From: Burkholderiales bacterium PBB3
Lineage (GTDB): Bacteria; Pseudomonadota; Gammaproteobacteria; Burkholderiales; Burkholderiaceae_C
Direction: 5' to 3'
Assembly: GCA_002256115.1 (NCBI GenBank)
Contig: NKIK01000004.1
Span: 1 to 64,000 of the forward strand
DNA length: 64,000 bases
Shown here: in pieces, positions 1 through 64,000 of the stretch
Layout: the number at the start of each line of letters is the position of its first letter
Numbering within the stretch: position 1 is the stretch's first letter
Notes under the pieces: generated by a model
Seen by the model: only the letters and a program-made list of their open reading frames with translations
Told to the model about the DNA's origin: nothing
The model's database searches: none
Made by a program: the position numbers and the translations under genes

Positions 1-125
1 CGAGCTGAACGGGAAAGCCGGAAAATCGCAGTCAGCGACCTCATATTGCATCGAAGAGGAGAAATTCAGGCTTTGCAACGGCCACGAATATTCTGCCGCG
101 CAGACTCCTAGGGGGCTGCGCTACC

Positions 126-554
126 GCCCGCGCCGGAGAACAAGGCCGAGGCTTTGCCGTAGTGGCCAGCGAAGTGCGCAGCTTGGCCGGGCGTTCAGCC
201 GAGGCGGCTAAAGAGATCAAGGCTCTGATCAATGTGTCGGTAGCCACGGTGGAGTCGGGCTCCAAACAGGTGGCACAGGCCGGGCAGACCATGGGCGAAA
301 TCGTCAGTAGCGTGCAGCAGGTCACTGCCCTCATTTCCGAAATCACCGCAACTTCGTCCGAACACGGCGATGGCATCAGCCAGGTCAACCAAGCCGTGGG
401 CAATTTGGATCAAATGACCCAGCAAAACGCAGCCCTGGTAGAAGAGTCTGCCGCAGCAGCCTCGGCGCTGTACGAGCAAGCCCAGCGGCTCGCTGAGGTG
501 GTCTCGGTGTTTAACGTAGGCCAATCGTCGAACCGATTGGCGCTGCGACGCTAA
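126..554 (+). CDS. Methyl-accepting chemotaxis protein, C-terminal fragment
   Basis: This is the C-terminal part of a chemoreceptor, the cytoplasmic signalling hairpin that binds CheA and CheW. From about base 126 the frame reads [20 protein letters not shown], the standard descending helix, followed by typical MCP sequence ([27 protein letters not shown]) to the stop at 552-554. Upstream the same frame is open only back to base 9. It matches the family weakly: NIL is visible at 87-95, but the expected ALNAAVEA is replaced by about ten unrelated residues, and nothing receptor-like precedes it. No transmembrane or sensor region is present. Either the gene is a decayed remnant or the first 120 bases are a poor or rearranged sequence end. 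The family call is sure; intactness is not. Confidence 0.75.
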
Positions 555-606
555 GACAGCAGTTGGGGCGGGTATCACGCTGCCCCTTGAGGCTAAACTG
601 AGGTCT

Positions 607-1104
607 ATGCTTGCACTAGTGTTTATGGGCGTTTCGGGCTGTGGCAAATCCAGCGTAGCCGCTGCAGTGGCGGCCCGCTTGGGGTTGGTATGGGTTGAGG
701 GTGACGACCACCACCCCGCCAGCAATATCGAACGCATGCGCAGCGGTTTGGCGCTGACCGATGCGGACCGCGCCGAATGGCTCGACACGCTGGGGGATTT
801 GCTGTCGCAGCATCAGCCACACGGGGTGGTAATGACCTGCTCCGCACTGAAACAGACTTACCGCCAAAAACTGCGGGCCTGCGCACCGGACGTGCGCTTT
901 GTGTTTATGGATTTGTCACCCGACGCGGCGCTGCAGCGGGTGCAGGCGCGCGGGTCATCGCACTTTATGCCGACGTCTTTGGTGCAGAGCCAGTTCGCGG
1001 CGCTGGAATCTCCTATTGGGGAGCCCGGCGTACTGCAGGTGGATGCCACGCTACCGAGGGATGCGATCACGCAGGCGGTGTTGCAGTGGCTCCAAGCGCC
1101 CTAG
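607..1104 (+). CDS. gntK: Gluconokinase
   Basis: Predicted to phosphorylate D-gluconate to 6-phosphogluconate with ATP in the cytoplasm, feeding the Entner-Doudoroff or pentose phosphate route. The 165-residue protein has the family's usual length. A P-loop GVSGCGKS lies at residues 8-15, followed by the typical EGDDHHPASNIERMRSG substrate region near residue 30 and a MTCSALKQTYRQ segment, all hallmarks of the shikimate-kinase-like gluconokinase family. It stands alone, 50 bp after the chemoreceptor fragment and tail to tail with mscL. No gluconate transporter or edd/eda gene is nearby, so regulation cannot be inferred. Confidence 0.93.
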   Translation: MLALVFMGVSGCGKSSVAAAVAARLGLVWVEGDDHHPASNIERMRSGLALTDADRAEWLDTLGDLLSQHQPHGVVMTCSALKQTYRQKLRACAPDVRFVFMDLSPDAALQRVQARGSSHFMPTSLVQSQFAALESPIGEPGVLQVDATLPRDAITQAVLQWLQAP

Positions 1105-1113
1105 AAACAAGGA

Positions 1114-1545
1114 TTATTTCTTCAAGTTGTCGCGAATCTCACGCAGCAACAAGATGTCTTCAGCGATGGGTGCCGGGGCCGCAGGGGCCTCAGCAGGAGC
1201 TTCACGTTTCATGCGGTTCATCTGCTTGACCATCATGAAGATGATGAACGCCAAGATGATGAAATTGACGGCAATGGTGATGAAGTTGCCGTAGGCCAAC
1301 ACGGGCACGCCCGCTTTTTTGAGGTCGGCCAATACCATGGCCGTACCGGCAGGCACTTTGCCCAACACGATGAACATGCTGGAGAAGTCAAGATTGCCCA
1401 CCAGAGCTCCCACGATAGGCATGATCAAGTCGCCCACGATGGAGTCAACGATCTTGCCAAACGCGCCGCCAATGATCACGCCCACGGCGAGATCCATCAC
1501 ATTGCCCTTGAGGGCAAACTCTTTGAACTCAGACGCCATGCTCAT
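1114..1545 (-). CDS. mscL: Large-conductance mechanosensitive channel MscL
   Basis: Encodes the homopentameric inner-membrane channel that opens under membrane tension and releases solutes during osmotic downshock. The 143-residue protein starts with the amphipathic N-terminal helix ([22 protein letters not shown]). TM1 follows with its small-residue pore lining, then a periplasmic loop, TM2 ([21 protein letters not shown]) and a charged cytoplasmic helix ending in [10 protein letters not shown]. The tail has an Ala/Pro-rich linker ([12 protein letters not shown]) before the final helix, common in betaproteobacterial forms. It is monocistronic and convergent with gntK. Confidence 0.96.
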
Positions 1546-1602
1546 ACCGGTAACTCCTGGTTGGATTGAATAGGCGCATAGTATCGTTTACAGGCTGCAC
1601 TG

Positions 1603-2604
1603 CTAACGCGCCCGAATGCGCACGCCCAGCAAGCCCGCCGTAGCCTGCCTGCTGCGCAAATAGACGGCTGCAATGGGCTCCAACGCACTGGCCGTGATTC
1701 CCAGGGCCGCCAACCCGGCAAGCTTGCCGCTGGCCACGTTGTCAATAGACATGGAGTTCAGATTGTCCCGGCTCATCAGCGGCTCGCCTGGGGCGCATTC
1801 CATCAACCAAGCCTGCAAGCGGCCCAGCGCGCCGGGCAAGGCCCATACCGGGCGGCCTTGGCCCTCATTGGTACCCGCCAGCCGGGCTGACAGTCGCACC
1901 AGCTCCTTCAGCGTAAACACCTCGGGACCAAACGCCTCCACGATGCGCGGCAGCGGCAGCGCCTGTGCGGCATGAACCGCTACGGGTCGCACCAGGCAAT
2001 GCGCCACCGCATCCGCCACATCTTCCACCCACACGGGCTGAAAACGGGCTTGGGCACCGGCCAAGGGCATGATGGGCAACACCGCCTGCAGCTTGGCAAA
2101 CAGGTTCATGAATTTATCTTCCGCGCCAAAAATCACGCTAGGGCGCAACACGGTCACATCCAGGGAATAAGAAGAGTCCGCCGGGTGCAACAGCGCCGCC
2201 TCACCCCGGCCTTTGCTACGCAAGTATTCGGAGGGAGCGTCATCCGGGCGCACATCATCTGCACCCAAAGCGCTGATATGCACGACACGGCGCACAGCAT
2301 GGGCGGCACAGGCGCGTGCCAAGGACTTCGGCAAAGCCACATGCACTTGTTCAAACGCAGCAGCCGCGCCGTGCAAGATGGCCACCAGGTTGACGACGGC
2401 GTCGTGCCCCGCTACCGCGCGGCTGAGCGCCGCCGCGTCATGCACGCTCATTTCCATCACCGTAAGGGACGGCAAGTGTTGAATATGCTGCGCATTGCTT
2501 CTGCGCCGCGTGGGCACCGTGACGTTGAAGCCCTGGCGCACCAGTTTTTCACACACATGGGCACCAACGAAGCCAGTACCGCCTAAAACAAGAATATTTT
2601 TCAT
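1603..2604 (-). CDS. NAD(P)-binding epimerase-like protein (NDUFA9-like)
   Basis: A Rossmann-fold protein of the atypical short-chain dehydrogenase group related to the mitochondrial complex I subunit NDUFA9. The N-terminus MKNILVLGGTGFVGAHVCEKL holds the GGTGFVG dinucleotide-binding motif at residues 8-14, and VVNLVAILHG and HISALGA follow as in this family. The catalytic YxxxK seen in true epimerases appears only as an EYLRSKGRGE-like segment, as is usual for this subgroup. The C-terminal half resembles family members that act as NADPH- or lipid-binding scaffolds; the bacterial role is unclear. It is transcribed away from the DAHP synthase gene, 89 bp from the start used here. Confidence 0.85.
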   Translation of the reverse strand: MKNILVLGGTGFVGAHVCEKLVRQGFNVTVPTRRRSNAQHIQHLPSLTVMEMSVHDAAALSRAVAGHDAVVNLVAILHGAAAAFEQVHVALPKSLARACAAHAVRRVVHISALGADDVRPDDAPSEYLRSKGRGEAALLHPADSSYSLDVTVLRPSVIFGAEDKFMNLFAKLQAVLPIMPLAGAQARFQPVWVEDVADAVAHCLVRPVAVHAAQALPLPRIVEAFGPEVFTLKELVRLSARLAGTNEGQGRPVWALPGALGRLQAWLMECAPGEPLMSRDNLNSMSIDNVASGKLAGLAALGITASALEPIAAVYLRSRQATAGLLGVRIRAR

Positions 2605-2693
2605 AAGCCCAATCTAACCCCATTTGCAAGCTTGTGCGCTGATTTGCCGCAATGCTTGCACTTAAGATGGGTCTTACCACCGACGCAAACACC

Positions 2694-3752
2694 ATGCCCG
2701 ACACCTCTGATATCCGTATTCGCAGCGTCCGCCCGCTGATTTCACCCGCCATTCTGGAAGACGAGCTACCGCTCAGTGACGCAGGTGCCGCCACCATCAA
2801 AGCCGCGCGCAAAGCAGTGGCGAGCATCATCCTGGGGCAGGACGACCGCTTGCTGGCCATCGTCGGCCCCTGCTCGGTGCACGACCCCGAAGCGGCGCTG
2901 GAATACGCCCGCAAGCTGCAGCCCGTGGCGCAGGCTTTGTCTCAGGATTTATTGATCGTGATGCGGGTGTACTTTGAGAAGCCGCGCACCGTAGTCGGCT
3001 GGAAAGGCCTGATCAACGACCCCGGCCTGGACGGCAGTTTTCAGATCAACCGCGGCCTGCGCCTGGCGCGCAAGCTGCTGCTGGACGTGACCGAGGTGGG
3101 CCTGCCCATTGCCACCGAATTTTTGGACACCACGCTGGGCCAGTACTACGCGGATTTGATCTCCTGGGGTGCCATAGGCGCGCGCACCACCGAGAGCCAG
3201 ATCCACCGCGAACTGGCTTCGGGCTTATCGATGCCAGTCGGCTTTAAGAACCGTACCGATGGTGATATTCAAGTGGCCGTGGACGCCATCCTGTCGGCCC
3301 GCCATGCCCACTGTTTTCCGTCGCTGACCCATGAAGGCGCACCTGCCGTACTCACCACATCGGGCAACGAGCACGGCCATTTGGTATTGCGTGGTGGCAG
3401 CCGGGCGGGGCCTAATTTTGAAGCGGCCCACATTGCCGACGCCTTGGCGCTGCTGGCCAAAGCAGGTGCGCCGGAAGCCGTGTTGGTGGACTGCAGCCAC
3501 GCTAATAGCGGCAAGAAGTTTGATCGCCAACCTGCCGTGGCCCACGACGTAGCACTGCAAATGGCTGCCGGCCAACGCTGCATCATTGGCGTAATGCTGG
3601 AGAGCCATCTGGTGGCTGGCACGCAAGCGGTGGTGCCCGGCAAACCCCTGGTCTACGGGCAAAGCATTACCGATGCCTGCCTGGCCTTTGACGACGTGGT
3701 GCCGGTGCTGCAAGACCTGGCCCAGGCGGTGCGCAGTCGCCGGTCCCGCTAG
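2694..3752 (+). CDS. aroG: 3-deoxy-7-phosphoheptulonate synthase (class I DAHP synthase)
   Basis: Catalyses the first step of the shikimate pathway, joining phosphoenolpyruvate and erythrose 4-phosphate. The 352 residues align end to end with the AroF/G/H class: DIRIRSVRPLISP at the start, IVGPCSVHDP (phosphate and PEP contacts), MRVYFEKPRTVVGWKGLIND, ARTTESQIHRELASGLS with the metal/E4P residues, GFKNRTDG, and VDCSHANSGKK. The reading frame is open from an ATG at 2652, but homology begins at the ATG at 2694, so the later start is used. Which aromatic amino acid inhibits it cannot be read from the sequence. Its stop overlaps the stop of the convergent downstream gene by 4 bp. Confidence 0.93.
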   Translation: MPDTSDIRIRSVRPLISPAILEDELPLSDAGAATIKAARKAVASIILGQDDRLLAIVGPCSVHDPEAALEYARKLQPVAQALSQDLLIVMRVYFEKPRTVVGWKGLINDPGLDGSFQINRGLRLARKLLLDVTEVGLPIATEFLDTTLGQYYADLISWGAIGARTTESQIHRELASGLSMPVGFKNRTDGDIQVAVDAILSARHAHCFPSLTHEGAPAVLTTSGNEHGHLVLRGGSRAGPNFEAAHIADALALLAKAGAPEAVLVDCSHANSGKKFDRQPAVAHDVALQMAAGQRCIIGVMLESHLVAGTQAVVPGKPLVYGQSITDACLAFDDVVPVLQDLAQAVRSRRSR

Positions 3753-4312
3753 TCAAACGCGCTGTGGCAAAACTTTTTGCCCAAGCCTGAAATGTGGCAG
3801 TGGTAGCCATCGCGGTTCACCGGCATGCCGTCGCCAAAACCTGCGGTGTTAGCGTCTGTATCGGGTGGAGAGGCCAGTGCCTGGCGGCGTTGTAGCAGGC
3901 GGGCATGGCGGCTACTGGCGCGCACATCCCCAGCCGCCATGGCCATGGCATACCAGCGCAGTGCCTCTACCTGATCGGCATTGCCACCCTTTTGCAGGGT
4001 GTCGCCCAGTGCCAATTGGGCATCAACCCAAGCGGCCGCAGCCGCCTCGCGCAGCAAAGCCAGGGCCAATGGGGTTTGCGGCTGCGTCTCTAGGCCGTAT
4101 AACAAACACAGCGCCTTCTGGTAGATGTGCTCTGGTGCGCCCTCTGCGGCTTGCAAGACCAGCGCCCGGCACAGGGGTGCCACTGCCTCTTTGCGCAGTT
4201 GGTCGCTGAGCATGATCTCCGGGTCAAAGGCCCAAACTGCCGCACTGCCAGCCCAAGTCAGCAGGCCACCGCCTATCGACTTGATGTGCTTGAGAGCCCG
4301 CACACGCGTCAT
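3749..4312 (-). CDS. Sel1/TPR-like repeat protein, unknown function
   Basis: A 187-residue protein I do not recognise by name. Residues 45-145 consist of helix-turn-helix pairs rich in Ala and Leu, including LALALLREAAAAAWVDAQLALGDTLQ and ALRWYAMAMAAGDVRASSRHARL. These match the spacing of Sel1-like (TPR-type) repeats, which usually mediate protein contacts. The hydrophobic N-terminus (GGGLLTWAGSAAVWAFD) could be a weak signal or anchor. The C-terminus ends in a short segment with Cys and His (GYHCHISGLGKKFCHSAFD), possibly a disulfide or metal site. The start lies 3 bp after the murB stop, so it is probably co-transcribed with murB. Confidence 0.7.
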   Translation of the reverse strand: MTRVRALKHIKSIGGGLLTWAGSAAVWAFDPEIMLSDQLRKEAVAPLCRALVLQAAEGAPEHIYQKALCLLYGLETQPQTPLALALLREAAAAAWVDAQLALGDTLQKGGNADQVEALRWYAMAMAAGDVRASSRHARLLQRRQALASPPDTDANTAGFGDGMPVNRDGYHCHISGLGKKFCHSAFD

Positions 4313-4315
4313 GCC

Positions 4316-5410
4316 TTAGACCACCACCGGCTCAGGCTCCAGCAGGATGCCAAAGCGCTCGTAGACACTGGTTTGTATCGCCTTGGCCAGGGTCATCACC
4401 TCGCCGCCCGTAGCGCCATTGCCGTCGGTGCCCGCACCGCGGTTCACCAACACCAGGGCCTGCTTTTCATACACGCCGGCCTGGCCCACGGATTTGCCCT
4501 TCCAGCCGCAGGAGTCGATCAGCCAGCCCGCTGCCAGCTTGACCGAGCCGTCGTCCATTTTGTAATGGACCACCTTGGGGTCGCGGGCGATGATGTCCAC
4601 ACACTGCTCGGCCGTCACCGTCGGGTTCTTGAAGAAGCTGCCTGCGTTGCCAATCACCGCGGGGTCGGGCAATTTGGCTCGGCGCACGGCGCACACCCAG
4701 TCATAAATCTGGCGCGCAGTGGGCTCGGTGCAGTCGTGTTCCGCCATCTTTTTCTCAATATCGGCATAGCCCAGCACCGCCTTCCAGGCCTTGGGCAAAG
4801 CAAAACGTACGCGCACGATCAAGGCCCGGTCTTTCAGGCCCAGCGTCTGGTGGCCAGCCACCTGTGCGCCTGCCACCCGCGCAGCCGCCATGGAAGCGCC
4901 ATGCTTGAACACCGAATCGCGGTAACCAAAGGCGCACTGCGCAGCGTTCAACGTGAAAAGCTGGCCGGTCTGCAAGTCAACCGCATCCAGGGATTCAAAT
5001 CGATCTTGCAGCTCCACGCCGTAGGCACCCACGTTTTGCACCGGGGACGCACCCACGGTGCCGGGGATCAGGGCCATGTTTTCCAAGCCGGGGTAGCCCT
5101 GGTCCAGCGTCCAGGTCACAAAGTCATGCCAGTTTTCACCCGCACCGGCTTCCACGATGAAAGCCTTGGAGGTTTCGCGCACCAGGGCGCGGCCCATGAC
5201 CTCGACCTTGAGCACCACCGGCTTCACATCGCCCGTGATGACGATATTGCTGCCGCCCCCGAGGACGAACTTGGGAGCTGGCCCCAGGTCAGGGTCGGCC
5301 AGCAGCGTCTGCACATCAGCAACGCTTGCAATGCGCACCAGCGTTTGCGCCTTGGCCACGATGTGAAAGGTGTTGTAGGGCTGGAGTGGGACGTTTTTCT
5401 CGACTAACAT
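4316..5410 (-). CDS. murB: UDP-N-acetylmuramate dehydrogenase
   Basis: Reduces UDP-N-acetylglucosamine enolpyruvate to UDP-N-acetylmuramate in cytoplasmic peptidoglycan precursor synthesis, using FAD and NADPH. The 364-residue protein shows the FAD-binding GGGSN near residue 51, GLENMALIPGTVGASPVQNVGAYG near residues 108-131, FGYRDSVFK with the catalytic Arg near 164, GNAGSFFKNP with the proton-donor Ser near 258, and the C-terminal LEPE with the conserved Glu. This is the type I (E. coli-like) form. The frame stays open 426 bp further upstream, but that part is an antisense shadow of yajQ; the ATG at 5408-5410 fits homology. It diverges from yajQ. Confidence 0.96.
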   Translation of the reverse strand: MLVEKNVPLQPYNTFHIVAKAQTLVRIASVADVQTLLADPDLGPAPKFVLGGGSNIVITGDVKPVVLKVEVMGRALVRETSKAFIVEAGAGENWHDFVTWTLDQGYPGLENMALIPGTVGASPVQNVGAYGVELQDRFESLDAVDLQTGQLFTLNAAQCAFGYRDSVFKHGASMAAARVAGAQVAGHQTLGLKDRALIVRVRFALPKAWKAVLGYADIEKKMAEHDCTEPTARQIYDWVCAVRRAKLPDPAVIGNAGSFFKNPTVTAEQCVDIIARDPKVVHYKMDDGSVKLAAGWLIDSCGWKGKSVGQAGVYEKQALVLVNRGAGTDGNGATGGEVMTLAKAIQTSVYERFGILLEPEPVVV

Positions 5411-5483
5411 GACGGGATTGTCGTTCAACCCGCACACCGGACGGCCCCGTCCGCCCTCTGTGCCACACCTTTTTTGAATAAAA

Positions 5484-5969
5484 ATGCCTTCTTTTGATAC
5501 CGTTTGTGAAGCCAACCTGGTCAAGGTGAAAAATGGCGTGGAAAACACCGCTAAGGAAATCACCACGCGCTTCGACTTCAAGGGCACCTCCGCCAAAATT
5601 GAAATCAAAGACAAGGAAATTACCTTGATCGGCGATGCGGAGTTCCAGCTTGACCAGATTGAAGACGTGCTGCGCAACAAGCTGACGAAACAGGAAGTGG
5701 ATGTGCGCTTTCTGGACATTGGTGACGTGCAGAAAATGGGCGGCGACAAGGTCAAGGTGGTGATCAAGGTCCGCAATGGCATCGAGGCCGAACTAGCCAA
5801 GAAAATCCAGCGCTTGCTGAAAGACAGCAAGATCAAGGTGCAGGGTGCAATTCAGGAAGAAAAGGTGCGCGTCACCGGTGCCAAACGCGACGATCTGCAG
5901 GCTGCCATGGCGCTGATCCGCAAAGAAATCACCGACGTGCCCCTGAGCTTCGACAACTTCCGCGACTGA
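5484..5969 (+). CDS. yajQ: YajQ-family nucleotide-binding protein
   Basis: A 161-residue cytoplasmic protein of the YajQ family, some members of which bind cyclic di-GMP and alter transcription factor activity. The sequence is typical throughout: [72 protein letters not shown], and the end [10 protein letters not shown]. It has two ferredoxin-like halves, as usual. It diverges from murB and its stop overlaps the start of the next gene (tgatg), suggesting translational coupling with the aspartic protease. Confidence 0.95.
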
Positions 5970-6613
5970 TGAAGACCGCCCTGTGTGTCGCCGCCCTGCT
6001 GGGCTTGTGTGCGCCACCGGTTGGCAGCCAGACCGTGGGTTTGTCCGGCATGCTGGGCAGCAAGGCGCTGGTCATTGTGGACGGCAGCCCGCCCAAGGCG
6101 GTGGCACCCGGTGAGACTTTTCGCGGCGTCAAAATTATTTCCACCCAGAGCGACCAGGCCGTTGTCGATATCGCAGGCCAGCGGCATACGCTGCGCATTG
6201 GCGATGCGCCAGCCAACGTAGGCGGCATTGGCAGCAACGGCACTGGCACCCGCATTGTGCTTACCAGCTCCGGGGGCGGCCATTTTGTAACGCTGGGCCA
6301 AATCAACGGGCGCAGTGCAGAAATGGTGATCGACACAGGCGCTTCCGCAGTGTCCATGGGCAGCGCACAAGCCGAGCGCCTGGGTATCGAATACAAGTCT
6401 GGGCAAATGGTGCAAATGAGCACCGCCAATGGCGTGATCCCCGGCTGGCGCATCAAGCTCAAGTCGGTGAAAGTGGGCGACGTCACTCTGCTGGAAATCG
6501 ATGCCGTGGTGTCTAGTGGCAGCATGCCCTACGTGTTGCTGGGCAATAGCTTTCTGACCCGATTCCAAATGACACGCACCAATGACCAATTGGTCCTGGA
6601 CAAGCGGTACTGA
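5969..6613 (+). CDS. Exported retropepsin-like aspartic protease
   Basis: A 214-residue protein with an N-terminal signal peptide ([20 protein letters not shown]) and a C-terminal clan AA aspartic protease domain. The single active-site motif VIDTGASAVSMG lies near residues 120-131, followed by the VxLKSVKVGDVTL strand and the MPYVLLGNSFLTRFQM segment, which match the TIGR02281-type family. These enzymes act as dimers, since each chain gives one catalytic Asp. The first 100 residues form a small beta domain of unknown role. It is coupled by a 1-bp overlap to yajQ and followed 3 bp later by the HD-like gene. The periplasmic substrate is unknown. Confidence 0.85.
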   Translation: MKTALCVAALLGLCAPPVGSQTVGLSGMLGSKALVIVDGSPPKAVAPGETFRGVKIISTQSDQAVVDIAGQRHTLRIGDAPANVGGIGSNGTGTRIVLTSSGGGHFVTLGQINGRSAEMVIDTGASAVSMGSAQAERLGIEYKSGQMVQMSTANGVIPGWRIKLKSVKVGDVTLLEIDAVVSSGSMPYVLLGNSFLTRFQMTRTNDQLVLDKRY

Positions 6614-6616
6614 AGC

Positions 6617-7567
6617 ATGACCGAGCTGGTCGCCAGTGAAAACGACTACGAAGACCTGCTGGGGCAGTGGTCCGACCTGGAGTCTGGGCTTGGCATCATT
6701 CTGAGCAGCCCGGCCAACAGCCGTGAGTTTTTGCACCGGGTGGTGCAATACGACCGCTGGATGCAAGGCCTGATGACCCGCGACCCCGATGTGGGTCTGT
6801 ATCTACTGTTTCAGTTAGCGAGCAACTCGCCTGTGGGCTATAGCGCATCGCACGCACTGGTGTGTGCCACGCTGTGCCACCTGGTAGCGCAGGAGCTGGG
6901 TTTGGGTGGCCGCCAGCGTGACGCCCTGGTCTATGCGGCGTTGACCATGAACATCGCCATGACCGATTTGCAAGACGCCTTGGCCAACCAGGCAGAGAAG
7001 CCCAGCCCGCCGCAGCAAGAAGTTATCCATACGCATGCGCTTCGGGGCCATGAGCTGCTGTCTGGCCTGGGGGTGTCCGACCCACTGTGGCTTGCCGCCG
7101 TGTCCTGTCACCACGATGACTTGCCCGCGAAAGCGCAGCACACCGAAGACGCCGTGCGATTGAGCGCGATTTTGAAGGTGGTAGACCGCTATGCCGCCAT
7201 GATCAGCCCGCGCATGTCACGGGCAGGCCGCACCGCCACCGAGTCCGCACGCGCCGTCATGGCCAGTGCGTCGGCCAAAAGTGATGAAGTGGCCCATGCC
7301 ATGGTGCGTACGGTGGGCTTGTGCCCGCCGGGCACCTTTGTGCGCATGGAGTCTGGTGAATTGGCAGTGGTATTGCGCCGCAGCAGCGTAGCCAACCAGC
7401 CCTATGTAGCCGTTGTGGGTGGTGCAGATGGCGCGTTATTGCGCACACCGCGCCTGCACCGTACCGCGTCGGGCGAGTCACTCATCCGTACCGCCCTGGC
7501 GGCTGCGGCGGTGCAGACCAACCTCAACCACTTTCACATCTTGCGACTGGCTGCGCAAGCCGACTGA
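6617..7567 (+). CDS. Degenerate HD-GYP-like signalling protein
   Basis: A 316-residue protein whose residues 70-205 follow the order of an HD-GYP phosphodiesterase domain. It has a His in YSASHALVCATLCH, a helix LVYAALTMNIAMTDLQ where HD-GYP enzymes carry His-Asp, a His in HALRGHELL, and a late CHHDDLP where active enzymes read HHExxDGxGYP. The central HD pair has become TM-N and the GYP motif is missing, so hydrolysis of cyclic di-GMP looks unlikely. A binding or scaffold role is more plausible. The C-terminal 90 residues form a beta-rich segment (GTFVRMESGELAVVLRRS) that often follows HD-GYP domains. It follows the protease gene closely and ends 1 bp from convergent plsY. Confidence 0.75.
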   Translation: MTELVASENDYEDLLGQWSDLESGLGIILSSPANSREFLHRVVQYDRWMQGLMTRDPDVGLYLLFQLASNSPVGYSASHALVCATLCHLVAQELGLGGRQRDALVYAALTMNIAMTDLQDALANQAEKPSPPQQEVIHTHALRGHELLSGLGVSDPLWLAAVSCHHDDLPAKAQHTEDAVRLSAILKVVDRYAAMISPRMSRAGRTATESARAVMASASAKSDEVAHAMVRTVGLCPPGTFVRMESGELAVVLRRSSVANQPYVAVVGGADGALLRTPRLHRTASGESLIRTALAAAAVQTNLNHFHILRLAAQAD

Positions 7568-7568
7568 C

Positions 7569-8234
7569 TTATTTTTTGCGCCCCAGGCGCGACTCTTTGC
7601 CCTGCACCAGGCGCGAGATGTTTTCGGTATGACGCCACACCAGCAGCGCCGACATGGTGATCACGGCGACCAGAATGCTCCGGTCCATCAGCCAAGGGCC
7701 ACCATCCCCCAGCACATACACCACGGGTGCCAATACCGCAGCGGCCAGTGATGCCAGCGACGAAAACCGGAACACCACGGCGACTAGCAACCAGATGCCG
7801 CCAGCCGCCAGGCCCAGCCATGCGCTGATACCGACCAACACGCCCAGCGCCGTGGCCACGCCCTTGCCACCCACAAAGCGGAAGAACACAGGGAACAAAT
7901 GGCCCAAAAACGCGGCCAGCCCAACGAAGGCCACCGTGCCATCACCCAAGCCATAGGGTGCGCCAAACCACTTCACCAGCACCACGGGCAGCCAGCCTTT
8001 GAGCGCGTCCAACAGCAGCGTGACGATGGCTGCCGCCTTGGAGCCCGAGCGCAGCACATTGGTGGCACCGGGGTTTTTGCTGCCATAGGTGCGTGGGTCA
8101 TTCAGGCCCATGGCGCGGCTGACGATGACCGCAAACGACAAAGAGCCCACCAGGTAGGCGGCCACCGTGGCCAGCAAGGGGTAAAGAGTGCGAAAGGAAT
8201 CCAAACCAGTCTCCAATATTTTTAGATGCGCCAT
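7569..8234 (-). CDS. plsY: Glycerol-3-phosphate acyltransferase PlsY
   Basis: Integral inner-membrane enzyme that moves the acyl group from acyl-phosphate to glycerol 3-phosphate, giving lysophosphatidic acid. The three conserved cytoplasmic motifs are present: GSLSFAVIVSR, GSKNPGATNVLR, and GHLFPVFFRFVGGKGVAT. Between them lie five hydrophobic segments, as in characterised PlsY. At 221 residues it is slightly long because of about 18 extra N-terminal residues before the first membrane segment; a later start is possible. It is convergent with the HD-like gene and follows ybaK on the same strand only after a divergent gap, so it is probably transcribed alone. Confidence 0.94.
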   Translation of the reverse strand: MAHLKILETGLDSFRTLYPLLATVAAYLVGSLSFAVIVSRAMGLNDPRTYGSKNPGATNVLRSGSKAAAIVTLLLDALKGWLPVVLVKWFGAPYGLGDGTVAFVGLAAFLGHLFPVFFRFVGGKGVATALGVLVGISAWLGLAAGGIWLLVAVVFRFSSLASLAAAVLAPVVYVLGDGGPWLMDRSILVAVITMSALLVWRHTENISRLVQGKESRLGRKK

Positions 8235-8255
8235 GTTGCCAGCGCAATATGCACG

Positions 8256-8741
8256 CTATTCAGCCAGTGCGCACTGTACTGCTTTTGCACCCAGCAACTG
8301 CACGCACACGGCCGGGTCCAGCCCCACCAGGTAACCGCGCCGCCCGCCGTTGATCAAGATTTTGGGCAGCGCCAGAATGGTTTCTTCGATGTAGACCGGC
8401 ATATCGCGCCGCGTGCCAAAGGGCGATGTGCCGCCCACCAGATAGCCGCTGTGGCGGTTGGCCACCTCGGGCGCGCAGGGCTCTATGGATTTGGCGCCCA
8501 CTTGCCGGGCCAGGTTTTTGGTGGACACCTTGCGGTTGCCATGCATCAGCACCAGCAGGGGCTTGGCGTCCTGGTCTTGCATGACCAGGGTTTTGACCAC
8601 CATAAAGGGATCAAAGCCCAGCACCTGGGCACTGTGCTGGGCACCACCGTGCTCCAGGTATTCGTAAGGGTGCTCGGAGAAAACCACCTTGTGGGCTTTC
8701 AGGAGCTGGGTGGCGGGGGTTTCGCTAACGTGTTTGGCCAT
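8256..8741 (-). CDS. ybaK: Cys-tRNA(Pro) deacylase YbaK/EbsC
   Basis: A 161-residue trans-editing enzyme that removes Cys mischarged on tRNA(Pro). It has the YbaK fold signatures: TPATQLLKAHKVVFSEHPYEY, the conserved Lys in VVKTLVMQ, RKVSTKNLARQVGAKSIEPC, the GGTSPFGTRRDMPVYIEE loop and INGGRRGYLVGLDP at the end. Length and motifs match the E. coli type rather than the ProX type. The start lies 34 bp after the FTR1-type permease stop, on the same strand, so read-through from the iron operon is possible but has no obvious functional reason. Confidence 0.93.
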   Translation of the reverse strand: MAKHVSETPATQLLKAHKVVFSEHPYEYLEHGGAQHSAQVLGFDPFMVVKTLVMQDQDAKPLLVLMHGNRKVSTKNLARQVGAKSIEPCAPEVANRHSGYLVGGTSPFGTRRDMPVYIEETILALPKILINGGRRGYLVGLDPAVCVQLLGAKAVQCALAE

Positions 8742-8775
8742 AGGTCGTATTTTCCACGCTCCGGGCCCTCAGATA

Positions 8776-9591
8776 TCAGCGCTTGGCGGCGCGGTGTTTG
8801 ACCCAGGCCATACCGGCCGAGATGGACGCCAGCACCAGCACATAGAACACGATTTGCATGCCGGCCGGCTGCGCGTCATAGCCCACCAGACCGTGCAGCA
8901 GCGTGCCCATGGCCGAGCTTTGCGACAGCAACTCCGAGCTATCCCACAGCGGCGCGCCCAGGCTGGGCAGCCAGTCGGCCTGCACCAGAAAGCGGGCCAC
9001 TTGCGAGCCCATGCTGGCGGCTAACAACAGCACCAACACGCCGGTAATCGAGAAAAACCACTTCAAGGGAATGCGCAGCAAACCGGCATACAGCAAACCG
9101 CCGACTACCGCGCCTGCTGCCAAGCCGGCAGCTCCGCCGGTGAGTGTGGTGCGCAGGCCGTCTTCACTGCCCGTGGCCAAACCATAGAGGAAGAGCACGG
9201 TCTCGGAACCTTCGCGCAGCACCGCCAGAGCCACCACCAGAAAGATGACCGACAGCGCGCGGCTGCCATCTCGGACGGCGCGGGCCGCATTCTGGGCCTG
9301 GGCTGCCATTTCGCGCCCATGCACCGACATCCAGATGTTGTGCCAGGCCAGCATGCCTACGGCCAGGGTCAGCACCCCGGCGTTAAAAATCTCCTGCCCC
9401 ACGCCACTGGCCAGGTTGGAGATGAACTCCATGCTGGACGCCACCGCCGCAGCCCCGGCAAGTCCGGCCAATATGCCGCCCAGCATCCAGCGCGTGCGCC
9501 CGGGAATGCCCAGTGTGGCGGCAGCCATGATGCTGATGATGAGCGAGGCTTCTAAAGACTCGCGAAAGACGATGAGGGCGGCGGCAAACAT
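8776..9591 (-). CDS. FTR1-family high-affinity iron permease
   Basis: A 271-residue inner-membrane protein with about seven hydrophobic segments. It carries two REXXE iron-binding motifs, RESLE at residues 10-14 and REGSE in the middle (VALAVLREGSETVLFLYG), the signature of the Ftr1/EfeU group. These permeases usually work with a periplasmic ferroxidase or iron-binding partner. The upstream gene, 22 bp away, encodes an exported cupredoxin-like protein, matching that pattern. A Fur-box-like sequence lies ahead of the pair. No EfeO or EfeB peroxidase is next to it, so the system is a minimal FTR1 type rather than a complete EfeUOB. Confidence 0.92.
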   Translation of the reverse strand: MFAAALIVFRESLEASLIISIMAAATLGIPGRTRWMLGGILAGLAGAAAVASSMEFISNLASGVGQEIFNAGVLTLAVGMLAWHNIWMSVHGREMAAQAQNAARAVRDGSRALSVIFLVVALAVLREGSETVLFLYGLATGSEDGLRTTLTGGAAGLAAGAVVGGLLYAGLLRIPLKWFFSITGVLVLLLAASMGSQVARFLVQADWLPSLGAPLWDSSELLSQSSAMGTLLHGLVGYDAQPAGMQIVFYVLVLASISAGMAWVKHRAAKR

Positions 9592-9613
9592 GGCAGAGAA
9601 CTCGGGCTAGGGC

Positions 9614-9943
9614 TTATTCAGCAATGATGGTGCCTTGGGCACCGGGTTCGTTCTCGTGGTATTCCTCGACGAAGGGGTAACGCCCTGGCCGCAGCGCACC
9701 CAGCAGGATGATGGCCGAAGACTTGCCGGCAATGACCTTCTCACGGCCCAGCACCTTGCTCTCGAACTCCGCGGGCGTGGCGTCTTTGTTCACCACCAAC
9801 AGCCGCGCTTTTTTGTTCGCCGGAATTTTTACCTCTTTGGGCGAAAAGGCGTGGTTCTCGATGGTGATGACGATGTCACCTTCTTCCGCGGTAGCGGTGA
9901 GCGCAGCCAGAGAAAGCAGAGTCAGGGCAAAGAGACGTTTCAT
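9614..9943 (-). CDS. Periplasmic cupredoxin-fold protein, FTR1 partner
   Basis: A 109-residue protein with a signal peptide (MKRLFALTLLSLAALTATA) and one cupredoxin-like domain (IVITIENHAFSPKEVKIPANKK, RPGRYPFVEEYHENEPGAQG). The chain has no Cys and no Met after the start, so a classical blue-copper site cannot form. The two His residues and the acidic EEYHENE loop instead suggest binding of iron or a different copper geometry. It lies directly upstream of the FTR1 permease gene and behind a Fur-like box, consistent with delivering or oxidising iron for the permease. The pairing is seen directly; the exact redox role is inferred. Confidence 0.85.
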   Translation of the reverse strand: MKRLFALTLLSLAALTATAEEGDIVITIENHAFSPKEVKIPANKKARLLVVNKDATPAEFESKVLGREKVIAGKSSAIILLGALRPGRYPFVEEYHENEPGAQGTIIAE

Positions 9944-9971
9944 AGGATCTCAAAAATCAAAGAGTTCCTTC

Positions 9972-9990
9972 AATGATAACGATTCGCATT
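9972..9990 (-). promoter_or_regulatory. Candidate Fur box
   Basis: The 19 bp AATGATAACGATTCGCATT read as close to three GATAAT-like hexamers, the usual Fur recognition pattern. The site sits 29 bp ahead of the cupredoxin gene that starts the iron uptake pair. Iron-dependent repression is inferred from sequence and position. Confidence 0.7.
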
Positions 9991-10048
9991 TATGGCGGCA
10001 TGTCCTGCCGCGTAAAGTTTACGAAAAGCAGGGGTTATAACGTCCGCG

Positions 10049-11116
10049 TCATTGCGCCGGGTCGCGGTGTTCCCAGCGGATGGCGTCGATCTGCTTCAGC
10101 AGTTCGGGTGACAGTGTGGTGCCCCAAGCGTCCAGATTCTGGTCCAACTGGGCCAGGCTGGTCACGCCGATGATGGTGCTGGCCACCTGCCACTTGGTGT
10201 AACAAAAGGCCAGAGCCATCTGCGTGGGCGTCATGCCGTTGGCGACGGCCAATTGGTTGTAGCGGCGGCCAGCGGCGACGGCATCGGGGCGGCCCCAGCG
10301 CTGCTTGCGGAAGGCTTCAAACATCGCAAGGCGTCCGTCAGCGGGTGCGCCCTCACCGGTTGGCCCATTGGCGTCGTATTTGCCGGTCAACAAGCCAAAT
10401 GCCAGTGGCGAATAGGCCAGCAGGGAAACGCCTAAGCGGTGCAGGGTTTCATCCAGGCCGTTCTCCGCACTGCGGTTGAGCAGGCAATAGGCGTTTTGCA
10501 CGGTGGCCACGCGCGGCAGGCCGTGCTGCTCCGCCAGGCGCACAAACTCGTGCACGCCATAGGGGGTTTCATTCGACAAGCCCACGGCGCGCACCTTGCC
10601 AGCTTTGACCAGCGTGCCGAGCGCTTCCAGTTGCGCGTGAATACTGGTGGCACTGGTGTTCTCGTTTTTCGGGTTGTAGTAGAGGCCGCCAAACATCGGC
10701 ACATGGCGCGCGGGCCAGTGGATTTGGTAGAGGTCAATCACATCGGTCTGCAGGCGCTGCAGGCTGGCATCGCAGGCCGCAATGATGTCGGCACCGGTCA
10801 AATCGGCACTGCCACCGCGAATCCAGGGCATACCGCGTGACGGGCCGGCCACTTTGGTGGCGATCACCAGCTTTTGGCGCAGGCCGGGGCGCGCTGTCAG
10901 CCAGTTGCCGATGATTTTTTCGGTGGCGTTGAAGGTTTCGGGGCGGGCGGGCACGGCGTACATCTCAGCCGTGTCGATGAAGTTGATGCCACGCTCTACC
11001 GCGCGGTCCAGAATGGCGAAGGAGGCGTCTTGGTCAACCTGCTCGCCAAAGGTCATGGTGCCCAGGCAAATGGGGGTGACGTGCAGACCGCTATGGCCCA
11101 GGGAAATAGTGTTCAT
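10049..11116 (-). CDS. tas: NADP(H)-dependent aldo/keto reductase (Tas-like)
   Basis: A 355-residue cytoplasmic oxidoreductase of the aldo/keto reductase superfamily, closest by eye to E. coli Tas. Shared stretches include LGTMTFGEQ, GINFIDTAEMYAVPARPET, GNWL, VAGPSRG, LQTDVIDLYQIHWP, GLSNETPYGVHEF and MALAFCYTKW. The catalytic tetrad is present: Asp and Tyr in FIDTAEMY, Lys in VIATKVAGP and His in YQIHWP. The physiological substrate is unknown; Tas itself was found through suppression of tyrosine auxotrophy. It is a single gene between the iron pair and a membrane protein. Confidence 0.9.
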   Translation of the reverse strand: MNTISLGHSGLHVTPICLGTMTFGEQVDQDASFAILDRAVERGINFIDTAEMYAVPARPETFNATEKIIGNWLTARPGLRQKLVIATKVAGPSRGMPWIRGGSADLTGADIIAACDASLQRLQTDVIDLYQIHWPARHVPMFGGLYYNPKNENTSATSIHAQLEALGTLVKAGKVRAVGLSNETPYGVHEFVRLAEQHGLPRVATVQNAYCLLNRSAENGLDETLHRLGVSLLAYSPLAFGLLTGKYDANGPTGEGAPADGRLAMFEAFRKQRWGRPDAVAAGRRYNQLAVANGMTPTQMALAFCYTKWQVASTIIGVTSLAQLDQNLDAWGTTLSPELLKQIDAIRWEHRDPAQ

Positions 11117-11201
11117 GGTTTTCGCTTAAGCGCCAGCGAATTGGGCGCGAGTTGAATTGGGCGCGAGTGTAGCCATGAAGGCCAGAGCCTGCAGGCGCGG
11201 G

Positions 11202-12029
11202 TTAATCGCCCCCGCCGCCACATCCCCCGCTGCTGTCGCCGCCGGAGCTGGAATCCCCGTCGCTGCCGCCGCTGGAGCTCGACTCCGATCCGCCAAAGTT
11301 GAACGAATCGCCGGACGAACCACCGTCACTGCCGCCACCATCGCTGCCAAAGCTGGTGCCGCAGTAGTCGCCCGAGCCGCTCGCGCGGTCAACGTCGCGA
11401 CAATCGGGCACGTAGCTGAAGCCTCCGGGAATGGCGAACTTTTTGTCCAAGGCAAACAGCAGTGGCAGGCGGCTGGGCAGGCGCGGATTGATGCTTTCCT
11501 CCTTGCACGCCCAGTACCAGGTGCGGCGCAGGCCGTCGTTGCGCTTGGGGTCCTTGCCCAGCACCTCGGCTGGCGTGTGGTGCAGCAGCTTGCCAAAGGC
11601 GGCCTGGCACCAGGCTTCGTAGGCTTGGGTGTGCAGGATGAACTCGTGCCAGGCCTCATCGGCCGCCTGCGATGGCATGGCCACAAAGCTGCGCTTACTG
11701 CGCAGGTGCGCCATAAAAAACTGGCGCAGGCCGCGCAGCACCAAGTCGGCATCGCCCGCGCTGAGCTGTGGGTACTTTTGGCGCAGCTTGGCACCCAGGA
11801 AGCCGGGCATGCGCGCCTCGCGGATGAACTGGCGGCGGCGGCTGTCTTCCCAGGCGCGCAGTGCAAAAAATAGCCCCAAGCACAGCACGCACCACAGCGC
11901 CAGCGGCAAGGGGCGGTGAATGCCAAAAAAACCCAGCACCGGCAGCACCGGGAAGGCCAACCACTTGGCCACGGTGAGCACGGCAATGCGTTGGCGGCCG
12001 TTGGTTTGGAGTGGTTTGGGCAGTTGCAT
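11202..12029 (-). CDS. Membrane protein with Gly/Ser-rich tail, unknown function
   Basis: A 275-residue protein I do not recognise as a named enzyme. Two hydrophobic segments lie near residues 20-58 (KWLAFPVLPVLGFFGI and LALWCVLCLGLFFAL). A cytoplasmic helical domain follows, with PSQAADEAWHEFILHTQAY, WCQAAFGKLLHHTPAE and a LRRTWYWAC segment. The regular His and Trp in DEAWHEFILHT recall the domain found in glycine-rich domain proteins. After a Cys-containing stretch (PDCRDVD, DYCGTS), the last 55 residues are almost only Gly, Ser and Asp, ending in GGCGGGGD. Such tails are seen in proteins with exposed, flexible ends. The gene stands alone. Confidence 0.75.
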   Translation of the reverse strand: MQLPKPLQTNGRQRIAVLTVAKWLAFPVLPVLGFFGIHRPLPLALWCVLCLGLFFALRAWEDSRRRQFIREARMPGFLGAKLRQKYPQLSAGDADLVLRGLRQFFMAHLRSKRSFVAMPSQAADEAWHEFILHTQAYEAWCQAAFGKLLHHTPAEVLGKDPKRNDGLRRTWYWACKEESINPRLPSRLPLLFALDKKFAIPGGFSYVPDCRDVDRASGSGDYCGTSFGSDGGGSDGGSSGDSFNFGGSESSSSGGSDGDSSSGGDSSGGCGGGGD

Positions 12030-12059
12030 GGCGATGGCTACTCTGGGCTGGGCTGTCGA

Positions 12060-14006
12060 TCAACGTTTTTTTGAGCGATCCTGGGCGCGGGCTTCTTCTT
12101 GCAGGCGCAGCACGCGGCGCTGTACTTTGCCGGTGGTGGTCATGGGCAGGGATTCCACAAATTCGATTTCTTTGGGGTACTCATACGGTGCCAGCAGGCC
12201 TTTTACGTGGTCTTGCAAAGACTGCACCAGTTGCGCCTGATTGAGTGCCAAATCATGCTTTGAGGCCGTGGATAGTGCGGGAGCAGCTATAAAATCAGGA
12301 GCAAGCACGACATAGGCCTTAACCAGTGCGCCGCGCTCGGGGTCGGGCTTGGGTACCACGGCAGCGTTCAGCACCGCAGGATGTTTGACTAAGCAGTTCT
12401 CAATTTCGCCAGGGCCGATGCGGTAACCGGCGGACTTGAACACATCATCGCTGCGGCCCTGGTACCAGAGGTAGCCATCGGCATCGCGCACGGCCAAATC
12501 GCCGGTGCGGCACCAGTCGTCCACTCCATTGCCCCCCGTGAATTTTGCTTGGGTGGCGGCGTCGTTCTTCCAGTAGCCCAAAAAGAAAATCGGATCAGGC
12601 TGGCCATGCACATCCAGGCGGTTCAGCGCCACATCACCCGGCACACCCACGGCGCACTCCTGGCCGTTGTCGTCGATTACTTTGACGTTGTGGCCGGGAT
12701 AACCCATGCCCATGCTGCCAGGTTTGGATGGATACAAGGCATTGCAGTTGCCGACGATGTAGTTGATTTCGGTCTGGCCAAACATCTCATTGGGGGCGAC
12801 GCCGAGCTGGTTCTGGCAGTAGGCAAACACCGCGTCGCCTACGGCCTCGCCCGCGCTCATGATGGCGTGCAGTTGCAGATTGAACTGCTGGCGCACTGTG
12901 CGCTGGGGCGTGCCCGGGAAGGCCTTCATCATGGCCTTGAGCGCGGTGGGGAACAAAAAGGTGTGCGTGACGCCGCACTGCCCCATCAAGTCCAAAGCCG
13001 CCTGTGGGCTGAAGCGCTCGCGGCAGGCCACGATGGGGCGGCCGAAGTACAAAGTGGGTAACAAAGCATCCATCAGCCCGCCCGTCCAAGCCCAGTCCGC
13101 CGGACTCCAAAAAACGCTTTGCGTTTTTGGCTCCGGCAGACTGGGCGTTGCCCCAATACGGCTCGCCCCCACCCCAGCCCTCCCCCGCGCGGGTGAGGGG
13201 GTGTTCTGGCCCACAAATGGCTCAAACCCAAACCAGTTCTGGCTGGCCACAAAACCCGGCAAATTGCCGATCAGCGCCCGGTGCGGCAGCAGCGCGCCCT
13301 TGGGGTTACCGGTCGTACCGCTGGTGTAGATGAGCACGGCGGGGTCTTCGGCCAGGGTGTCGACCAGGCTGAAATCGGTACTGAACTGCGCCAGCGTGTC
13401 GTCCCATTCGCACTCGGCCTGGGGCATGGCCCCGTCTAAGGCCCCTTCTAAGGCCGCATTTGCCGCGCCGACGCTCACTAAGGTGCGCAGCGAGGGGCAG
13501 TGCTTGCGTGCCAGGTGCAAGTCCTGCAGCGCCTTGGTGTCGGCAATAGCGACCACGGCCTCACTGTCTTGCAGGCGAAATTCCAAGGCCTCTGGCCCAA
13601 ACAGCAAGGACAAGGGCATCGCCACCGCGCCCATCTGCAGCACCGCCATATAGGCCACGGCCGTCTCAAAGCATTGGGGCATGACGATGGCCACCCGGTC
13701 GCCCCGCTGCACACCCAGCGCCTGCAAGGCATTCGACAGCCGGTTGGCCTGCTGCTGCAGTTCAGAATAGGTATAAAAAACGGCTGCAGCGCCCGTGGAA
13801 TGTGTGGAAACCGCTACTCTTTTTGTAGCATCTACCCGCGCAGCCCATCGGGTACAACAAACTTGGGCCATATTGAAATGCGTGGGCACATCCCACACAA
13901 ACTGCTGGTGCAGGCTGGCGTAGCTGGCTGGCACACCCTGTGGCGGCAGGGTCTTGGTCGCCCGTGCCGCTTTGCCGGTTTTGTCCCTGGATTGACTGAC
14001 TCGCAT
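12060..14006 (-). CDS. Acyl-CoA synthetase (AMP-forming), with in-frame repeat insertions
   Basis: A 648-residue member of the ANL superfamily that activates a carboxylic acid with ATP and CoA. The P-loop LIYTSGTTGNPKGA, the FGQTEINYIVGN motif, the hinge GRSDDVFKSAGYRIGPGEIEN and the C-terminal catalytic Lys in MTTTGKVQRR are all intact. The start used is MRVSQSRDK at 14004-14006, preceded by AGAGGTG; the open frame continues further upstream but would overlap the divergent hydrolase gene. About 30 residues between GFEPFVG and VFWSPADWAW look like an inserted repeat (bases 13091-13208). A second repeat lies near the C-terminus (12265-12291) and a third possible one near the N-terminus (13813-13829). 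The motifs suggest the enzyme still works. Confidence 0.88.
   Translation of the reverse strand: MRVSQSRDKTGKAARATKTLPPQGVPASYASLHQQFVWDVPTHFNMAQVCCTRWAARVDATKRVAVSTHSTGAAAVFYTYSELQQQANRLSNALQALGVQRGDRVAIVMPQCFETAVAYMAVLQMGAVAMPLSLLFGPEALEFRLQDSEAVVAIADTKALQDLHLARKHCPSLRTLVSVGAANAALEGALDGAMPQAECEWDDTLAQFSTDFSLVDTLAEDPAVLIYTSGTTGNPKGALLPHRALIGNLPGFVASQNWFGFEPFVGQNTPSPARGRAGVGASRIGATPSLPEPKTQSVFWSPADWAWTGGLMDALLPTLYFGRPIVACRERFSPQAALDLMGQCGVTHTFLFPTALKAMMKAFPGTPQRTVRQQFNLQLHAIMSAGEAVGDAVFAYCQNQLGVAPNEMFGQTEINYIVGNCNALYPSKPGSMGMGYPGHNVKVIDDNGQECAVGVPGDVALNRLDVHGQPDPIFFLGYWKNDAATQAKFTGGNGVDDWCRTGDLAVRDADGYLWYQGRSDDVFKSAGYRIGPGEIENCLVKHPAVLNAAVVPKPDPERGALVKAYVVLAPDFIAAPALSTASKHDLALNQAQLVQSLQDHVKGLLAPYEYPKEIEFVESLPMTTTGKVQRRVLRLQEEARAQDRSKKR
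12265..12291 (-). repeat. Dispersed repeat core inside the acyl-CoA synthetase gene
   Basis: These 27 bp are identical, in inverted orientation on the plus strand, to 24433-24459. They share GTGGATAGTGCGGGAG and flanks with copies at 30275-30333, 37867-37925 and 38846-38904. Here the repeat is read in frame and encodes part of DFIAAPALSTAS, between the adenylation core and the C-terminal lobe of the enzyme. Confidence 0.88.
13091..13208 (-). repeat. In-frame hairpin repeat insertion in the acyl-CoA synthetase gene
   Basis: Bases 13091-13145 form a long imperfect hairpin: two arms of about 26 bases pair around the TTT at 13118-13120. It is followed by a C-rich tract (CCCCACCCCAGCCCTCCCCC, 13167-13186, and onward), typical of dispersed repeats in Comamonadaceae and other GC-rich bacteria. 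One arm is the native sequence coding for VFWSPADWA. The other arm encodes SLPEPKTQS in the opposite sense. The C-rich part encodes TPSPARGRAGVG. Confidence 0.8.
13813..13829 (-). repeat. Short 5-7-5 hairpin in the acyl-CoA synthetase gene
   Basis: GCTAC, seven bases, GTAGC: the same 5-7-5 layout as the hairpins at 24421-24437 and 20016-20032. It encodes part of DATKRVAVS in a poorly conserved N-terminal region. The match is in architecture rather than long identity. Confidence 0.45.
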
Positions 14007-14031
14007 GCTGCACCTCTTTATGATTGGATAA

Positions 14032-14934
14032 ATGTATCCAATCCAACGTGTCCCCCGCAGTGAATTCATCCCCATACGTAGTTTGCAGTACCACGTGCAG
14101 GTGTGGGGCGAGCCCTCTCCCGACAAAATCCCCCTGGTCATGGTGCATGGCTGGATGGACGTGGCTGCCAGCTACCAGTTTGTCGTCGACGCCCTGAGCC
14201 ACGACCACTATGTGATCGCCCCCGACTGGCGCGGCTACGGCAAGACCATAGACCCCCATGCAGACAACTACTGGTTCCCCGATTACCTGGCCGACCTGGA
14301 CTTTTTGCTGGACCACTACGCGCCTACGGGCCAGGTGAATTTGGTGGGCCACAGCATGGGCGGCAACGTGGTCATGCTCTACGGCGGCGTGCGGCCTGAG
14401 CGCATCCGCCGCCTGATCAATCTGGAAGGCTTTGGCATGCCCGCCACTACACCCGACCAAGCACCCAAGCGCTATGCCACCTGGATGGATGAGCTGAAAA
14501 AGCTGCACAAAGGCGAGATGGACCTGCGCCCTTACGACGCCGTGAGTGGCGTGGCCCGCCGCCTGATGAAAACCAACCCGCGCCTGACGGCCGACAAAGC
14601 GGAGTGGCTGGCGCGCCACTGGGCGGCCGAGAATGTAGACGGCACCTGGAGCGTACTGGGCGCAGCGGCGCACAAAATCTCTAACGCACAGCTCTACCGG
14701 CTGGAGGAAGTGTTAGCCATCTACGCCCGCCTCAGCATGCCAGTGCTGGCCGTAGAGGCCTCAGACAACAGCCTGGATCTGTGGTGGAAGGGGCGCTACA
14801 AGTTGGACGAGTACCACGAACGCCTGAAGGTCGTGCCCAACGTGGAAATCGCCCGCATTGACGATGCCGGACACATGATGCACCACGACCAGCCCGAGGT
14901 TTTGGCCGCACTGATCGAACGGTTTATTGCCTGA
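14032..14934 (+). CDS. Alpha/beta hydrolase
   Basis: A 300-residue serine hydrolase of the alpha/beta fold. The oxyanion HGWMD lies near residue 40, the nucleophile elbow GHSMGG near residue 106, and the catalytic His in DDAGHMMHHDQPE near the C-terminus. The PDWRGYGKT segment and helical cap (MDELKKLHKGEMDLRPYDAV) resemble lactone, ester or epoxide hydrolases; no specific substrate is indicated. It diverges from the acyl-CoA synthetase gene with only 25 bp between the two start codons, so the two share a very compact promoter region and may be co-regulated. Confidence 0.88.
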   Translation: MYPIQRVPRSEFIPIRSLQYHVQVWGEPSPDKIPLVMVHGWMDVAASYQFVVDALSHDHYVIAPDWRGYGKTIDPHADNYWFPDYLADLDFLLDHYAPTGQVNLVGHSMGGNVVMLYGGVRPERIRRLINLEGFGMPATTPDQAPKRYATWMDELKKLHKGEMDLRPYDAVSGVARRLMKTNPRLTADKAEWLARHWAAENVDGTWSVLGAAAHKISNAQLYRLEEVLAIYARLSMPVLAVEASDNSLDLWWKGRYKLDEYHERLKVVPNVEIARIDDAGHMMHHDQPEVLAALIERFIA

Positions 14935-14960
14935 AACGGTCCGAAACGCTGGTGTAACAT

Positions 14961-14980
14961 CCCTCACCAAAATTTGAGGG
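14961..14980 (+). promoter_or_regulatory. Hairpin covering the ribosome-binding site of the S9 peptidase gene
   Basis: CCCTCA (14961-14966) can pair with TGAGGG (14975-14980) across an 8-base loop. The right arm is the start of the Shine-Dalgarno region GAGGGGG, 8-12 bp ahead of the ATG at 14988. Such pairing could hide the ribosome-binding site. Function is inferred; the stem has only six pairs. Confidence 0.4.
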
Positions 14981-14987
14981 GGACACT

Positions 14988-16967
14988 ATGCAAAGACGAT
15001 CATTACTGCAGCACATGGCGCTGGGTGCGGTGGCCGCACCATCGCTAGGCTTCGCCGCCACCGAGCCAGATCGCGCCGCGCCGCTGCCGCTAGAGCATTT
15101 TTACCGCCGCCCACTGATGGAGCGCGTCCGCCTGTCACCGGATGGCAAAAAGATCGCCGCCATCATCAACAACGGTAGCCAAAGCCTGCTGATCACGCGC
15201 AACTTGGCCGGTGGGGCCATCGTTACGGTGATGAACACCGACAACCTGGAATTCCTATTCAACTGGTTCCGTTGGATCAACAACGACAGGCTCGTGGTCA
15301 GCCTGCGCTACCCCTACCAGCGCCAGATTCCGGGCTCCACGCGGGTGATCAACACCATGGAAACGCGGCTGTTGTCGCTGGATGCTGACGGGAGCAATGC
15401 AATCAATGTACTGCGCAGCAAGGGCCTGTCAGGTGCTACCGGTTGGGCTATCAACCAAGACGACGTGATTGACTGGTTGCCCCAAGACGGTAAACACATC
15501 CTGCTGGGCCTGCCTGACACCGACCAGGACCGGGACAACTCGGTCTTCAAAATCAACGTGTATACCGGCGCGCGTCAGCATTACCACGGCACCCTGCCAG
15601 ATGTGCGAAGTTGGAGCACCGACCAAGCCCACCGGGTGCGCATAGGCGTGGGATTTGATGACAAGTCGGACACGGTGGTGTGGGTATCTGATATTGAAGG
15701 CAAAAACTGGCGCGTGCTGAGCAAGTTTGCCCCCTTCTCCAGCGACGCGCTCGTGCCCGTGGGCTTTGGTCTGGATCCGCACATTTTGTACGTCACGGCA
15801 CGTCACGCCGGGTTGCTAGCCTTGCACACCGTGGATCTGCGTGAGCCCAAAATCGAGCTCAAGCTCAAAGTGGCACACCCGCGTTTTGACCTGAGTGGCG
15901 GGCTGCTCTACAACAAAGCCGGGGAAGCCATTGGCTTTGCAAATAACTCTTTGGACTCCACAGTGCTGTACTGGGATGAGAGCTACAAGGCCTGGAAGCA
16001 ACAAATTGACCAAGCCTTGCCGGAGCGGCGCAACACGATCAGCAGTGTGTCCCAGGACGAGACCCAATGTGTCGTCATGTCCGAAGCACCAGATATGCCG
16101 CCTGATTTCTTCCTGTGTGCCAAAGATGGCAGCAAGCCCCGGCTGTTGTCGCGCACCTTCCCAGAGTTGGTGGGCAAAGAGCTGTCGTTTAAACAGGAAT
16201 TTAGCTTCAACGCCCGCGACGGACTCAACATCAGTTGTTACCTGAGTCTGCCGCCCGGCAGTAAGGGAAAAAATCTGCCGTTTGTGGTGTTTCCCCATGG
16301 TGGCCCGCAAGCCTCTGATGGCCCCGAATTTGACAACTGGGTGGCCTTTATGGCCGACCGCGGTTATGCGGTGCTGCAAGTGAACTACCGTGGCTCCACC
16401 GGCTATGGCCAAGCATTTATGGACGCAGGCCTGCGCCGCTGGGGCCTGGAAATGCAGGACGACCTGACCGATGCGGTTGCTGCCGTCGTCAAGAAAGGCT
16501 TGGCAGACCCGGCCCGCATTGCCATCGTAGGTGCCAGCTATGGTGGCTATGCCGCTTTGATGGGCGTGTGCAAAACGCCCAAACTCTACCAAGGCGCCTT
16601 TGCCTTTGCGCCGGTGGTGGATTTGGTGGAGCTGGTGGCGGATGCTGGCCAGTTTCGGGCGCGTGAATCGGTGCGCCGCCAGATTGGTGAGGCATCGGAC
16701 GACAAGCCGCGTTTGAAAGAAACATCGCCCAATCTTTTGGCCGCCAAAATTGAGGTGCCCGTGGTGTTGATACACGGCACCCACGACCGGCAGGCCGAGT
16801 ACCAGCACAGTGTGTGGATGGCGGATTCGCTCAAGGCCAACGGCAAGAAGCACAAGTTCACCACCCAAGACAAAGGCGACCACCAACTCAGCCACCTGCC
16901 CTACCGCAAACAACTGTTTGAGCAGTTGGAAGCATTCTTGTTGGAGACGCTGGGCAAGGCGGCCTGA
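14988..16967 (+). CDS. S9 family prolyl oligopeptidase-like peptidase
   Basis: A 659-residue serine peptidase with an N-terminal export signal beginning MQRRSLLQH, compatible with Tat or Sec export, and a cleavable AGF-like end near residue 24. The first two thirds form a beta-propeller-like region (LSPDGKKIAAIINNG, RWINNDRLVVSLRYP). The catalytic domain follows, with PFVVFPHGGPQASD, YAVLQVNYRGSTGYGQAF, the nucleophile in GASYGGYAALM (Ser about residue 517), the Asp in HGTHDRQAEYQHS and the His in DKGDHQLSH. It resembles acylaminoacyl-peptidase and dipeptidyl-peptidase homologues that degrade peptides in the periplasm. It stands alone downstream of the hydrolase gene. Confidence 0.92.
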   Translation: MQRRSLLQHMALGAVAAPSLGFAATEPDRAAPLPLEHFYRRPLMERVRLSPDGKKIAAIINNGSQSLLITRNLAGGAIVTVMNTDNLEFLFNWFRWINNDRLVVSLRYPYQRQIPGSTRVINTMETRLLSLDADGSNAINVLRSKGLSGATGWAINQDDVIDWLPQDGKHILLGLPDTDQDRDNSVFKINVYTGARQHYHGTLPDVRSWSTDQAHRVRIGVGFDDKSDTVVWVSDIEGKNWRVLSKFAPFSSDALVPVGFGLDPHILYVTARHAGLLALHTVDLREPKIELKLKVAHPRFDLSGGLLYNKAGEAIGFANNSLDSTVLYWDESYKAWKQQIDQALPERRNTISSVSQDETQCVVMSEAPDMPPDFFLCAKDGSKPRLLSRTFPELVGKELSFKQEFSFNARDGLNISCYLSLPPGSKGKNLPFVVFPHGGPQASDGPEFDNWVAFMADRGYAVLQVNYRGSTGYGQAFMDAGLRRWGLEMQDDLTDAVAAVVKKGLADPARIAIVGASYGGYAALMGVCKTPKLYQGAFAFAPVVDLVELVADAGQFRARESVRRQIGEASDDKPRLKETSPNLLAAKIEVPVVLIHGTHDRQAEYQHSVWMADSLKANGKKHKFTTQDKGDHQLSHLPYRKQLFEQLEAFLLETLGKAA

Positions 16968-17041
16968 GGCGCACGGCGACTTCCACGGGTGCCGAACTAA
17001 AATAGCGGGTTATTCAAGATATCACCCAATAGGACAGCACC

Positions 17042-18146
17042 ATGGAAGTAGAACGCATCAACCTGATCGGCACCCAACTCAGCGATCTGAGTGCGCGTAC
17101 GCAAGAGCTTCGGGGGTATCTTTGACTACGATGCCAAGACCGAGCGCCTGCGCACCGTTAACGCATCCCTAGAAGACCCCACGGTCTGGAACGATCCCAA
17201 GAAAGCCCAAGAGCTGGGCAAAGAGAAAAAAGCCTTAGAGGGCGTGGTGGTCACCATCACCGAATTGGAAAGCGAGCTGTCCGACAACGCCGAGTTGTAC
17301 GAGATGAGCAAGGAAGAAGGCGATGAAGCTGGCCTGATGACGATTGAGGGCGAGACCGCCAAGCTCAAGGCCATCATCGAAGGACTGGAATTCCGCCGCA
17401 TGTTCAACAAGCCGGCCGATCCACTGAATTGCTTTTTGGATATTCAAGCCGGCGCCGGTGGCACCGAAGCCTGCGACTGGGCCAGCATGCTACTGCGCCA
17501 ATACCTGAAATACGCCGAGCGCAAGGGCTTCAAGACCACTATTGAAGACGAATCGGCGGGTGACACCGCGGGCATCAAAGGCGCGACCATCAAGATTGAA
17601 GGCGAGTACGCCTTTGGCCTGCTGCGCACCGAAACCGGCGTGCACCGCCTGGTGCGCAAGTCGCCCTTCGACTCGTCCGGCGGACGCCACACCAGTTTCG
17701 CCAGCATTTTTGTCTACCCTGAGATTGATGACTCGATTGAAATCGAGATCAACCCTAGCGACGTGCGCACCGACACCTTCCGCGCATCCGGCGCGGGTGG
17801 TCAGCACATCAACAAGACCGACTCAGCCGTGCGCCTGACCCACATCCCCACCGGCATCGTGGTGCAGTGCCAAGACGGCCGCAGCCAGCACAGCAACCGT
17901 GATGTGGCGTGGAAACGCCTGCGTTCACGCCTGTATGACTTTGAACTGCGCAAGCAGCAAGAAGCCCAGCAAAAGCTGGAAGACACCAAAACCGATGTGG
18001 GCTGGGGGCACCAGATTCGCTCTTACGTGCTGGACAACAGCCGCATCAAAGACCTGCGCACCAACGTGGAAGTGTCCGCCACCCAAAAGGTGCTGGACGG
18101 TGACTTGGATATATTCATCCAAGCCTCACTCAAGCAAGGCATTTAG
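17042..18146 (+). CDS. prfB: Peptide chain release factor 2, with programmed +1 frameshift
   Basis: RF2 recognises UAA and UGA and triggers peptide release. The gene is split in two frames: codons 1-27 run from the ATG at 17042 to CTT at 17120-17122, followed by an in-frame TGA. Reading then continues one base to the right at GAC (17124) for 340 codons. The joined protein has 367 residues. It contains the SPF codon-recognition tripeptide ([12 protein letters not shown]) and the GGQ catalytic loop ([18 protein letters not shown]). It lies upstream of pepN by 54 bp; the usual partner lysS is not adjacent. Confidence 0.97.
17110..17126 (+). promoter_or_regulatory. RF2 programmed +1 frameshift site
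   Basis: TCGGGGGTATCTTTGAC carries the classical elements: an internal Shine-Dalgarno-like GGGGG, then the slippery CTT followed by TGA and C. Low RF2 lets the ribosome slip forward one base; high RF2 terminates at the TGA, giving autoregulation. Confidence 0.96.
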
Positions 18147-18200
18147 CGCCCGCTTGTCGCCACCCATCCACAAGATTTACAAAGTATCTGGAGAAAAAGC

Positions 18201-20930
18201 ATGTTCGCATTGCTAGAGGGGCCAGGCCCCGCCACCGTCATTCACCGCGCTGACTACACCGCGCCGGCCTATTGGATCGATACCATCGATTTGTCATTTG
18301 ATTTAGACCCGGCCAAGACCCGTGTGCTGAACAAAATGCGCTTGCGCCGCAACCCGCAAGTGCCCGCCCAGCCGCTGAAGCTGGACGGCGAGGAACTGAA
18401 TCTGGCGCGTGTGCTGGTCAATGGCCAGGGCACGAGTTTCAAGATCGAAGGCAAGCAACTGGTGCTGGAGAACTTGCCCGAGGGCACGGACGCTTTTGAT
18501 CTGGAAATCTTCACCACCTGTGCTCCCAACAAAAACACCAGCCTGAGCGGCTTGTATGTGAGCAACGACTCCTTCTTCACGCAGTGTGAAGCCCAGGGCT
18601 TTCGCCGCATCACCTACTTCCTGGACCGCCCCGATGTGATGGCCATGTACACGGTAACCCTGCGTGCAGACAAAGCCAAATACCCGGTGTTGCTGAGCAA
18701 TGGCAACCTGGTCGAAGAAGGCAAGCTCGAAGACGGCCGGCATTTTACCAAGTGGGTCGATCCACACAAGAAACCCTGCTACCTGTTTGCACTGGTAGCC
18801 GGCACCCTGGTGGCGCGTGAACAGCGCATCACCGCACGCAATGGCCAGGAACATTTGCTGCAGGTCTATGTCCGACCCGGCGACCTAAACAAGACCGAAC
18901 ACGCGATGAACTCGCTGATGGCCTCCGTGGCTTGGGACGAAGCCCGATTTGGCCTGCCGCTGGACCTGGAGCGCTTCATGATTGTTGCCACCAGCGACTT
19001 CAATATGGGCGCGATGGAGAACAAGGGCCTGAACATTTTCAACACCAAGTACGTGCTGGCCAGCCAGGCCACCGCCACCGATGCCGACTTTGATGGCATT
19101 GAAAGCGTGGTCGGCCACGAATACTTTCACAACTGGACCGGCAATCGCATCACCTGCCGCGACTGGTTCCAACTCAGCCTGAAGGAAGGCCTGACCGTCT
19201 TCCGCGACCAGGAATTCAGCCAGGATATGTGTGCCAGCACGTCGGCCCGCGCCGTCAAGCGCATTGAAGATGTGCGCGTGCTGCGCACCGCCCAGTTCCC
19301 CGAGGATGCAGGCCCGATGGCGCACCCGGTGCGGCCTGACAGCTACATCGAGATCAACAACTTCTACACCGTCACGATCTATGAAAAAGGGTCGGAAGTG
19401 GTGCGCATGATGCAAACGCTGGCGTCGGAAGGTGCCGAAGATCCCTTGGGTCGCACCGGCTTTGCCAAGGGCATGAAGCTGTACTTTGAGCGCTTTGACG
19501 GCCAGGCCGTGACCTGCGATGACTTTGCCCAAGCCATTGCCGATGCCAACCCCAAGTCAGCGCTGGCGCGCTTGCTGCCGCAGTTCAAGCGCTGGTACAG
19601 CCAGGCGGGCACGCCACGTTTGGCGGGCCAGGGCGAATACGACGCGGCCGCACAAACCTACACGCTCACCTTCACCCAAAGCTGCGCGCCCACGGCGGGC
19701 CAAAGCACCAAGGAAGCTTTTGTGATCCCGGTCAAGCTCGGCCTGGTGGGTAGCAGCGGCGCGGCCCTGCCCTTGCAGGTGCGCGGCGGTGTGGAAACTA
19801 GCACCGGCAGCCACGTGCTGGTGGTGACCAACCCCACGCAGTCCATCACCTTCACTGGCGTGGCGGAAGAGCCTGTTCCGTCCATACTGCGTGGCTTCTC
19901 GGCCCCCGTGGTGCTGGACTACGACTACACCGATGCGCAGCTGCTCACCTTGCTGGCGCATGACAACGATCCTTTCAATCGCTGGGAAGCCGGGCAACGT
20001 CTGGCGTTGCGTCTTGCTATCAATGCGATAGCTGCTCCCGCAGATTCCATGAGCCCTAGCGTACTGAATGATGCTTATTTGGATGCCATGCGCAGTGTCT
20101 TGCGCCACCCCACGCTGGATGCAGCCTTCAAGGATTTGGTGCTGACCCTGCCGTCTGAAACCTATATCGCCGAGCAGATGCCGGTGGTGGACCCGCAGCG
20201 CATCCACGCGGTGCGCGAAGCCATGCGCGTGCAACTGGCCACCGCCTTGCATGCCGATTGGCAATGGGCGTTTGAGACGCACCAAACGCCAGGTGCCTAC
20301 ACGCCCGATTCCGTCTCCAGTGGCCGCCGCGCACTGGTGGGGATGTCTCTGTTCAATCTGTGCCTAGCAGCCACCCAAAGCGGTGACCCGGTGTGGCCCG
20401 GCAAGGCGCTGCAGCGCTTCAAAGACGCCAGCAATATGACCGACCGCTTCAACGCCTTGCAAGCCCTGGTGGGCAGCGGCCACACGCTGGCCACGCAGGC
20501 ACTGGCCAGCTTCCACGCGCTGTTCAAGGGCGAAGAGCTGGTGATCGACAAATGGTTTGCACTGCAGGCGGCCACGCCCGACCGCGGTGGCCAGGTGCTG
20601 CCCGCAGTGCGCCAACTGCTGAGCCACCCTGACTTCAACCTGCGCAACCCCAACCGGGCACGCAGCCTGATCTTCAGCTACTGCAACGCCAACCCCGGCG
20701 GCTTCCACCGCCAGGATGCGGCGGGCTACGTCTTCTGGGCTGAGCGCGTGATTGAGCTGGACGGCATTAACCCGCAAGTCGCTGCCCGCCTGGCGCGCGC
20801 GCTAGACCGCTGGAAGAAGCTGGCCGACCCCTACCGCAGTGCCGCACGCGAAGCGCTGTCCCGCGTGGCTGCCAAGAGCGACTTGAGCAGCGATGTGCGT
20901 GAAGTGGTTGACCGCGCCCTGGCCGACTAG
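18201..20930 (+). CDS. pepN: Aminopeptidase N
   Basis: A 909-residue M1 zinc aminopeptidase of the E. coli PepN type, acting in the cytoplasm on peptide N-termini. The exopeptidase motif GAMEN lies at residues 270-274. The zinc site HEYFH is at 306-310, with the third ligand Glu at about 329 (LSLKEG). The C-terminal Ig-like and helical domains are full length. Residues about 606-616 (LAINAIAAPAD) are encoded by a segment matching the dispersed hairpin repeat, without disturbing the frame. It follows prfB closely and is separated from fbp by a palindromic repeat. Confidence 0.96.
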   Translation: MFALLEGPGPATVIHRADYTAPAYWIDTIDLSFDLDPAKTRVLNKMRLRRNPQVPAQPLKLDGEELNLARVLVNGQGTSFKIEGKQLVLENLPEGTDAFDLEIFTTCAPNKNTSLSGLYVSNDSFFTQCEAQGFRRITYFLDRPDVMAMYTVTLRADKAKYPVLLSNGNLVEEGKLEDGRHFTKWVDPHKKPCYLFALVAGTLVAREQRITARNGQEHLLQVYVRPGDLNKTEHAMNSLMASVAWDEARFGLPLDLERFMIVATSDFNMGAMENKGLNIFNTKYVLASQATATDADFDGIESVVGHEYFHNWTGNRITCRDWFQLSLKEGLTVFRDQEFSQDMCASTSARAVKRIEDVRVLRTAQFPEDAGPMAHPVRPDSYIEINNFYTVTIYEKGSEVVRMMQTLASEGAEDPLGRTGFAKGMKLYFERFDGQAVTCDDFAQAIADANPKSALARLLPQFKRWYSQAGTPRLAGQGEYDAAAQTYTLTFTQSCAPTAGQSTKEAFVIPVKLGLVGSSGAALPLQVRGGVETSTGSHVLVVTNPTQSITFTGVAEEPVPSILRGFSAPVVLDYDYTDAQLLTLLAHDNDPFNRWEAGQRLALRLAINAIAAPADSMSPSVLNDAYLDAMRSVLRHPTLDAAFKDLVLTLPSETYIAEQMPVVDPQRIHAVREAMRVQLATALHADWQWAFETHQTPGAYTPDSVSSGRRALVGMSLFNLCLAATQSGDPVWPGKALQRFKDASNMTDRFNALQALVGSGHTLATQALASFHALFKGEELVIDKWFALQAATPDRGGQVLPAVRQLLSHPDFNLRNPNRARSLIFSYCNANPGGFHRQDAAGYVFWAERVIELDGINPQVAARLARALDRWKKLADPYRSAAREALSRVAAKSDLSSDVREVVDRALAD
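20016..20050 (+). repeat. Dispersed hairpin repeat read in frame within pepN
   Basis: GCTAT, seven bases, ATAGC (20016-20032), then TGCTCCCGCA. Aligned with the intergenic copy at 24421-24456 in the same orientation, about 28 of 36 bases match by hand count, including a run of 15. It lies in the weakly conserved region between the Ig-like and C-terminal domains. Confidence 0.7.
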
Positions 20931-21013
20931 ATGGCCCCCACGCTCTTCACTTCGTGTAATACGCTGCCCCCCAAGGGGGCCGTGGTCGCCTTGGGGCGGC
21001 CCGGCGGCGACCC
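20931..21013 (+). repeat. Palindromic extragenic repeat between pepN and fbp
   Basis: About 83 bp fill nearly the whole pepN-fbp gap. The segment has two G/C stems, GCCCCCCAAGGGGGC and CGCCTTGGGGCG, followed by GCCCGGCGGCGAC. Similar sequences are common between genes in Comamonadaceae as far as I recall. The stem could also act as a weak transcription terminator after pepN. Confidence 0.65.
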
Positions 21014-21028
21014 TATCTAAGTAAGCAC

Positions 21029-22033
21029 ATGTCCCAAAAAATCTCCCTCACCCGCTACCTCGTCGAACACCAACGCGTCGACGGCCTGATTCCTTCGCAA
21101 TTACGCCTATTGCTGGAGGTGGTAGCACGCGCCTGCAAAAGCATCAGCTTGGCGGTGAACAAAGGTGCACTGGGTGGCGTGCTGGGTACTGCAGAGAGCG
21201 AAAACATCCAGGGTGAAATCCAGAAGAAGCTCGACATCATTGCCAACGAGGTCTTGATTGAAGCCAATGAATGGGGTGGCCATTTGGCGGCCATGGCCAG
21301 CGAGGAAATGGAAGGCATCTACGTGGTACCCAACCGCTACCCGCAAGGCGAATACCTGCTGATGTTTGACCCGCTGGATGGCTCCAGCAATATCGACGTG
21401 AACGTCAGCATCGGCACTATCTTCAGTGTGTTGGTAAAGCCCGAGGGTGTGGGCGTGTCTGAGCAAGACTTCTTGCAGGCGGGCGCTAAACAAGTGGCGG
21501 CTGGCTACTGCGTGTACGGCCCCCAAACCACCCTGGTGCTGACCGTGGGCGATGGTGTAGCCATGTTTACGCTAGACCGCGAGCAAGGCTCGTTTGTGCT
21601 GACGCAAGAGCACGTGAAGATTCCCGAGGACACCAAGGAATTTGCGATCAACATGAGCAATATGCGCCACTGGGCCCCACCCGTGAAACGCTATATCGAC
21701 GAATGCCTGCAGGGCAAAGAAGGCCCGCGCGGCAAAGACTTCAATATGCGCTGGATTGCCAGCATGGTGGCCGATGTGCACCGCATCCTGACCCGCGGCG
21801 GCGTCTTCATGTACCCCTGGGACCAACGCGAGCCCGAGAAGCCCGGCAAGCTGCGCCTGATGTACGAAGCCAACCCCATGGGCTGGCTGGTAGAGCAAGC
21901 CGGTGGCGCGGCCACCAATGGCAAAGAGCGTATTCTCGATATCGTGCCCACCAAATTGCACGAACGCGTGAGCGTGATTTTGGGCTCCAAGAATGAAGTG
22001 GAACGCGTCACGCGATACCACCAGGAAGTGTGA
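21029..22033 (+). CDS. fbp: Fructose-1,6-bisphosphatase class I
   Basis: Hydrolyses fructose 1,6-bisphosphate to fructose 6-phosphate in gluconeogenesis, needing Mg2+. The 334-residue chain has the metal-binding Glu in MASEEMEGI, the [12 protein letters not shown] active-site motif near residue 115, the sugar-binding Asn and Tyr segment [23 protein letters not shown], and a late [14 protein letters not shown]. This is the FBPase I type of other proteobacteria. It is monocistronic: a palindromic repeat precedes it and an intrinsic terminator follows. Confidence 0.97.
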
Positions 22034-22058
22034 TCGCACCCCACCCCAAACCGACTCG

Positions 22059-22083
22059 GCCCGACTTGATCGGGCCTTTTTTT
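22059..22083 (+). terminator. Rho-independent terminator after fbp
   Basis: GCCCGA (22059-22064) and TCGGGC (22070-22075) pair around a 5-base loop. A run of T follows directly (22077-22083). The stop of fbp is 26 bp upstream. Confidence 0.92.
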
Positions 22084-22099
22084 GCTTAAGATTCTCCCT

Positions 22100-24388
22100 A
22101 TGCCCCTCCTTCTTGGAATCTTGTTGTTGCTAGCCCTGCTGCTGCCCGCCGTCGGGTCAGCGCAGGCATTGCCCATGCCGCTGACGGCCCTGCCATCCGA
22201 TGCGCCCGCCATCCGCATTGACGGTGCGCTGAACGATGCGGCCTGGGCCACCACGACACCCCACACCACTTTTCGGCGCTTTCGCCCCGACACGCAAAAC
22301 GACGTGGGGCCATATCGCACCGAAGTGCGGGTGATCATGGAGCGCGGAGCCCTGGTGTTTGGCATTCGCGCCTGGGACCCCCAGCCCGCCGACATTCGGG
22401 CACCGCTGGCGCGCAGAGACCAAATATTCCCGGACCAGGATGCGGTCACCGTCTGGCTGGATGCCAACGGCCGATCGGAAGTGGCCCAGTTTGTGCGCGT
22501 GAATGCGGCGGGCTCTGTTGCCGATGGCATCTACAGCGCATCCGAGGGCGAAGAGGATGCAACACCGGACTATTTGGACATCGAAGTCGCCACGCAACGC
22601 TTGCCCGATGGCTACAGCGTAGAGCTGCGTTGGCCCCTGTCGGTGATGCGCTACCCCCTGAATGGCAAGCTGCCCTGGGGCCTGATGGTGACGCGCCGGG
22701 TGCCGCGCGAGGCCAGCATGGCCTTTGCCAGTACGCCCCTGGACCGCAACCAGCCCCACCTGCTAATGCAATTGCAACGCTTTGACCAAGATGGGCCTTT
22801 GCGCGCGCAGCTCGACCAACAGCAGCACTTGCGCGTGCGCGCCGAGGGCACCTACAGAACGCTGGACGATGGTGCTGGCACCCGCGACACCACGGCCGAT
22901 CTGGGCCTGGAACTGCAATGGCGGCCCCGCGCCGATTGGGTCGTGGATGCCATGCTGCGGCCCGATTTCTCCCAGGTAGAACTGGATGAACCGCAGCTCT
23001 CGGGCAACACCCGCTTCGCACTATTCCAAACCGAGAAGCGCACCTTCTTTTTGGAAAGCAGCGATGTGGTGGGTCAAGTTCCGCCCGACCATGGCGTGTC
23101 GCGCGGCCTGCTGGCCTTCTACAGTCGAGCGATTGCCGACCCGCGCTGGGGGCTGCGCGCCACCTACCGGGGCAATGATTCGGAGGCCACGGCCTTGGCG
23201 CTACGTGACAACGGGGGTGGCCTGGTGCTGCGCCCCAACGCTTTCGGCACCACCAGCTTTGCCGTGACCCAGCCATCCAGCGTAGTGTTTGCCAGGCACC
23301 GTAGCCAGCTCACCGACAAGGCCTCTCTGGCAGCCATCTTCAGCGCACGCGAATGGGGCGATGGCATTGCCACCCAGGTTGCGGGCGTCGATGGTCAGAT
23401 GGAGCTGAATGATGTGAACCAAATCCGCGGCCACCTGCTGTTTAGCAACGATTCCACCGCGCTGCCCACCGGCATAGACACGACGGGGCAAGCCTTGGCC
23501 AAGGGGCCAGTGCAAGCAGGTTCGGCCGCATGGCTGAGCTGGCGGCACCGGGGGAACGATTGGCGCTGGACGGCGCATTGGGAGCAGATCAGCCCGCGCT
23601 TTGTCAATGACAACGGCTTTGTGCCCCAGTCCGGCATTCAGCGCAGCACCGTGGATCTGACCCGCCTGGTGCATACCGAACACCCGTCCATCGCCGCCTG
23701 GGAACTTTTGCTGCGCGCCACCCAGACCCGTGCGCTGGAAGATGCCAGCACCGGCGTGAAGCACGCCCAGCTTGCCAGCGAACTATTGCAGCCCGGCATG
23801 TGGATCATGAACCCGGCAGAGACCGAAGGCTGGGTGTACCTGAATCTGGACCGCACGCGCACCCGCTTTGGTGGCACCGTGCACCAACCACGCAGTCTCT
23901 TGTTGGGAGGCGCTGCACACCCCGGTCCGCGCCTCACCTTTGTGAGCCTGGAGGCGACCCTGGGTGAGCGTGTGGACGTGGAAGCCGATCGCGTCGGCCA
24001 AGGCTACAGCGCCAACACGCAAATCACCTGGCGCGACACCTTGGGCCCCTGGGGCCTGGAGCTGGAGCAACGCGCCAGCATCGGCCGGATTCAGGGCCCG
24101 CAAGGTGGCGCGGCGCTGGACGAAGGCAGCGCCCAAACCAAGCTGGTGCTGCACTTAAACCCCGAGCAGGCGGTGCGGCTAGTGATTCAAAAACAAAACT
24201 TTAGCCGCAGCGCCGACGCCCACTTGCCTGCCAGCGAGAACACACACCGTATTGCCACGCTAGCTTGGCTGGCCAGGTCCGGAGCCCTGCGCGGCTGGAG
24301 CCTGGGAACCTCCTGGGCGCAAGATTCGGGGCAAGCAGCAAAACGCGAGTTGTTTGTTAAATACCAGCAGGGCTGGAATTGGCACTAG
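22100..24388 (+). CDS. Exported carbohydrate-binding-like protein (CBM9-like/DUF5916)
   Basis: A 762-residue protein with a signal peptide (PLLLGILLLLALLLPAVGSAQA). Residues about 30-220 form a CBM9-like domain: IRIDGALNDAAWATTTPHT, EVRVIMERGALVFGIRAWDP, AVTVWLDANGRSEVAQFVR and SVELRWPLSVMRYP. The remainder is rich in alternating strands with aromatic ends (WVVDAMLRPDFSQVELDEPQL, EKRTFFLESSDV), the layout of DUF5916 proteins thought to form an outer-membrane beta-barrel. Function in this family is unknown; links to surface glycan or lipid handling have been suggested from context. The earlier TTG at 22082 lies in the terminator, so the ATG at 22100 was chosen. Confidence 0.82.
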   Translation: MPLLLGILLLLALLLPAVGSAQALPMPLTALPSDAPAIRIDGALNDAAWATTTPHTTFRRFRPDTQNDVGPYRTEVRVIMERGALVFGIRAWDPQPADIRAPLARRDQIFPDQDAVTVWLDANGRSEVAQFVRVNAAGSVADGIYSASEGEEDATPDYLDIEVATQRLPDGYSVELRWPLSVMRYPLNGKLPWGLMVTRRVPREASMAFASTPLDRNQPHLLMQLQRFDQDGPLRAQLDQQQHLRVRAEGTYRTLDDGAGTRDTTADLGLELQWRPRADWVVDAMLRPDFSQVELDEPQLSGNTRFALFQTEKRTFFLESSDVVGQVPPDHGVSRGLLAFYSRAIADPRWGLRATYRGNDSEATALALRDNGGGLVLRPNAFGTTSFAVTQPSSVVFARHRSQLTDKASLAAIFSAREWGDGIATQVAGVDGQMELNDVNQIRGHLLFSNDSTALPTGIDTTGQALAKGPVQAGSAAWLSWRHRGNDWRWTAHWEQISPRFVNDNGFVPQSGIQRSTVDLTRLVHTEHPSIAAWELLLRATQTRALEDASTGVKHAQLASELLQPGMWIMNPAETEGWVYLNLDRTRTRFGGTVHQPRSLLLGGAAHPGPRLTFVSLEATLGERVDVEADRVGQGYSANTQITWRDTLGPWGLELEQRASIGRIQGPQGGAALDEGSAQTKLVLHLNPEQAVRLVIQKQNFSRSADAHLPASENTHRIATLAWLARSGALRGWSLGTSWAQDSGQAAKRELFVKYQQGWNWH

Positions 24389-24420
24389 AGCTGCCTGGAG
24401 GCCCGGCGTTCGCGCCATTC

Positions 24421-24459
24421 GCTATAAATTTCATAGCTGCTCCCGCACTATCCACGGCC
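24421..24459 (+). repeat. Dispersed hairpin repeat in a convergent intergenic region
   Basis: A 5-7-5 hairpin (GCTAT/ATAGC, 24421-24437) is followed by TGCTCCCGCACTATCCACGG. Its last 27 bp are identical to the inverse of 12265-12291. It lies between two converging genes, where it may serve as a bidirectional terminator. Confidence 0.85.
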
Positions 24460-24482
24460 CAGAAGCCGTATTGGGCACGCAG

Positions 24483-25382
24483 TTACTTCTTCAAATACTT
24501 CTGATACAGCCGCTTGGTCTCGGGGGCAAAGTTGGCACCTGCCGTGCTCAGGTCGATCTCGGACACAAACTGCCAGCCGAAGAAAATGATGTGGTCGTAT
24601 TGGTCAGCGTAGCCCAGCTGTGTCGCAATGAAGCCGTTGAACAAGGTGGTGTCCCAGGCCTTCTCTTTGAACGCCTGGGCGATAAACCAGGTTTCTACCT
24701 GCGGGTTGGCTTGCTTGGCCAGCGCGTGGAAGGTGCGAGACCAATCGTTCAGCTTCGCAATATCCGTGGGTTCGCCAAACCAATACGGGTCAGTACCCAC
24801 CCAGTTCACCAGTGCAATGGCCCGCTTGATGAACTCCAGGGTATTGGGTTTGCCGAAGGCGGCATAGGGGGTCACGGTGATGCCCACGGAGGCCTGTGGA
24901 ATGTGTTTGCGGACCAAGGCAACGGCCGCATTCAGCGCCGTCAACTGGGCTTGCAGAGCGTCCACGCTGTCGGTGGGTGCTGCGGGGTTCCAATACACCT
25001 CATCGGCCACCAGCACCCGGATGCCAGGGGTCAGCAGGTCTGCATTGTCTTTGGCGTATTGGATGAGCCGCTGCTCGGCGTCGGGCGCAATGCTGGTGCG
25101 CGGGTTGCCCTGCGCGGTGCCGGGCGCGAACATAAACAACAAATCCAACAGGTTTTGCTTGCCCGCCGCCTGCAGCGCGCGAGATACCGAAACGTTGCCG
25201 GTGTAGCCCGCCGTGAACTGCAATTCCGAGCTCGCAAACTCATTGGTTTTGGAGAATATCTCGCCTACCAGTTTGACCGGCGTAGGTGGCGCAACGACGC
25301 TGGAGCCACCGCCGCCCCCTCCGCACGCCAACAGGCCGACTGACGCAACAAGCGCCGCTATCCAGTGTTGGGTGGTTTTCAA
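24483..25382 (-). CDS. Lipoprotein with a possible TIM-barrel glycosidase domain
   Basis: A 299-residue lipoprotein. The signal ends in a lipobox (VGLLACGG), with Cys near residue 20, followed by a glycine run and a short spacer. The rest has the pattern of an alternating beta/alpha barrel: LLDLLFMFAPG, GIRVLVADEVYW, SVGITVTPYAAFGKPN, VNWVGTDPYWF, VETWFIAQAFKEK and HIIFFGWQFVS. Strand ends carry Glu/Asp and aromatics, as in retaining glycoside hydrolases, with ADEVYW and VETWFIAQ as candidate catalytic sites. I cannot assign a family. It overlaps the preceding gene by 4 bp (ATGA), so the two are translationally coupled. Confidence 0.7.
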   Translation of the reverse strand: MKTTQHWIAALVASVGLLACGGGGGGSSVVAPPTPVKLVGEIFSKTNEFASSELQFTAGYTGNVSVSRALQAAGKQNLLDLLFMFAPGTAQGNPRTSIAPDAEQRLIQYAKDNADLLTPGIRVLVADEVYWNPAAPTDSVDALQAQLTALNAAVALVRKHIPQASVGITVTPYAAFGKPNTLEFIKRAIALVNWVGTDPYWFGEPTDIAKLNDWSRTFHALAKQANPQVETWFIAQAFKEKAWDTTLFNGFIATQLGYADQYDHIIFFGWQFVSEIDLSTAGANFAPETKRLYQKYLKK

Positions 25383-27772
25383 AATCCAGCCGCCTTGGCC
25401 TGGGCAATGAGGGGGCTGCTGCTGCCGAAGTCGACCAGGGCTTTGCCATCAAAGTAGTAAGTGCGGTTGTCCTTCACCGCGATGCACTGCCCGGATTGGG
25501 CGTAGCAGCGCGCATAAAAACCGGCTATATCGCCAGAGGCCTCACCGTTGGGTTTGAGCAAGCCGGGGGCCAGCGCCTCTACCCACGCGAACAGGCTCTC
25601 CGCATCAGTGGTGCTGACGGCAGCCGCATCGTTGGTGCGCACAAAGGGCACCGCCAGCGTGGTGCACCCTTGGTTCAGGCCGTCTTCTGCACACACCTTC
25701 AAAGTGTGTTGGCCCGCGCTCACCGAGCCCAGCGCTACATCCAAGCCAGCCAGACCCGTGCGCAAGTCTTGCGTCTTTTGCACCTCAACATCGTCGATGT
25801 AGACCCGCACCGTGAACTTGGCGTTGGGATGGCCAGCCAGTGAAATAGAGAGTGGCAACACGCTGGAAACCGTGGGCAAGGTGTGCAGGCTGGCCCCCCC
25901 TAAGTAAAAGGGCCGGGAGGGTCGGAATTCAAACGGGTCAATGCGCAAATAGCGAATCAGCTCAGCACCCCACACGCCGGTATTGCCTTCCACGCGCACC
26001 TTGGGCATATCCACCCAGATATCGCGCAGGCCCGGCAGTAGCGGCATGTCATAAGTGACAAAGGAGTTGAAATCCGTTTCTTTCCAGCTAAGCCTCGCGA
26101 CGGCCCCCACCGTCAGTTCATTCTGATCCGCAGAGTCAAAGGGCACGTACATGCGCACCCGCATCAGGCGAAAGCGGCTTGCATCGATGGGTTTGGCGTT
26201 TTGCTGAAACGTGAAAAACACCGCCGGGTCACCTTCGGTCGCTCCGCCTGCTGCTGGTTGGGACACCCCCCGGAAGAAGTTACCCGTCAGGCCCAAGTCC
26301 GGTATGGACTTTACAAAATCTGCGTTCAGCAAGTTAGCGTAGTTGGGCGTGGAAAACGTGTCCTTCATATCCCAAGACCGCCCCAACACCGTGCGCGCAT
26401 AGTCATTGCCGCTAAAGAAGGACGGAGCCAGCAAGGTGACCTGAGGTGGAGGATTCACCCTGACGGTGTCGGCCAGATACGTCACCGCCTCCAGCTCACT
26501 GGTGGCGGTTTTGGTGAGGCGCACGCTGGATATCTTGACCGTTACACCGCTGCCCGCATTCGGGCCATTGAGCGGGTCAATGCGCAGGGCTTTGATCATG
26601 CCCGCCCATCCGGCTTTGGAACCCATGTCGATCACATACTCTTTTTCACCCACCTGAATCGGGATGAAGCCGCTGTTGCCACCGCTAAAGTCTGCCGGCT
26701 TACTGCCCCACCAGACCAAAAGCCCGGCTTCTTGCGCGGGTACGGATGACACATCCATCTTGATGCGCATGTAGCGGTATTTGCTCGCATCCACCGGTTT
26801 GTCACCCGGAATGTCCATCAGCAAATACGGGTCGGCGTTGGCAGTGGCCCCCTGAAACTTGCCATTGCTGATGCCCTCGTTCACCCAACCGCTGCGCGAT
26901 GCCCAGTTGAAATCGTTGACGCTGGCCATATTCCAGGCGGCACCCCGCACGGCGAGCGTGTAGTCCTCATCCGACAGAGGTGCCACTTTGTAGGTGTCGG
27001 GTGGCAGGTTGCCGAAGTCAAAACTACCATCCGCCTGGCGGGCCAACGTGGTCACAGCCAGGTCTTTGGCGTATTTGTCACTGGCCACCCGCAGGGCGGC
27101 AGTTTTGACCAGAGGTGTGCTGAGTTTGGAGGTTTGATCGCTGCCGTCCACCAGGCGAATCCAGCCAATCTTGAAGGGCAAGGCGGCACCCAGGCTGGGG
27201 TCGATGCGTATGCCAGACACTTGGCCCGCCCAGGGCCCGGACCAACGCTGCCCCGCCAGCAAGCTGGTCTGGGTAATGGCCTTCAAATCTACGGTGTAGT
27301 GGTGCCAGCCAGGGTACACCGGAAAAATGGGGGCCTCTGAGTAGCTGACATCGAACTGCGCCACGCTTTCGCCACCCAAGTGCCACATGATCCGCCCGTT
27401 GGTAGAGCCCACCGTCATGGTTTCTGGCAACCACATGTAAAACGACACCTTGGTAAACCGGTTGGCGTCGATGGGGTTGAAGGGGTTGTCCAGCGTCGTC
27501 GTGGTACGTGCAATCTGTGGGAAGTGCGCCCAAAAATGGGGGTCTGTGTCGCGCGGCGTACCCGTCATGACACCGCCCGTGGCCGTGGCCGCCGCCAGGT
27601 TGTGCGTCCACAGCAGGGGGTACACATCGCTGTTGTCGGCCATGTCCCAGGGGTTGTTCAAAGTGACCGTGGCGAAATCTGCGGCAGCGGGCACCAGCAA
27701 TTCGGCACTGTGGGTCAGCGCGGGCAACAGGCTTGCGCACAAAGTTGCAAGCCCAAGTTGTAGTTTCTTCAT
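25379..27772 (-). CDS. Exported multi-module beta-sandwich protein, unknown function
   Basis: A 797-residue protein starting MKKLQLGLATLCASLLPALT, a clear signal peptide; the open frame runs 177 bp further upstream but lacks support. The chain has three similar modules. Each opens with a Trp-Asp/Asn-Met motif (NNPWDMADNSD, RGAAWNMASVND, GRSWDMKDTF) and contains an IDASRFRLMRVRMYVP- or DANRFTKVSFYMWLP-type strand and a late IRIDP. These look like jelly-roll carbohydrate-binding modules. The last 60 residues, with FYARCYAQSGQCIAVKDNRTYYFDGKALVD, resemble C-terminal domains of other exported betaproteobacterial proteins. It starts an overlapping two-gene unit with the lipoprotein and diverges from a TonB-dependent receptor. 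Confidence 0.72.
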   Translation of the reverse strand: MKKLQLGLATLCASLLPALTHSAELLVPAAADFATVTLNNPWDMADNSDVYPLLWTHNLAAATATGGVMTGTPRDTDPHFWAHFPQIARTTTTLDNPFNPIDANRFTKVSFYMWLPETMTVGSTNGRIMWHLGGESVAQFDVSYSEAPIFPVYPGWHHYTVDLKAITQTSLLAGQRWSGPWAGQVSGIRIDPSLGAALPFKIGWIRLVDGSDQTSKLSTPLVKTAALRVASDKYAKDLAVTTLARQADGSFDFGNLPPDTYKVAPLSDEDYTLAVRGAAWNMASVNDFNWASRSGWVNEGISNGKFQGATANADPYLLMDIPGDKPVDASKYRYMRIKMDVSSVPAQEAGLLVWWGSKPADFSGGNSGFIPIQVGEKEYVIDMGSKAGWAGMIKALRIDPLNGPNAGSGVTVKISSVRLTKTATSELEAVTYLADTVRVNPPPQVTLLAPSFFSGNDYARTVLGRSWDMKDTFSTPNYANLLNADFVKSIPDLGLTGNFFRGVSQPAAGGATEGDPAVFFTFQQNAKPIDASRFRLMRVRMYVPFDSADQNELTVGAVARLSWKETDFNSFVTYDMPLLPGLRDIWVDMPKVRVEGNTGVWGAELIRYLRIDPFEFRPSRPFYLGGASLHTLPTVSSVLPLSISLAGHPNAKFTVRVYIDDVEVQKTQDLRTGLAGLDVALGSVSAGQHTLKVCAEDGLNQGCTTLAVPFVRTNDAAAVSTTDAESLFAWVEALAPGLLKPNGEASGDIAGFYARCYAQSGQCIAVKDNRTYYFDGKALVDFGSSSPLIAQAKAAGF

Positions 27773-27967
27773 TCCTGGTGTCCTCTCGGTGTGGATTCTG
27801 TGGGGGTTCCTCGTAGTAGATATTAGTGCAATGACATGGCAATGGCCCAATCCACCTGCGCTGAACGCGGCCTTTTCACCCAACAGCAGGCTGGCGTTAA
27901 CACGGCATTTACGCAGCGCAGGCAAAATCAAGCCTCTACTTCGCGCCACTATCGGCCACTAAGCCCC

Positions 27968-30259
27968 ATGCCCCACTCCACCGCCCACCACAAACACCAA
28001 CGCGTGTCACCCCTGCTTGTGTCCACTGCGTTTCTGCTGTGCGGTTACGCGCAGGCCCAGACCACCGCGCCTGCAGTGGAGGCCAAACCGGCAACACCCC
28101 AAGTGCAAAGCCCCCCCGCGGATGACAAAGCGGCCAAAGACCCCAACCAGCTCAACCGCGTGGAAGTAACCGGCAACAACTCCGACCTGGAGCAGCGCCG
28201 CACCTCCACCGCCGCGCGTATCGTCATTGGCAAAGAGGAGATCGAACGCTATGGTGATAGCTCGGTCAGCGAAGTGCTGAAGCGCTTGCCCGGTGTGACC
28301 ACCGGCGGCCGCCCAGGGCGCGGTGGTGATGTGCGCATGCGCGGCATGGGCGGCGGCTACACGCAAATTTTGCTCAACGGCGAACGCATGCCGCCGGGCT
28401 TCTCACTCGACAACCTGCCGCCCGATCAGTTAGAGCGCATTGAAGTAATGCGCGCCCCCACCGCCGAATTTGGCGCACGCGCCGTGGCTGGCACCATCAA
28501 TATCGTGCTGAAAGAAGCCTTGAAGAAAACAGCCAATGAAGTGCGCATGGGCACCAGCGTGGAGGGCGATCAGGCCTCGGGCAATGCGTCCTGGACGCGC
28601 AATGACAAGATTGGCGAGAACATTCCCTATACCTTCACAGCGTCGCTGAACCGCCAAAATTCACGTGACGACAGCGAAAGCCGCACGCTCTGGACCGATG
28701 TCAACACCGGGGCCATCGTTCTCGACCAACATGCCACGGGCACAACATTCAATAAGCGCCAGGGCCTGAACCTGAATGCGCGGGTGCAGATACCCCTGGC
28801 CGCAGGTGAGTCGCTCACCATCATGCCGATTGCCATCATGGGCAATGGCAGCTCCAGCTCGGTGGGCAAGTTGGACCAGGCCCCCGGCGGTGCCGTTGTC
28901 CAGCCCTATGCCACTACCGCTGCAGAAGGCAGCGGCACCTTCAATATGCTGCGTGCCAACTTGCAATGGCAAAAGCGTGTGAACGATGCCGCCAAGGTAG
29001 ATGTACGCCTGAACGCAGGCGGCAGCCACAACACCACGCACAGCCTACGCCGCGAACTGGACGGCAACAACGCCCTGCTTCGCCTGACCGACGACAGCAC
29101 CGACACCCGCGAAAACAACTGGAGCCTGAACGGCAAACTGTCCTACCAACTGGAGAGTGAACATAGTTTGGTGGGCGGGCTGGAGGCGGACAGCAGCGTG
29201 CGCCGCCAGGGCCGCACCACCCTGCAAAACGGCCTGCCGATACTGACCGAATTTGGTGATGACGTGAACGCCTCTAGCCAGCGTGTGGCCACCTATGTGC
29301 AAGACGAATGGAACCCCAGCAAGCAAATATCGGCCTATGCCGGCCTGCGCTGGGAAGCCATCACCACCAAGAGCGACAGCGCCAACTACGCGGTCAGCAA
29401 CACCAGCAGCGTGCTCACGCCCCTGCTGCACGCCACCTGGAAGCCTGATGAGGCAAGCCGCAACCAATGGCGCAGCAGCCTGACGCGCAGCTACAAGGCC
29501 GCGTCACTGCAAGAGCTGATTGCGCGCCCCAGCATCTCGCAGCGCTACCCCACCGGGGCCAATGAAATCAGCAGCCCCGACCGCGCCGGCAACCCCAACC
29601 TGAACCCCGAGCTGGCCAGTGGTTTTGAGATTGCCTACGAGCACTACATGACCAAGGGCGGCCTGATCAGCGCCAACTTTTTCTACCGCCGTATCAGCGA
29701 TTTGATTCGCAGCGTGGTGGCGCTGGAAACCGTCACCTGGTCCGACCAAAAACGCTGGGTGTCGCGCCCGCAAAACCTGGGCAATGCCACCGCCCAAGGC
29801 ATTGAGCTGGAAGCCAAAGTGCGCTTGGACGAGCTATGGGATGACGCGCTGCCCATTGCCCTGCGCACCAATCTGAGCGTGTTTGATTCCAAGGTAGACC
29901 AGGTGCCCGGCCCCAACAACCGGCTGGAGGGCCAACCCAAGGGCACGGCCAATATTGGCGCGGACTACAAGCTGCGCAACCTGCCCATCAGCTTTGGCGG
30001 CACGCTGAACATCACGCCGGGCTATGACCTGCAGATCAGCGACATCCAGAGCAGCAGCATGGGCACCAAGGTGGTGGCCGATGCCTTTGTGCTGTGGTCA
30101 GTGGACCGCGAGACCCAGGTACGCTTTACGCTGAACAACTTTGTGCCGCGCGATTACCTGAGCACCAACACCGCGTTGAACGACACGCAACGCCAGTTCA
30201 CCGAGAGCAACAACCCGTCGCGGCTGAACTGGGGCGTGCGGTTGGAGTTGAAGCTCTAG
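27968..30259 (+). CDS. TonB-dependent outer-membrane receptor
   Basis: A 763-residue outer-membrane receptor. A signal peptide (PLLVSTAFLLCGYAQAQ) is followed by a Pro/Ala-rich stretch and a TonB-box-like region (LNRVEVTGN). The plug domain has SVSEVLKRLPGVTTGG, MRGMGGGYTQILLNGERMPPG and IEVMRAPTAEFGARAVAGTINIVLKE. A 22-strand barrel follows and ends in the aromatic-poor LNWGVRLELKL. The substrate is not obvious; both siderophore and sugar transport are possible. The ATG at 27968 fits the signal peptide better than the upstream one at 27836. It diverges from the modular exported protein with 195 bp between starts, suggesting a shared function and control region. Confidence 0.9.
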   Translation: MPHSTAHHKHQRVSPLLVSTAFLLCGYAQAQTTAPAVEAKPATPQVQSPPADDKAAKDPNQLNRVEVTGNNSDLEQRRTSTAARIVIGKEEIERYGDSSVSEVLKRLPGVTTGGRPGRGGDVRMRGMGGGYTQILLNGERMPPGFSLDNLPPDQLERIEVMRAPTAEFGARAVAGTINIVLKEALKKTANEVRMGTSVEGDQASGNASWTRNDKIGENIPYTFTASLNRQNSRDDSESRTLWTDVNTGAIVLDQHATGTTFNKRQGLNLNARVQIPLAAGESLTIMPIAIMGNGSSSSVGKLDQAPGGAVVQPYATTAAEGSGTFNMLRANLQWQKRVNDAAKVDVRLNAGGSHNTTHSLRRELDGNNALLRLTDDSTDTRENNWSLNGKLSYQLESEHSLVGGLEADSSVRRQGRTTLQNGLPILTEFGDDVNASSQRVATYVQDEWNPSKQISAYAGLRWEAITTKSDSANYAVSNTSSVLTPLLHATWKPDEASRNQWRSSLTRSYKAASLQELIARPSISQRYPTGANEISSPDRAGNPNLNPELASGFEIAYEHYMTKGGLISANFFYRRISDLIRSVVALETVTWSDQKRWVSRPQNLGNATAQGIELEAKVRLDELWDDALPIALRTNLSVFDSKVDQVPGPNNRLEGQPKGTANIGADYKLRNLPISFGGTLNITPGYDLQISDIQSSSMGTKVVADAFVLWSVDRETQVRFTLNNFVPRDYLSTNTALNDTQRQFTESNNPSRLNWGVRLELKL

Positions 30260-30274
30260 GGTGCTTGATTTTTA

Positions 30275-30333
30275 AGCCAAATAGGCCGATCAGGCCGTGG
30301 ATAGTGCGGGAGCAGCTCCTATTTGTATAGCAG
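30275..30333 (+). repeat. 59-bp palindromic element, copy 1
   Basis: CCAAATAGG near the left end pairs with CCTATTTG near the right end, around the conserved core GGCCGTGGATAGTGCGGGAG. It lies 16 bp after the TonB receptor stop. By hand it differs from copy 2 at about 5 of 59 positions. Confidence 0.88.
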
Positions 30334-30462
30334 ATTGCTTCACCTAAGCCCCAGACTATTCACCGCTTGCACCCACTTAGCCACGACGCAGCTGGCCTGC
30401 GATACTGACGGTGCCGGTGGCGGCACTGTTGACTGCCACCCCTGTTAAGGCTTTGCAGTCCT

Positions 30463-31794
30463 ATGAATACGAACATTACCACCCCACCCCTAGCGCTGCG
30501 TTCGATTGCGCTGCTGACGCTGGCATTCACTTTGTCCACCGGCCATACAGCCGCTGTTGCACAAGAAAGCCCTCTGGTACGCAACAGTAAGCTGGAAATG
30601 GACCGGATGAGCAATGTCCAAGAGTGGCGGTTGGAGCTAAAAAAAACGAAGGCTACCGATCCCCCCAATGAAACGTTCGGAATTCGACAAGGTCTAGCGT
30701 CTGCACTCGCAAACGCGGGAGATCAAGACCGTGCGATCGCTGAGTTCGACGCCTACATACATCTTCGGAACAAGCAAGATGAGCTTAAGGGCCAACGGAG
30801 TTCGTCCGCCGCTCCGACACCTGACGACTTGGCGCAGCTTGATGCCGCCAATGTCCAAGACGCGCTGAGCACGATTGTTGAACAAGCGCGCTCCAGGCGA
30901 ATCGTCATTCTGAATGAGGCGCACCATGTGCCTATGCATCGGGCTTTCGCGATGCGACTCGCGCGCGAGCTTCGCAAGCTGGGCTTTGACTATCTTGCGT
31001 GTGAGACATTCCGTATCGATGCCACTGACATGCTTCAGGCTGGGCATGTCGAAACATTGACTGGGTATTACAGCACTGAGCCGGCCTATGTCAAGTTCCT
31101 CATTGATGCCAAAGCATCAGGCTGGAAATTTGTCAGCTACGAGCCACGCGATGATGCGGATCAAACCCTGAATACTGCGGATTGGCGAGAGACGCGAATG
31201 GCGTCCAATCTCGTGGACAGGGTTTTTAAGCTGAACCCGTCTGCCAAGCTCTTTGTCTATGTTGGGTATGGGCACGCGCAAAAATTGCCTGCCTCCAAAG
31301 GTGACGCTGATGGCAGCAAAATGGCTGCTCAACTGAAGCGCCTGACGGGACACGACCCCTTATCGATTGACCAAACCACTTGGTATGGGCAACGTCGGAA
31401 CGAACGTGACCCAAAGCTCTATGAGCACATACTTCGCAAAATACCTGCGGAGACTGCCCAACCCGTCATATTGATGGGCCAAGATGGGCGCTCACTCTTG
31501 CTGGACGAAAAAGCCGCTATGTACGATCTGCAGATCGTGTATCCCAACCTGCAAGGCCTTAGGAGCTATGGTCGACCACGCTGGATGTCTAGCATAGGTC
31601 AATATCAGCCGCTACCTATTCCCTCTCAATATGCTGCGATAAAGGGCCAGCAGCTGCTTTACGTTTTTAGGGCGACTGACCCTATTAACGCAATGCCTGT
31701 AGACGTCGTGCCGCTGTACGCAGGAAAACCTTTGCCGCATGCCATGGTTCCGGCCGGTACCAAGGGTGACTATCGGTTTCTGGTTGAAAAGTAA
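30463..31794 (+). CDS. Exported EreA/ChaN-like protein, unknown function
   Basis: A 443-residue protein with a signal peptide (ALRSIALLTLAFTLSTGHTAAVAQ). A short TPR-like segment lies at residues 70-100 (GLASALANAGDQDRAIAEFDAYIHL). From about residue 140 a domain with RRIVILNEAHHVPMHRAFAMRLARELRKLGFDYLACETF recalls the EreA/ChaN/TIKI superfamily, whose members include haem-binding and hydrolase-like proteins. The NEAHH and ACETF motifs would sit in the active cleft. Later, KLFVYVGYGHAQK supplies another conserved His. Codon use is less GC-biased than in its neighbours, suggesting recent acquisition. Function is unknown. It stands alone between a repeat and a convergent operon. Confidence 0.75.
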   Translation: MNTNITTPPLALRSIALLTLAFTLSTGHTAAVAQESPLVRNSKLEMDRMSNVQEWRLELKKTKATDPPNETFGIRQGLASALANAGDQDRAIAEFDAYIHLRNKQDELKGQRSSSAAPTPDDLAQLDAANVQDALSTIVEQARSRRIVILNEAHHVPMHRAFAMRLARELRKLGFDYLACETFRIDATDMLQAGHVETLTGYYSTEPAYVKFLIDAKASGWKFVSYEPRDDADQTLNTADWRETRMASNLVDRVFKLNPSAKLFVYVGYGHAQKLPASKGDADGSKMAAQLKRLTGHDPLSIDQTTWYGQRRNERDPKLYEHILRKIPAETAQPVILMGQDGRSLLLDEKAAMYDLQIVYPNLQGLRSYGRPRWMSSIGQYQPLPIPSQYAAIKGQQLLYVFRATDPINAMPVDVVPLYAGKPLPHAMVPAGTKGDYRFLVEK

Positions 31795-31849
31795 CTTGCG
31801 TGATATTGCACACAGCAATTGACGGGGCAAAATAGTCGATAAGTCCCCC

Positions 31850-31883
31850 CCTCAAGACGCCGGAAAGCGCTGCGTCAAGGAGG
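31850..31883. terminator. Possible bidirectional hairpin between convergent genes
   Basis: CCTCAAGACGC (31850-31860) and GCGTCAAGGAGG (31872-31883) form an imperfect hairpin with an 11-base loop. It lies between two genes that converge here. There is no strong T-run, so confidence is low. Confidence 0.35.
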
Positions 31884-31962
31884 CGCGGCAGCATGGGGCC
31901 GACACACTGGCTTTGGGGGCCGTCCAATCCACGTTCGACCCTAACTTTCGACCCTGGCCGCA

Positions 31963-33063
31963 TCAAGGGAGGTTGAGGATCTGAACCCAGCTCGGGTTCT
32001 TTCCCACGGCAAAACGCTTGGGTGAGCCAGGGAGGCCCGTGGCTGTACCAATGGGATGCACGGACACGCTGTTCGAATGCTGTCCGGCAACTACCAAAAA
32101 CTTCCCTTCAGCATCTATTCCAAAACTGCGCGGGGTTTTTTCGGTGGCGACGTGGCCCAGTTTTGTCAACAAACCACTGTGCTGCTCAATCTGAAAGGCC
32201 GCGATCGCGCTGGTGACGCGCTCCGACGTATAGAGAAATTTTCCATCGGGTGAGAGGTGAATATCTGCGGCACTGGGTCTGCCATCCCATTCTGTAGCAA
32301 GCGTTGAAATACGTTGCAGTTCACGCAGCGTGCCCAGGCCGCTGCTCCAGGCAAAAACCACGACCGACGCATCCAGCTCGTTGAGCACGTAAAGGTACTT
32401 TTGTCTGCGGTCCCAGGCAAAGTGCCGCGCCCCCGAGTGGAGCCCCGTACCCGCATGCGCTGGCGTATGCGGTGCTAAAAGGCCTTGCGTTGCGTCAAAC
32501 TGCCAAACCGACAAGGTGTCACCGCCCAGGCTGGCGGTCACTACAAATCGGTTTGCGGCGTCGCTGTGAATAGCGTGAGCCTTTGGCAAGCTAGGCAGTG
32601 TCTGATGGACGACGCCCACGATCCCATCTGCGCCGATGGTGTTGACGGAAATTTTGCTACCCGCATACGATGCGGAAAACAACCAGCGGCCCGTCGCATC
32701 GGTATCGATATTGGCCATGTTGTCTGCCAAGGGCGCCTCGCCCAGTTGGCGCAGCCTCCCGGTCGAAGCGTCGATGGCATAGGAGACGACACGGTAGGGT
32801 TCCGAACGCATGGCAGCGTATAAAAAGCGCTTGTCCGGGCTCACTGCCAATGGCATGACCAGGCCGCCCACCGCAAGTGTTTGTACAGCACGCAAAGTCC
32901 CGCTAGACGGGATCAATTCCAGTACCGAAATTTCCTGGCTGTCGGCATTGGAAACGTAGACCAGCGTGGCGGATTCAACAGAGTTCATGTTCAGGAGCAG
33001 CGCCATAGTAGTCGCAGCCCTGCATGCGCGTTGGAGCCACGTAGTTCCAAATCCCAGTGCCAT
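31963..33063 (-). CDS. Exported lactonase-type beta-propeller (Pgl/YbhE-like)
   Basis: A 366-residue seven-bladed beta-propeller of the 6-phosphogluconolactonase (YbhE) family. Blades show the repeats TLVYVSNADSQEISVLEL, PDKRFLYAAMRS, GRWLFSASYAGSKISV, NRFVVTASLGGDTLSVW, QKYLYVLNELDASVVVFAW and HLSPDGKFLYTSERVTSAIAAF. It carries an N-terminal hydrophobic segment (CRAATTMALLLNMNSVESA) that looks like an export signal, unlike cytoplasmic Pgl. It follows the GH28 gene by 14 bp in one operon, so hydrolysis of a uronic or aldonic acid lactone outside the cytoplasm is more likely than a pentose phosphate role. That assignment is inferred from context. Confidence 0.82.
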   Translation of the reverse strand: MALGFGTTWLQRACRAATTMALLLNMNSVESATLVYVSNADSQEISVLELIPSSGTLRAVQTLAVGGLVMPLAVSPDKRFLYAAMRSEPYRVVSYAIDASTGRLRQLGEAPLADNMANIDTDATGRWLFSASYAGSKISVNTIGADGIVGVVHQTLPSLPKAHAIHSDAANRFVVTASLGGDTLSVWQFDATQGLLAPHTPAHAGTGLHSGARHFAWDRRQKYLYVLNELDASVVVFAWSSGLGTLRELQRISTLATEWDGRPSAADIHLSPDGKFLYTSERVTSAIAAFQIEQHSGLLTKLGHVATEKTPRSFGIDAEGKFLVVAGQHSNSVSVHPIGTATGLPGSPKRFAVGKNPSWVQILNLP

Positions 33064-33077
33064 GCAGCGTCGCCCGA

Positions 33078-34475
33078 CTATTCTGTAGCGGTCACTTCGC
33101 CGCCACGTTGCAACAGAATGGGCGGCCCCTGTCTGGCTTTGATTTGCAAACCCTTGGCTTTGATGTGTGCGTTGCGCACAAGCAAGCCGGTGTCAGCTTC
33201 AATATGCACATTCTCCATCACAAAATCGGCGATGGCAGCTTCGGGCAGTCCAACGAAGTAGCCCGCTGATTTGCTCGCACCTGTGGATCGCAGGTTGCTG
33301 ATCGTGACACCGACAAAGCGCGGTGTGCCTGCACTTTGGAATGCCTGCGCTTCGTCGGTTTCGGGTGGGTAAATTTGGTCACCCACCACAAAACCACCCG
33401 CCGCAAGCATCTTGTCCACTGCGGCTTGATTCGTCGGCGTGCCTTCGTAATAGCCAGAAAACACCAGCGGGACCGCAACGTCGGTCATGGTGATATCGCG
33501 GTATACGACATCCCGAACCGGCCCTCCCTTTCCTCGCGGACTTTTGATGCGCAAGCCGTACATGGAGCCCACAAAGGTATTGTGTTCCACCAGAATGCCA
33601 CGCACACCGCCCGATGTTTCGCTCCCAATGGAAATTCCGCGTCCCTGCAGGAGGGTGTTGTGCGCAATGTAGATGTTGCTCACCACGCCTTCGGGGATTT
33701 TGGGATCCGGTTTTTCGGCCTTGATCGCCACATGGTCGTCATTGCAGTCAATGGTGTTGTAGGTAATCCGGATGTTGCGGCTATTCGTTGGGTCAATGGC
33801 ATCGGTATTGGGTGCGTGTCGCGGTGCGGTGATGCGTGTCCGGGTAATGTCAATGTCTTCTGAATTTCGCAGCACGATGTGAAAGCTGGGCGAGTTGACC
33901 AGGTTGACGCCCTCTATCAATACATTCCGGCTGTTGGAAACCGTAATCAGCCGTGGCCGATTCGTGACGCGTCGGACGGTGGGGTTGGACGGATTGGCGC
34001 GGACATCTGCCCGCCAACGCTCCCACCAGACTGCGCCTTGACCGTCTATTATTCCTTCACCACTGATGGATACGTTCTGCGCGTCTGGCACGCTGATGAA
34101 AGGCAGCCAGCCACCACCGAGGACGGGGCGCTCCTTGTCGGGCGCAACGCGAAAACTGGCCTCATCGGTGGTGGCAATGAGGATGGCATCCTTCGCTAGG
34201 TGCAAACGAATGTTGCTCTTGAGCACCAGGGGTTCGCTGAGGTAATTGCCCGCCGGGAGTTCGACAGTTCCACCGCCTGCAGCAGCACACGCATCTATGG
34301 CCGCCTGGATGAACTTCGTGCTCAGTGCAATAGCCTGCTGATTGCCATTGGCCCCAAAGGACCGCACGTCGCACACCCTGGGCGGAAAATCGGACGCATG
34401 CGCGGAGTGCGGCATCAAAGCCGCGAGAAAAGTATAGGCAAGGCGCGAGGACTTAAAAGGAATAGGCATGTGCAC
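33078..34475 (-). CDS. Exported glycoside hydrolase family 28 (polygalacturonase-like)
   Basis: A 465-residue protein with a signal peptide (SSRLAYTFLAALMPHSAHA) and a GH28 right-handed beta-helix (SFGANGNQQAIALSTKFIQAAID, GGGTVELPAGNYLSEPL). The catalytic acids are present as NTDAID at 223-228 and DDHVAIK at 246-252; RIK lies at 309-311. The usual GHG motif reads GRGISIGS (278-285), with Arg in place of His. Other details, such as SETSGGVRGI, fit exo-acting bacterial GH28 enzymes. It likely cleaves pectic oligogalacturonides in the periplasm or outside the cell. It is the first gene of a unit with the exported lactonase and lies 173 bp downstream of a TonB-dependent receptor gene. Confidence 0.9.
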   Translation of the reverse strand: MHMPIPFKSSRLAYTFLAALMPHSAHASDFPPRVCDVRSFGANGNQQAIALSTKFIQAAIDACAAAGGGTVELPAGNYLSEPLVLKSNIRLHLAKDAILIATTDEASFRVAPDKERPVLGGGWLPFISVPDAQNVSISGEGIIDGQGAVWWERWRADVRANPSNPTVRRVTNRPRLITVSNSRNVLIEGVNLVNSPSFHIVLRNSEDIDITRTRITAPRHAPNTDAIDPTNSRNIRITYNTIDCNDDHVAIKAEKPDPKIPEGVVSNIYIAHNTLLQGRGISIGSETSGGVRGILVEHNTFVGSMYGLRIKSPRGKGGPVRDVVYRDITMTDVAVPLVFSGYYEGTPTNQAAVDKMLAAGGFVVGDQIYPPETDEAQAFQSAGTPRFVGVTISNLRSTGASKSAGYFVGLPEAAIADFVMENVHIEADTGLLVRNAHIKAKGLQIKARQGPPILLQRGGEVTATE

Positions 34476-34648
34476 TCTTTACTCGCGGCTTGGCAATGTG
34501 GTTTGCGCTGGCAATGGTGCGGGCGGTGGTCCCGGCTTTGCTTCCCACTTGCGGTACCGCCGCTCCGCGCGCGTCTGTGGCTAAGTTGTCGGCCAAGTAC
34601 AACTCCACATGTAGATATTGGCGTAGAGCAGGATGCCGCTGGTGTTGT

Positions 34649-37555
34649 TTAGAACTCGTATTCGGCGGTGAACTTGTAAGCCCGGCCGGTGACGTCTGCC
34701 GCGCTCGTAATGTAGCCCGCTGTGTACGCAGAGTTAGCCGTCGTCATTGGGGTGACGTTGAACAGGTTGTTGATGGACATGCCCAGCTTCAGGTTCTTGA
34801 TGCCGGTGTAGGTGCCGCCGACGCTGTATTCGCTGTAAGGCTTGACAGCTGTATCCGTAGCCCCAGCACGCGGGGTGAGATCATGCAAGCCAGTGTTAAA
34901 GCGCTGCGAGATTTGTGCTTTCCACGGGCCGTTGCGCCATGCCAACGACATGGTGTGCTTCCAGCGGAAGTTCAGCTGCGGCATGGTGGCCAGGTTGGCA
35001 TTGGTTGTGACGCCGCCATAGCGGGTATCGTTGGTGATGATGCCTATGTTCTGCAGCTCGACCCCGCCCTTTTCGGTGGTGAAGGTGTACTGATCGTAGA
35101 AGGTGCCGTCGAGTTGCACACTGAAAGTGCCTGCGCTGGTGGCGGGGAACTTGTAGTTGGCCGAAATGTCTACGCCGCTGATGTCCATCATGCCGCGGTT
35201 GGCCTGGCTGGCAACGATGTAGTCGAGCGTACCGTCACCCTTGCGGAAAATGTTGGCAGAATACTTGGACGGATTTTGCAAGACCTCTAGGTAGGACAGT
35301 GCGCCTAACACCTCGTCCATCTTGATGTTCCAGTAGTCGACCGTGATCAGCATGTTTTTCATCGGCTCGAAGGCGGCACCGATGGTCCATCCTTTCGACG
35401 TTTCAGGCTTCAAGAAGCTGTTATCGGCGGACTTGGTCTGGACGTTATACACCACATTGCATACCTGAGCGGCGGTGTAACCACTGACCGGCGTACCCGT
35501 GTTTGTAACTAGCGGGGTGGCACTCGGGCACAACACTGGGTCATCAAACGTGAAGGTCTTGATCTCCGGGGTCGGGTTCTGGATGTCCATGATGGACGGT
35601 GCGCGGAAGCCTGTGTTTGCCGATGCCCGCAACACCAGCTGCGTCACCGGCTGGTAGCGCACCGAAAGTTTAGGGTTGACGGTGGTCGTCTTCAAGTCGC
35701 TGTAGGTGTCGGAGCGAACAGCCGCGTTGAAGGTAAGCGTCTTTGTGACTGGCGCCTCGAACTCCATCACCGCTGAGCGAATATCACGCTGGAGCGTGCG
35801 GTCCACGCCGCTTGCAACTTCGCCAACAATGTCCTGCCTGGTGACAATGCCTGCGCTATCGATGGTGGTGACGTAGTCGATCGGTGCGGCGGTCACCTTG
35901 GCGGAGTCGCGACGCAATTCAGCCGTCAACGCCATGGTCAGTGGGCCACCTGCGAGGTTCATCAACTCACGTGTCACCGTCACGTCGACACTTTGATTGA
36001 ATGCTTCATTGATGCGGTAGGTGTAGTCATCCAGCTCGATGTCCTTCAAATAGGCGAGGCCTGCGGCATCCTGGGCACCGAAGGGGTTCAGAATGCCATT
36101 GGTGAAGCCTTCCTGCGCCTTGCTATACAGGATGTAGCCGCCGCCCGCTCTGGTATCGCGTGTGGAGTGGCCATGGTTCAGGCCGACGCGGTAGTCCCAC
36201 TTGTTGACAGTACCTTCCGCGCTCAAGACGATGCGGTCATTGATCTGCATATCGTTGCGGTAGGCCGAGCCCAGCTCGCCTGGCCCCCACACGAAGTAGA
36301 TGGCGCGGTTGTTCATCGCCAAATTGCTGACGGTGCCGGGCGTCTTGGTGGGGTCGATGAATATTGCTGGGCTGTTGGCACCCGTGTTGCTGCCGACAAC
36401 TTTTACCGCAGGGGTGATACCAGCGCCGGGGTAATACTTACTGGTGGAGGGCATGCTGTAAGTGGTGAACGCGTTGGTGCTACTAGGCACCTGCATTCCA
36501 CGGTACTTTTCTACGTTAAAGCTAGAGTGCAGCAACTCCAGCGCAAGCTTGTGCGCGGTGCCGATGTTCAGGCTCGCCTTGCCGTAGAGATTGGTGATTT
36601 CACTGCCGTCGGTCATGGCATCGAAGTAGTCCGGATTGCGGTAGCAGCCCGCGTTCGCGTAGGAGGGCGTAGCTGCAACACTACCCGCACCCAACGTAGG
36701 CAATGAGTAGGGGGCCAGACAACCAGTGGCAAAGCTCGGGTTGTAGTTTGAGTTGGCGGTCCGGGCGAATCCGAAATTGGCGGTCGGATTGGGGTCTTTG
36801 TTTACAGGGGTCAGGCCTATGCCCAGGGTCTTCAATACTTCGGGGTCAAGCAAGCTGGGGCGATCACTCTTGAAAATGACAGACTTGCGTTGTTTGTCGA
36901 GAGACGCATAGATGTTCCAGCCATCGGCGTTCAGGTCCCCAAAGCCTGCAATCAGACCGACCGCTCGGGTCCCACCGGATGCTGCTTGCGGCTGGGTCAA
37001 CTCGCCCTTGATTTTAAATCCATTGAATGAATTCAGCGTAATGAAGTTCTGTACCCCACCAATTGCGTCGGATCCGTACATCGACGAGGCACCGTCGCGC
37101 AGCGTTTCGGCGCGCGCCAGCGCCATGCGAGGAATGACATTGACACTCACGTACTGGTCTTGCAAAGGCTCGTTGGCCATGCGCCGGCCGTTCAACAGCG
37201 TCAAGGTGCGCATCGCACCCAAGCCGCGCAAATTCAGCATGGGGCCGGCTGCGCCCGTGTTGGTACCCAGCGAGAGGGATTGCGGCATTTCCAGCACCAG
37301 GTCCTTCAGCTCCGTGTGGCCGCGCGCCTCCAGCTCGGCGCCGGTGATGACCGACACCGGCAAGGCAGCTTCCCCGGCCACTCGCTTGATGGCCGAGCCG
37401 GTGATTTGCACAAGCTCCAGCACGCCAGCGGTCTGTGTCTGTGTCTGTGTCTGTGCCTGTGCCTGCGCCTGGGAAGCAAGAGCAACGACGGCAATCGCAA
37501 TGCCGTTGAGCGCCAATTGGCAACTCAGGTTTTTTTTGAGTGCTTTGCTTTTCAT
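34649..37555 (-). CDS. TonB-dependent outer-membrane receptor, probably for pectic oligosaccharides
   Basis: A 968-residue receptor of the large sugar-type class. A signal peptide (LALNGIAIAVVALASQAQA) runs into a Gln/Ala/Thr repeat, a TonB-box-like LELVQITGSAIKR and a plug domain (TELKDLVLEMPQSL, MLNLRGLGAMRTLTLLNGRRMAN, ETLRDGASSMYGSDAIGGVQNFITL). The barrel ends in YKFTAEYEF with the C-terminal Phe needed for assembly. The start MKSKALKK at 37553-37555 follows AGGAGA. Genes for a GH28 enzyme and a lactonase lie downstream on the same strand, which points to uptake of oligogalacturonides. Two palindromic sites about 170 bp upstream may be operators. Confidence 0.92.
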   Translation of the reverse strand: MKSKALKKNLSCQLALNGIAIAVVALASQAQAQAQTQTQTQTAGVLELVQITGSAIKRVAGEAALPVSVITGAELEARGHTELKDLVLEMPQSLSLGTNTGAAGPMLNLRGLGAMRTLTLLNGRRMANEPLQDQYVSVNVIPRMALARAETLRDGASSMYGSDAIGGVQNFITLNSFNGFKIKGELTQPQAASGGTRAVGLIAGFGDLNADGWNIYASLDKQRKSVIFKSDRPSLLDPEVLKTLGIGLTPVNKDPNPTANFGFARTANSNYNPSFATGCLAPYSLPTLGAGSVAATPSYANAGCYRNPDYFDAMTDGSEITNLYGKASLNIGTAHKLALELLHSSFNVEKYRGMQVPSSTNAFTTYSMPSTSKYYPGAGITPAVKVVGSNTGANSPAIFIDPTKTPGTVSNLAMNNRAIYFVWGPGELGSAYRNDMQINDRIVLSAEGTVNKWDYRVGLNHGHSTRDTRAGGGYILYSKAQEGFTNGILNPFGAQDAAGLAYLKDIELDDYTYRINEAFNQSVDVTVTRELMNLAGGPLTMALTAELRRDSAKVTAAPIDYVTTIDSAGIVTRQDIVGEVASGVDRTLQRDIRSAVMEFEAPVTKTLTFNAAVRSDTYSDLKTTTVNPKLSVRYQPVTQLVLRASANTGFRAPSIMDIQNPTPEIKTFTFDDPVLCPSATPLVTNTGTPVSGYTAAQVCNVVYNVQTKSADNSFLKPETSKGWTIGAAFEPMKNMLITVDYWNIKMDEVLGALSYLEVLQNPSKYSANIFRKGDGTLDYIVASQANRGMMDISGVDISANYKFPATSAGTFSVQLDGTFYDQYTFTTEKGGVELQNIGIITNDTRYGGVTTNANLATMPQLNFRWKHTMSLAWRNGPWKAQISQRFNTGLHDLTPRAGATDTAVKPYSEYSVGGTYTGIKNLKLGMSINNLFNVTPMTTANSAYTAGYITSAADVTGRAYKFTAEYEF
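37433..37468 (-). repeat. Hexanucleotide tandem repeat in the TonB receptor gene
   Basis: Six units of CTGTGT or close variants on the plus strand encode alternating Gln-Ala and Gln-Thr just after the signal peptide. The unit is a multiple of three, so gain or loss of copies would change the linker length without breaking the frame. Confidence 0.85.
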
Positions 37556-37720
37556 GGATATGTCTCCTCGGGTTGATGATTGGCCGGTGATGGTGTCTGG
37601 CGCAATGAAGGCGTCGCCTACGCACACGGGGCGGAACTACCTTCAAAGCAATGCATACTGCGGCCTTTTAATGTCTACGGAACCTTGTTTCGTTGATACT
37701 GTAGCACCATCCATTTGTTT

Positions 37721-37755
37721 TGAAACAGTGGTTCACTAAGTAGAAACCAGTATTT
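37721..37755 (-). promoter_or_regulatory. Two operator-like palindromes upstream of the pectin-type TonB receptor
   Basis: TGAAACAGTGGTTCA (37721-37735) is a 7-1-7 palindrome with one mismatch. GAAACCAGTATTTC (37743-37755, with T/A flanks) is GAAA-N6-TTTC. Their centres are about 21 bp apart, two helical turns. Both resemble the GAAA-N6-TTTC pattern of KdgR-type (IclR family) regulators of pectin genes. The region is about 170 bp ahead of the receptor start. Confidence 0.5.
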
Positions 37756-37866
37756 CAAAAATGTACTTGGGTAGGGTAGGCATTGAAAAGGAAGCGCGCC
37801 CGCACCCTCGACACGGAGGGATTGCGTCGGCATTTCCTGGGGGGTGCGGCTGGAGTTAAACCTGCG

Positions 37867-37925
37867 AGCCAAATAGGCCCTACAGGCCGTGGATAGTGCG
37901 GGAGAAGCTCCTATTTGTATAGCAA
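37867..37925 (+). repeat. 59-bp palindromic element, copy 2
   Basis: The same layout as copy 1, with GGGAGAAG in place of GGGAGCAG. With copy 3 it brackets the solute-binding protein gene in direct orientation. The rest of the gap from 37556 to 38015 holds the candidate operators at 37721-37755 and no recognisable gene. Confidence 0.88.
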
Positions 37926-38015
37926 TCTCGCACCCAAAAAGGGTTTTGCCGCCACACGCGCACTCAAGGTAGTCTGCCCCACAGCCGGTGCAAAGGCAGC
38001 CACAGGCTGGTAGCG

Positions 38016-38798
38016 CTAATGTTGCGCTTCACCCAGGTGCTTGTTCAAGATCGTTCGAAGGCCATCGTTCTTTTCCATCGCCGACAATCTCTGGTCGAAC
38101 TGCGCGAGGAGCGCGGCACAGGGCGATTTTTTGCTGAACCCAAAATACAAGCCCTCTTCCGTGATGGGTGGCTTCAGGTAGGTAATCTTGGAGCCGCCCT
38201 GGCGGGCTCTCAGCGACGCGACGCCCGCAAATTGACTGGTGATGAAATAGTCGATGTGGCCCCCCTCAAGACGTCGAAAATTCTCATCCACGGTGCCACG
38301 CTCCAGAATCTCTAATTCCTTGGGCCAGTATTCATCAAATCCGCCGCCCAACCTGTCGCCCAGGCTGATGGCCCCGCGTTTGTGCTTCAAATCGGCCCAT
38401 GTTTGGTAGGGAAATTTGTTGGCCGTTCGCACAAAAACAGCAATCGGATTTGGAAACGACGGCACGGCGGTGAATGCCAAGTACGTTTCTCGCTCCGCCG
38501 TTTTGCGAAGGCTCAGGACCAAATCAATTTCACCGTGCTCGGCCATCACCAAAACGCGCTTCCAGGGGTAAACAACTGGTTTTAACTTCACACCCTCTGG
38601 CACGAGTTTGGCAAGCAAGTCCACACTGGCACCTTCCAGCCGATGCGCCCCCGTTTGCACATGGTAGGGCGCATAGTGGGGGTTGGCGGAATACACCATC
38701 GTTTCACAACGTTTGGGGGACTCGTTGGCCAGCGCCAGCGCGCAAACCCAAGGCAGCGCGCAAGCCATTGCAAAAGGTACTTTTACTGAAACCCGCAT
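38016..38798 (-). CDS. Periplasmic solute-binding protein, family 3 type
   Basis: A 260-residue exported protein (signal FAMACALPWVCALALANE) of the bacterial solute-binding type 3 fold that usually serves amino acid importers. Recognisable parts are YSANPHYAPYHVQ, GASVDLLAKLV, the hinge segment PWKRVLVMAEHGEIDLVLSLRKTAERETYLAFT and FRRLEGGHIDYFITSQFAG. No permease or ATPase gene is adjacent, so it is an orphan and may act in sensing or with a distant transporter. The start at 38798 follows AGGAGA; the open frame begins 39 bp earlier. Two copies of the 59-bp element lie in direct orientation on either side of the gene. Confidence 0.85.
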   Translation of the reverse strand: MRVSVKVPFAMACALPWVCALALANESPKRCETMVYSANPHYAPYHVQTGAHRLEGASVDLLAKLVPEGVKLKPVVYPWKRVLVMAEHGEIDLVLSLRKTAERETYLAFTAVPSFPNPIAVFVRTANKFPYQTWADLKHKRGAISLGDRLGGGFDEYWPKELEILERGTVDENFRRLEGGHIDYFITSQFAGVASLRARQGGSKITYLKPPITEEGLYFGFSKKSPCAALLAQFDQRLSAMEKNDGLRTILNKHLGEAQH

Positions 38799-38845
38799 CT
38801 GCTTTCTCCTAGGCTTGTTGTCCGCCCTCCCCGTCAAATTTTTTT

Positions 38846-38904
38846 AGTCAAATATGCCTTACAGCCCGTGGATAGTGCGGGAGCAGCTCCTCTTTCTATA
38901 GCAA
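38846..38904 (+). repeat. 59-bp palindromic element, copy 3
   Basis: It differs from copy 2 at about 7 of 59 positions by hand count and keeps the CGTGGATAGTGCGGGAG core. It lies between the thioredoxin-like lipoprotein gene and the solute-binding protein gene. Confidence 0.85.
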
Positions 38905-38910
38905 ACCACC

Positions 38911-40533
38911 TCAGGCTTTTTTCCCCGCTTTAGGGAAAACACCCTCGCAGGCTCCCCTCGCCGCGTCTTTCTCAGGCAGCTTGGCGCACACCGCATCCAT
39001 CTGGGCAGTCAGTTTTTTCAGCACCGGGGCTTGCTGGCTTTTTTGGCTCCAGGCCGTCAACTGCTTGCCCATCTTCTCCAGGCTGCGGCGATTGCGCTCA
39101 TAAAAGGTTTCAGGGGCGGCTTCCAGCTCACCAATGATTTGGCTGGCCGCCTTCTCAATGCGCGCGCTGTCTTTGGGGGACAGCTCTACCAACTTGGCCA
39201 CATAGCCGCTGCCCCACTGCATGCGGGTGGCGGGGCCAATGGAGCCTGCATAGGCTTTCTCGGCCCAATCCAAGGACGCGGCGGCATCCCCGCGCTTCTT
39301 CGCGTTGGATGCCAAAACCAGCATATGGTAGTAAGGCGACACGGCCTTGGGCAGCTCGGCTTTGAGCATGGCATCCGACGCATCCAACAAACCGACATCG
39401 CTGAGCAAATGCGCCGCATTGGGGATCACGGACTGGCGCTCGTATTTGTCGGTGATGGTTTTGTCTGCCTGGGTGACTGCCTCTTGCACCACCGCTACCA
39501 AGGCCGGGTCGTGGGCGGCTTTGGGATCGCGCGGGCCGTCAATGTCACGCAGGCTCACTTTGGCCTGCACCGCGGCTATCTGGTCGCCCTTGGACAAACT
39601 GGCATCCGCAGCCAAGCGATCCAGGGCAACATTCCAAGATGCCAGCAGCGCGCTGCGCGCTGGGCTGTCTTTGTCGGTCAGGGTGGCAATGATGTCGTTG
39701 CCGTAGTACGACAAATTGTCGGCGTTTTGGCGCGAGCGTCCGGCATCGGCCAACACGTTTTGCACCTCAGCCAGTGCGCGTCCCTTATCCAAACCCGGGG
39801 CCTTTTCTTGGGCCGAGATGGCCGCCGCTTTGAGCATCAAGCGCGCAGCGGGCTCCTGAAATTGCGCAGGGCATTTCTGCGCCAGTTGTTGCAAGGTGGA
39901 GGCCAGCTCCTTCTTGGGCACCAGTTGGCCTTCATCAATCTCCCACGAGTAAAACGCCAGCATGCGCCAGGCATCGGCCGTCAGCGCGGGGGCTGCGGCG
40001 TCCTGGGTCAGGGCCTGGGTCAGCGTCTCCTTGATCGGCTGTGTGGAAGCCAAGCCCATGGTCAGCAATTGCATGTATTGCACGGCATCCACCTCACCGG
40101 GCAGGCGTGTCAGCTCGGTGCCATCAGGCTTGAACAGAATCGTGGTCGGGTAGCCGCGCACCTTGAATTGCGCACCCAGCTTTTGCGCGCCAGGCGTGTC
40201 GCCATCCAGATAAACCGGCACAAAGGCCTTGCTCTTTTCAATGAAGTCAGGGCGGTTAAACACCGTGGCCTTGATCTGGTTGCAAGGCGGGCACCACACC
40301 GCGCCCCAGTACAAAAACACCGGTTTGTTGTCGGCCTTGGCTTTGGCAAAGATGGCTTCTACGCTAGCGCCATCGGGCTTGACCCAATCAATACCGGCGT
40401 GGGCTGGTGCGGCGGCACTGGCGGGCGCAGCAGGCGCGGTGGCGGCAGTTTCTGGGGCTTTGGAGCAAGCCACTAGCCACAGGGGTGCAGCCAGTGCGAT
40501 TGCGCGGCCGAGGGGGGTGAGTAGGTGTTTCAT
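38911..40533 (-). CDS. Lipoprotein with a thioredoxin domain
   Basis: A 540-residue envelope protein. The signal ends in a lipobox (LWLVACSK), followed by an Ala/Pro-rich linker. Residues about 50-160 form a thioredoxin fold with VFLYWGAVWCPPCNQIKATVF, giving a CPPC redox centre, and the cis-Pro in RGYPTTILFKPDG. The remaining 380 residues are helical and TPR-like (ALLASWNVALDRLA, AASLDWAEKAYAG), probably a protein-binding scaffold. It may reduce or isomerise disulfides in the periplasm. It is followed on the same strand by no close partner and preceded by the PmbA/TldD pair 13 bp upstream, possibly in one operon. Confidence 0.88.
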   Translation of the reverse strand: MKHLLTPLGRAIALAAPLWLVACSKAPETAATAPAAPASAAAPAHAGIDWVKPDGASVEAIFAKAKADNKPVFLYWGAVWCPPCNQIKATVFNRPDFIEKSKAFVPVYLDGDTPGAQKLGAQFKVRGYPTTILFKPDGTELTRLPGEVDAVQYMQLLTMGLASTQPIKETLTQALTQDAAAPALTADAWRMLAFYSWEIDEGQLVPKKELASTLQQLAQKCPAQFQEPAARLMLKAAAISAQEKAPGLDKGRALAEVQNVLADAGRSRQNADNLSYYGNDIIATLTDKDSPARSALLASWNVALDRLAADASLSKGDQIAAVQAKVSLRDIDGPRDPKAAHDPALVAVVQEAVTQADKTITDKYERQSVIPNAAHLLSDVGLLDASDAMLKAELPKAVSPYYHMLVLASNAKKRGDAAASLDWAEKAYAGSIGPATRMQWGSGYVAKLVELSPKDSARIEKAASQIIGELEAAPETFYERNRRSLEKMGKQLTAWSQKSQQAPVLKKLTAQMDAVCAKLPEKDAARGACEGVFPKAGKKA

Positions 40534-40546
40534 GTCAGTCTCCGAA

Positions 40547-41911
40547 TCACAGCGTGAAGGTGAAGTTATCGATCAAAGCGCCAGGAGTGCGCGAACCACC
40601 CAGGGCGCGTTGGAAATAGGTGTCTACCGCCGGGTCAATGGCGGTGTGGGTGGTCAAGGCTAGCAGCTTGCCGCCCAGTGCGTCATACAGGCTTTCATCC
40701 CAGCGCATGTCTTTGATGGGGCCGACGATCTCCCCGTTTTCAACCCAGAAGCAAGCGTAGCGCGTCATGCCGGTCACGCGGGCCGACACGGGGTCGCTCC
40801 AGTTCAGGTAGTGCAGGTTGGACAGGTAGAGGCCGGTGCCCAACTGCTGCAACACGTCTTTTTCTTCTAACGTGCCGGGTGCCACATCCAATGCACGGGG
40901 CGCTTCAGATTCATTGGCGCCATTGGCGACCAAGCCAAACTCTTTACTGGTGCGCGAGCTAACCAACAGCGTGGCCAATTCACCCGCAGCAATCAGCGGC
41001 ACGGCGGGCTCTGACACTTCACCCAGGCCATTGAAACGCGGGGTCAGCCCCAGGCCAAAGTTCTCGGTCACATGCAGTTGTGGCGACAGTTTGGACTCTT
41101 TGTCCGCCAGCTTTTTGAACGGGCTGCGGCCCTGCTTCCAGGCCGAGCCGGACAGCGCATTCCAGCCCATCATGCCGACCAAATCCGCCACTGCGCGCGG
41201 TGCCAGGTAGGTGCGGTACTGGCCGGGCTTCACCGATTGCAAAGGCTTGTCCATCAGCGCCAGCAGGTGCTTGCTGTGCGCCAAGTTGGCCGCCCACTGC
41301 GCTGGCACCCAATCTGAGCCGGCATAGCTGCCCTTCACGGCCCGCGAGCCGTTGTACAGCGAGTAATCCATGAAAAAGGTTTGCGTGGCAAACCAGTGGC
41401 GCTGGCCTTTGGAATTACGGTTGGCGCGGATGATGGAACCTGCGGCATACAGCCCGGCCATATCGCAGCCCTGGGCTGGGCCGACGACGGCATCCACCAC
41501 CGCATCAGGAGCCAGCAACTGGCCGCGGAAGGTCTCGTCACTGCTGCCGTGGTTGTCTACCGGCACTTGGTGCGGATCAGCAGGCAATACCGCCAGCTCG
41601 GCGCGGCACAGCGCCAGCATCTGCAACATGGCGTCGCGATCGGCCTCCGCATTGCCCGACAAGGTGCGTGACATCTCCGCCGTGCGGCCTGCGCCCTGCA
41701 ACTGTAAGGCCATGGAGATTTGCTCCACGTTGGTGTTTTGTCGTACTTTGTTGCTGTTGAAACGTACGAACAAAGTCTCTTCGGCACTCAGGTTCAGCGT
41801 GGCGGCTTCATCGCCCTGAAGGCTACCGAGCACGCTGTCGGCCACTGCATCAATGTGCAGCCGCACGGCATCCACAAAATCGCGCTGGCTGTTTGGATTG
41901 ATCGCGCTCAT
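40547..41911 (-). CDS. TldD/PmbA family metallopeptidase subunit, TldE-like
   Basis: A 454-residue member of the TldD/PmbA (TldE) family, corresponding to the non-catalytic subunit: it has no HEXXXH site. Family features are the FVRFNSNKVRQNTNVEQ strand, AGSIIRANRNSKGQRHWFATQTFF, YLAPRAVADLVGMMGWNALSG, TPRFNGLGEVSEPAVPLI and RYACFWVENGEIVGPIKDMRWDESLYDALG at the end. TldD/TldE pairs form a heterodimeric protease that opens unstructured peptides. The start at 41911 overlaps the tldD stop (ATGA), showing coupling; the earlier ATG at 42004 lies within tldD and is not used. Confidence 0.9.
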   Translation of the reverse strand: MSAINPNSQRDFVDAVRLHIDAVADSVLGSLQGDEAATLNLSAEETLFVRFNSNKVRQNTNVEQISMALQLQGAGRTAEMSRTLSGNAEADRDAMLQMLALCRAELAVLPADPHQVPVDNHGSSDETFRGQLLAPDAVVDAVVGPAQGCDMAGLYAAGSIIRANRNSKGQRHWFATQTFFMDYSLYNGSRAVKGSYAGSDWVPAQWAANLAHSKHLLALMDKPLQSVKPGQYRTYLAPRAVADLVGMMGWNALSGSAWKQGRSPFKKLADKESKLSPQLHVTENFGLGLTPRFNGLGEVSEPAVPLIAAGELATLLVSSRTSKEFGLVANGANESEAPRALDVAPGTLEEKDVLQQLGTGLYLSNLHYLNWSDPVSARVTGMTRYACFWVENGEIVGPIKDMRWDESLYDALGGKLLALTTHTAIDPAVDTYFQRALGGSRTPGALIDNFTFTL

Positions 41912-43341
41912 GACTGACCCCCAAACACCTCTACGCCCTTGAAAAGGCAGGGCGGTGACGAATGCCCCACCCGGATGACCTGACTGGGCTCTCCTTTGCC
42001 GCAATAGGGTGTGCCATAGGTTTCTTCGTCTTTGCCCACTGCGCTCAGGCGGTTCCAGAAATCGACGGTCACGCCACGGTAATTGGGGTTGCGCACCACA
42101 CCCGCCAGCTTGCCGTTTTTGATCAGGCGGCCATGTTCACAGCCAAACTGGAATTTATTGCGGTAGTCGTCTATCGACCACGAGCGGTTGGTGGACATCA
42201 AGATGCCGTCTTCCACCGAGGCAATCATCTCTTCTAGCGTAGAAGTGCCAGGCTCCAGATTCACGTTGGCCATGCGGTCAATCGGCGCGCGGTTCCACGA
42301 CGATGAGCGGAAATTGGCAACGCCGGGCAAGCCCGAACGCTCTTGCGATTCCACTGAGCCAAGGCCACGCTTCAGCACACCGCCTTCAATCAAAAACTCA
42401 CGCGTGGCGGGCGCGCCGCCATCGTCAAAGGCATAGCTGGCAAAGGCGTTTTGTTTGGTCGGATCGAAGGTCACATGCATCAGCGGCGAGCCATAACGCA
42501 GCGTGCCAAAGTCAGCTGCTTGCACAAAGCTCCAGCCGGCGTAGTTGCGCTCGTCACCCAAGATACGGTCCAGCTCCAGCGGGTGGCCAATGGACTCATG
42601 GATCTGCAACATCATCTGGTCGGGCATCAGGATCAAGTCCATAGCGCCGGAGGGGCAATTGGGCGCGGCCAGCAGCTCCAGCGCCTCGGTGGCCACACGT
42701 TGGCCGTGCTGCGCAAAGGTGGTCACATGGAACACCTCGCCACCGTGCTGGCCCGTTTGACCCCAAGTGCGGGTTTGGGATTGCACGCCCTCGGCCGCCG
42801 TGGCCGCTACGGCCATGTCCACCATGTCAAAGCTCTGCTGCGTATGCGAGCCGTTGCTGGAGTAGTAGTCAATCTGGGTCTGCACCACCACGGCACGTGC
42901 GCTGCGGTTGACCACTTTGGGGTCTAGCGCCATCGCCTTGGAGGCCGCCAGCAGGCATTCGGTAATCTGGGCCAAGGGCGTGGCCGCTAGCTTGGTGACC
43001 GTGGGGCTCTCGTACACGCCCTTGACGGCGGCGCGCTGCGCCTGCGTAAAAGCATGTACTTTGTGGCGGCTGGTGGCGCGGGTGGTGGCAATCGCCTGGT
43101 CAAAGGCACGCTGCAAACCGGCGGCGCTCAAGTCAGCGGTAGCGGCATAGCCAAAGTGGCCATCTACCAGCACCTCACACATCGCGCCCTCTTCCAGCGT
43201 GGTCTCGTTTTTCTCGGGCGCGTCGTTGCGCACGGCGCGGGTTTGGGTGCTTTCGCGCGAGTAGCGCAAGCCAGCCCAGAGCAGGTCTGGCGCTGCCTTG
43301 TGGGCGTGTGCCAGGGCCGTTTGGGGGTCAAAGATGGGCAT
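41908..43341 (-). CDS. TldD/PmbA family metallopeptidase, catalytic subunit
   Basis: A 477-residue protein with the zinc-binding HESIGH (HEXXXH) in LQIHESIGHPLELDRILG near residue 256. Other family elements are YSRESTQTRAVRNDAPEKNETTLEEGAMCEV, GSPLMHVTFDPTKQNAFASYAFDDGGAPATREFLIEGG and CEHGRLIKNGKLAGVVRNPNYRGVT. It pairs with the downstream TldE-like gene by a 4-bp overlap. The pair is of the shorter, paralogous type rather than the canonical E. coli tldD-pmbA, which lie apart. It is the first gene of the unit that ends with the thioredoxin lipoprotein. Confidence 0.92.
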   Translation of the reverse strand: MPIFDPQTALAHAHKAAPDLLWAGLRYSRESTQTRAVRNDAPEKNETTLEEGAMCEVLVDGHFGYAATADLSAAGLQRAFDQAIATTRATSRHKVHAFTQAQRAAVKGVYESPTVTKLAATPLAQITECLLAASKAMALDPKVVNRSARAVVVQTQIDYYSSNGSHTQQSFDMVDMAVAATAAEGVQSQTRTWGQTGQHGGEVFHVTTFAQHGQRVATEALELLAAPNCPSGAMDLILMPDQMMLQIHESIGHPLELDRILGDERNYAGWSFVQAADFGTLRYGSPLMHVTFDPTKQNAFASYAFDDGGAPATREFLIEGGVLKRGLGSVESQERSGLPGVANFRSSSWNRAPIDRMANVNLEPGTSTLEEMIASVEDGILMSTNRSWSIDDYRNKFQFGCEHGRLIKNGKLAGVVRNPNYRGVTVDFWNRLSAVGKDEETYGTPYCGKGEPSQVIRVGHSSPPCLFKGVEVFGGQS

Positions 43342-43793
43342 GGTGGATCAAGTGCTCCGGGGTCAGTTTGGGTGAAGCTCAGCAGTCTACCGGACGGGAA
43401 GCGCAAGGCAGGTTTGCGCTAGGGCGCGCGAGTGGGCGATGACGCAGTTTGACGAAAAACGTGAGTAAGGTGCGCGCAACTGTGACTTGACCTGAGCTTT
43501 CTTGTGCCACTGACCGTTGTGTGGGTCAGGAGCATAGGAAGTCAAGGCTCGGGAAGACTGCTTGAGGCCCAAAGCGGGCGCAGCAATTCTGGATTTGCCG
43601 TCTCCAAAGCGGTCGTTTGCGTATACACGCGGACGGTCGGCTATGTGGCAAGCCGGCGCACCGCCTTCCCGCACCCAACAGACACATAACCCGGTTTGAA
43701 CGCAAAAGTTAAGCGGTGACAAATAAAGCCAGTGAGCGATGTTCGTTCTTGCCAGTTGTTGTCGTGGTGGTCACCGTGTTGTTCCTGATTGAC
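43342..43793. other. Gene-free stretch between tldD and livF
   Basis: About 450 bp separate the tldD start from the livF stop. Short open frames on both strands have no recognisable features. The region must include the tldD promoter. I saw no tRNA, repeat or transposase remnant that I can support. Confidence 0.5.
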
Positions 43794-44510
43794 CTAAACG
43801 CCAAGCAGCTTAGGCAAGGCAGGGTCAAGTGCCACCTGCGCGGACGGACCGGACAGCTCTACCAGCCCTTTTTGCAGGACGATCGCCTGGTCGCTTTGGG
43901 CCAGAACCCGGCGGTAATCGCGGTCCACGATTAACGTTGCAATGCCGCTATTGCGAATGTCGGCAATCACGTTCCAAATTTCATTCACGATCAGCGGAGC
44001 TAGACCCTCGGTGGCCTCGTCCAGAATGATGAGTTCGGGATGGGTCATGAGCGCGCGGCCAATCGACAACATCTGCTGCTCACCTCCGGAAAGCTGATTA
44101 CCCATGTTGGTGAGACGCTCTGCCAGCCGCGGGAAGGTTTTCAGGACCCGGTCATACGTCCAGTCGTTGCGTCCGTCGCGCCCACTGCGCGCCGACATCA
44201 GCAGATTCTCACGCACCGTCAGGTTGGGGAAAACGCCCCGACCTTCGGGCACATACGCCACGCCCAAGCGCGCCACTTGGTGCGGTTTGTACTTGGACGC
44301 GTCTTCGCCAAACAGAGCAATGCTCCCCTCGCGCTGCGTCACATGGCCCAGCAAGGTGCGTATCAGCGTGCTTTTACCCATGCCGTTGCGCCCGAGCAGG
44401 CCCATGGTCTGGCCGCGTGCAATTTTGATATCGATACCGTGCAGCACATGGCTCGATGCATACCAGGCGTGAACGCCTCGGGCGTCGACCAAAAAGTCAG
44501 TGCTTGTCAT
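43794..44510 (-). CDS. livF: Branched-chain-amino-acid-type ABC transporter ATPase, LivF-like
   Basis: One of two ATPases of the transporter at the end of the aromatic cluster. The 238-residue protein has a Walker A GRNGMGKST at residues 40-48, a signature LSGGEQQMLSIGRAL, a Walker B LIILDEATEGLAP and a LIVDRDYR segment where others have VEQN. The YVPEGRGVFPNLTVRENL motif is typical of LivF. It follows livG by 1 bp. Its position after benzoate genes suggests an aromatic acid as substrate rather than leucine; transporters of this kind are known to import benzoate-like compounds. Confidence 0.92.
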   Translation of the reverse strand: MTSTDFLVDARGVHAWYASSHVLHGIDIKIARGQTMGLLGRNGMGKSTLIRTLLGHVTQREGSIALFGEDASKYKPHQVARLGVAYVPEGRGVFPNLTVRENLLMSARSGRDGRNDWTYDRVLKTFPRLAERLTNMGNQLSGGEQQMLSIGRALMTHPELIILDEATEGLAPLIVNEIWNVIADIRNSGIATLIVDRDYRRVLAQSDQAIVLQKGLVELSGPSAQVALDPALPKLLGV

Positions 44511-44511
44511 G

Positions 44512-45267
44512 TCAGTGTCCCTCTCCGAGGTAAGCAGTGCGCACTTCCGGGCTGTTGCGAATGAATTCGGCGTCGCCCGAGGCGATCTTGACGCCGTTAA
44601 CCATCACCGTGATCACGTCGGCAACACGAAACACCGCATCCATGTCGTGTTCCACCAGCAAAATGGCGTGGTCAGCGCGCAGCGCATCGAGCAGTTTGAG
44701 CATGCGCTCGGTTTCCTCGGCGCCCATGCCGGCCAGTGGCTCGTCGAGCAGTAGCACCTGGGGCTTGGTGGCCAGGCACATGGCAATCTCCAGCTGGCGT
44801 TTTTGGCCATGCGACAACATACCGGCCTGGCGATCGAGTAAGTGATCCAGTCCTGCGCGACTGGCCGCATCACGTGCGGCAACTGTGCTGAAGCGGCACT
44901 GGTTCGCAGATTGCCACCACTGCCATGGCTTCTGTTCCCCCGATTGCGCTGCCAGTCGACAGTTCTCGAACACTGTGAACGTATGGTAGATAGTATTGCG
45001 TTGGTAGCTGCGACCCAGGCCCGCACGCGCACGGCGTGCTTGCGCCCATTGCGTCACATCCTGCCCCATCAGTTCCACCGCCCCATTGGAGGGCGGAAAC
45101 TCCCCCGACAACATGTTGATCAGCGTCGACTTGCCTGCGCCGTTGGTACCTATAACCGCATGCACGGTGCCGCGTGCCAATTCAATTGAGACATCGTTGA
45201 CCGCCACCAGACCACCCCACCGGCGCGTGATGTTGACACCGCGCAGCAATATTTCCGTTTGTTTCAT
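44512..45267 (-). CDS. livG: Branched-chain-amino-acid-type ABC transporter ATPase, LivG-like
   Basis: The partner ATPase of 251 residues. It has a Walker A GTNGAGKST near residue 40, a signature LSHGQKRQLEIAM, a Walker B VLLLDEPLAGMGAEE and the H-loop ILLVEHDMDAVF. The LivG-type insertion after Walker A is present (GRSYQRNTIYHTFTVFENCRLAAQS). The start lies 3 bp after the livM stop, so translation is coupled. The two ATPases would form a heterodimer under the LivH/LivM membrane pair. Confidence 0.92.
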   Translation of the reverse strand: MKQTEILLRGVNITRRWGGLVAVNDVSIELARGTVHAVIGTNGAGKSTLINMLSGEFPPSNGAVELMGQDVTQWAQARRARAGLGRSYQRNTIYHTFTVFENCRLAAQSGEQKPWQWWQSANQCRFSTVAARDAASRAGLDHLLDRQAGMLSHGQKRQLEIAMCLATKPQVLLLDEPLAGMGAEETERMLKLLDALRADHAILLVEHDMDAVFRVADVITVMVNGVKIASGDAEFIRNSPEVRTAYLGEGH

Positions 45268-45270
45268 GGC

Positions 45271-46284
45271 TTATCCCTTTTTGGCGGCAGCGCCACCCAA
45301 TCCTGAATCACCCGAAAGCCCTCCAACCAGCCGGGCACGCAATTGCTTCGGCAGATCGACCAGACCGTGCGGCAAAAGTGCCACGGCGGCAATGATGGTC
45401 ATTCCCAAGCCCAGGTGCCAATGCTTGGCAAAGTTGCCAAACACCGCTTCGGACTTGAAAAACTCTTGCAGCAGGGCAAAGGCAAAGGCGCCGATGAGCG
45501 CTCCACGCAAGTGACCCAGACCACCCAAAATAATCATCACCAGCACAGCGCCTGACAGGTGCCAGCTCATCATCTCGGGGTTCACGAAGCCGTCTTTCAC
45601 GGCGAACAAAAACCCCGCCAGTCCGGCAATGGAGCCCGAAAGCGTGAATGCTGCAAGCTTGTAGGGGTAGGTCGAAAAGCCGGTGGCTCGCATACGCTGC
45701 TCGTTCACGCGGATGCCTGCCAAAGCCCGGCCAAAGCGTGAACGCAGCAGCACGGCCAAAAAGACAAACACCAGCACCAGGCAGGCCAGCGTAAAGAAAT
45801 ACATGGCCACCGGTGAGTCCAGCCGAATCAAGCTGCCGAGCGCAGGCTTCATGTTCAGGTAAATCCCGTCTGAGCCACCTCCCAAGGGCGTGTCGTGCAC
45901 CACAAAGTAGGCCATTTGGGCGAATGCCAGTGTCACCATGATGAAGTACACCCCTTTGGTGCGCAGTGACAAAGCGCCCACCACCAGTGCATACAGACCT
46001 GCCGCCAGCACCGCGACAGGTAGCAGCCACAAGAGTGATGCGGGTTCAGATTCAGGCGACAACAACACGGCTATGTAAGCGCCAATTCCGAAAAACGCTG
46101 CCTGGCCAAAGCACACCAGCCCGGTGCTCCCAACCAACAGTTCCAGGCTGAGCGCGAAAATGGCATAGATCATGATCTTGCTCACCAGATCCATGCCAAA
46201 GCTTCCAGTGAACATTGGAAAGGCTGCGAGTGCGGCAAAGAAGACCGCTACAAAAAAGAACTTGGATGTCTCGTTGTGATTCAT
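45271..46284 (-). CDS. livM: Branched-chain-amino-acid-type ABC transporter permease, LivM-like
   Basis: A 337-residue inner-membrane permease with about nine hydrophobic segments. Family motifs include IYAIFALSLELLVGSTGLVCFGQAAFFGIGAY and SFGRALAGIRVNEQRMRATGFSTYPYKLAAFTLSGSIAGLAG. The C-terminus MIILGGLGHLRGALIGAFAFALLQE matches LivM. The ATG at 46284 is used because it lies just after the livH stop; the frame is open 27 bp further. The cluster order H, M, G, F after a binding protein is standard for this transporter class. Confidence 0.92.
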   Translation of the reverse strand: MNHNETSKFFFVAVFFAALAAFPMFTGSFGMDLVSKIMIYAIFALSLELLVGSTGLVCFGQAAFFGIGAYIAVLLSPESEPASLLWLLPVAVLAAGLYALVVGALSLRTKGVYFIMVTLAFAQMAYFVVHDTPLGGGSDGIYLNMKPALGSLIRLDSPVAMYFFTLACLVLVFVFLAVLLRSRFGRALAGIRVNEQRMRATGFSTYPYKLAAFTLSGSIAGLAGFLFAVKDGFVNPEMMSWHLSGAVLVMIILGGLGHLRGALIGAFAFALLQEFFKSEAVFGNFAKHWHLGLGMTIIAAVALLPHGLVDLPKQLRARLVGGLSGDSGLGGAAAKKG

Positions 46285-46288
46285 TTCT

Positions 46289-47170
46289 TTAGCCCGCCTT
46301 AAAGAGACCATCGGGTTTCCACAGCAGGATGCCCGCCATCAGCAGATACACCAATACGCCCGAAGCCTGCGGCAGAAAAACCTTGCCAAAGGTGTCCACC
46401 ACGCCAATCATCAGAGCTGCCACGAGGGCGCCCTTGATTGAGCCAATACCGCCAATCACGACCACCACGAAGCAGATGATCAACACTTGACTGCCCATGC
46501 CCGGGTAGACGGACGACACGGGCGCTGCCACCATGCCTGCCAAAGCCGCAATGGCCACTCCGGCAGCAAACACAACGCGGTACAAAAACTTGATGTCAAT
46601 GCCTAGCGACTGCACCATCTCGCGGTTGCTGGCACCAGCGCGAATCATCATGCCCAGCCGCGTGCGGGTGAACACAAAGAACATGCCGATGGCCAGTGCC
46701 AGACAGACTGCCGACACAAACAAGCGGTACACCGGGTACGTCATCATCTCGCCTAGCTGCAACGAGCCTGACAAAATCTCGGGTACCTTCACACCGTAGA
46801 CATCGTCACCCACCAGCAGACTGCGCATTTCCTCGAAGACCAAAATCAGGCCGTAGGTCATTAGCACCTGTTGCAAGTGTTCGCGGTCGTAGAGGTAGCT
46901 GTAAAAGGCCCACTCCAGCACATAGCCCAGCAGCACGGCCAGAACCAGGCCAACCACCAGCACTGCAAAGAAGCCTCCGCCGAAGGTAGCGCTTACGATG
47001 GGCGACAAAGCGTAGGCCATGTAAGCGCCGATCATGTAGAAGCTGCCGTGGGCGAGGTTGATCACGCCCATGATCCCGAAAATCAGTGTCAAACCCGAAG
47101 CGACCAGAAACAGCAACAAGCCGTACTGCACCGCATTCAGGCACTGAATGAGAAATGTTGTTAAGTCCAT
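46289..47170 (-). CDS. livH: Branched-chain-amino-acid-type ABC transporter permease, LivH-like
   Basis: A 293-residue inner-membrane permease with eight hydrophobic segments. It carries the family motif LIFGIMGVINLAHGSFYMIGAYMAY, a cytoplasmic loop with RTRLGMMIRAGASNREMVQSLGI and the end MGSQVLIICFVVVVIGGIGSIKGAL. It lies 39 bp after the binding-protein gene. Together with LivM it forms the membrane channel of the importer. Confidence 0.93.
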   Translation of the reverse strand: MDLTTFLIQCLNAVQYGLLLFLVASGLTLIFGIMGVINLAHGSFYMIGAYMAYALSPIVSATFGGGFFAVLVVGLVLAVLLGYVLEWAFYSYLYDREHLQQVLMTYGLILVFEEMRSLLVGDDVYGVKVPEILSGSLQLGEMMTYPVYRLFVSAVCLALAIGMFFVFTRTRLGMMIRAGASNREMVQSLGIDIKFLYRVVFAAGVAIAALAGMVAAPVSSVYPGMGSQVLIICFVVVVIGGIGSIKGALVAALMIGVVDTFGKVFLPQASGVLVYLLMAGILLWKPDGLFKAG

Positions 47171-47209
47171 GGTGATTTCCGCTTGGCACCCAGTTAAAGG
47201 AAAGGGAAA

Positions 47210-48382
47210 TTACATGTTGCAGCCGCGTGCCGGATCTTCCAGCGCCTTGCTGGCAATACCCACCACTTTGTTCTCCTTGTCGGAGACCTGGCGCAAGTAC
47301 ATGTTCTGAATGGGGTTGTGCGCCTTCGAGATGGTGAACTTGCCACGTGGACTGTCGATGGTGGTCTTTCTCAGGGCGGCGGCAAAGCCCGCTGTGTCTT
47401 TTGCGTCACCCTTGACGGCGGCCAAGCCTACACCCAGCATCTGTGCGGCGTCGTAACCCTGGACTGCATACACATCCGGCTGCAGCTTGAATGTTTTTGC
47501 ATAGGCCAACCGAAAGGCATTGTCACGCGGGGTGTTCAAGCCATCGGCGTAGTGCAACGCGGTCAAAACACCGTCGGCAGATGCACCCTGGGCTTCGAGC
47601 GTGCCATCGGTCAGGAAACCTGTACCAAAGAGCGGAATACTCTTCTTCAGGCCAGCTCCGTCGTAGTCCTTTACAAACTTCACAGCGCCACCGCCGGCAA
47701 AGAAGGAGAACACCGCATCTGGTTTGGCCGAGGCAATCTCAGTCAACAGCGCCTGGAACTCAACGTTCGGAAACGGCAGGTTCAGCTCTTTGGTTACCTT
47801 GCCACCTGCCTTCTCGAAACCTTCCTTGAAGCCCTTGGCCATTTCATCGCCAGCAGCATACTTCCAGGTGATGGTCGCCGCGGTTTTGTGGCCCTTGGCG
47901 GCCATAGCCTGCCCAATAGCGAAGCCGGGCTGCCAATTGCTGAAGCTGCTACGGAAAATGTTCACCGCACACATCGAGCCGGTGACCGCGTCAGCACCAC
48001 CATTGGGATTGATCATCAACGTGCCCGAAGTCTTGGCCACACGTGCCATGGCCATTGCCACGCCAGAGTGCACGCTGCCAACCAGCACATCGACGTTGTC
48101 TCGCTTGATGAGTTTGTTGACGTTGTCAATGGCTTTGGACGGGTCGGACTCGTCGTCGACCTTGAAAAACTCGACCTCGCGGCCACCGAGCTTGCCGCCC
48201 TGCTCCGTGAGGTACAACCTGAAGCCGTTTTCAATGGCGGTGCCCAATGCGGCGAAAGTCCCGGTGGCGGGTAGCATCAAGCCAACCTTGAGTTTGCCTG
48301 GTGCCTGGGCCATGGCTACTGGCATGGCCAGCGTGACGGCTGCGGCAATGACGGCGCGGCGGGAAATGTGAGAAATTTTCAT
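47210..48382 (-). CDS. Branched-chain-amino-acid-type ABC transporter substrate-binding protein
   Basis: A 390-residue periplasmic binding protein of the type I (Leu/Ile/Val) fold. The signal MKISHISRRAVIAAAVTLAM-PVAMA ends near residue 25. The mature chain begins KLKVGLMLPATGTFAALGTAIENGF; later come KVDDESDPSKAIDNVNKLI, VLVGSVHSGVAMAMARVA, INPNGGADAVTG and YAVQGYDAAQMLGVGL. The start at 48380-48382 follows AGGAG. The signal peptide and upstream region are nearly identical to those of the M20 hydrolase gene next to it. Gene order suggests it binds benzoate or a benzoyl conjugate. Confidence 0.92.
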   Translation of the reverse strand: MKISHISRRAVIAAAVTLAMPVAMAQAPGKLKVGLMLPATGTFAALGTAIENGFRLYLTEQGGKLGGREVEFFKVDDESDPSKAIDNVNKLIKRDNVDVLVGSVHSGVAMAMARVAKTSGTLMINPNGGADAVTGSMCAVNIFRSSFSNWQPGFAIGQAMAAKGHKTAATITWKYAAGDEMAKGFKEGFEKAGGKVTKELNLPFPNVEFQALLTEIASAKPDAVFSFFAGGGAVKFVKDYDGAGLKKSIPLFGTGFLTDGTLEAQGASADGVLTALHYADGLNTPRDNAFRLAYAKTFKLQPDVYAVQGYDAAQMLGVGLAAVKGDAKDTAGFAAALRKTTIDSPRGKFTISKAHNPIQNMYLRQVSDKENKVVGIASKALEDPARGCNM

Positions 48383-48404
48383 GGTGTTTGTCTCCTGGGG
48401 TGTG
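48305..48404 (-). repeat. Signal-peptide cassette, copy in the binding-protein gene
   Basis: These 100 bp, covering the ribosome-binding site, the start and about 26 codons of signal peptide, match 49819-49918 at about 89 of 100 positions by hand count. The similarity stops at the end of the signal peptide. Confidence 0.9.
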
Positions 48405-48564
48405 CCGGTCATCGCCGGCTGTTAAAAATGAGATTCCGTTATTTGGACAGTTCTTGCCCCAACGCAAAAAAACAGGGTCGGTGCGGCCTACAGCCTGCTA
48501 ACGCAAACGTAACGCCAGTGGGAGTCGAAGGGAGCTGACCGTTGGGAGCATTGATATTTCACAA

Positions 48565-49896
48565 TCAATTCCCCAAAGCTGTGAGCACTGCGAGGCTCAT
48601 GGCTTTGATCGATGTCTTAATCGTGGGCTCTGGTACTGGAGCAAAAAAAGGCGAGTGGTTGCCCGGCAAAGGCTTGGCGCCCGGGAGGCGTGACGCTACA
48701 ACATCTTTCGGGTCATATACACCAACGAGGAAGAACATCACCTGGACTCCCGCGCCAGCGTACTCGGAGAAGTCTTCGCTGGGAGTGATGGGTGGCATGC
48801 GTTTGACATTGACTCCAAGAGCAGATATCAGAGTCGCCTCGGTCCGCTCAACAAGCGCCGCGTTGTTGACCACCGCGTTACCACCCGCAATAATTTTTAC
48901 CTCGGGTTCGGGCGCGCCAGCCGCTACCGCTGCGCCTTTCGCTGTGCGCTGGATACCTTCGTGCAACTTGCTGCGCACCCCTTGGTCGTAGCTGCGGATG
49001 GTTCCGCGCAGCGCCACATTGTCCGGAATGATGTTGCCACTGGTGCCACCCTGAATGGCCCCGATGCTGAAGACACCGAACTGGAACGGGTCCTTTTCGC
49101 GGCTGATCACGCCCTGCACGTCGACAACGAAGCGCGACGCAATCAGTATCGGGTCGATGGACTTGTCTGGTGCCGATCCATGCGCACCACGGCCATGGAA
49201 AACCGCCTCGAAGCTGTCAGAGTTGGAGGTGACAGGGCCGACGTTGAAGCCGATCTCGCCGTAGGCCATCGGCCAGGTGTGCAGTGCAAAGGCGAAGTCG
49301 GGCTTGCCGAAGCGCTTGAAAAGGCCATCATCAAGCATTGCTTTCGCGCCACCCAACACCTCCTCGGCGGGCTGGGCGACAAACATCAGCGTGCCTTTCC
49401 ATTGGGACTTCATGGCCACCAATGTCCTGGCAGCACCAACCCAGCTCGCCATGTGGATATCGTGGCCGCAGCTGTGGGCCACGAAAGTTTCCTTGCCCAA
49501 ATAGCCCGTCTTGACCTTGCTGGCGTAAGGCAGGCCGGTCTTTTCTTCCATTGGCAGGGCGTCAAGCTCGGTGCGTACCATGATGGTGAGCCCGGAACCG
49601 TTGCGCAGTAACCCGACCACACCGGTCTTGCCGAGGCCCTCGGTCACTTCAAAACCGAGATCGCGCAGCGCCTTTGCCAGCCTCTTCGAGGTATTGATCT
49701 CCTCAAAGGCTAACTCGGGATGTGCGTGGAGGTCTTTGTACAGGGCCTCCACCTCGGCGTAGTTCCGATCAACATGGGCGTTGACAGCCTTACCAAACCG
49801 CTCCGCAATATTGCCCGACTGGGCCATGGCTACTGGAATAACCAGCGTGACGGCTGCGGCAACGACGGCGCGGCGGAAAATATGAGAAATGTTCAT
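48565..49896 (-). CDS. Exported M20 family amidohydrolase (hippurate/aromatic amide hydrolase candidate)
   Basis: A 443-residue metal-dependent amidohydrolase of the M20 family, which includes hippurate hydrolase and IAA-amino acid hydrolases. The dinuclear site is visible in VAHSCGHDIHMASW and QPAEEVLGG, and the dimerisation domain in FHGRGAHGSAP with its conserved His. The C-terminal PSEDFSEYAGAGVQVMFFLVG carries the last metal ligand region. Unlike most relatives it starts with a signal peptide (MNISHIFRRAVVAAAVTLVI then PVAMAQ). Located between catC and the transporter genes, it would release an aromatic acid such as benzoate from an amide outside the cytoplasm. The substrate is inferred. 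Confidence 0.9.
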   Translation of the reverse strand: MNISHIFRRAVVAAAVTLVIPVAMAQSGNIAERFGKAVNAHVDRNYAEVEALYKDLHAHPELAFEEINTSKRLAKALRDLGFEVTEGLGKTGVVGLLRNGSGLTIMVRTELDALPMEEKTGLPYASKVKTGYLGKETFVAHSCGHDIHMASWVGAARTLVAMKSQWKGTLMFVAQPAEEVLGGAKAMLDDGLFKRFGKPDFAFALHTWPMAYGEIGFNVGPVTSNSDSFEAVFHGRGAHGSAPDKSIDPILIASRFVVDVQGVISREKDPFQFGVFSIGAIQGGTSGNIIPDNVALRGTIRSYDQGVRSKLHEGIQRTAKGAAVAAGAPEPEVKIIAGGNAVVNNAALVERTEATLISALGVNVKRMPPITPSEDFSEYAGAGVQVMFFLVGVYDPKDVVASRLPGAKPLPGNHSPFFAPVPEPTIKTSIKAMSLAVLTALGN

Positions 49897-49918
49897 GGGG
49901 CTTGTCTCCAGGGATGTG
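49819..49918 (-). repeat. Signal-peptide cassette, copy in the M20 hydrolase gene
   Basis: The partner of 48305-48404. It includes TTGTCTCC, complementary to the GGAGACAA ribosome-binding region shared by both genes. The shared block gives the hydrolase the same export signal as the binding protein. Confidence 0.9.
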
Positions 49919-49946
49919 ATCTTTTTTTTGTTTATGGGTTGTGGCT

Positions 49947-50225
49947 TTACGCGATTGCGGATGGATGCGTTGCCAGCGGCGTGACCGTTATTTGCATGAA
50001 CGGGAAAAGAGGTAATTTCGCTAACGTGTCATGCAATTCATCATTGCCCGATACATCAAATACGCTGAAGTTGGCGTACTCACCCACCACACGCCAAAGG
50101 TGGCGCCACTTACCGGCGTGTTGTAGTGCTTGCGCATAGACCTTTTCTTCCGCTTTGATGCGTGCAGCCTCCTCTGAAGGAAGGTTTGCGGGAATGTTGA
50201 CCACCATGTGGACGAGATAGAGCAT
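49947..50225 (-). CDS. catC: Muconolactone delta-isomerase
   Basis: Moves the double bond of (+)-muconolactone to give 3-oxoadipate enol-lactone in the catechol branch of the beta-ketoadipate pathway. The 92-residue chain is typical: MLYLVHMVVNIPANLPSEEAARIKAEEK, then HLWRVVGEYANFSVFDVSGNDELHDTLAKLPLFPFM, ending ITVTPLATHPS. These small subunits form a decamer. It lies 12 bp after pcaD, and the M20 hydrolase gene follows 50 bp later. Confidence 0.96.
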   Translation of the reverse strand: MLYLVHMVVNIPANLPSEEAARIKAEEKVYAQALQHAGKWRHLWRVVGEYANFSVFDVSGNDELHDTLAKLPLFPFMQITVTPLATHPSAIA

Positions 50226-50237
50226 TGCGTTTCCTTT

Positions 50238-51059
50238 TCAAAGAAAGTTAAGAACCGTGCGGGTGAAAGCCTGAGGTGCTTCCAGGTTCGAAAGATGTGA
50301 CGTCGGCAGCACGACAGTGCGCGCATCAGTAATATGTGCTTGCATGGAATGGGCATCCGCCACGGTGGTTACCGGGTCGAACTCGCCCGCAATCAGCAGG
50401 GCCGGGGTCTTGATCGACGCTAGGTCGGCCCGCAGATCCGAGTGGGCCAAAGCCTCACAGCAGGCAGCGTAGCCCTCCGGGTTGATGCCGGCCAATACCG
50501 TCTGCACCGCTTGAACCGTGCCGGGTTGCGCACGCACAAAGTCTGGGGTGAACCACCTGCCTGGCGCCGAATCGGCGAGGACCTGCATACCCAGACTTAC
50601 CCCCTTGCGCAGCGTATCAGCGCGATCTTTCCAGCCCTGCACCGTACCGATACGTGCAGCACTATTGCAAACTACCAGCGACTTCAAACGTTTGCCTGCG
50701 TGTGCGCCCAGCCAAAGGCCGGTGTGACCGCCCATGGACAGGCCGCAGAAGCTCGCAATGGGGATCTGTAGTGCATCCAAAATAGCCAGCACGTCCTGCC
50801 CCAATCCGTCGACCGAGTAGGGCCCTGGCGTGACCACACTGCCACCATGGCCACGGGTGTCGTAGCGGATCAGGCGGTAACTTTTTGACAGTTCCTCTAC
50901 CTGTGGCGCCCACATCTCCAGGGTCGTTCCGAGCGAGTTGCTGAGAACAAGCGGCGCAGCGCCAGCTTCCCCGTCTATCGCCACACGGAAAGGACCACGG
51001 GCAGTGTTCAAGACCATGACGGTCGAGATGGATGGTGCTTCTGCACTGTGCGTTGTCAT
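50238..51059 (-). CDS. pcaD: 3-oxoadipate enol-lactonase
   Basis: Hydrolyses 3-oxoadipate enol-lactone to 3-oxoadipate, after catC. The 273-residue alpha/beta hydrolase has LVLSNSLGTTLEMWAPQV near the oxyanion hole, YDTRGHGGSVVTPGPYSVDGLGQDVLAILD, the nucleophile in FCGLSMGGHTGLWLG, and a C-terminal Asp (AGEFDPVTT) and His (SHLSNLEAP). It is a stand-alone form, not fused to the decarboxylase PcaC, as expected for the catechol branch. It is 1 bp from benD. Confidence 0.94.
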   Translation of the reverse strand: MTTHSAEAPSISTVMVLNTARGPFRVAIDGEAGAAPLVLSNSLGTTLEMWAPQVEELSKSYRLIRYDTRGHGGSVVTPGPYSVDGLGQDVLAILDALQIPIASFCGLSMGGHTGLWLGAHAGKRLKSLVVCNSAARIGTVQGWKDRADTLRKGVSLGMQVLADSAPGRWFTPDFVRAQPGTVQAVQTVLAGINPEGYAACCEALAHSDLRADLASIKTPALLIAGEFDPVTTVADAHSMQAHITDARTVVLPTSHLSNLEAPQAFTRTVLNFL

Positions 51060-51060
51060 A

Positions 51061-51837
51061 TCAACCTTGATCGCCGCCGCCCACAGGCAGCACCGTACCG
51101 GTGATGTAAGAAGCCCGGTCCGAAGCTAAAAAGAGGATAGCCTCGGCCTGCTCATCCAGCGTGCCGTAGCGCTTCATCAAGGTGCTGGACACGGTTTGGT
51201 CCACGATTTCCTGGTACCAGGCTTTGTCCTTGCGACCGAGCCGCGCTGTATTGCGGGGCACTCGGCGCGGCGGCGCTTCAGTACCACCAGGTGATACCGC
51301 ATTGACCCGGATGCCGCGCTCACCGTTTTCAAAGGCCAGGCAGGCCGTCAATGCGTTTACACCGCCCTTGGCTGCGCCATAGGGCACACGATTGACGCTG
51401 CGCGTGGCTATCGAAGACACATTGACGATAGAGCCCTTTTTCTTCTTGAGCATGAAGGGCAGCACTGCCCGGCAGCACCACAGCGTAGGGAATAGTGAGC
51501 GGCGTACTTCAGCCTCGATTTCCGCGGGGCCGTAGTGCTCAAAGGGTTTGGTCCAAATTGTGCCGCCGACGTTGTTCACCAGAATGTCGATGCAGCCGAA
51601 TGCCTGGTAGGTTTGCGTTGCTGCCTTCTCAGCACCTTCAAATTGTTCTAGGTCAGCTTCAATCGACATTACCTCTGCGGTCGCGGACAAACGCTGGCGC
51701 AAGTCATGGACCAGCGGGGAACGGTCCACCAGCGCCAGTCGCGCGCCTTGCGCTGCTGCCAATTCCGCCACCCGCTCGCCGATGCCTTGTGCGGCCCCGG
51801 TGATCAGCATGACCTGGCCTTTGAATTGATCACTCAT
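51061..51837 (-). CDS. benD: Benzoate cis-diol dehydrogenase
   Basis: Oxidises and decarboxylates 1,6-dihydroxycyclohexa-2,4-diene-1-carboxylate to catechol with NAD+. The 258-residue short-chain dehydrogenase has the cofactor motif ITGAAQGIGERVA, DILVNNVGGTIWTKPFEHY, the catalytic Ser in VNVSSIATRSV and Tyr/Lys in YGAAKGGVNALT. The AVSPGGTEAPPRRVPRN loop is typical of BenD/XylL. Its start overlaps the benC stop by 4 bp. Confidence 0.95.
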   Translation of the reverse strand: MSDQFKGQVMLITGAAQGIGERVAELAAAQGARLALVDRSPLVHDLRQRLSATAEVMSIEADLEQFEGAEKAATQTYQAFGCIDILVNNVGGTIWTKPFEHYGPAEIEAEVRRSLFPTLWCCRAVLPFMLKKKKGSIVNVSSIATRSVNRVPYGAAKGGVNALTACLAFENGERGIRVNAVSPGGTEAPPRRVPRNTARLGRKDKAWYQEIVDQTVSSTLMKRYGTLDEQAEAILFLASDRASYITGTVLPVGGGDQG

Positions 51838-52880
51838 AGTGCAGTCTCCAATGGAGCGTCACCCACCACAGCAGTGGTTGAGGACGCAAATTTTTCGTAG
51901 TAGAAGTGCGCAGGCGCAATGGCCGCAGACGTAAAGTGTTTTTGCACCGCATCCACCATGGGTGGAGGGCCACACAGGTACACATCCACATTGCCGTCGT
52001 GCAAAACCTCGGGTGGCATGTGCTGGGTGACATAGCCCTGGCGTGGGTGCGTCGTTTGCGGGTCTGCCACGCAGGTGTTGAAGGTGAACCCAGGCATGCG
52101 GGAGGCGCAGTCTTCCAGGCGGTCCACCAACACCAAATCCTGGTCGCGCGTCACGCCATAGATCAGGTGAATCGGGTGGGCAAGCGCCTGCGCTGCCAAT
52201 ACTTCCAGCATCGATAGAAACGGTGCCAAACCGGTACCGCCCGCCAGTAGCAACAGCGGCCTGCTGACCGGGCGCAAGTAGAAACTGCCCAAAGGCCCGG
52301 TGATGTCAAGCGACTGCCCGGTTTGTGCACTGCCCAGCCAGGTACTCATCAGGCCGCGGGGTACCTGCTTGATCAGAAAGCGCATAGCGGCACTGCCCGG
52401 TGCAGAACTGAACGAATACGAACGGTGTTGCGCCGCCCCGGGCACCCCAATATTGACGTACTGCCCTGGCAAGAACGCGGGCGCATCCGGCCCGCTGTCC
52501 AGTACCAGCTCAAACGCGGCATCGTCAAAGCGCACTACATCCCGTACGGTGGCGGCAAACTGGGCAGTTCCGGTCTTGCAGGCTGTCGAAGGCACCGGCA
52601 CCGCAATCACGCAGTCCGAGCGCGGCACCATTTGGCAGGTCAGCACCAAGCCGCCCTCGGCTTCTTCTTGCGTGAGTGCATCTTCGATGTAGTCCTCACC
52701 CATGTCATAGCTACCGCTTTCGGCGCGGCATTTGCAGGTGCCGCACACGCCGTCGGAGCAGTCCATGGGCAGATTGATGCGCTGTCTGAAAGCACTGTCT
52801 AGTACTTTTTCAGTGGCACCGCAGTCGATGAAACGGGTCACGCCGTCTTCGAAGTTCAGTGCAATGCGGTAGCTGGTCAT
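51834..52880 (-). CDS. benC: Benzoate 1,2-dioxygenase reductase
   Basis: Transfers electrons from NADH through FAD and a 2Fe-2S centre to BenAB. The 348-residue protein has an N-terminal plant-type ferredoxin domain with Cys 41, 46 and 49 (CSDGVCGTCKC) and a fourth Cys in VLTCQM. Next come the FAD domain (PGQYVNIGVPGAAQHRSYSFSS) and the NAD domain (LLLAGGTGLAPFLSML, VYLCGPPPMVDAV). Domain order is that of the BenC/XylZ class. It lies 18 bp after benB. Confidence 0.96.
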   Translation of the reverse strand: MTSYRIALNFEDGVTRFIDCGATEKVLDSAFRQRINLPMDCSDGVCGTCKCRAESGSYDMGEDYIEDALTQEEAEGGLVLTCQMVPRSDCVIAVPVPSTACKTGTAQFAATVRDVVRFDDAAFELVLDSGPDAPAFLPGQYVNIGVPGAAQHRSYSFSSAPGSAAMRFLIKQVPRGLMSTWLGSAQTGQSLDITGPLGSFYLRPVSRPLLLLAGGTGLAPFLSMLEVLAAQALAHPIHLIYGVTRDQDLVLVDRLEDCASRMPGFTFNTCVADPQTTHPRQGYVTQHMPPEVLHDGNVDVYLCGPPPMVDAVQKHFTSAAIAPAHFYYEKFASSTTAVVGDAPLETAL

Positions 52881-52898
52881 CCGGGGCTCTCCTTGGCT

Positions 52899-53390
52899 TT
52901 ACAGGTGGTAGATGTCAACGACCTGGCGGATGTAGTCGTCCTTCAGGATGATCTTTTTGCGCATGATGCGGTAGCTGCCATCGATGTGCTCCCGCAGCGT
53001 CAGAAAGGTGGTGCCGAAGAAATGGCTGGTTTCCTTGTAGCGGTGGCTCAGCGTGTGAAAGTTGTAGCGCACCTCCACCGTGTCGCCCTGCTGCTGCAGC
53101 ACTTCCACATTGGTCACCATATGGTTGGTGCGTGGCTCTGGCATGGATGCACTGGAGCGCTCGGTCTGAATGCGAAAGACGCGGTCTTCCAGGCCATTGC
53201 GGTTGGGGTAGTAGATCAGCGAGATCTGACTTTGCGGATCTTCGGTGAGCTGGTCGTCATCGTCCCAGGCTGGCATCCAGTACTCTGCCTCGGGGGCATA
53301 CAGGTCTAACCAGGCCTCCCAGTTGCGGTCATCGAGGTAGCGGGCCTCACGGTAGATGAAGGCGCAGATATCAGCATAACGGGCGCTCAT
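52899..53390 (-). CDS. benB: Benzoate 1,2-dioxygenase beta subunit
   Basis: The small subunit of the ring-hydroxylating dioxygenase. The 163-residue chain shows the cone-shaped NTF2-like pattern of this family: [59 protein letters not shown] and a C-terminal [24 protein letters not shown]. It supports the alpha subunit in an alpha3beta3 complex. The start overlaps the benA stop by 4 bp. Confidence 0.96.
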
Positions 53391-54763
53391 GGCTGGGCTC
53401 CTTCACGCTCTGCTTGCACGGCTTTGCGCATGGTTTTTGCCCAGTAGTCGTGCTGGCACACAAACAGCCCTTCGTCTTCGCTGCGCCCGCCGCTGATCAG
53501 CGGGGTCATGCCCATGGCTTTGGCGTTGTCGTCGGGGCCCTGCTTCCACAGCGGCGCGCCACGGCTCAGGTCATTCCACGGGGCGGCCTTGCCGGCATAG
53601 CCCACTTGACAGGAGCGGAACTCTTCCAGGTCGTCGGCGGTTCCCATGCCGGACACATTGAAGAAATCCTCGTACTGGCGGATGCGGGTCGCGCGGTCTT
53701 CAGCGCTTTCGCCTTTGGGTGCAAAGCAGTAGATGGTGATCTCTGTTTTGTCCACGCTGATAGGGCGGGTCACCCGGATCTGGGTGGAGAACTGGTCCAT
53801 CAAATACACATTGGGGTAGATACACAGATTGCGTGTCTGTCCGACGATCAGGTCGGCCTTGGCCTCGCCCAGGCGGGCCTTGATTTCCTCGCGCTGCTTG
53901 AAGACCGGGCGAACCTCCGGGTTCATGGTTTGGGTCCACAAGAGGATGTGGCCGTTCTCGAAGCCATACACGCCGCCCACGCTCTTGCTCCAGCCATTGG
54001 CGTCTACCGCCTTGGTACCACCGTCTTTGCGCCGGCCCATGGTGGCCGCGTAGTTCCAATGCACCGAGCTCACGTGGTAGCCATCGCTGCCGTTTTCCAT
54101 TTGCAGCTTCCAGTTGCCGTCATAGGTGTAGCTGGAGTTGCCGCGCAGCACTTCCAGCCCATTGGGCGCCTGGTCCACGATCTGGTCGATGACAACTTTG
54201 GTATCACCCAGGTAGTCCTGCAGGGCTTGCACATCCGGGTTCAGGCTGCCAAAGAGAAAGCCTTTGTAGCTCTCAAAGCGTGCGACTTTTTTGAGGTCGT
54301 GCGAGCCTTCCTTATTGAACTGGATGGGGTACTCGGTGGTCTTCTCGTCTTTGACCTTGAGCAGCTTGCCGGTGTTACCAAAGGTCCAGCCATGGAAGGG
54401 GCAGGTGAAGCTACCCTTGTTGCCGTGCTTTTTGCGACACAGCATGGCACCCCGGTGGGCGCAGGCGTTGATTACGGCGTTCAAGTTGCCGTCCTTGCCC
54501 CGCGTGATCACGATGGGCTGGCGCCCGATGGTGGTGGTGAAGTAGTCGTTGATCTCCGGGATCTGGCTCTCGTGCGCCAGATACACCCAGTTGCCTTCGA
54601 AGATGTGTTTCATCTCCAGCTCAAACAGCGCAGGGTCGGTAAAGATGTCGCGCCGGCACTGGAAGACGCCATTGGCATGGTCGTCCACCAGCGCGGAGTC
54701 CAACAGCTTTTCGACGTTGCCGAAGGCAGGCGTGGTAGGGGTCGTGGTGGTCGTCGTGGTCAT
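53387..54763 (-). CDS. benA: Benzoate 1,2-dioxygenase alpha subunit
   Basis: The catalytic subunit that adds both atoms of O2 to benzoate. The 458-residue protein has a Rieske centre formed by Cys 101 and His 103 (ACAHRG) and Cys 121 and His 124 (CPFHGW). The mononuclear iron ligands lie in [12 protein letters not shown], with a later Asp. The [11 protein letters not shown] and [13 protein letters not shown] segments are typical of BenA/XylX. The N-terminus is a run of Thr ([12 protein letters not shown]), an unusual low-complexity lead. It is the first gene of benABCD and lies 29 bp after catA. Confidence 0.97.
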
Positions 54764-54792
54764 TGCCAGGTCCTCGTGGAGTAGTTTTCGCT

Positions 54793-55728
54793 TCAGGCGG
54801 CAAGACGGGGGCGGTCGACCAATTGGTTGTCCACGCCATCGACGAGTGCACTGAGCGTGATGTCGAACACGATTTCAGCGTATGGGCCCTTCAAGCCTTG
54901 CGCCTCAATGCTGGCTGCATCGGTGCGCTCCACCAGAGCTGGCACCAGGCCTTCGCGGGTAGCGTAGGCAAAGTCGTCGTTCACCAGCGGGTCGCCATCG
55001 ATATTGATTTGCGTCGTCAGCTTGCGGTGACCATCGGCGGACACAAAAAAGTGAATGTGCGCGGGGCGGTTGCCGTGACGGCCCAGCTGGTTGAGCAGTG
55101 CTTGCGTGGGGCCGTCGGGCGGGCAACCGTAGCCTTGGGGCACGATGCTCTGGAATTTGTAGCGGCCTTGGGCATCGGTGATGATGGTGCGGCGCATATT
55201 GAAGGCCTTTTGCTCGCCTGTGGGGTCGAAATGCGAGTAAAAGCCTTTGGTGTTGGCATGCCAGACTTCGACCTTGGTGTTGGGCAGGGGCTGGCCATCG
55301 GCACCGCGCACGGTGCCGTGCATGATCAGCGTGTGGCCAGTCGTGTCAGTGCCGTCATCCAGGCGGGCAAACCCTTGCGCCTCTGGGGCACCAGCCACAT
55401 ACAGCGGGCCTTCAATGGTGCGCGGAGTGCCATTGACGATGCCCAATGCAGCATCTTCGGCATCCATGCGCATGTCAAAGTAACGGTCCAGGCCCAAGCC
55501 CGGGGACAGCAAGCCGGCCTCGCTGCGCGCGCCGAGCTGGTTCACATAGGCCACACCGGCCCAGTATTCATCGGAGGTGATGTTCAGATCGTCAATCGCT
55601 TTGAACAAATCCGACAGCAGGCGGTGAACAATCGCCTTGGTGCGGGCATTACCGCCCGTTTGCGACAGGCCGCTGGCCAGACGCAAGAAATCCTGGACTT
55701 CTGTGGTGTTGTAAATTAATGTGCTCAT
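54793..55728 (-). CDS. catA: Catechol 1,2-dioxygenase
   Basis: Cleaves catechol between the hydroxyls to cis,cis-muconate with non-haem Fe(III). The 311-residue protein has an N-terminal helical dimerisation part ([25 protein letters not shown]) and the catalytic beta-sandwich with [44 protein letters not shown] and [14 protein letters not shown]. The iron ligands are two Tyr and the two His of AHIH. The ATG at 55728 is preceded by AGGAG; an earlier one at 55815 lies in the gap and is not used. Confidence 0.96.
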
Positions 55729-55786
55729 GGTTGTCTCCTGGGTCTTTGGGGTGAGTAAAAAGGGGATCAGTAAAACGAGGTGGAAA

Positions 55787-57007
55787 TCAAACGGGCGATG
55801 CCGCCGTGCTGACAATAGGGTTCAGGCCGCTGCTCACACTGACGCGCGGGCGGTCGCGGCGGAAATGTTTGACGCGGTCTTCATCCAGCGCGATACCCAG
55901 ACCAGGGCCACTGGGCAGCTCCAGATGAAAGTCCCGATAAACCAGAGGCTGGGTCAAAATTTCTTCAGTGAGCAGCAATGGGCCAAATAATTCGGTACCC
56001 CAGCGCAATTCGCGGAAGGTAGAAAACACATGGGCCGAGGCAATGGAGCCCACTGCGCCCTCGAGCATGGTTCCGCCATACAAGGCGATTTGTGCAGCAT
56101 CGGCAATGGCTGCTACGTGCTGGGCGGCTTGCAGGCCGCCGGACTGTTCGGTTTTGATGGCGAACACATCCGCAGAGGACGATTTGGCAAGCTCAAACGC
56201 AGTGACTGGCCCCATCAAGGATTCGTCGGCCATGATGGCGATGGGGTATCGGCCCCTGAGGCGTGCCATTGCTTCGGGGTAGGCTACAGGCTGTTCGGCT
56301 AACTCGCATCCAGCATCAGCCAGTGCAGGCAAGCCGTAGCCGGCTTCCAGCTCGGACCATGCCATGTTGACGTCGACCCGTACCGAGGCTTTGTCGCCCA
56401 GTGCTTTCTTGATTTCAGCCACGTGGGCCACGTCCTCGCGCACTGGCTTGCGGCCGATCTTGAGTTTGAAAATCTGGTGGCGGCGAATGGCCAGCATCTG
56501 CTGGGCCTCGTCAATGTCTTTGGCGGTATCGCCCGATGCCAGGGTCCAGGCCACGGGCAAGCGGTCGTGCAAGCGCCCGCCGAGCAACTCCGAAACCGGC
56601 AGGCCAACACGGTGACCCAGGGCGTCAAACAGGGCCGTCTCGACGGCGCACTTGGCAAACCTGTTTTCACGGATGGCAGTGCCCAGCAAGGTCATCAGCG
56701 CGGACACCCGGTTGGCGTTGGCACCCAGCATCAGCGGTGCAAAGTAGGTATCGATGGCGAGCTTCATACCTTCGGGTGATTCGCCGCCGTAAGCCAGGCC
56801 ACCAATGGTGGTGCCCTCGCCCACGCCCACGGTGCCATCCGAGCAGTGCACGCGCACCAGCATCAGGGTTTGGCCATTCATCACGGCCATCGACAGTTTG
56901 TGCGGGCGGATGGTGGGAAGGTCCACCAGGAATGTTTCCACGCGCACCACGGTGACGGCATCTACCGCCAAAGTGGTTTGGAGTGGGAGGGAGGATGTGT
57001 GTTGCAT
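55787..57007 (-). CDS. catB: Muconate cycloisomerase
   Basis: Converts cis,cis-muconate to (+)-muconolactone with Mn2+. The 406-residue enolase-superfamily enzyme has the KxK catalytic motif in FKLKIGRKP, the metal ligands in VRVDVNMAW, CELAEQPV and IMADESL, and the second base Lys in FAIKTEQSGG. The N-terminal lid begins with ETFLVDLPTIRPHKLSM. It is the promoter-proximal gene of the long minus-strand cluster and diverges from the LysR regulator gene, with 143 bp between the two starts. Confidence 0.96.
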   Translation of the reverse strand: MQHTSSLPLQTTLAVDAVTVVRVETFLVDLPTIRPHKLSMAVMNGQTLMLVRVHCSDGTVGVGEGTTIGGLAYGGESPEGMKLAIDTYFAPLMLGANANRVSALMTLLGTAIRENRFAKCAVETALFDALGHRVGLPVSELLGGRLHDRLPVAWTLASGDTAKDIDEAQQMLAIRRHQIFKLKIGRKPVREDVAHVAEIKKALGDKASVRVDVNMAWSELEAGYGLPALADAGCELAEQPVAYPEAMARLRGRYPIAIMADESLMGPVTAFELAKSSSADVFAIKTEQSGGLQAAQHVAAIADAAQIALYGGTMLEGAVGSIASAHVFSTFRELRWGTELFGPLLLTEEILTQPLVYRDFHLELPSGPGLGIALDEDRVKHFRRDRPRVSVSSGLNPIVSTAASPV

Positions 57008-57064
57008 GGGGGCTATTGAAAGTCAGCCCCGCTTTTTGATCCAACACCAAATTCGTCTAGTTCG

Positions 57065-57079
57065 ATACCTTTTCCATAT
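57065..57079. promoter_or_regulatory. Candidate LysR (BenM/CatM-like) operator at catB
   Basis: ATACCTTTTCCATAT matches ATAC-N7-GTAT, the pattern known for BenM and CatM, with one mismatch. It lies 58 bp ahead of the catB start in the divergent region. Confidence 0.5.
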
Positions 57080-57134
57080 AGTCCTTCATTTTTCTGTTAA
57101 AAAACAATGACTTAAGCTTTACTGAATCAAGAAA

Positions 57135-57147
57135 GGTATGGTTTACC
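57135..57147. promoter_or_regulatory. Candidate second LysR site near the regulator start
   Basis: GGTATGGTTTACC is a perfect 4-5-4 palindrome immediately ahead of the regulator gene. It could serve in autorepression. It is short, so chance is not excluded. Confidence 0.35.
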
Positions 57148-57150
57148 CTT

Positions 57151-58185
57151 ATGGACTTACGCCAGTTGCGCTATTTTGTGGCGGTTGCCACCACTCGGAA
57201 CTTCACACGGGCCGCGGAGCAAATGCACATTGCCCAGCCACCCTTAAGCCGCCAGATTCAACAGCTCGAGGAAGAGCTGGGCGTGCAGCTCATTCAGCGC
57301 AATAGCCGCCCGGTACGCCTCACCGAGGCGGGGCGCTTGTTTTACGAACAGTCCTTACAGGTCCTGCAAAAAGTCGATCAGATGAAAACCGGCGCGCGCC
57401 AGGCCGCTAGCGGTCAGCGGCAGTCCATCTCGATTGCCTATGTGGCCTCCACGCTCTATGGCGGCCTGCCCATGCTGGTGCGCATGTTTCGCCAGCGCTA
57501 CCCCGATACCGATGTGCATCTGGTGGATCTGGGCTCGGTGCAGCAAATGGCCGAGCTCAAATCCGGTCGTATCGATCTGGGCTTTGGCCGGGTGCGCACC
57601 CGTGATGCATCGGTGGCACGCACGGTGCTGCGGGAAGAGCGTCTGGTGCTTGCGCTGCCACCCAGCTCTCCACTGGCCGCCAACCGCGGCCGTATTACGC
57701 TCAAAGAGATTGCACAGGAGCGCCTGATCGTGTTTCCCAAAGAGCCGCGCCCTAGCTATGCCGACCAGGTGCTGAGCCTGCTGCACGACCAGGGCATACG
57801 CCTGGCGGAGGTGCATGAGGTGCGCGAACTGCAAGCGGCGCTGGGCTTGGTGGCCTGTGAAATGGGGGTATGCATCATCCCTGCGGCAGCTCGTTTGCGC
57901 TCGGATCTGGTGTACCGTTTGATTGACGACGAGCGCGCCACTTCGCCCGTCATCTTGAGCCACCGCTTGAACGATGACGCGTGGTACATCGGTGCCGTCA
58001 AGCAACTGATCGGCGAGATGTATGCGCAAAACCCGCCGTGGTTGGATGTGGAGACCAATGCATTCCCCGCAGTGGCGGCGAAGGAGGCGGTGCTTAAGCC
58101 GGAGAGTACAAAGCCGCCGAAGCTCCCTAAGCCCCCCAAAAACCCTAAGCCCAATACACGCGCCAAAAAATTCATCGTGGATTGA
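57151..58185 (+). CDS. LysR-family regulator of benzoate/catechol genes
   Basis: A 344-residue LysR regulator. The winged-helix domain covers MDLRQLRYFVAVATTRNFTRAAEQMHIAQPPLSRQIQQLEEELG. The effector domain begins SISIAYVASTLYGGLPMLVRMFR, close to the BenM/CatM/CatR type that responds to cis,cis-muconate or benzoate. LGSVQQMAELKSGRIDLGFGRV and GLVACEMGVCIIPAAAR are typical of this subgroup. The last 35 residues form an unusual Lys/Pro-rich tail (PPKLPKPPKNPKPNTRAKK). It diverges from catB and probably controls the whole minus-strand cluster as well as itself. Confidence 0.9.
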   Translation: MDLRQLRYFVAVATTRNFTRAAEQMHIAQPPLSRQIQQLEEELGVQLIQRNSRPVRLTEAGRLFYEQSLQVLQKVDQMKTGARQAASGQRQSISIAYVASTLYGGLPMLVRMFRQRYPDTDVHLVDLGSVQQMAELKSGRIDLGFGRVRTRDASVARTVLREERLVLALPPSSPLAANRGRITLKEIAQERLIVFPKEPRPSYADQVLSLLHDQGIRLAEVHEVRELQAALGLVACEMGVCIIPAAARLRSDLVYRLIDDERATSPVILSHRLNDDAWYIGAVKQLIGEMYAQNPPWLDVETNAFPAVAAKEAVLKPESTKPPKLPKPPKNPKPNTRAKKFIVD

Positions 58186-58194
58186 ATTCCCAAC

Positions 58195-59025
58195 TCAGCG
58201 CTGCAAACCGACCATCCGGGAAATCGTCTGCGAAGCCGACAACAGTGGGCTCAGCATGGTGTCTTGCATCACCTGGGCATTGCTGCGGTTGGCCTGGCCG
58301 CTGATGTTGAGGGCTGCCAGCGTGTGACCCTGGCGGTCTTTGATGGGCGCGGCCATGGAGATCAGCCCTTCTTCCAGTTCCTGATCCACCAAAGCCCAGC
58401 CCTGCTCGCGCACTTGGGCGATACGGTCCATGAGCTGATCGATGTCTACCACCGTGGCCTGGGTGCGTGCCACGGGTTGGGAATCCAGCAGGCGCTGGCG
58501 CAATTCGCTTTCGGGCAAGCCCGCCAACAGCATGCGGCCCATGGACGTGCAATACGCGGGCAGGCGCGAACCCACACCGAGACTGATACGCATGATCTTT
58601 TGGGTAGGCACGCGCAGCACGTAGACGATATCGGTTCCATCCAGCACGGCCGCTGAGCACGACTCTTTGACCTGGGCCACCAGTGCCTCCATGACCGGCT
58701 CTGCCAGGTTCCAAAACGGTAGGGAAGACAGGTACGCAAAGCCAAGGTCCAGCATGCGCGGCGTGAGCTGGAACAGGCGTCCGTCATGGTGCACATAGCC
58801 CAGGGTCTGCAGCGTCAACAGGATGCGGCGCGCGCCGGCACGGGTCAGACCCGCGCGCTCGGCCACCTCGGTCAATGTCTGGCGGGGTGATTCGGCGCTG
58901 AACGACCGGATGACCTCCAACCCCCGCGCAAGCGACTGCACATAGCTATCCCCCGGTTCAGGGCTGGAATTCGCATCTTCGGTCGTTGGGGTCGTCATGG
59001 TCATGCGTTGGGGGTATTGCCACAT
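58195..59025 (-). CDS. IclR-family regulator, PcaR-like
   Basis: A 276-residue IclR regulator. The helix-turn-helix is in LTEVAERAGLTRAGARRILLTLQTLGYV. The effector domain has MLDLGFAYLSSLPFWNLAEPVMEALV, DIVYVLRVPTQKIMRISLGVGSRLPAYCTSMGRMLLAGL and GWALVDQELEEGLISMAAPI, as in PcaR/PcaU/PobR regulators that respond to 3-oxoadipate or protocatechuate. It diverges from pcaIJF with 101 bp between starts. The first ATG (59025) is kept because AGAAGAG lies 8 bp ahead; ATGs at 59004 and 58998 are alternatives. It ends 10 bp from the convergent LysR gene. Confidence 0.9.
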   Translation of the reverse strand: MWQYPQRMTMTTPTTEDANSSPEPGDSYVQSLARGLEVIRSFSAESPRQTLTEVAERAGLTRAGARRILLTLQTLGYVHHDGRLFQLTPRMLDLGFAYLSSLPFWNLAEPVMEALVAQVKESCSAAVLDGTDIVYVLRVPTQKIMRISLGVGSRLPAYCTSMGRMLLAGLPESELRQRLLDSQPVARTQATVVDIDQLMDRIAQVREQGWALVDQELEEGLISMAAPIKDRQGHTLAALNISGQANRSNAQVMQDTMLSPLLSASQTISRMVGLQR

Positions 59026-59050
59026 TGTAAAAACTCTTCTAAAATTCTTT

Positions 59051-59077
59051 ATACGAATTATTGTTCTACATACGAAC
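59051..59077. promoter_or_regulatory. Candidate IclR/PcaR operator upstream of pcaI
   Basis: ATACGAA occurs twice, at 59051-59057 and 59070-59076, 19 bp apart. An inverted GTTC half-site lies at 59063-59066. Repeats of this kind are typical of PcaR/PcaU sites. The site lies between the regulator and the pca operon. Confidence 0.55.
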
Positions 59078-59126
59078 TTAACTGGCGCTGCCGCGCATGC
59101 GGTGTGAGATCCTTGGAGACAAATGA

Positions 59127-59843
59127 ATGATTAACAAGATTGCTGCGTCCGTGGCCGATGCGCTGGCCGGCGTGAAAGACGGCTCCACCGTCATGATTGG
59201 TGGCTTTGGCACCGCCGGTATTCCCAACGAACTGATTGATGGTTTGATCGAACAGGGTGCCAAAGACCTGACGGTGGTGAACAACAACGCCGGCAATGGC
59301 GACACCGGGCTGGCCGCGCTGTTGCAAGCCGGCCGGGTACGCAAAATCATTTGCAGCTTTCCGCGCCAGGCCGATAGCCAGGTGTTTGACGCGCTCTACC
59401 GCAGCGGCAAGCTGGAGTTGGAATTGGTGCCCCAGGGCAACCTGGCCGAGCGCATTCGCGCGGCGGGTGCGGGCGTGGGCGCCTTCTTCTCGCCCACCGG
59501 CTACGGCACCGAGCTGGCCAAACAGCCTGACGGCACCCCGCGCGAAACCCGCGAAATCAACGGTAAACACTATGTGCTGGAAATGCCCATCCACGCGGAT
59601 CTGGCCCTCATCAAAGCGGAGACGGGTGACCGCTGGGGCAACCTGATTTACCGCAAGGCGGCGCGCAACTTTGGCCCCGTGATGGCCATGGCCGCCCGCA
59701 AAACCGTGGCCACAGTGCATGAGGTAGTGGAACTGGGCGCGCTGGACCCCGAGCACATCGTGACGCCAGGCATTTTTGTGCACCAGATCGTAAAAATTGA
59801 CCGCGTAGCCACCCAGGCCGGCGGCTTCAAAAAGGCAGCCTGA
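59127..59843 (+). CDS. pcaI: 3-oxoadipate CoA-transferase alpha subunit
   Basis: With PcaJ it transfers CoA from succinyl-CoA to 3-oxoadipate. The 238-residue chain has MIGGFGTAGIPNELIDGLIEQGAKDLTVVNNNAGNGDTGL at the start and PRQADSQVFDALYRSGKLELELVPQGNLAERIRAAGAGVGAFFSPTGYGTELA in the middle, as in subunit A of this family. The RKAARNFGPVMAMAA segment leads to the end. It is the first gene of the pcaIJF operon, 3 bp ahead of pcaJ. Confidence 0.96.
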   Translation: MINKIAASVADALAGVKDGSTVMIGGFGTAGIPNELIDGLIEQGAKDLTVVNNNAGNGDTGLAALLQAGRVRKIICSFPRQADSQVFDALYRSGKLELELVPQGNLAERIRAAGAGVGAFFSPTGYGTELAKQPDGTPRETREINGKHYVLEMPIHADLALIKAETGDRWGNLIYRKAARNFGPVMAMAARKTVATVHEVVELGALDPEHIVTPGIFVHQIVKIDRVATQAGGFKKAA

Positions 59844-59845
59844 CC

Positions 59846-60487
59846 ATGACCTACACTCCCCGCAGCAAAGACCAACTGGCCGCCCGTGTGGCGCAAGACA
59901 TTTTTGATGGTGCTTGCGTCAACCTGGGCATTGGCATGCCCACGCTGGTTGCCAACCACATACCGCAGGAACGTGAAGTACTCTTGCACAGCGAAAACGG
60001 CATTCTGGGTATGGGCCCCGCCCCGCTAGCCGGGCATGAAGACTACGACCTGATCAACGCCGGCAAACAACCCGTCACGCTGCTAGCAGGCGGCGCCTAC
60101 TTTCATCACGCCGACAGCTTCGCGATGATGCGCGGCGGCCATCTGGACATTTGCGTGCTGGGCGCATTCCAGGTATCGGCTACCGGTGATCTGGCCAACT
60201 GGAGCACCGGCGAGCCCGGTGCCATTCCGGCGGTGGGTGGGGCCATGGACCTAGCCATTGGTGCCAAGCAGACCTGGGTGATGATGGACTTGCTCACCAA
60301 AAAAGGCGAGAGCAAAGTCGTCACCCAGTGCAGCTACCCACTCACCGGCATCGGCTGCGTCAAGCGTATTTACTCCGACCTGGCTACTCTGGCCTGCACC
60401 CCACAAGGCTTGAAGCTGATCGACATCGTAGAGGGCCTCGGCCTTTCCGAACTAGAGGCACGCATCGGCTTGCCCATCCAACCTTGA
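59846..60487 (+). CDS. pcaJ: 3-oxoadipate CoA-transferase beta subunit
   Basis: The subunit that carries the catalytic Glu, in HSENGILGMGP near residue 50. The 213 residues also show RVAQDIFDGACVNLGIGMPTLVANHIP, FAMMRGGHLDICVLGAFQVSATGDLANWSTGEPGAIPAVGGAMDLAIGAKQ and VVTQCSYPLTGIGCVKRI, the complete pattern of subunit B. It starts 2 bp after pcaI and ends 30 bp before pcaF. Confidence 0.96.
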   Translation: MTYTPRSKDQLAARVAQDIFDGACVNLGIGMPTLVANHIPQEREVLLHSENGILGMGPAPLAGHEDYDLINAGKQPVTLLAGGAYFHHADSFAMMRGGHLDICVLGAFQVSATGDLANWSTGEPGAIPAVGGAMDLAIGAKQTWVMMDLLTKKGESKVVTQCSYPLTGIGCVKRIYSDLATLACTPQGLKLIDIVEGLGLSELEARIGLPIQP

Positions 60488-60517
60488 TCAACCCTGCATT
60501 TTGAAAAGCACAACACC

Positions 60518-61720
60518 ATGAACCAAGCCTATGTTTGCGACGCCATTCGCACCCCCTTCGGCCGCTACGGCGGTGCCCTGAGCAGCGTGCGCGCTGACGA
60601 CCTGGGCGCCGTGCCCTTGCGCGCCCTGATGGAACGCAACCCGCAGGTGGATTGGGAGTCCATCACCGATGTGATCTACGGCTGCGCCAACCAGGCCGGG
60701 GAGGACAACCGCAACGTGGCGCGCATGTCCAGCCTGCTGGCTGGGCTGCCGCTGCAAGTACCCGGCTCCACCGTCAACCGCCTGTGCGGCTCCGGTTTGG
60801 ATGCTGTGGGCACTGCAGCCCGCGCCATTAAAGCGGGAGAAGCTACGCTTTTGATAGCAGGCGGCGTGGAGAGTATGAGCCGCGCCCCCTTTGTCATAGC
60901 CAAAGCGGAGAGCGCCTTCAGCCGCGCCAACGCCATCCACGACACCACCATCGGCTGGCGCTTCGTCAACAAACTGATGAAAGCCCAGTACGGCGTGGAC
61001 TCTATGCCCGAAACCGCTGAAAACGTAGCTACCGACTACGGCATTGCGCGCGAGGCGCAAGACTTGATGGCACTAAATAGCCAGTTGCGCGCTGTGGCGG
61101 CGCAGCAGGCAGGCCACTTGGCACGCGAAATCACCCCAGTGTTGGTGCCGCAAAAGAAGGGCGACCCTGTGGTAGTGGACCAGGACGAGCACCCGCGCTC
61201 CACCAGCCTGGAAGCCCTGGCCAAACTCAAAGGCGTTGTGCGCCCCGATGGCACGGTAACCGCCGGCAACGCCAGCGGCGTGAATGACGGCGCTTGCGCC
61301 CTGCTGCTGGCCACTGAGGCAACCGCCGCCAGCAATGGCCTGACGCCGCGCGCGCGCGTAGTGGGCATGGCCACAGCCGGTGTCGCGCCGCGGGTGATGG
61401 GTATTGGCCCTGCCCCAGCCACTTTGAAAGCTCTAGCCCTCACGGGCCTGCGGCTGGAAGACATGGAGGTGATTGAGCTCAACGAAGCCTTTGCCGCGCA
61501 AGGGCTTGCCGTGCTGCGGCAGCTGGGCTTGCAAGACGATGATGCGCGGGTCAATGCCTGGGGCGGCGCCATTGCACTGGGCCACCCCTTGGGCGCTTCC
61601 GGCGCGCGGCTGGTCACCACCGCGGTGAACCGCCTGCACACCCAAGGCGGTCGCTATGCCTTGTGCACTATGTGCATTGGCGTGGGGCAAGGTATTGCGC
61701 TTATTTTGGAAAAAATCTGA
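60518..61720 (+). CDS. pcaF: 3-oxoadipyl-CoA thiolase
   Basis: Splits 3-oxoadipyl-CoA with CoA into succinyl-CoA and acetyl-CoA, the last step of the pathway. The 400-residue thiolase starts with AYVCDAIRTPFGRYGGALSSVRADDLGAVPL. The nucleophile Cys is in NRLCGSGLDAVG near residue 90, the conserved His lies in GHPLGASGAR, and the second Cys is in LCTMCIGVGQG. NEAFAAQ is also present. The stretch AIKAGEATLLIAGG is conserved in the family but its DNA looks like the dispersed repeat. It ends the pcaIJF operon; a short hairpin follows. Confidence 0.95.
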   Translation: MNQAYVCDAIRTPFGRYGGALSSVRADDLGAVPLRALMERNPQVDWESITDVIYGCANQAGEDNRNVARMSSLLAGLPLQVPGSTVNRLCGSGLDAVGTAARAIKAGEATLLIAGGVESMSRAPFVIAKAESAFSRANAIHDTTIGWRFVNKLMKAQYGVDSMPETAENVATDYGIAREAQDLMALNSQLRAVAAQQAGHLAREITPVLVPQKKGDPVVVDQDEHPRSTSLEALAKLKGVVRPDGTVTAGNASGVNDGACALLLATEATAASNGLTPRARVVGMATAGVAPRVMGIGPAPATLKALALTGLRLEDMEVIELNEAFAAQGLAVLRQLGLQDDDARVNAWGGAIALGHPLGASGARLVTTAVNRLHTQGGRYALCTMCIGVGQGIALILEKI

Positions 61721-62169
61721 GCCCTATTGAAAATAGTGCTCACCCGCTTTCTTAGACATAGGTTATTCAGAGTCTAGTGAAGCCTGTAGAGCTATCCCGA
61801 TAGCTTTCGTTCGCCAATGACTGCAGATGGCCCTGACCTGCTCAAAACTAACGGGAATTGAATGACAAGTTTCGCAGCAGACTTGAAGTCTACGACTGAC
61901 TCTTTACCGCCATCTCGGTGAACCGCACTTAAGCTGCCATTCGTGGGTGACTGGTTTCGCCCGCAAAACGGCTATGGAAGACTATCATTTTTTGGCGTCG
62001 AACCATGAACAGTAGGATGCCTTACTCTGCTTAGCGCGCTCGCAACCCAAGGTTTTTGCAAGCCCTACGCTTGCCCATGACTCTGTAAATCCCCAGCGAA
62101 CCGCGCCGTTGCTACTTGGGGTCACGCAAGACGCACAATTCAGGCCCGACTCCACATTTCCCGCCACTT
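61721..62169. other. Gene-free stretch after pcaF
   Basis: About 450 bp without a supported gene. A 60-codon frame on the minus strand (61985-62167) has no family features. The composition is less GC-rich than in the flanking genes, and a hairpin lies near the left end. It may be a relic of lost genes. Confidence 0.45.
61790..61805 (+). terminator. Possible terminator hairpin after pcaF
   Basis: AGCTATC and GATAGCT (61790-61805) form a compact hairpin 70 bp after the pcaF stop, followed by TTCGTT. The T-run is weak, so termination is only suggested. Confidence 0.4.
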
Positions 62170-62547
62170 ATGAAAACGCTTCTCATCCAATTGCAAGCAC
62201 TAGAGGTCGAGCTGCACCACCCCGGCGTTCGGTGTGATCGCAACCGGCTGGAGGCACTGCTGCATTCCGAGTTTCATGAGGTGGGTCGATCGGGCCGCGC
62301 TTACTCGCGCGCGACCATCGTCAACTACCTGTGTGCGCAGGAGTCACAGCCTGCGGTGGCCTCGGATAGTTTCACGGTAACTGAATTGGCGGCAGGGGTC
62401 GCCCTGCTCACCTACCGTTCTGCCCACATCGGGCCAGACAAAACTTTGTCCACCCACACCCTGCGATCTTCGGTTTGGGTCAAGACCGGCGTGGGTTGGC
62501 AGCTTCGCTATCACCAAGGCACCGTTGCTGCACAGGCATGGTGTTAA
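62170..62547 (+). CDS. DUF4440-like (NTF2 fold) protein
   Basis: A 125-residue cytoplasmic protein with the pattern of small NTF2-like proteins of the DUF4440 group. It has a leading helix (LLIQLQALEVELHHPGVRCDRNRLEALLHSEFHEVGRSGRAYSRATIVNYL), followed by four strands (SFTVTELAAGVALLTYRS, HTLRSSVWVKTGVGWQLRYHQGTV). Members may bind small ligands or act as minor hydrolases; the role is unknown. The ATG at 62170 fits the usual start of the family; the frame is open 54 bp further. The toxin-antitoxin genes follow 35 bp later. Confidence 0.8.
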   Translation: MKTLLIQLQALEVELHHPGVRCDRNRLEALLHSEFHEVGRSGRAYSRATIVNYLCAQESQPAVASDSFTVTELAAGVALLTYRSAHIGPDKTLSTHTLRSSVWVKTGVGWQLRYHQGTVAAQAWC

Positions 62548-62582
62548 AGTATGCGCACCAATCAATGCGCATCGATACACCC

Positions 62583-62855
62583 ATGCCAACCATTCAGCCT
62601 GAAACTAAAAATAAGCTGCCCCGTAACCGCCCATTGGCAAAGCGGGCCACCAACTTGAGCTTGAGTGCCGACGTTCTGGATGCCGCCAAGGCACTGCAGA
62701 TCAACGTTTCCCAGGCATGTGATAACTATCTGCGCGAGTTGGTTCGGCGCGAACAGACAGACCGCTGGCGCACAGAGCATGCAGATTTCATTGCGGCGTA
62801 CAACGCCAGCATCGAAACAGAAGGGCTGCCGTTGGACGAGTGGAGAACTTTTTAA
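62583..62855 (+). CDS. ccdA: CcdA-type antitoxin
   Basis: A 90-residue antitoxin. A basic N-terminal part (KNKLPRNRPLAKRATNLSLSADVLDAAKALQINVSQACDNYL) forms the ribbon-helix-helix DNA-binding domain. The C-terminal acidic segment (ADFIAAYNASIETEGLPLDEWRTF) wraps the toxin, as in CcdA. The ending LPLDEWRTF closely follows the classical CcdA C-terminus. It overlaps the toxin gene by 1 bp (TAATG), giving translational coupling, and probably represses its own promoter together with CcdB. An ATG 18 bp upstream is an alternative start. Confidence 0.93.
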   Translation: MPTIQPETKNKLPRNRPLAKRATNLSLSADVLDAAKALQINVSQACDNYLRELVRREQTDRWRTEHADFIAAYNASIETEGLPLDEWRTF

Positions 62856-63172
62856 TGGCCCGGTTCGACGTCTACCCCAATCCTGGAGCCCATAGCGGCA
62901 CCACACCCTTTTTGCTAGACGTGCAAAGCGACTTGCTCGACGGGCTGGACAGCCGAATGGTGATCCCACTGCGGGGCCTGGAGCAATTCGCCAAGGTCAA
63001 ACTCCCCACGCGGCTAACGCCGGTGTTCCAAATTAACGGCAAGGATTACCTTTTGGAAACCCCCAAGATGGCAGCCGTTCCGAGTCGCATTCTCAAAAAC
63101 CTGGTGACCTCTCTATCTGCGCAGCAAGATCAGATCACCCATGCCTTGGATTTCCTGTTCCAAGGGTTTTGA
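62855..63172 (+). CDS. ccdB: CcdB-type toxin (gyrase poison)
   Basis: A 105-residue toxin that poisons DNA gyrase by trapping the cleaved complex. The sequence has MARFDVYPNPGAHSGTTPFLLDVQSDLLDGLDSRMVIPL, then FQINGKDYLLETPKMAAVPSRIL, ending DFLFQGF. In F-plasmid CcdB the last three residues (Trp-Gly-Ile) contact gyrase; here they are Gln-Gly-Phe, a change also found in some chromosomal versions. The toxin may therefore be weaker or have different specificity. It forms an operon with ccdA. Confidence 0.92.
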   Translation: MARFDVYPNPGAHSGTTPFLLDVQSDLLDGLDSRMVIPLRGLEQFAKVKLPTRLTPVFQINGKDYLLETPKMAAVPSRILKNLVTSLSAQQDQITHALDFLFQGF

Positions 63173-63248
63173 CACACGCCAAGACCGCTATCCCTCAATG
63201 GGATAATTTCCGCCACCCCACTTCCACGATCTCACAAGGACACCCACC

Positions 63249-64000
63249 ATGCACGCAGCGCAAAACCTGTTCGACACCCTGAACACCGACTACCTGGCCG
63301 TTCACAAGACCAAAGAAGACCTGTTTTGGGACACCTATATGGCCGTGTCCGATGACCACGCCGGCTTTGCCCGCGCAGAAGAGGCCTATAAAAACTTTAT
63401 CTCCGACCCCGCGCGCTTGGCCCAAGTGCGTGAAGCCTTGGCGGGCTTGAAGGATGTGCCCGAGAGCGCCGAGAAAGCCGCGCTACAGCAAGGCCTGCAA
63501 GGCTGGCTGGCCTTGTTTGAATGCAATATCGTTGACAGCGATGAAGCCCGCCGCCTGATGGGTGAGCTGATCGCGCAAGAGTCCGCCCTCTTTGGCAAGC
63601 GCAGCAAGCTGGTGATGCACCACACCAACGAAGCTGGTGCGCGCGAAGAGGCAACGCTGAGCATGCTGAGCACCAACTTGGGAACTAACCCCAATGAGGC
63701 GGCACGCCAAAGTTCGCTGGATGCACTGCTCGGTCTGGAGCAGTGGGTGCTGGACAACGGCTTTCTGGATATTGTGAAAACCCGCAACGCCTTCGCCCGC
63801 GCGCAAGGGTTTGACAATTACTTTGAATACAAGGTGCGCAAGAACGAACAGATGTCGGGCGACCAGCTGTTTGCCATCCTGGACGACTTTGAGGCGCGTA
63901 CACGCGATGCCAACCAGCGCGGTCTCGATGGCCTGGTGGCCGAGCACGGCGCCGATGCCACCCAGGGCCGCAATTTGCGTTTTTACATGAGCGGTGATGT
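63249..64000 (+). CDS. M3-family metallopeptidase, N-terminal part (cut by window end)
   Basis: The frame opens with MHAAQNLFDTLNTDYLAVHKTKEDLFWDTYMAVSDDH and remains open to the end of the window (250 codons). The helical N-terminal part (ALFECNIVDSDEARRLMGELIAQESALFGKRSKLVMHHTNEAGAREEATLSMLSTNL) fits the M3 (oligopeptidase) superfamily. The zinc motif HEXXH would lie beyond base 64000, so catalysis cannot be checked. It follows the ccdB gene by 76 bp, behind an AAGGAC-like ribosome-binding site. Confidence 0.65.
   Translation, partial: MHAAQNLFDTLNTDYLAVHKTKEDLFWDTYMAVSDDHAGFARAEEAYKNFISDPARLAQVREALAGLKDVPESAEKAALQQGLQGWLALFECNIVDSDEARRLMGELIAQESALFGKRSKLVMHHTNEAGAREEATLSMLSTNLGTNPNEAARQSSLDALLGLEQWVLDNGFLDIVKTRNAFARAQGFDNYFEYKVRKNEQMSGDQLFAILDDFEARTRDANQRGLDGLVAEHGADATQGRNLRFYMSGD

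Follow-up and report, generated by a model that had tools for sequence, protein, structure and literature searches.

Translation starts and signal peptides are usually assumed to descend with their genes. In the window, the whole 64,000-nucleotide stretch of DNA analysed here, an M20 amidohydrolase gene opens with nearly the same bases as the neighboring gene of an ABC importer binding protein, which raises the question of how one start came to stand before two unrelated genes. Both lie among predicted benzoate-degradation genes on the minus strand, in the order catB, catA, benA, benB, benC, benD, pcaD, catC, M20, binding protein, two permeases and two ATPases, with the following features.

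51061..57007, minus strand: benD, benC, benB, benA, catA and catB; family scores above cut-off except for benA, which is slightly below (758.8 against 780.95)
50238..51059, minus strand: pcaD, 3-oxoadipate enol-lactonase; TIGR02427 above cut-off
49950..50225, minus strand: catC, muconolactone isomerase, immediately upstream of M20; TIGR03221 above cut-off
49897..49918, minus strand: ribosome-site region (GGAGACA) of the likely captured copy
49819..49896, minus strand: M20 codons 1-26, predicted export signal MNISHIFRRAVVAAAVTLVIPVAMAQ, the likely captured copy; foreign to other M20 fronts
48565..49896, minus strand: M20 amidohydrolase gene, 443 aa; PF01546, PF07687 and TIGR01891 above cut-off
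48383..48404, minus strand: ribosome-site region of the likely donor, within the repeat match
48305..48382, minus strand: binding-protein codons 1-26, MKISHISRRAVIAAAVTLAMPVAMAQ, the likely donor or its present form
47210..48382, minus strand: ABC importer binding protein, 390 aa from this start; PF13458, closest solved relative 4evq (E 3.3e-117)
43794..47170, minus strand: two permeases and two ATPases of the importer; PF02653 twice, PF00005 twice, with no NCBIfam equivalog cut-off reached among the matches listed

The repeat is genuine. In a repeat search over 12 kb, 49819-49918 and 48305-48404 agreed at 89% over 100 nt, the top-length repeat, as the hand count of about 89 in 100 bases in the sequence-only reading had it. 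By direct count, 4 of the 11 differences precede the ATG and 7 fall in codons 1-26, changing 5 of 26 residues. The left edge lies 22 bases 5′ of both ATGs, in register, and the match spans the ribosome site GGAGACA (18 of these 22 bases are identical); the right edge is codon 26, one residue past the likely cleavage site AMA-Q. Outside the repeat, agreement is at chance level (16/60 bases upstream, 18/90 downstream), and the alignment of the two proteins is confined to residues 1-27, so that the similarity does stop where the mature proteins begin, as had been stated.

When the 100 bases were searched against the whole genome, they returned themselves, the M20 copy (E 8.7e-32) and then a next place at E 0.12; the likeness thus far exceeds that to other signals. 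It is extremely improbable that the two signal peptides are alike by chance or that the repeat is an assembly artefact: although signals are of low complexity and unrelated ones score up to 59 at the protein level, the present match holds at the DNA level with the ribosome site included, and a duplicated read is unlikely because the copies differ at 11 sites and sit within a contig of 201,654 bases. We rejected a mobile signal cassette, since the genome contains no further good match to the 100 bases. Start sharing as a genome-wide habit was rejected as well: among 375 adjacent start pairs in 461,654 bases of this one genome, window included, the M20/binding-protein pair has 56/63 identical bases and the runner-up 33/63, sharing being absent from the other 374. 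Promoter and terminator patterns near the repeat junction were no more frequent than in shuffles.

The direction of transfer can be read from the relatives of each gene. The window M20 signal scores at least 80 against 54 of 120 binding-protein fronts, its neighbor's included, and at most 37 against all 119 other M20 fronts, indicating that the binding protein is the donor and M20 the recipient; we consider the binding-protein gene very likely the source on this comparison. In addition, the binding-protein leader looks by eye like its counterparts in the two closest congeners (G007 and G029), so this start has apparently not moved. The reverse direction, with the M20 signal copied onto the binding protein, gains something from the fact that in G007 (L013) and G029 (L012) the binding protein carries a quite different signal (MFTFNTYR..) before mature parts 94% identical to that of the window, but the absence of the signal type from the 119 other M20s makes it highly improbable. 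No donor for the deviating signal was found in these two genomes, where the best other match had an E of 0.008 over 24 bases.

The donor sequence may not be preserved exactly. By eye, the M20 copy agrees with G007 at the position five bases before the ATG and at the third bases of codons 19 and 20, while at others of the differing positions the binding-protein base agrees with G007; because G007-like bases are split over both copies, both have probably aged. The M20 copy scores 104 against the signals of P0122-P0124 and 99 against the resident binding-protein signal. This edge could be chance or could reflect an older donor allele, and the donor may have been another allele.

The sequence-only reading held that recombination had copied the signal onto a cytoplasmic hydrolase and so moved it to the periplasm. 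The copying, with the binding protein as donor and M20 as recipient, stands; the cytoplasmic origin does not. By a crude rule, which gives false positives with benD, the two permeases and, when translated from an upstream start that is probably wrong, catA, a signal-like front is present in 113 of the 120 best M20 homologues (the window's own counted). Five of the seven that fail are short at the front (P0062, P0086, P0090, P0099 and P0115), and P0088 and P0109 look signal-like by eye. The rule is also passed by 95 of 97 genomic M20 loci, a set in which several of L121-L136 duplicate genomes of L041-L120; the two failing loci, L048 and L123, are identical in sequence and signal-like by eye. 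For P0062 (locus L042, Azohydromonas australica), the DNA encodes an in-frame signal ahead of the deposited M20 start.

These signals are others than that of the window, and the closest homologue, P0002, already has a different one: its mature part is identical to that of the window M20 at 383 of 417 residues, its signal at 7 of 26. Since close homologues mostly have different predicted signals, the window M20 was likely not moved to the periplasm but had its signal swapped, and, as far as sequence tells, the family was already exported before the swap. That a cytoplasmic M20 hydrolase acquired its first export signal here is very unlikely; the signal is new to this gene and signal-less M20 proteins exist (for example L043:11584-12786), but signal-like fronts prevail among the homologues and loci, the closest one included. 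The L043 protein, from Rubrivivax sp. A210, is a second M20-like ORF without a signal near an exported M20.

The window M20 belongs by score to the TIGR01891 amidohydrolases (257.6 bits, cut-off 153.75), whose relatives are often named hippurate hydrolase. It is like them in family score, in predicted signal and in the motifs CGHD, EE, H and NH, which align with the solved member 6slf and which we take to be the metal site; it differs in a start that comes from another gene lineage. Its front fits a Sec-type pattern by the crude rule, with a positive start, a hydrophobic core and an AxA-like site. A Tat signal has a polar residue, RR and then hydrophobic residues. By a crude pattern of this kind the window M20 fails (F before RR) and the binding protein fits, as do 56/119 other binding proteins and 2/119 other M20s; a change of M20 from Sec to Tat through the new signal was not supported by this test.

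Taken together, the first 100 bases of the M20 gene are likely a copy of the binding-protein start, laid by short local recombination over a pre-existing, different export signal; we put the probability of this reading at roughly 70%. An M20 gene would have arrived horizontally in the cluster, and a template switch or conversion tract would then have replaced its start. The near-uniform ribosome site GGAGAC would serve as the left anchor and a short match as the right exit, namely the common ..AQ end of the two signals in the window and RVL codons in a second case (L045, below). The product would stay exported, as predicted, the ribosome site and signal of its gene now being those of the binding protein. 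Gene conversion or template switching between repeats yields a short, one-way tract with sharp edges, and the M20 tract is of this kind. It differs in that donor and recipient are unrelated genes, that their common part is the ribosome site and start region, and that the left edge is at the ribosome site. Of 29 binding-protein leaders from congeners, 26 contain GGAGAC and 19 GGAGACA, counts which are favored by the loose ribosome-site rule used to choose the congener starts. In 462 kb, 9 of 20 GGAGACA sites precede an ORF of at least 90 codons, compared with 1 in the reversed control.

The same product would result without any conversion tract if a second binding-protein copy had arisen before M20 and a deletion had joined codons 1-26 of that copy to the mature part of M20. 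We regard this duplication and deletion as unlikely: just 16/60 bases upstream of the M20 copy match the binding-protein leader, the repeat search showed nothing else left of a second binding-protein gene between catC and M20, and at least two steps are required.

Horizontal arrival of the M20 gene, on which the recombination reading draws, was considered from its distribution. At E 1e-100, one of 148 other genomes among the relatives contained the gene, as a 46% match in another family; at E 1e-120, 16 of 398 other genomes drawn from the same family did; and at E 1e-190, none of 299 other genomes drawn from the order. This patchiness suggests horizontal transfer, and the window gene was likely acquired in this way. 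Carriage by plasmids was tried and rejected, the 18 plasmid records matched all being below 60% identity. Among 80 loci with flanks of up to 8 kb, several of them shorter, no M20 stood next to such a binding protein at 45% identity or more, and no other genome with the same M20/binding-protein start swap was seen.

Close binding-protein relatives (92-93% identity) are named Rhodoferax, which makes the host a probable Rhodoferax. The two closest congeners have catB, catA, benABCD, the binding protein, permeases, ATPases, pcaD and catC in this cluster, and M20 is absent from it in both. Because benD adjoins the binding protein there, the two were likely neighbors before pcaD, catC and M20 came between them. 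The cluster has been rearranged at 49950-51059: pcaD and catC precede the importer in the window and follow it in the congeners. Identity to the congener copies is 59-60% for pcaD, 73-75% for catC and 84-93% for the importer genes; benB (73-74%) and benC (72%) are as low as catC, and a foreign origin within this block is thus hinted at for pcaD alone.

A second case was found in L045, a Betaproteobacteria MAG, where the M20 start (L045:4340-4430) resembles that of a catechol 2,3-dioxygenase gene (L045:5845-5930), the next gene downstream. The match is in register, with the two ribosome sites aligned and likewise the two ATGs, and has 43/63 identical bases in codons 1-21 and 11/36 in codons 22-33. 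In a register-based survey of 2221 adjacent start pairs from 81 sources, in which 1106 starts had a ribosome-site motif, the window pair reached 56/63, the L045 pair 43/63 and the remaining 2219 at most 35/63; both outlying pairs involve this M20 gene. Of 600,264 cross-locus pairs left after a filter for unlike bodies, 44 reached 43/63; 13 example pairs with at least 41/63 appear to be homologues that the filter missed.

By BLAST score the L045 case is not outstanding. In a comparison of M20 fronts with the remainder of their own loci (n = 98, window included), the window scored 132 bits and L045 37.4, and 588 control pieces of M20 bodies gave a maximum of 47.3, with 5 at 37.4 or more. A self-BLAST survey of 1.33 Mb returned 70 repeats, of which the window pair was the sole start-anchored one, and missed L045. 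At the protein level, the L045 M20/dioxygenase score of 59 exceeds the null maximum of 54 and is equalled by two ordinary signal-versus-signal pairs.

The dioxygenase front aligns with 1mpy from residue 5 and is thus native, which makes the L045 M20 the recipient. Its hydrophobic core and cleavage region are M20's own; P0079, 90% identical to it, aligns from its residue 15 onward. At E 1e-150 the L045 M20 was not found in 148 other genomes around its host. As M20 is rare around the L045 and window hosts alike, both may have acquired the gene recently. The 399 genomes around the L045 host contained its own M20 and three others of about 60% identity, whose fronts look like ordinary signals by eye and give no further case.

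A third case, P0087, is known from the protein alone. In residues 1-48 of this M20, a start like that of an MFS transporter is followed by one like that of a dioxygenase. Its first residues, VLQLDIHKIGDEAKFSRFRG, align in register with those of the MFS transporter whose gene directly precedes M20 in L042 and L045 (12/19 residues, score 75), and the next, GVPRTQNAAIRVPKVGPTLKRYVGVL, resemble the dioxygenase start from residue 5 (14/29, score 67). The real set comprised 137 M20 fronts and 19 neighbor fronts, and the maximum of 15,618 shuffled comparisons was 54. Signal-versus-signal scores reached 59 in this test, but the MFS and dioxygenase fronts are not signal peptides. The MFS front is seen in both L042 and L045 and is native to the donor family. 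In the simplest history, the dioxygenase start would have been captured once, before L045 and P0087 diverged, and the MFS start later in the P0087 line. Such a layered front could also come from successive deletions, in favor of duplication and deletion.

With the dioxygenase and the MFS transporter as further apparent donors in the clade, what is captured appears to be a neighbor's translation start, not an export signal as such. A ribosome site and first codons that match those of a neighbor in register, before unrelated bodies, are present in the window and in L045, and in P0087 as protein alone; the donor start is native to the donor family for the binding protein, the dioxygenase and the MFS transporter. 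We propose start capture from an operon neighbor as a class. The best reading of the three cases is that a patchy, likely acquired M20 gene repeatedly captures its neighbors' starts, probably via short recombination at near-uniform ribosome sites. Such capture could perhaps be a recurrent way of fitting horizontally acquired operon genes, a generalization that we hold tentatively: recombination at these sites would swap in the neighbor's ribosome site and first 15-30 codons, and an exported enzyme could rebuild its signal out of these, even where the donor is a cytoplasmic dioxygenase.

The unusual aspect here is that a single gene has likely had its start replaced more than once, each time by that of a neighbor. 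No description of natural start exchange between operon neighbors was found in the titles and abstracts listed by searches of open-licence literature. With three apparent, unrelated donors in one clade, the M20 front likely offers a concrete natural case of exchanged export signals and translation starts, and suggests the ribosome site common to the genes as a recombination handle.

The cluster also bears on function. The importer has the parts of branched-chain-amino-acid-type ABC importers with a 4evq-like binding protein (binding protein, two permeases and two ATPases) beside benzoate genes. 4evq and 4evr were reportedly solved with benzoate derivatives. A periplasmic M20 enzyme that releases benzoate from N-benzoyl conjugates such as hippurate, feeding the importer and the ben/cat pathway, is predicted and fits this arrangement; ben clusters may thus include a step that frees benzoate in the periplasm. 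Several M20 homologues carry the source name hippurate hydrolase, by name only, and ben genes occur in the flanks of 8 of 80 M20 loci, namely L041-L045, L047 and L048, which are seven of the eight best matches, and L072.
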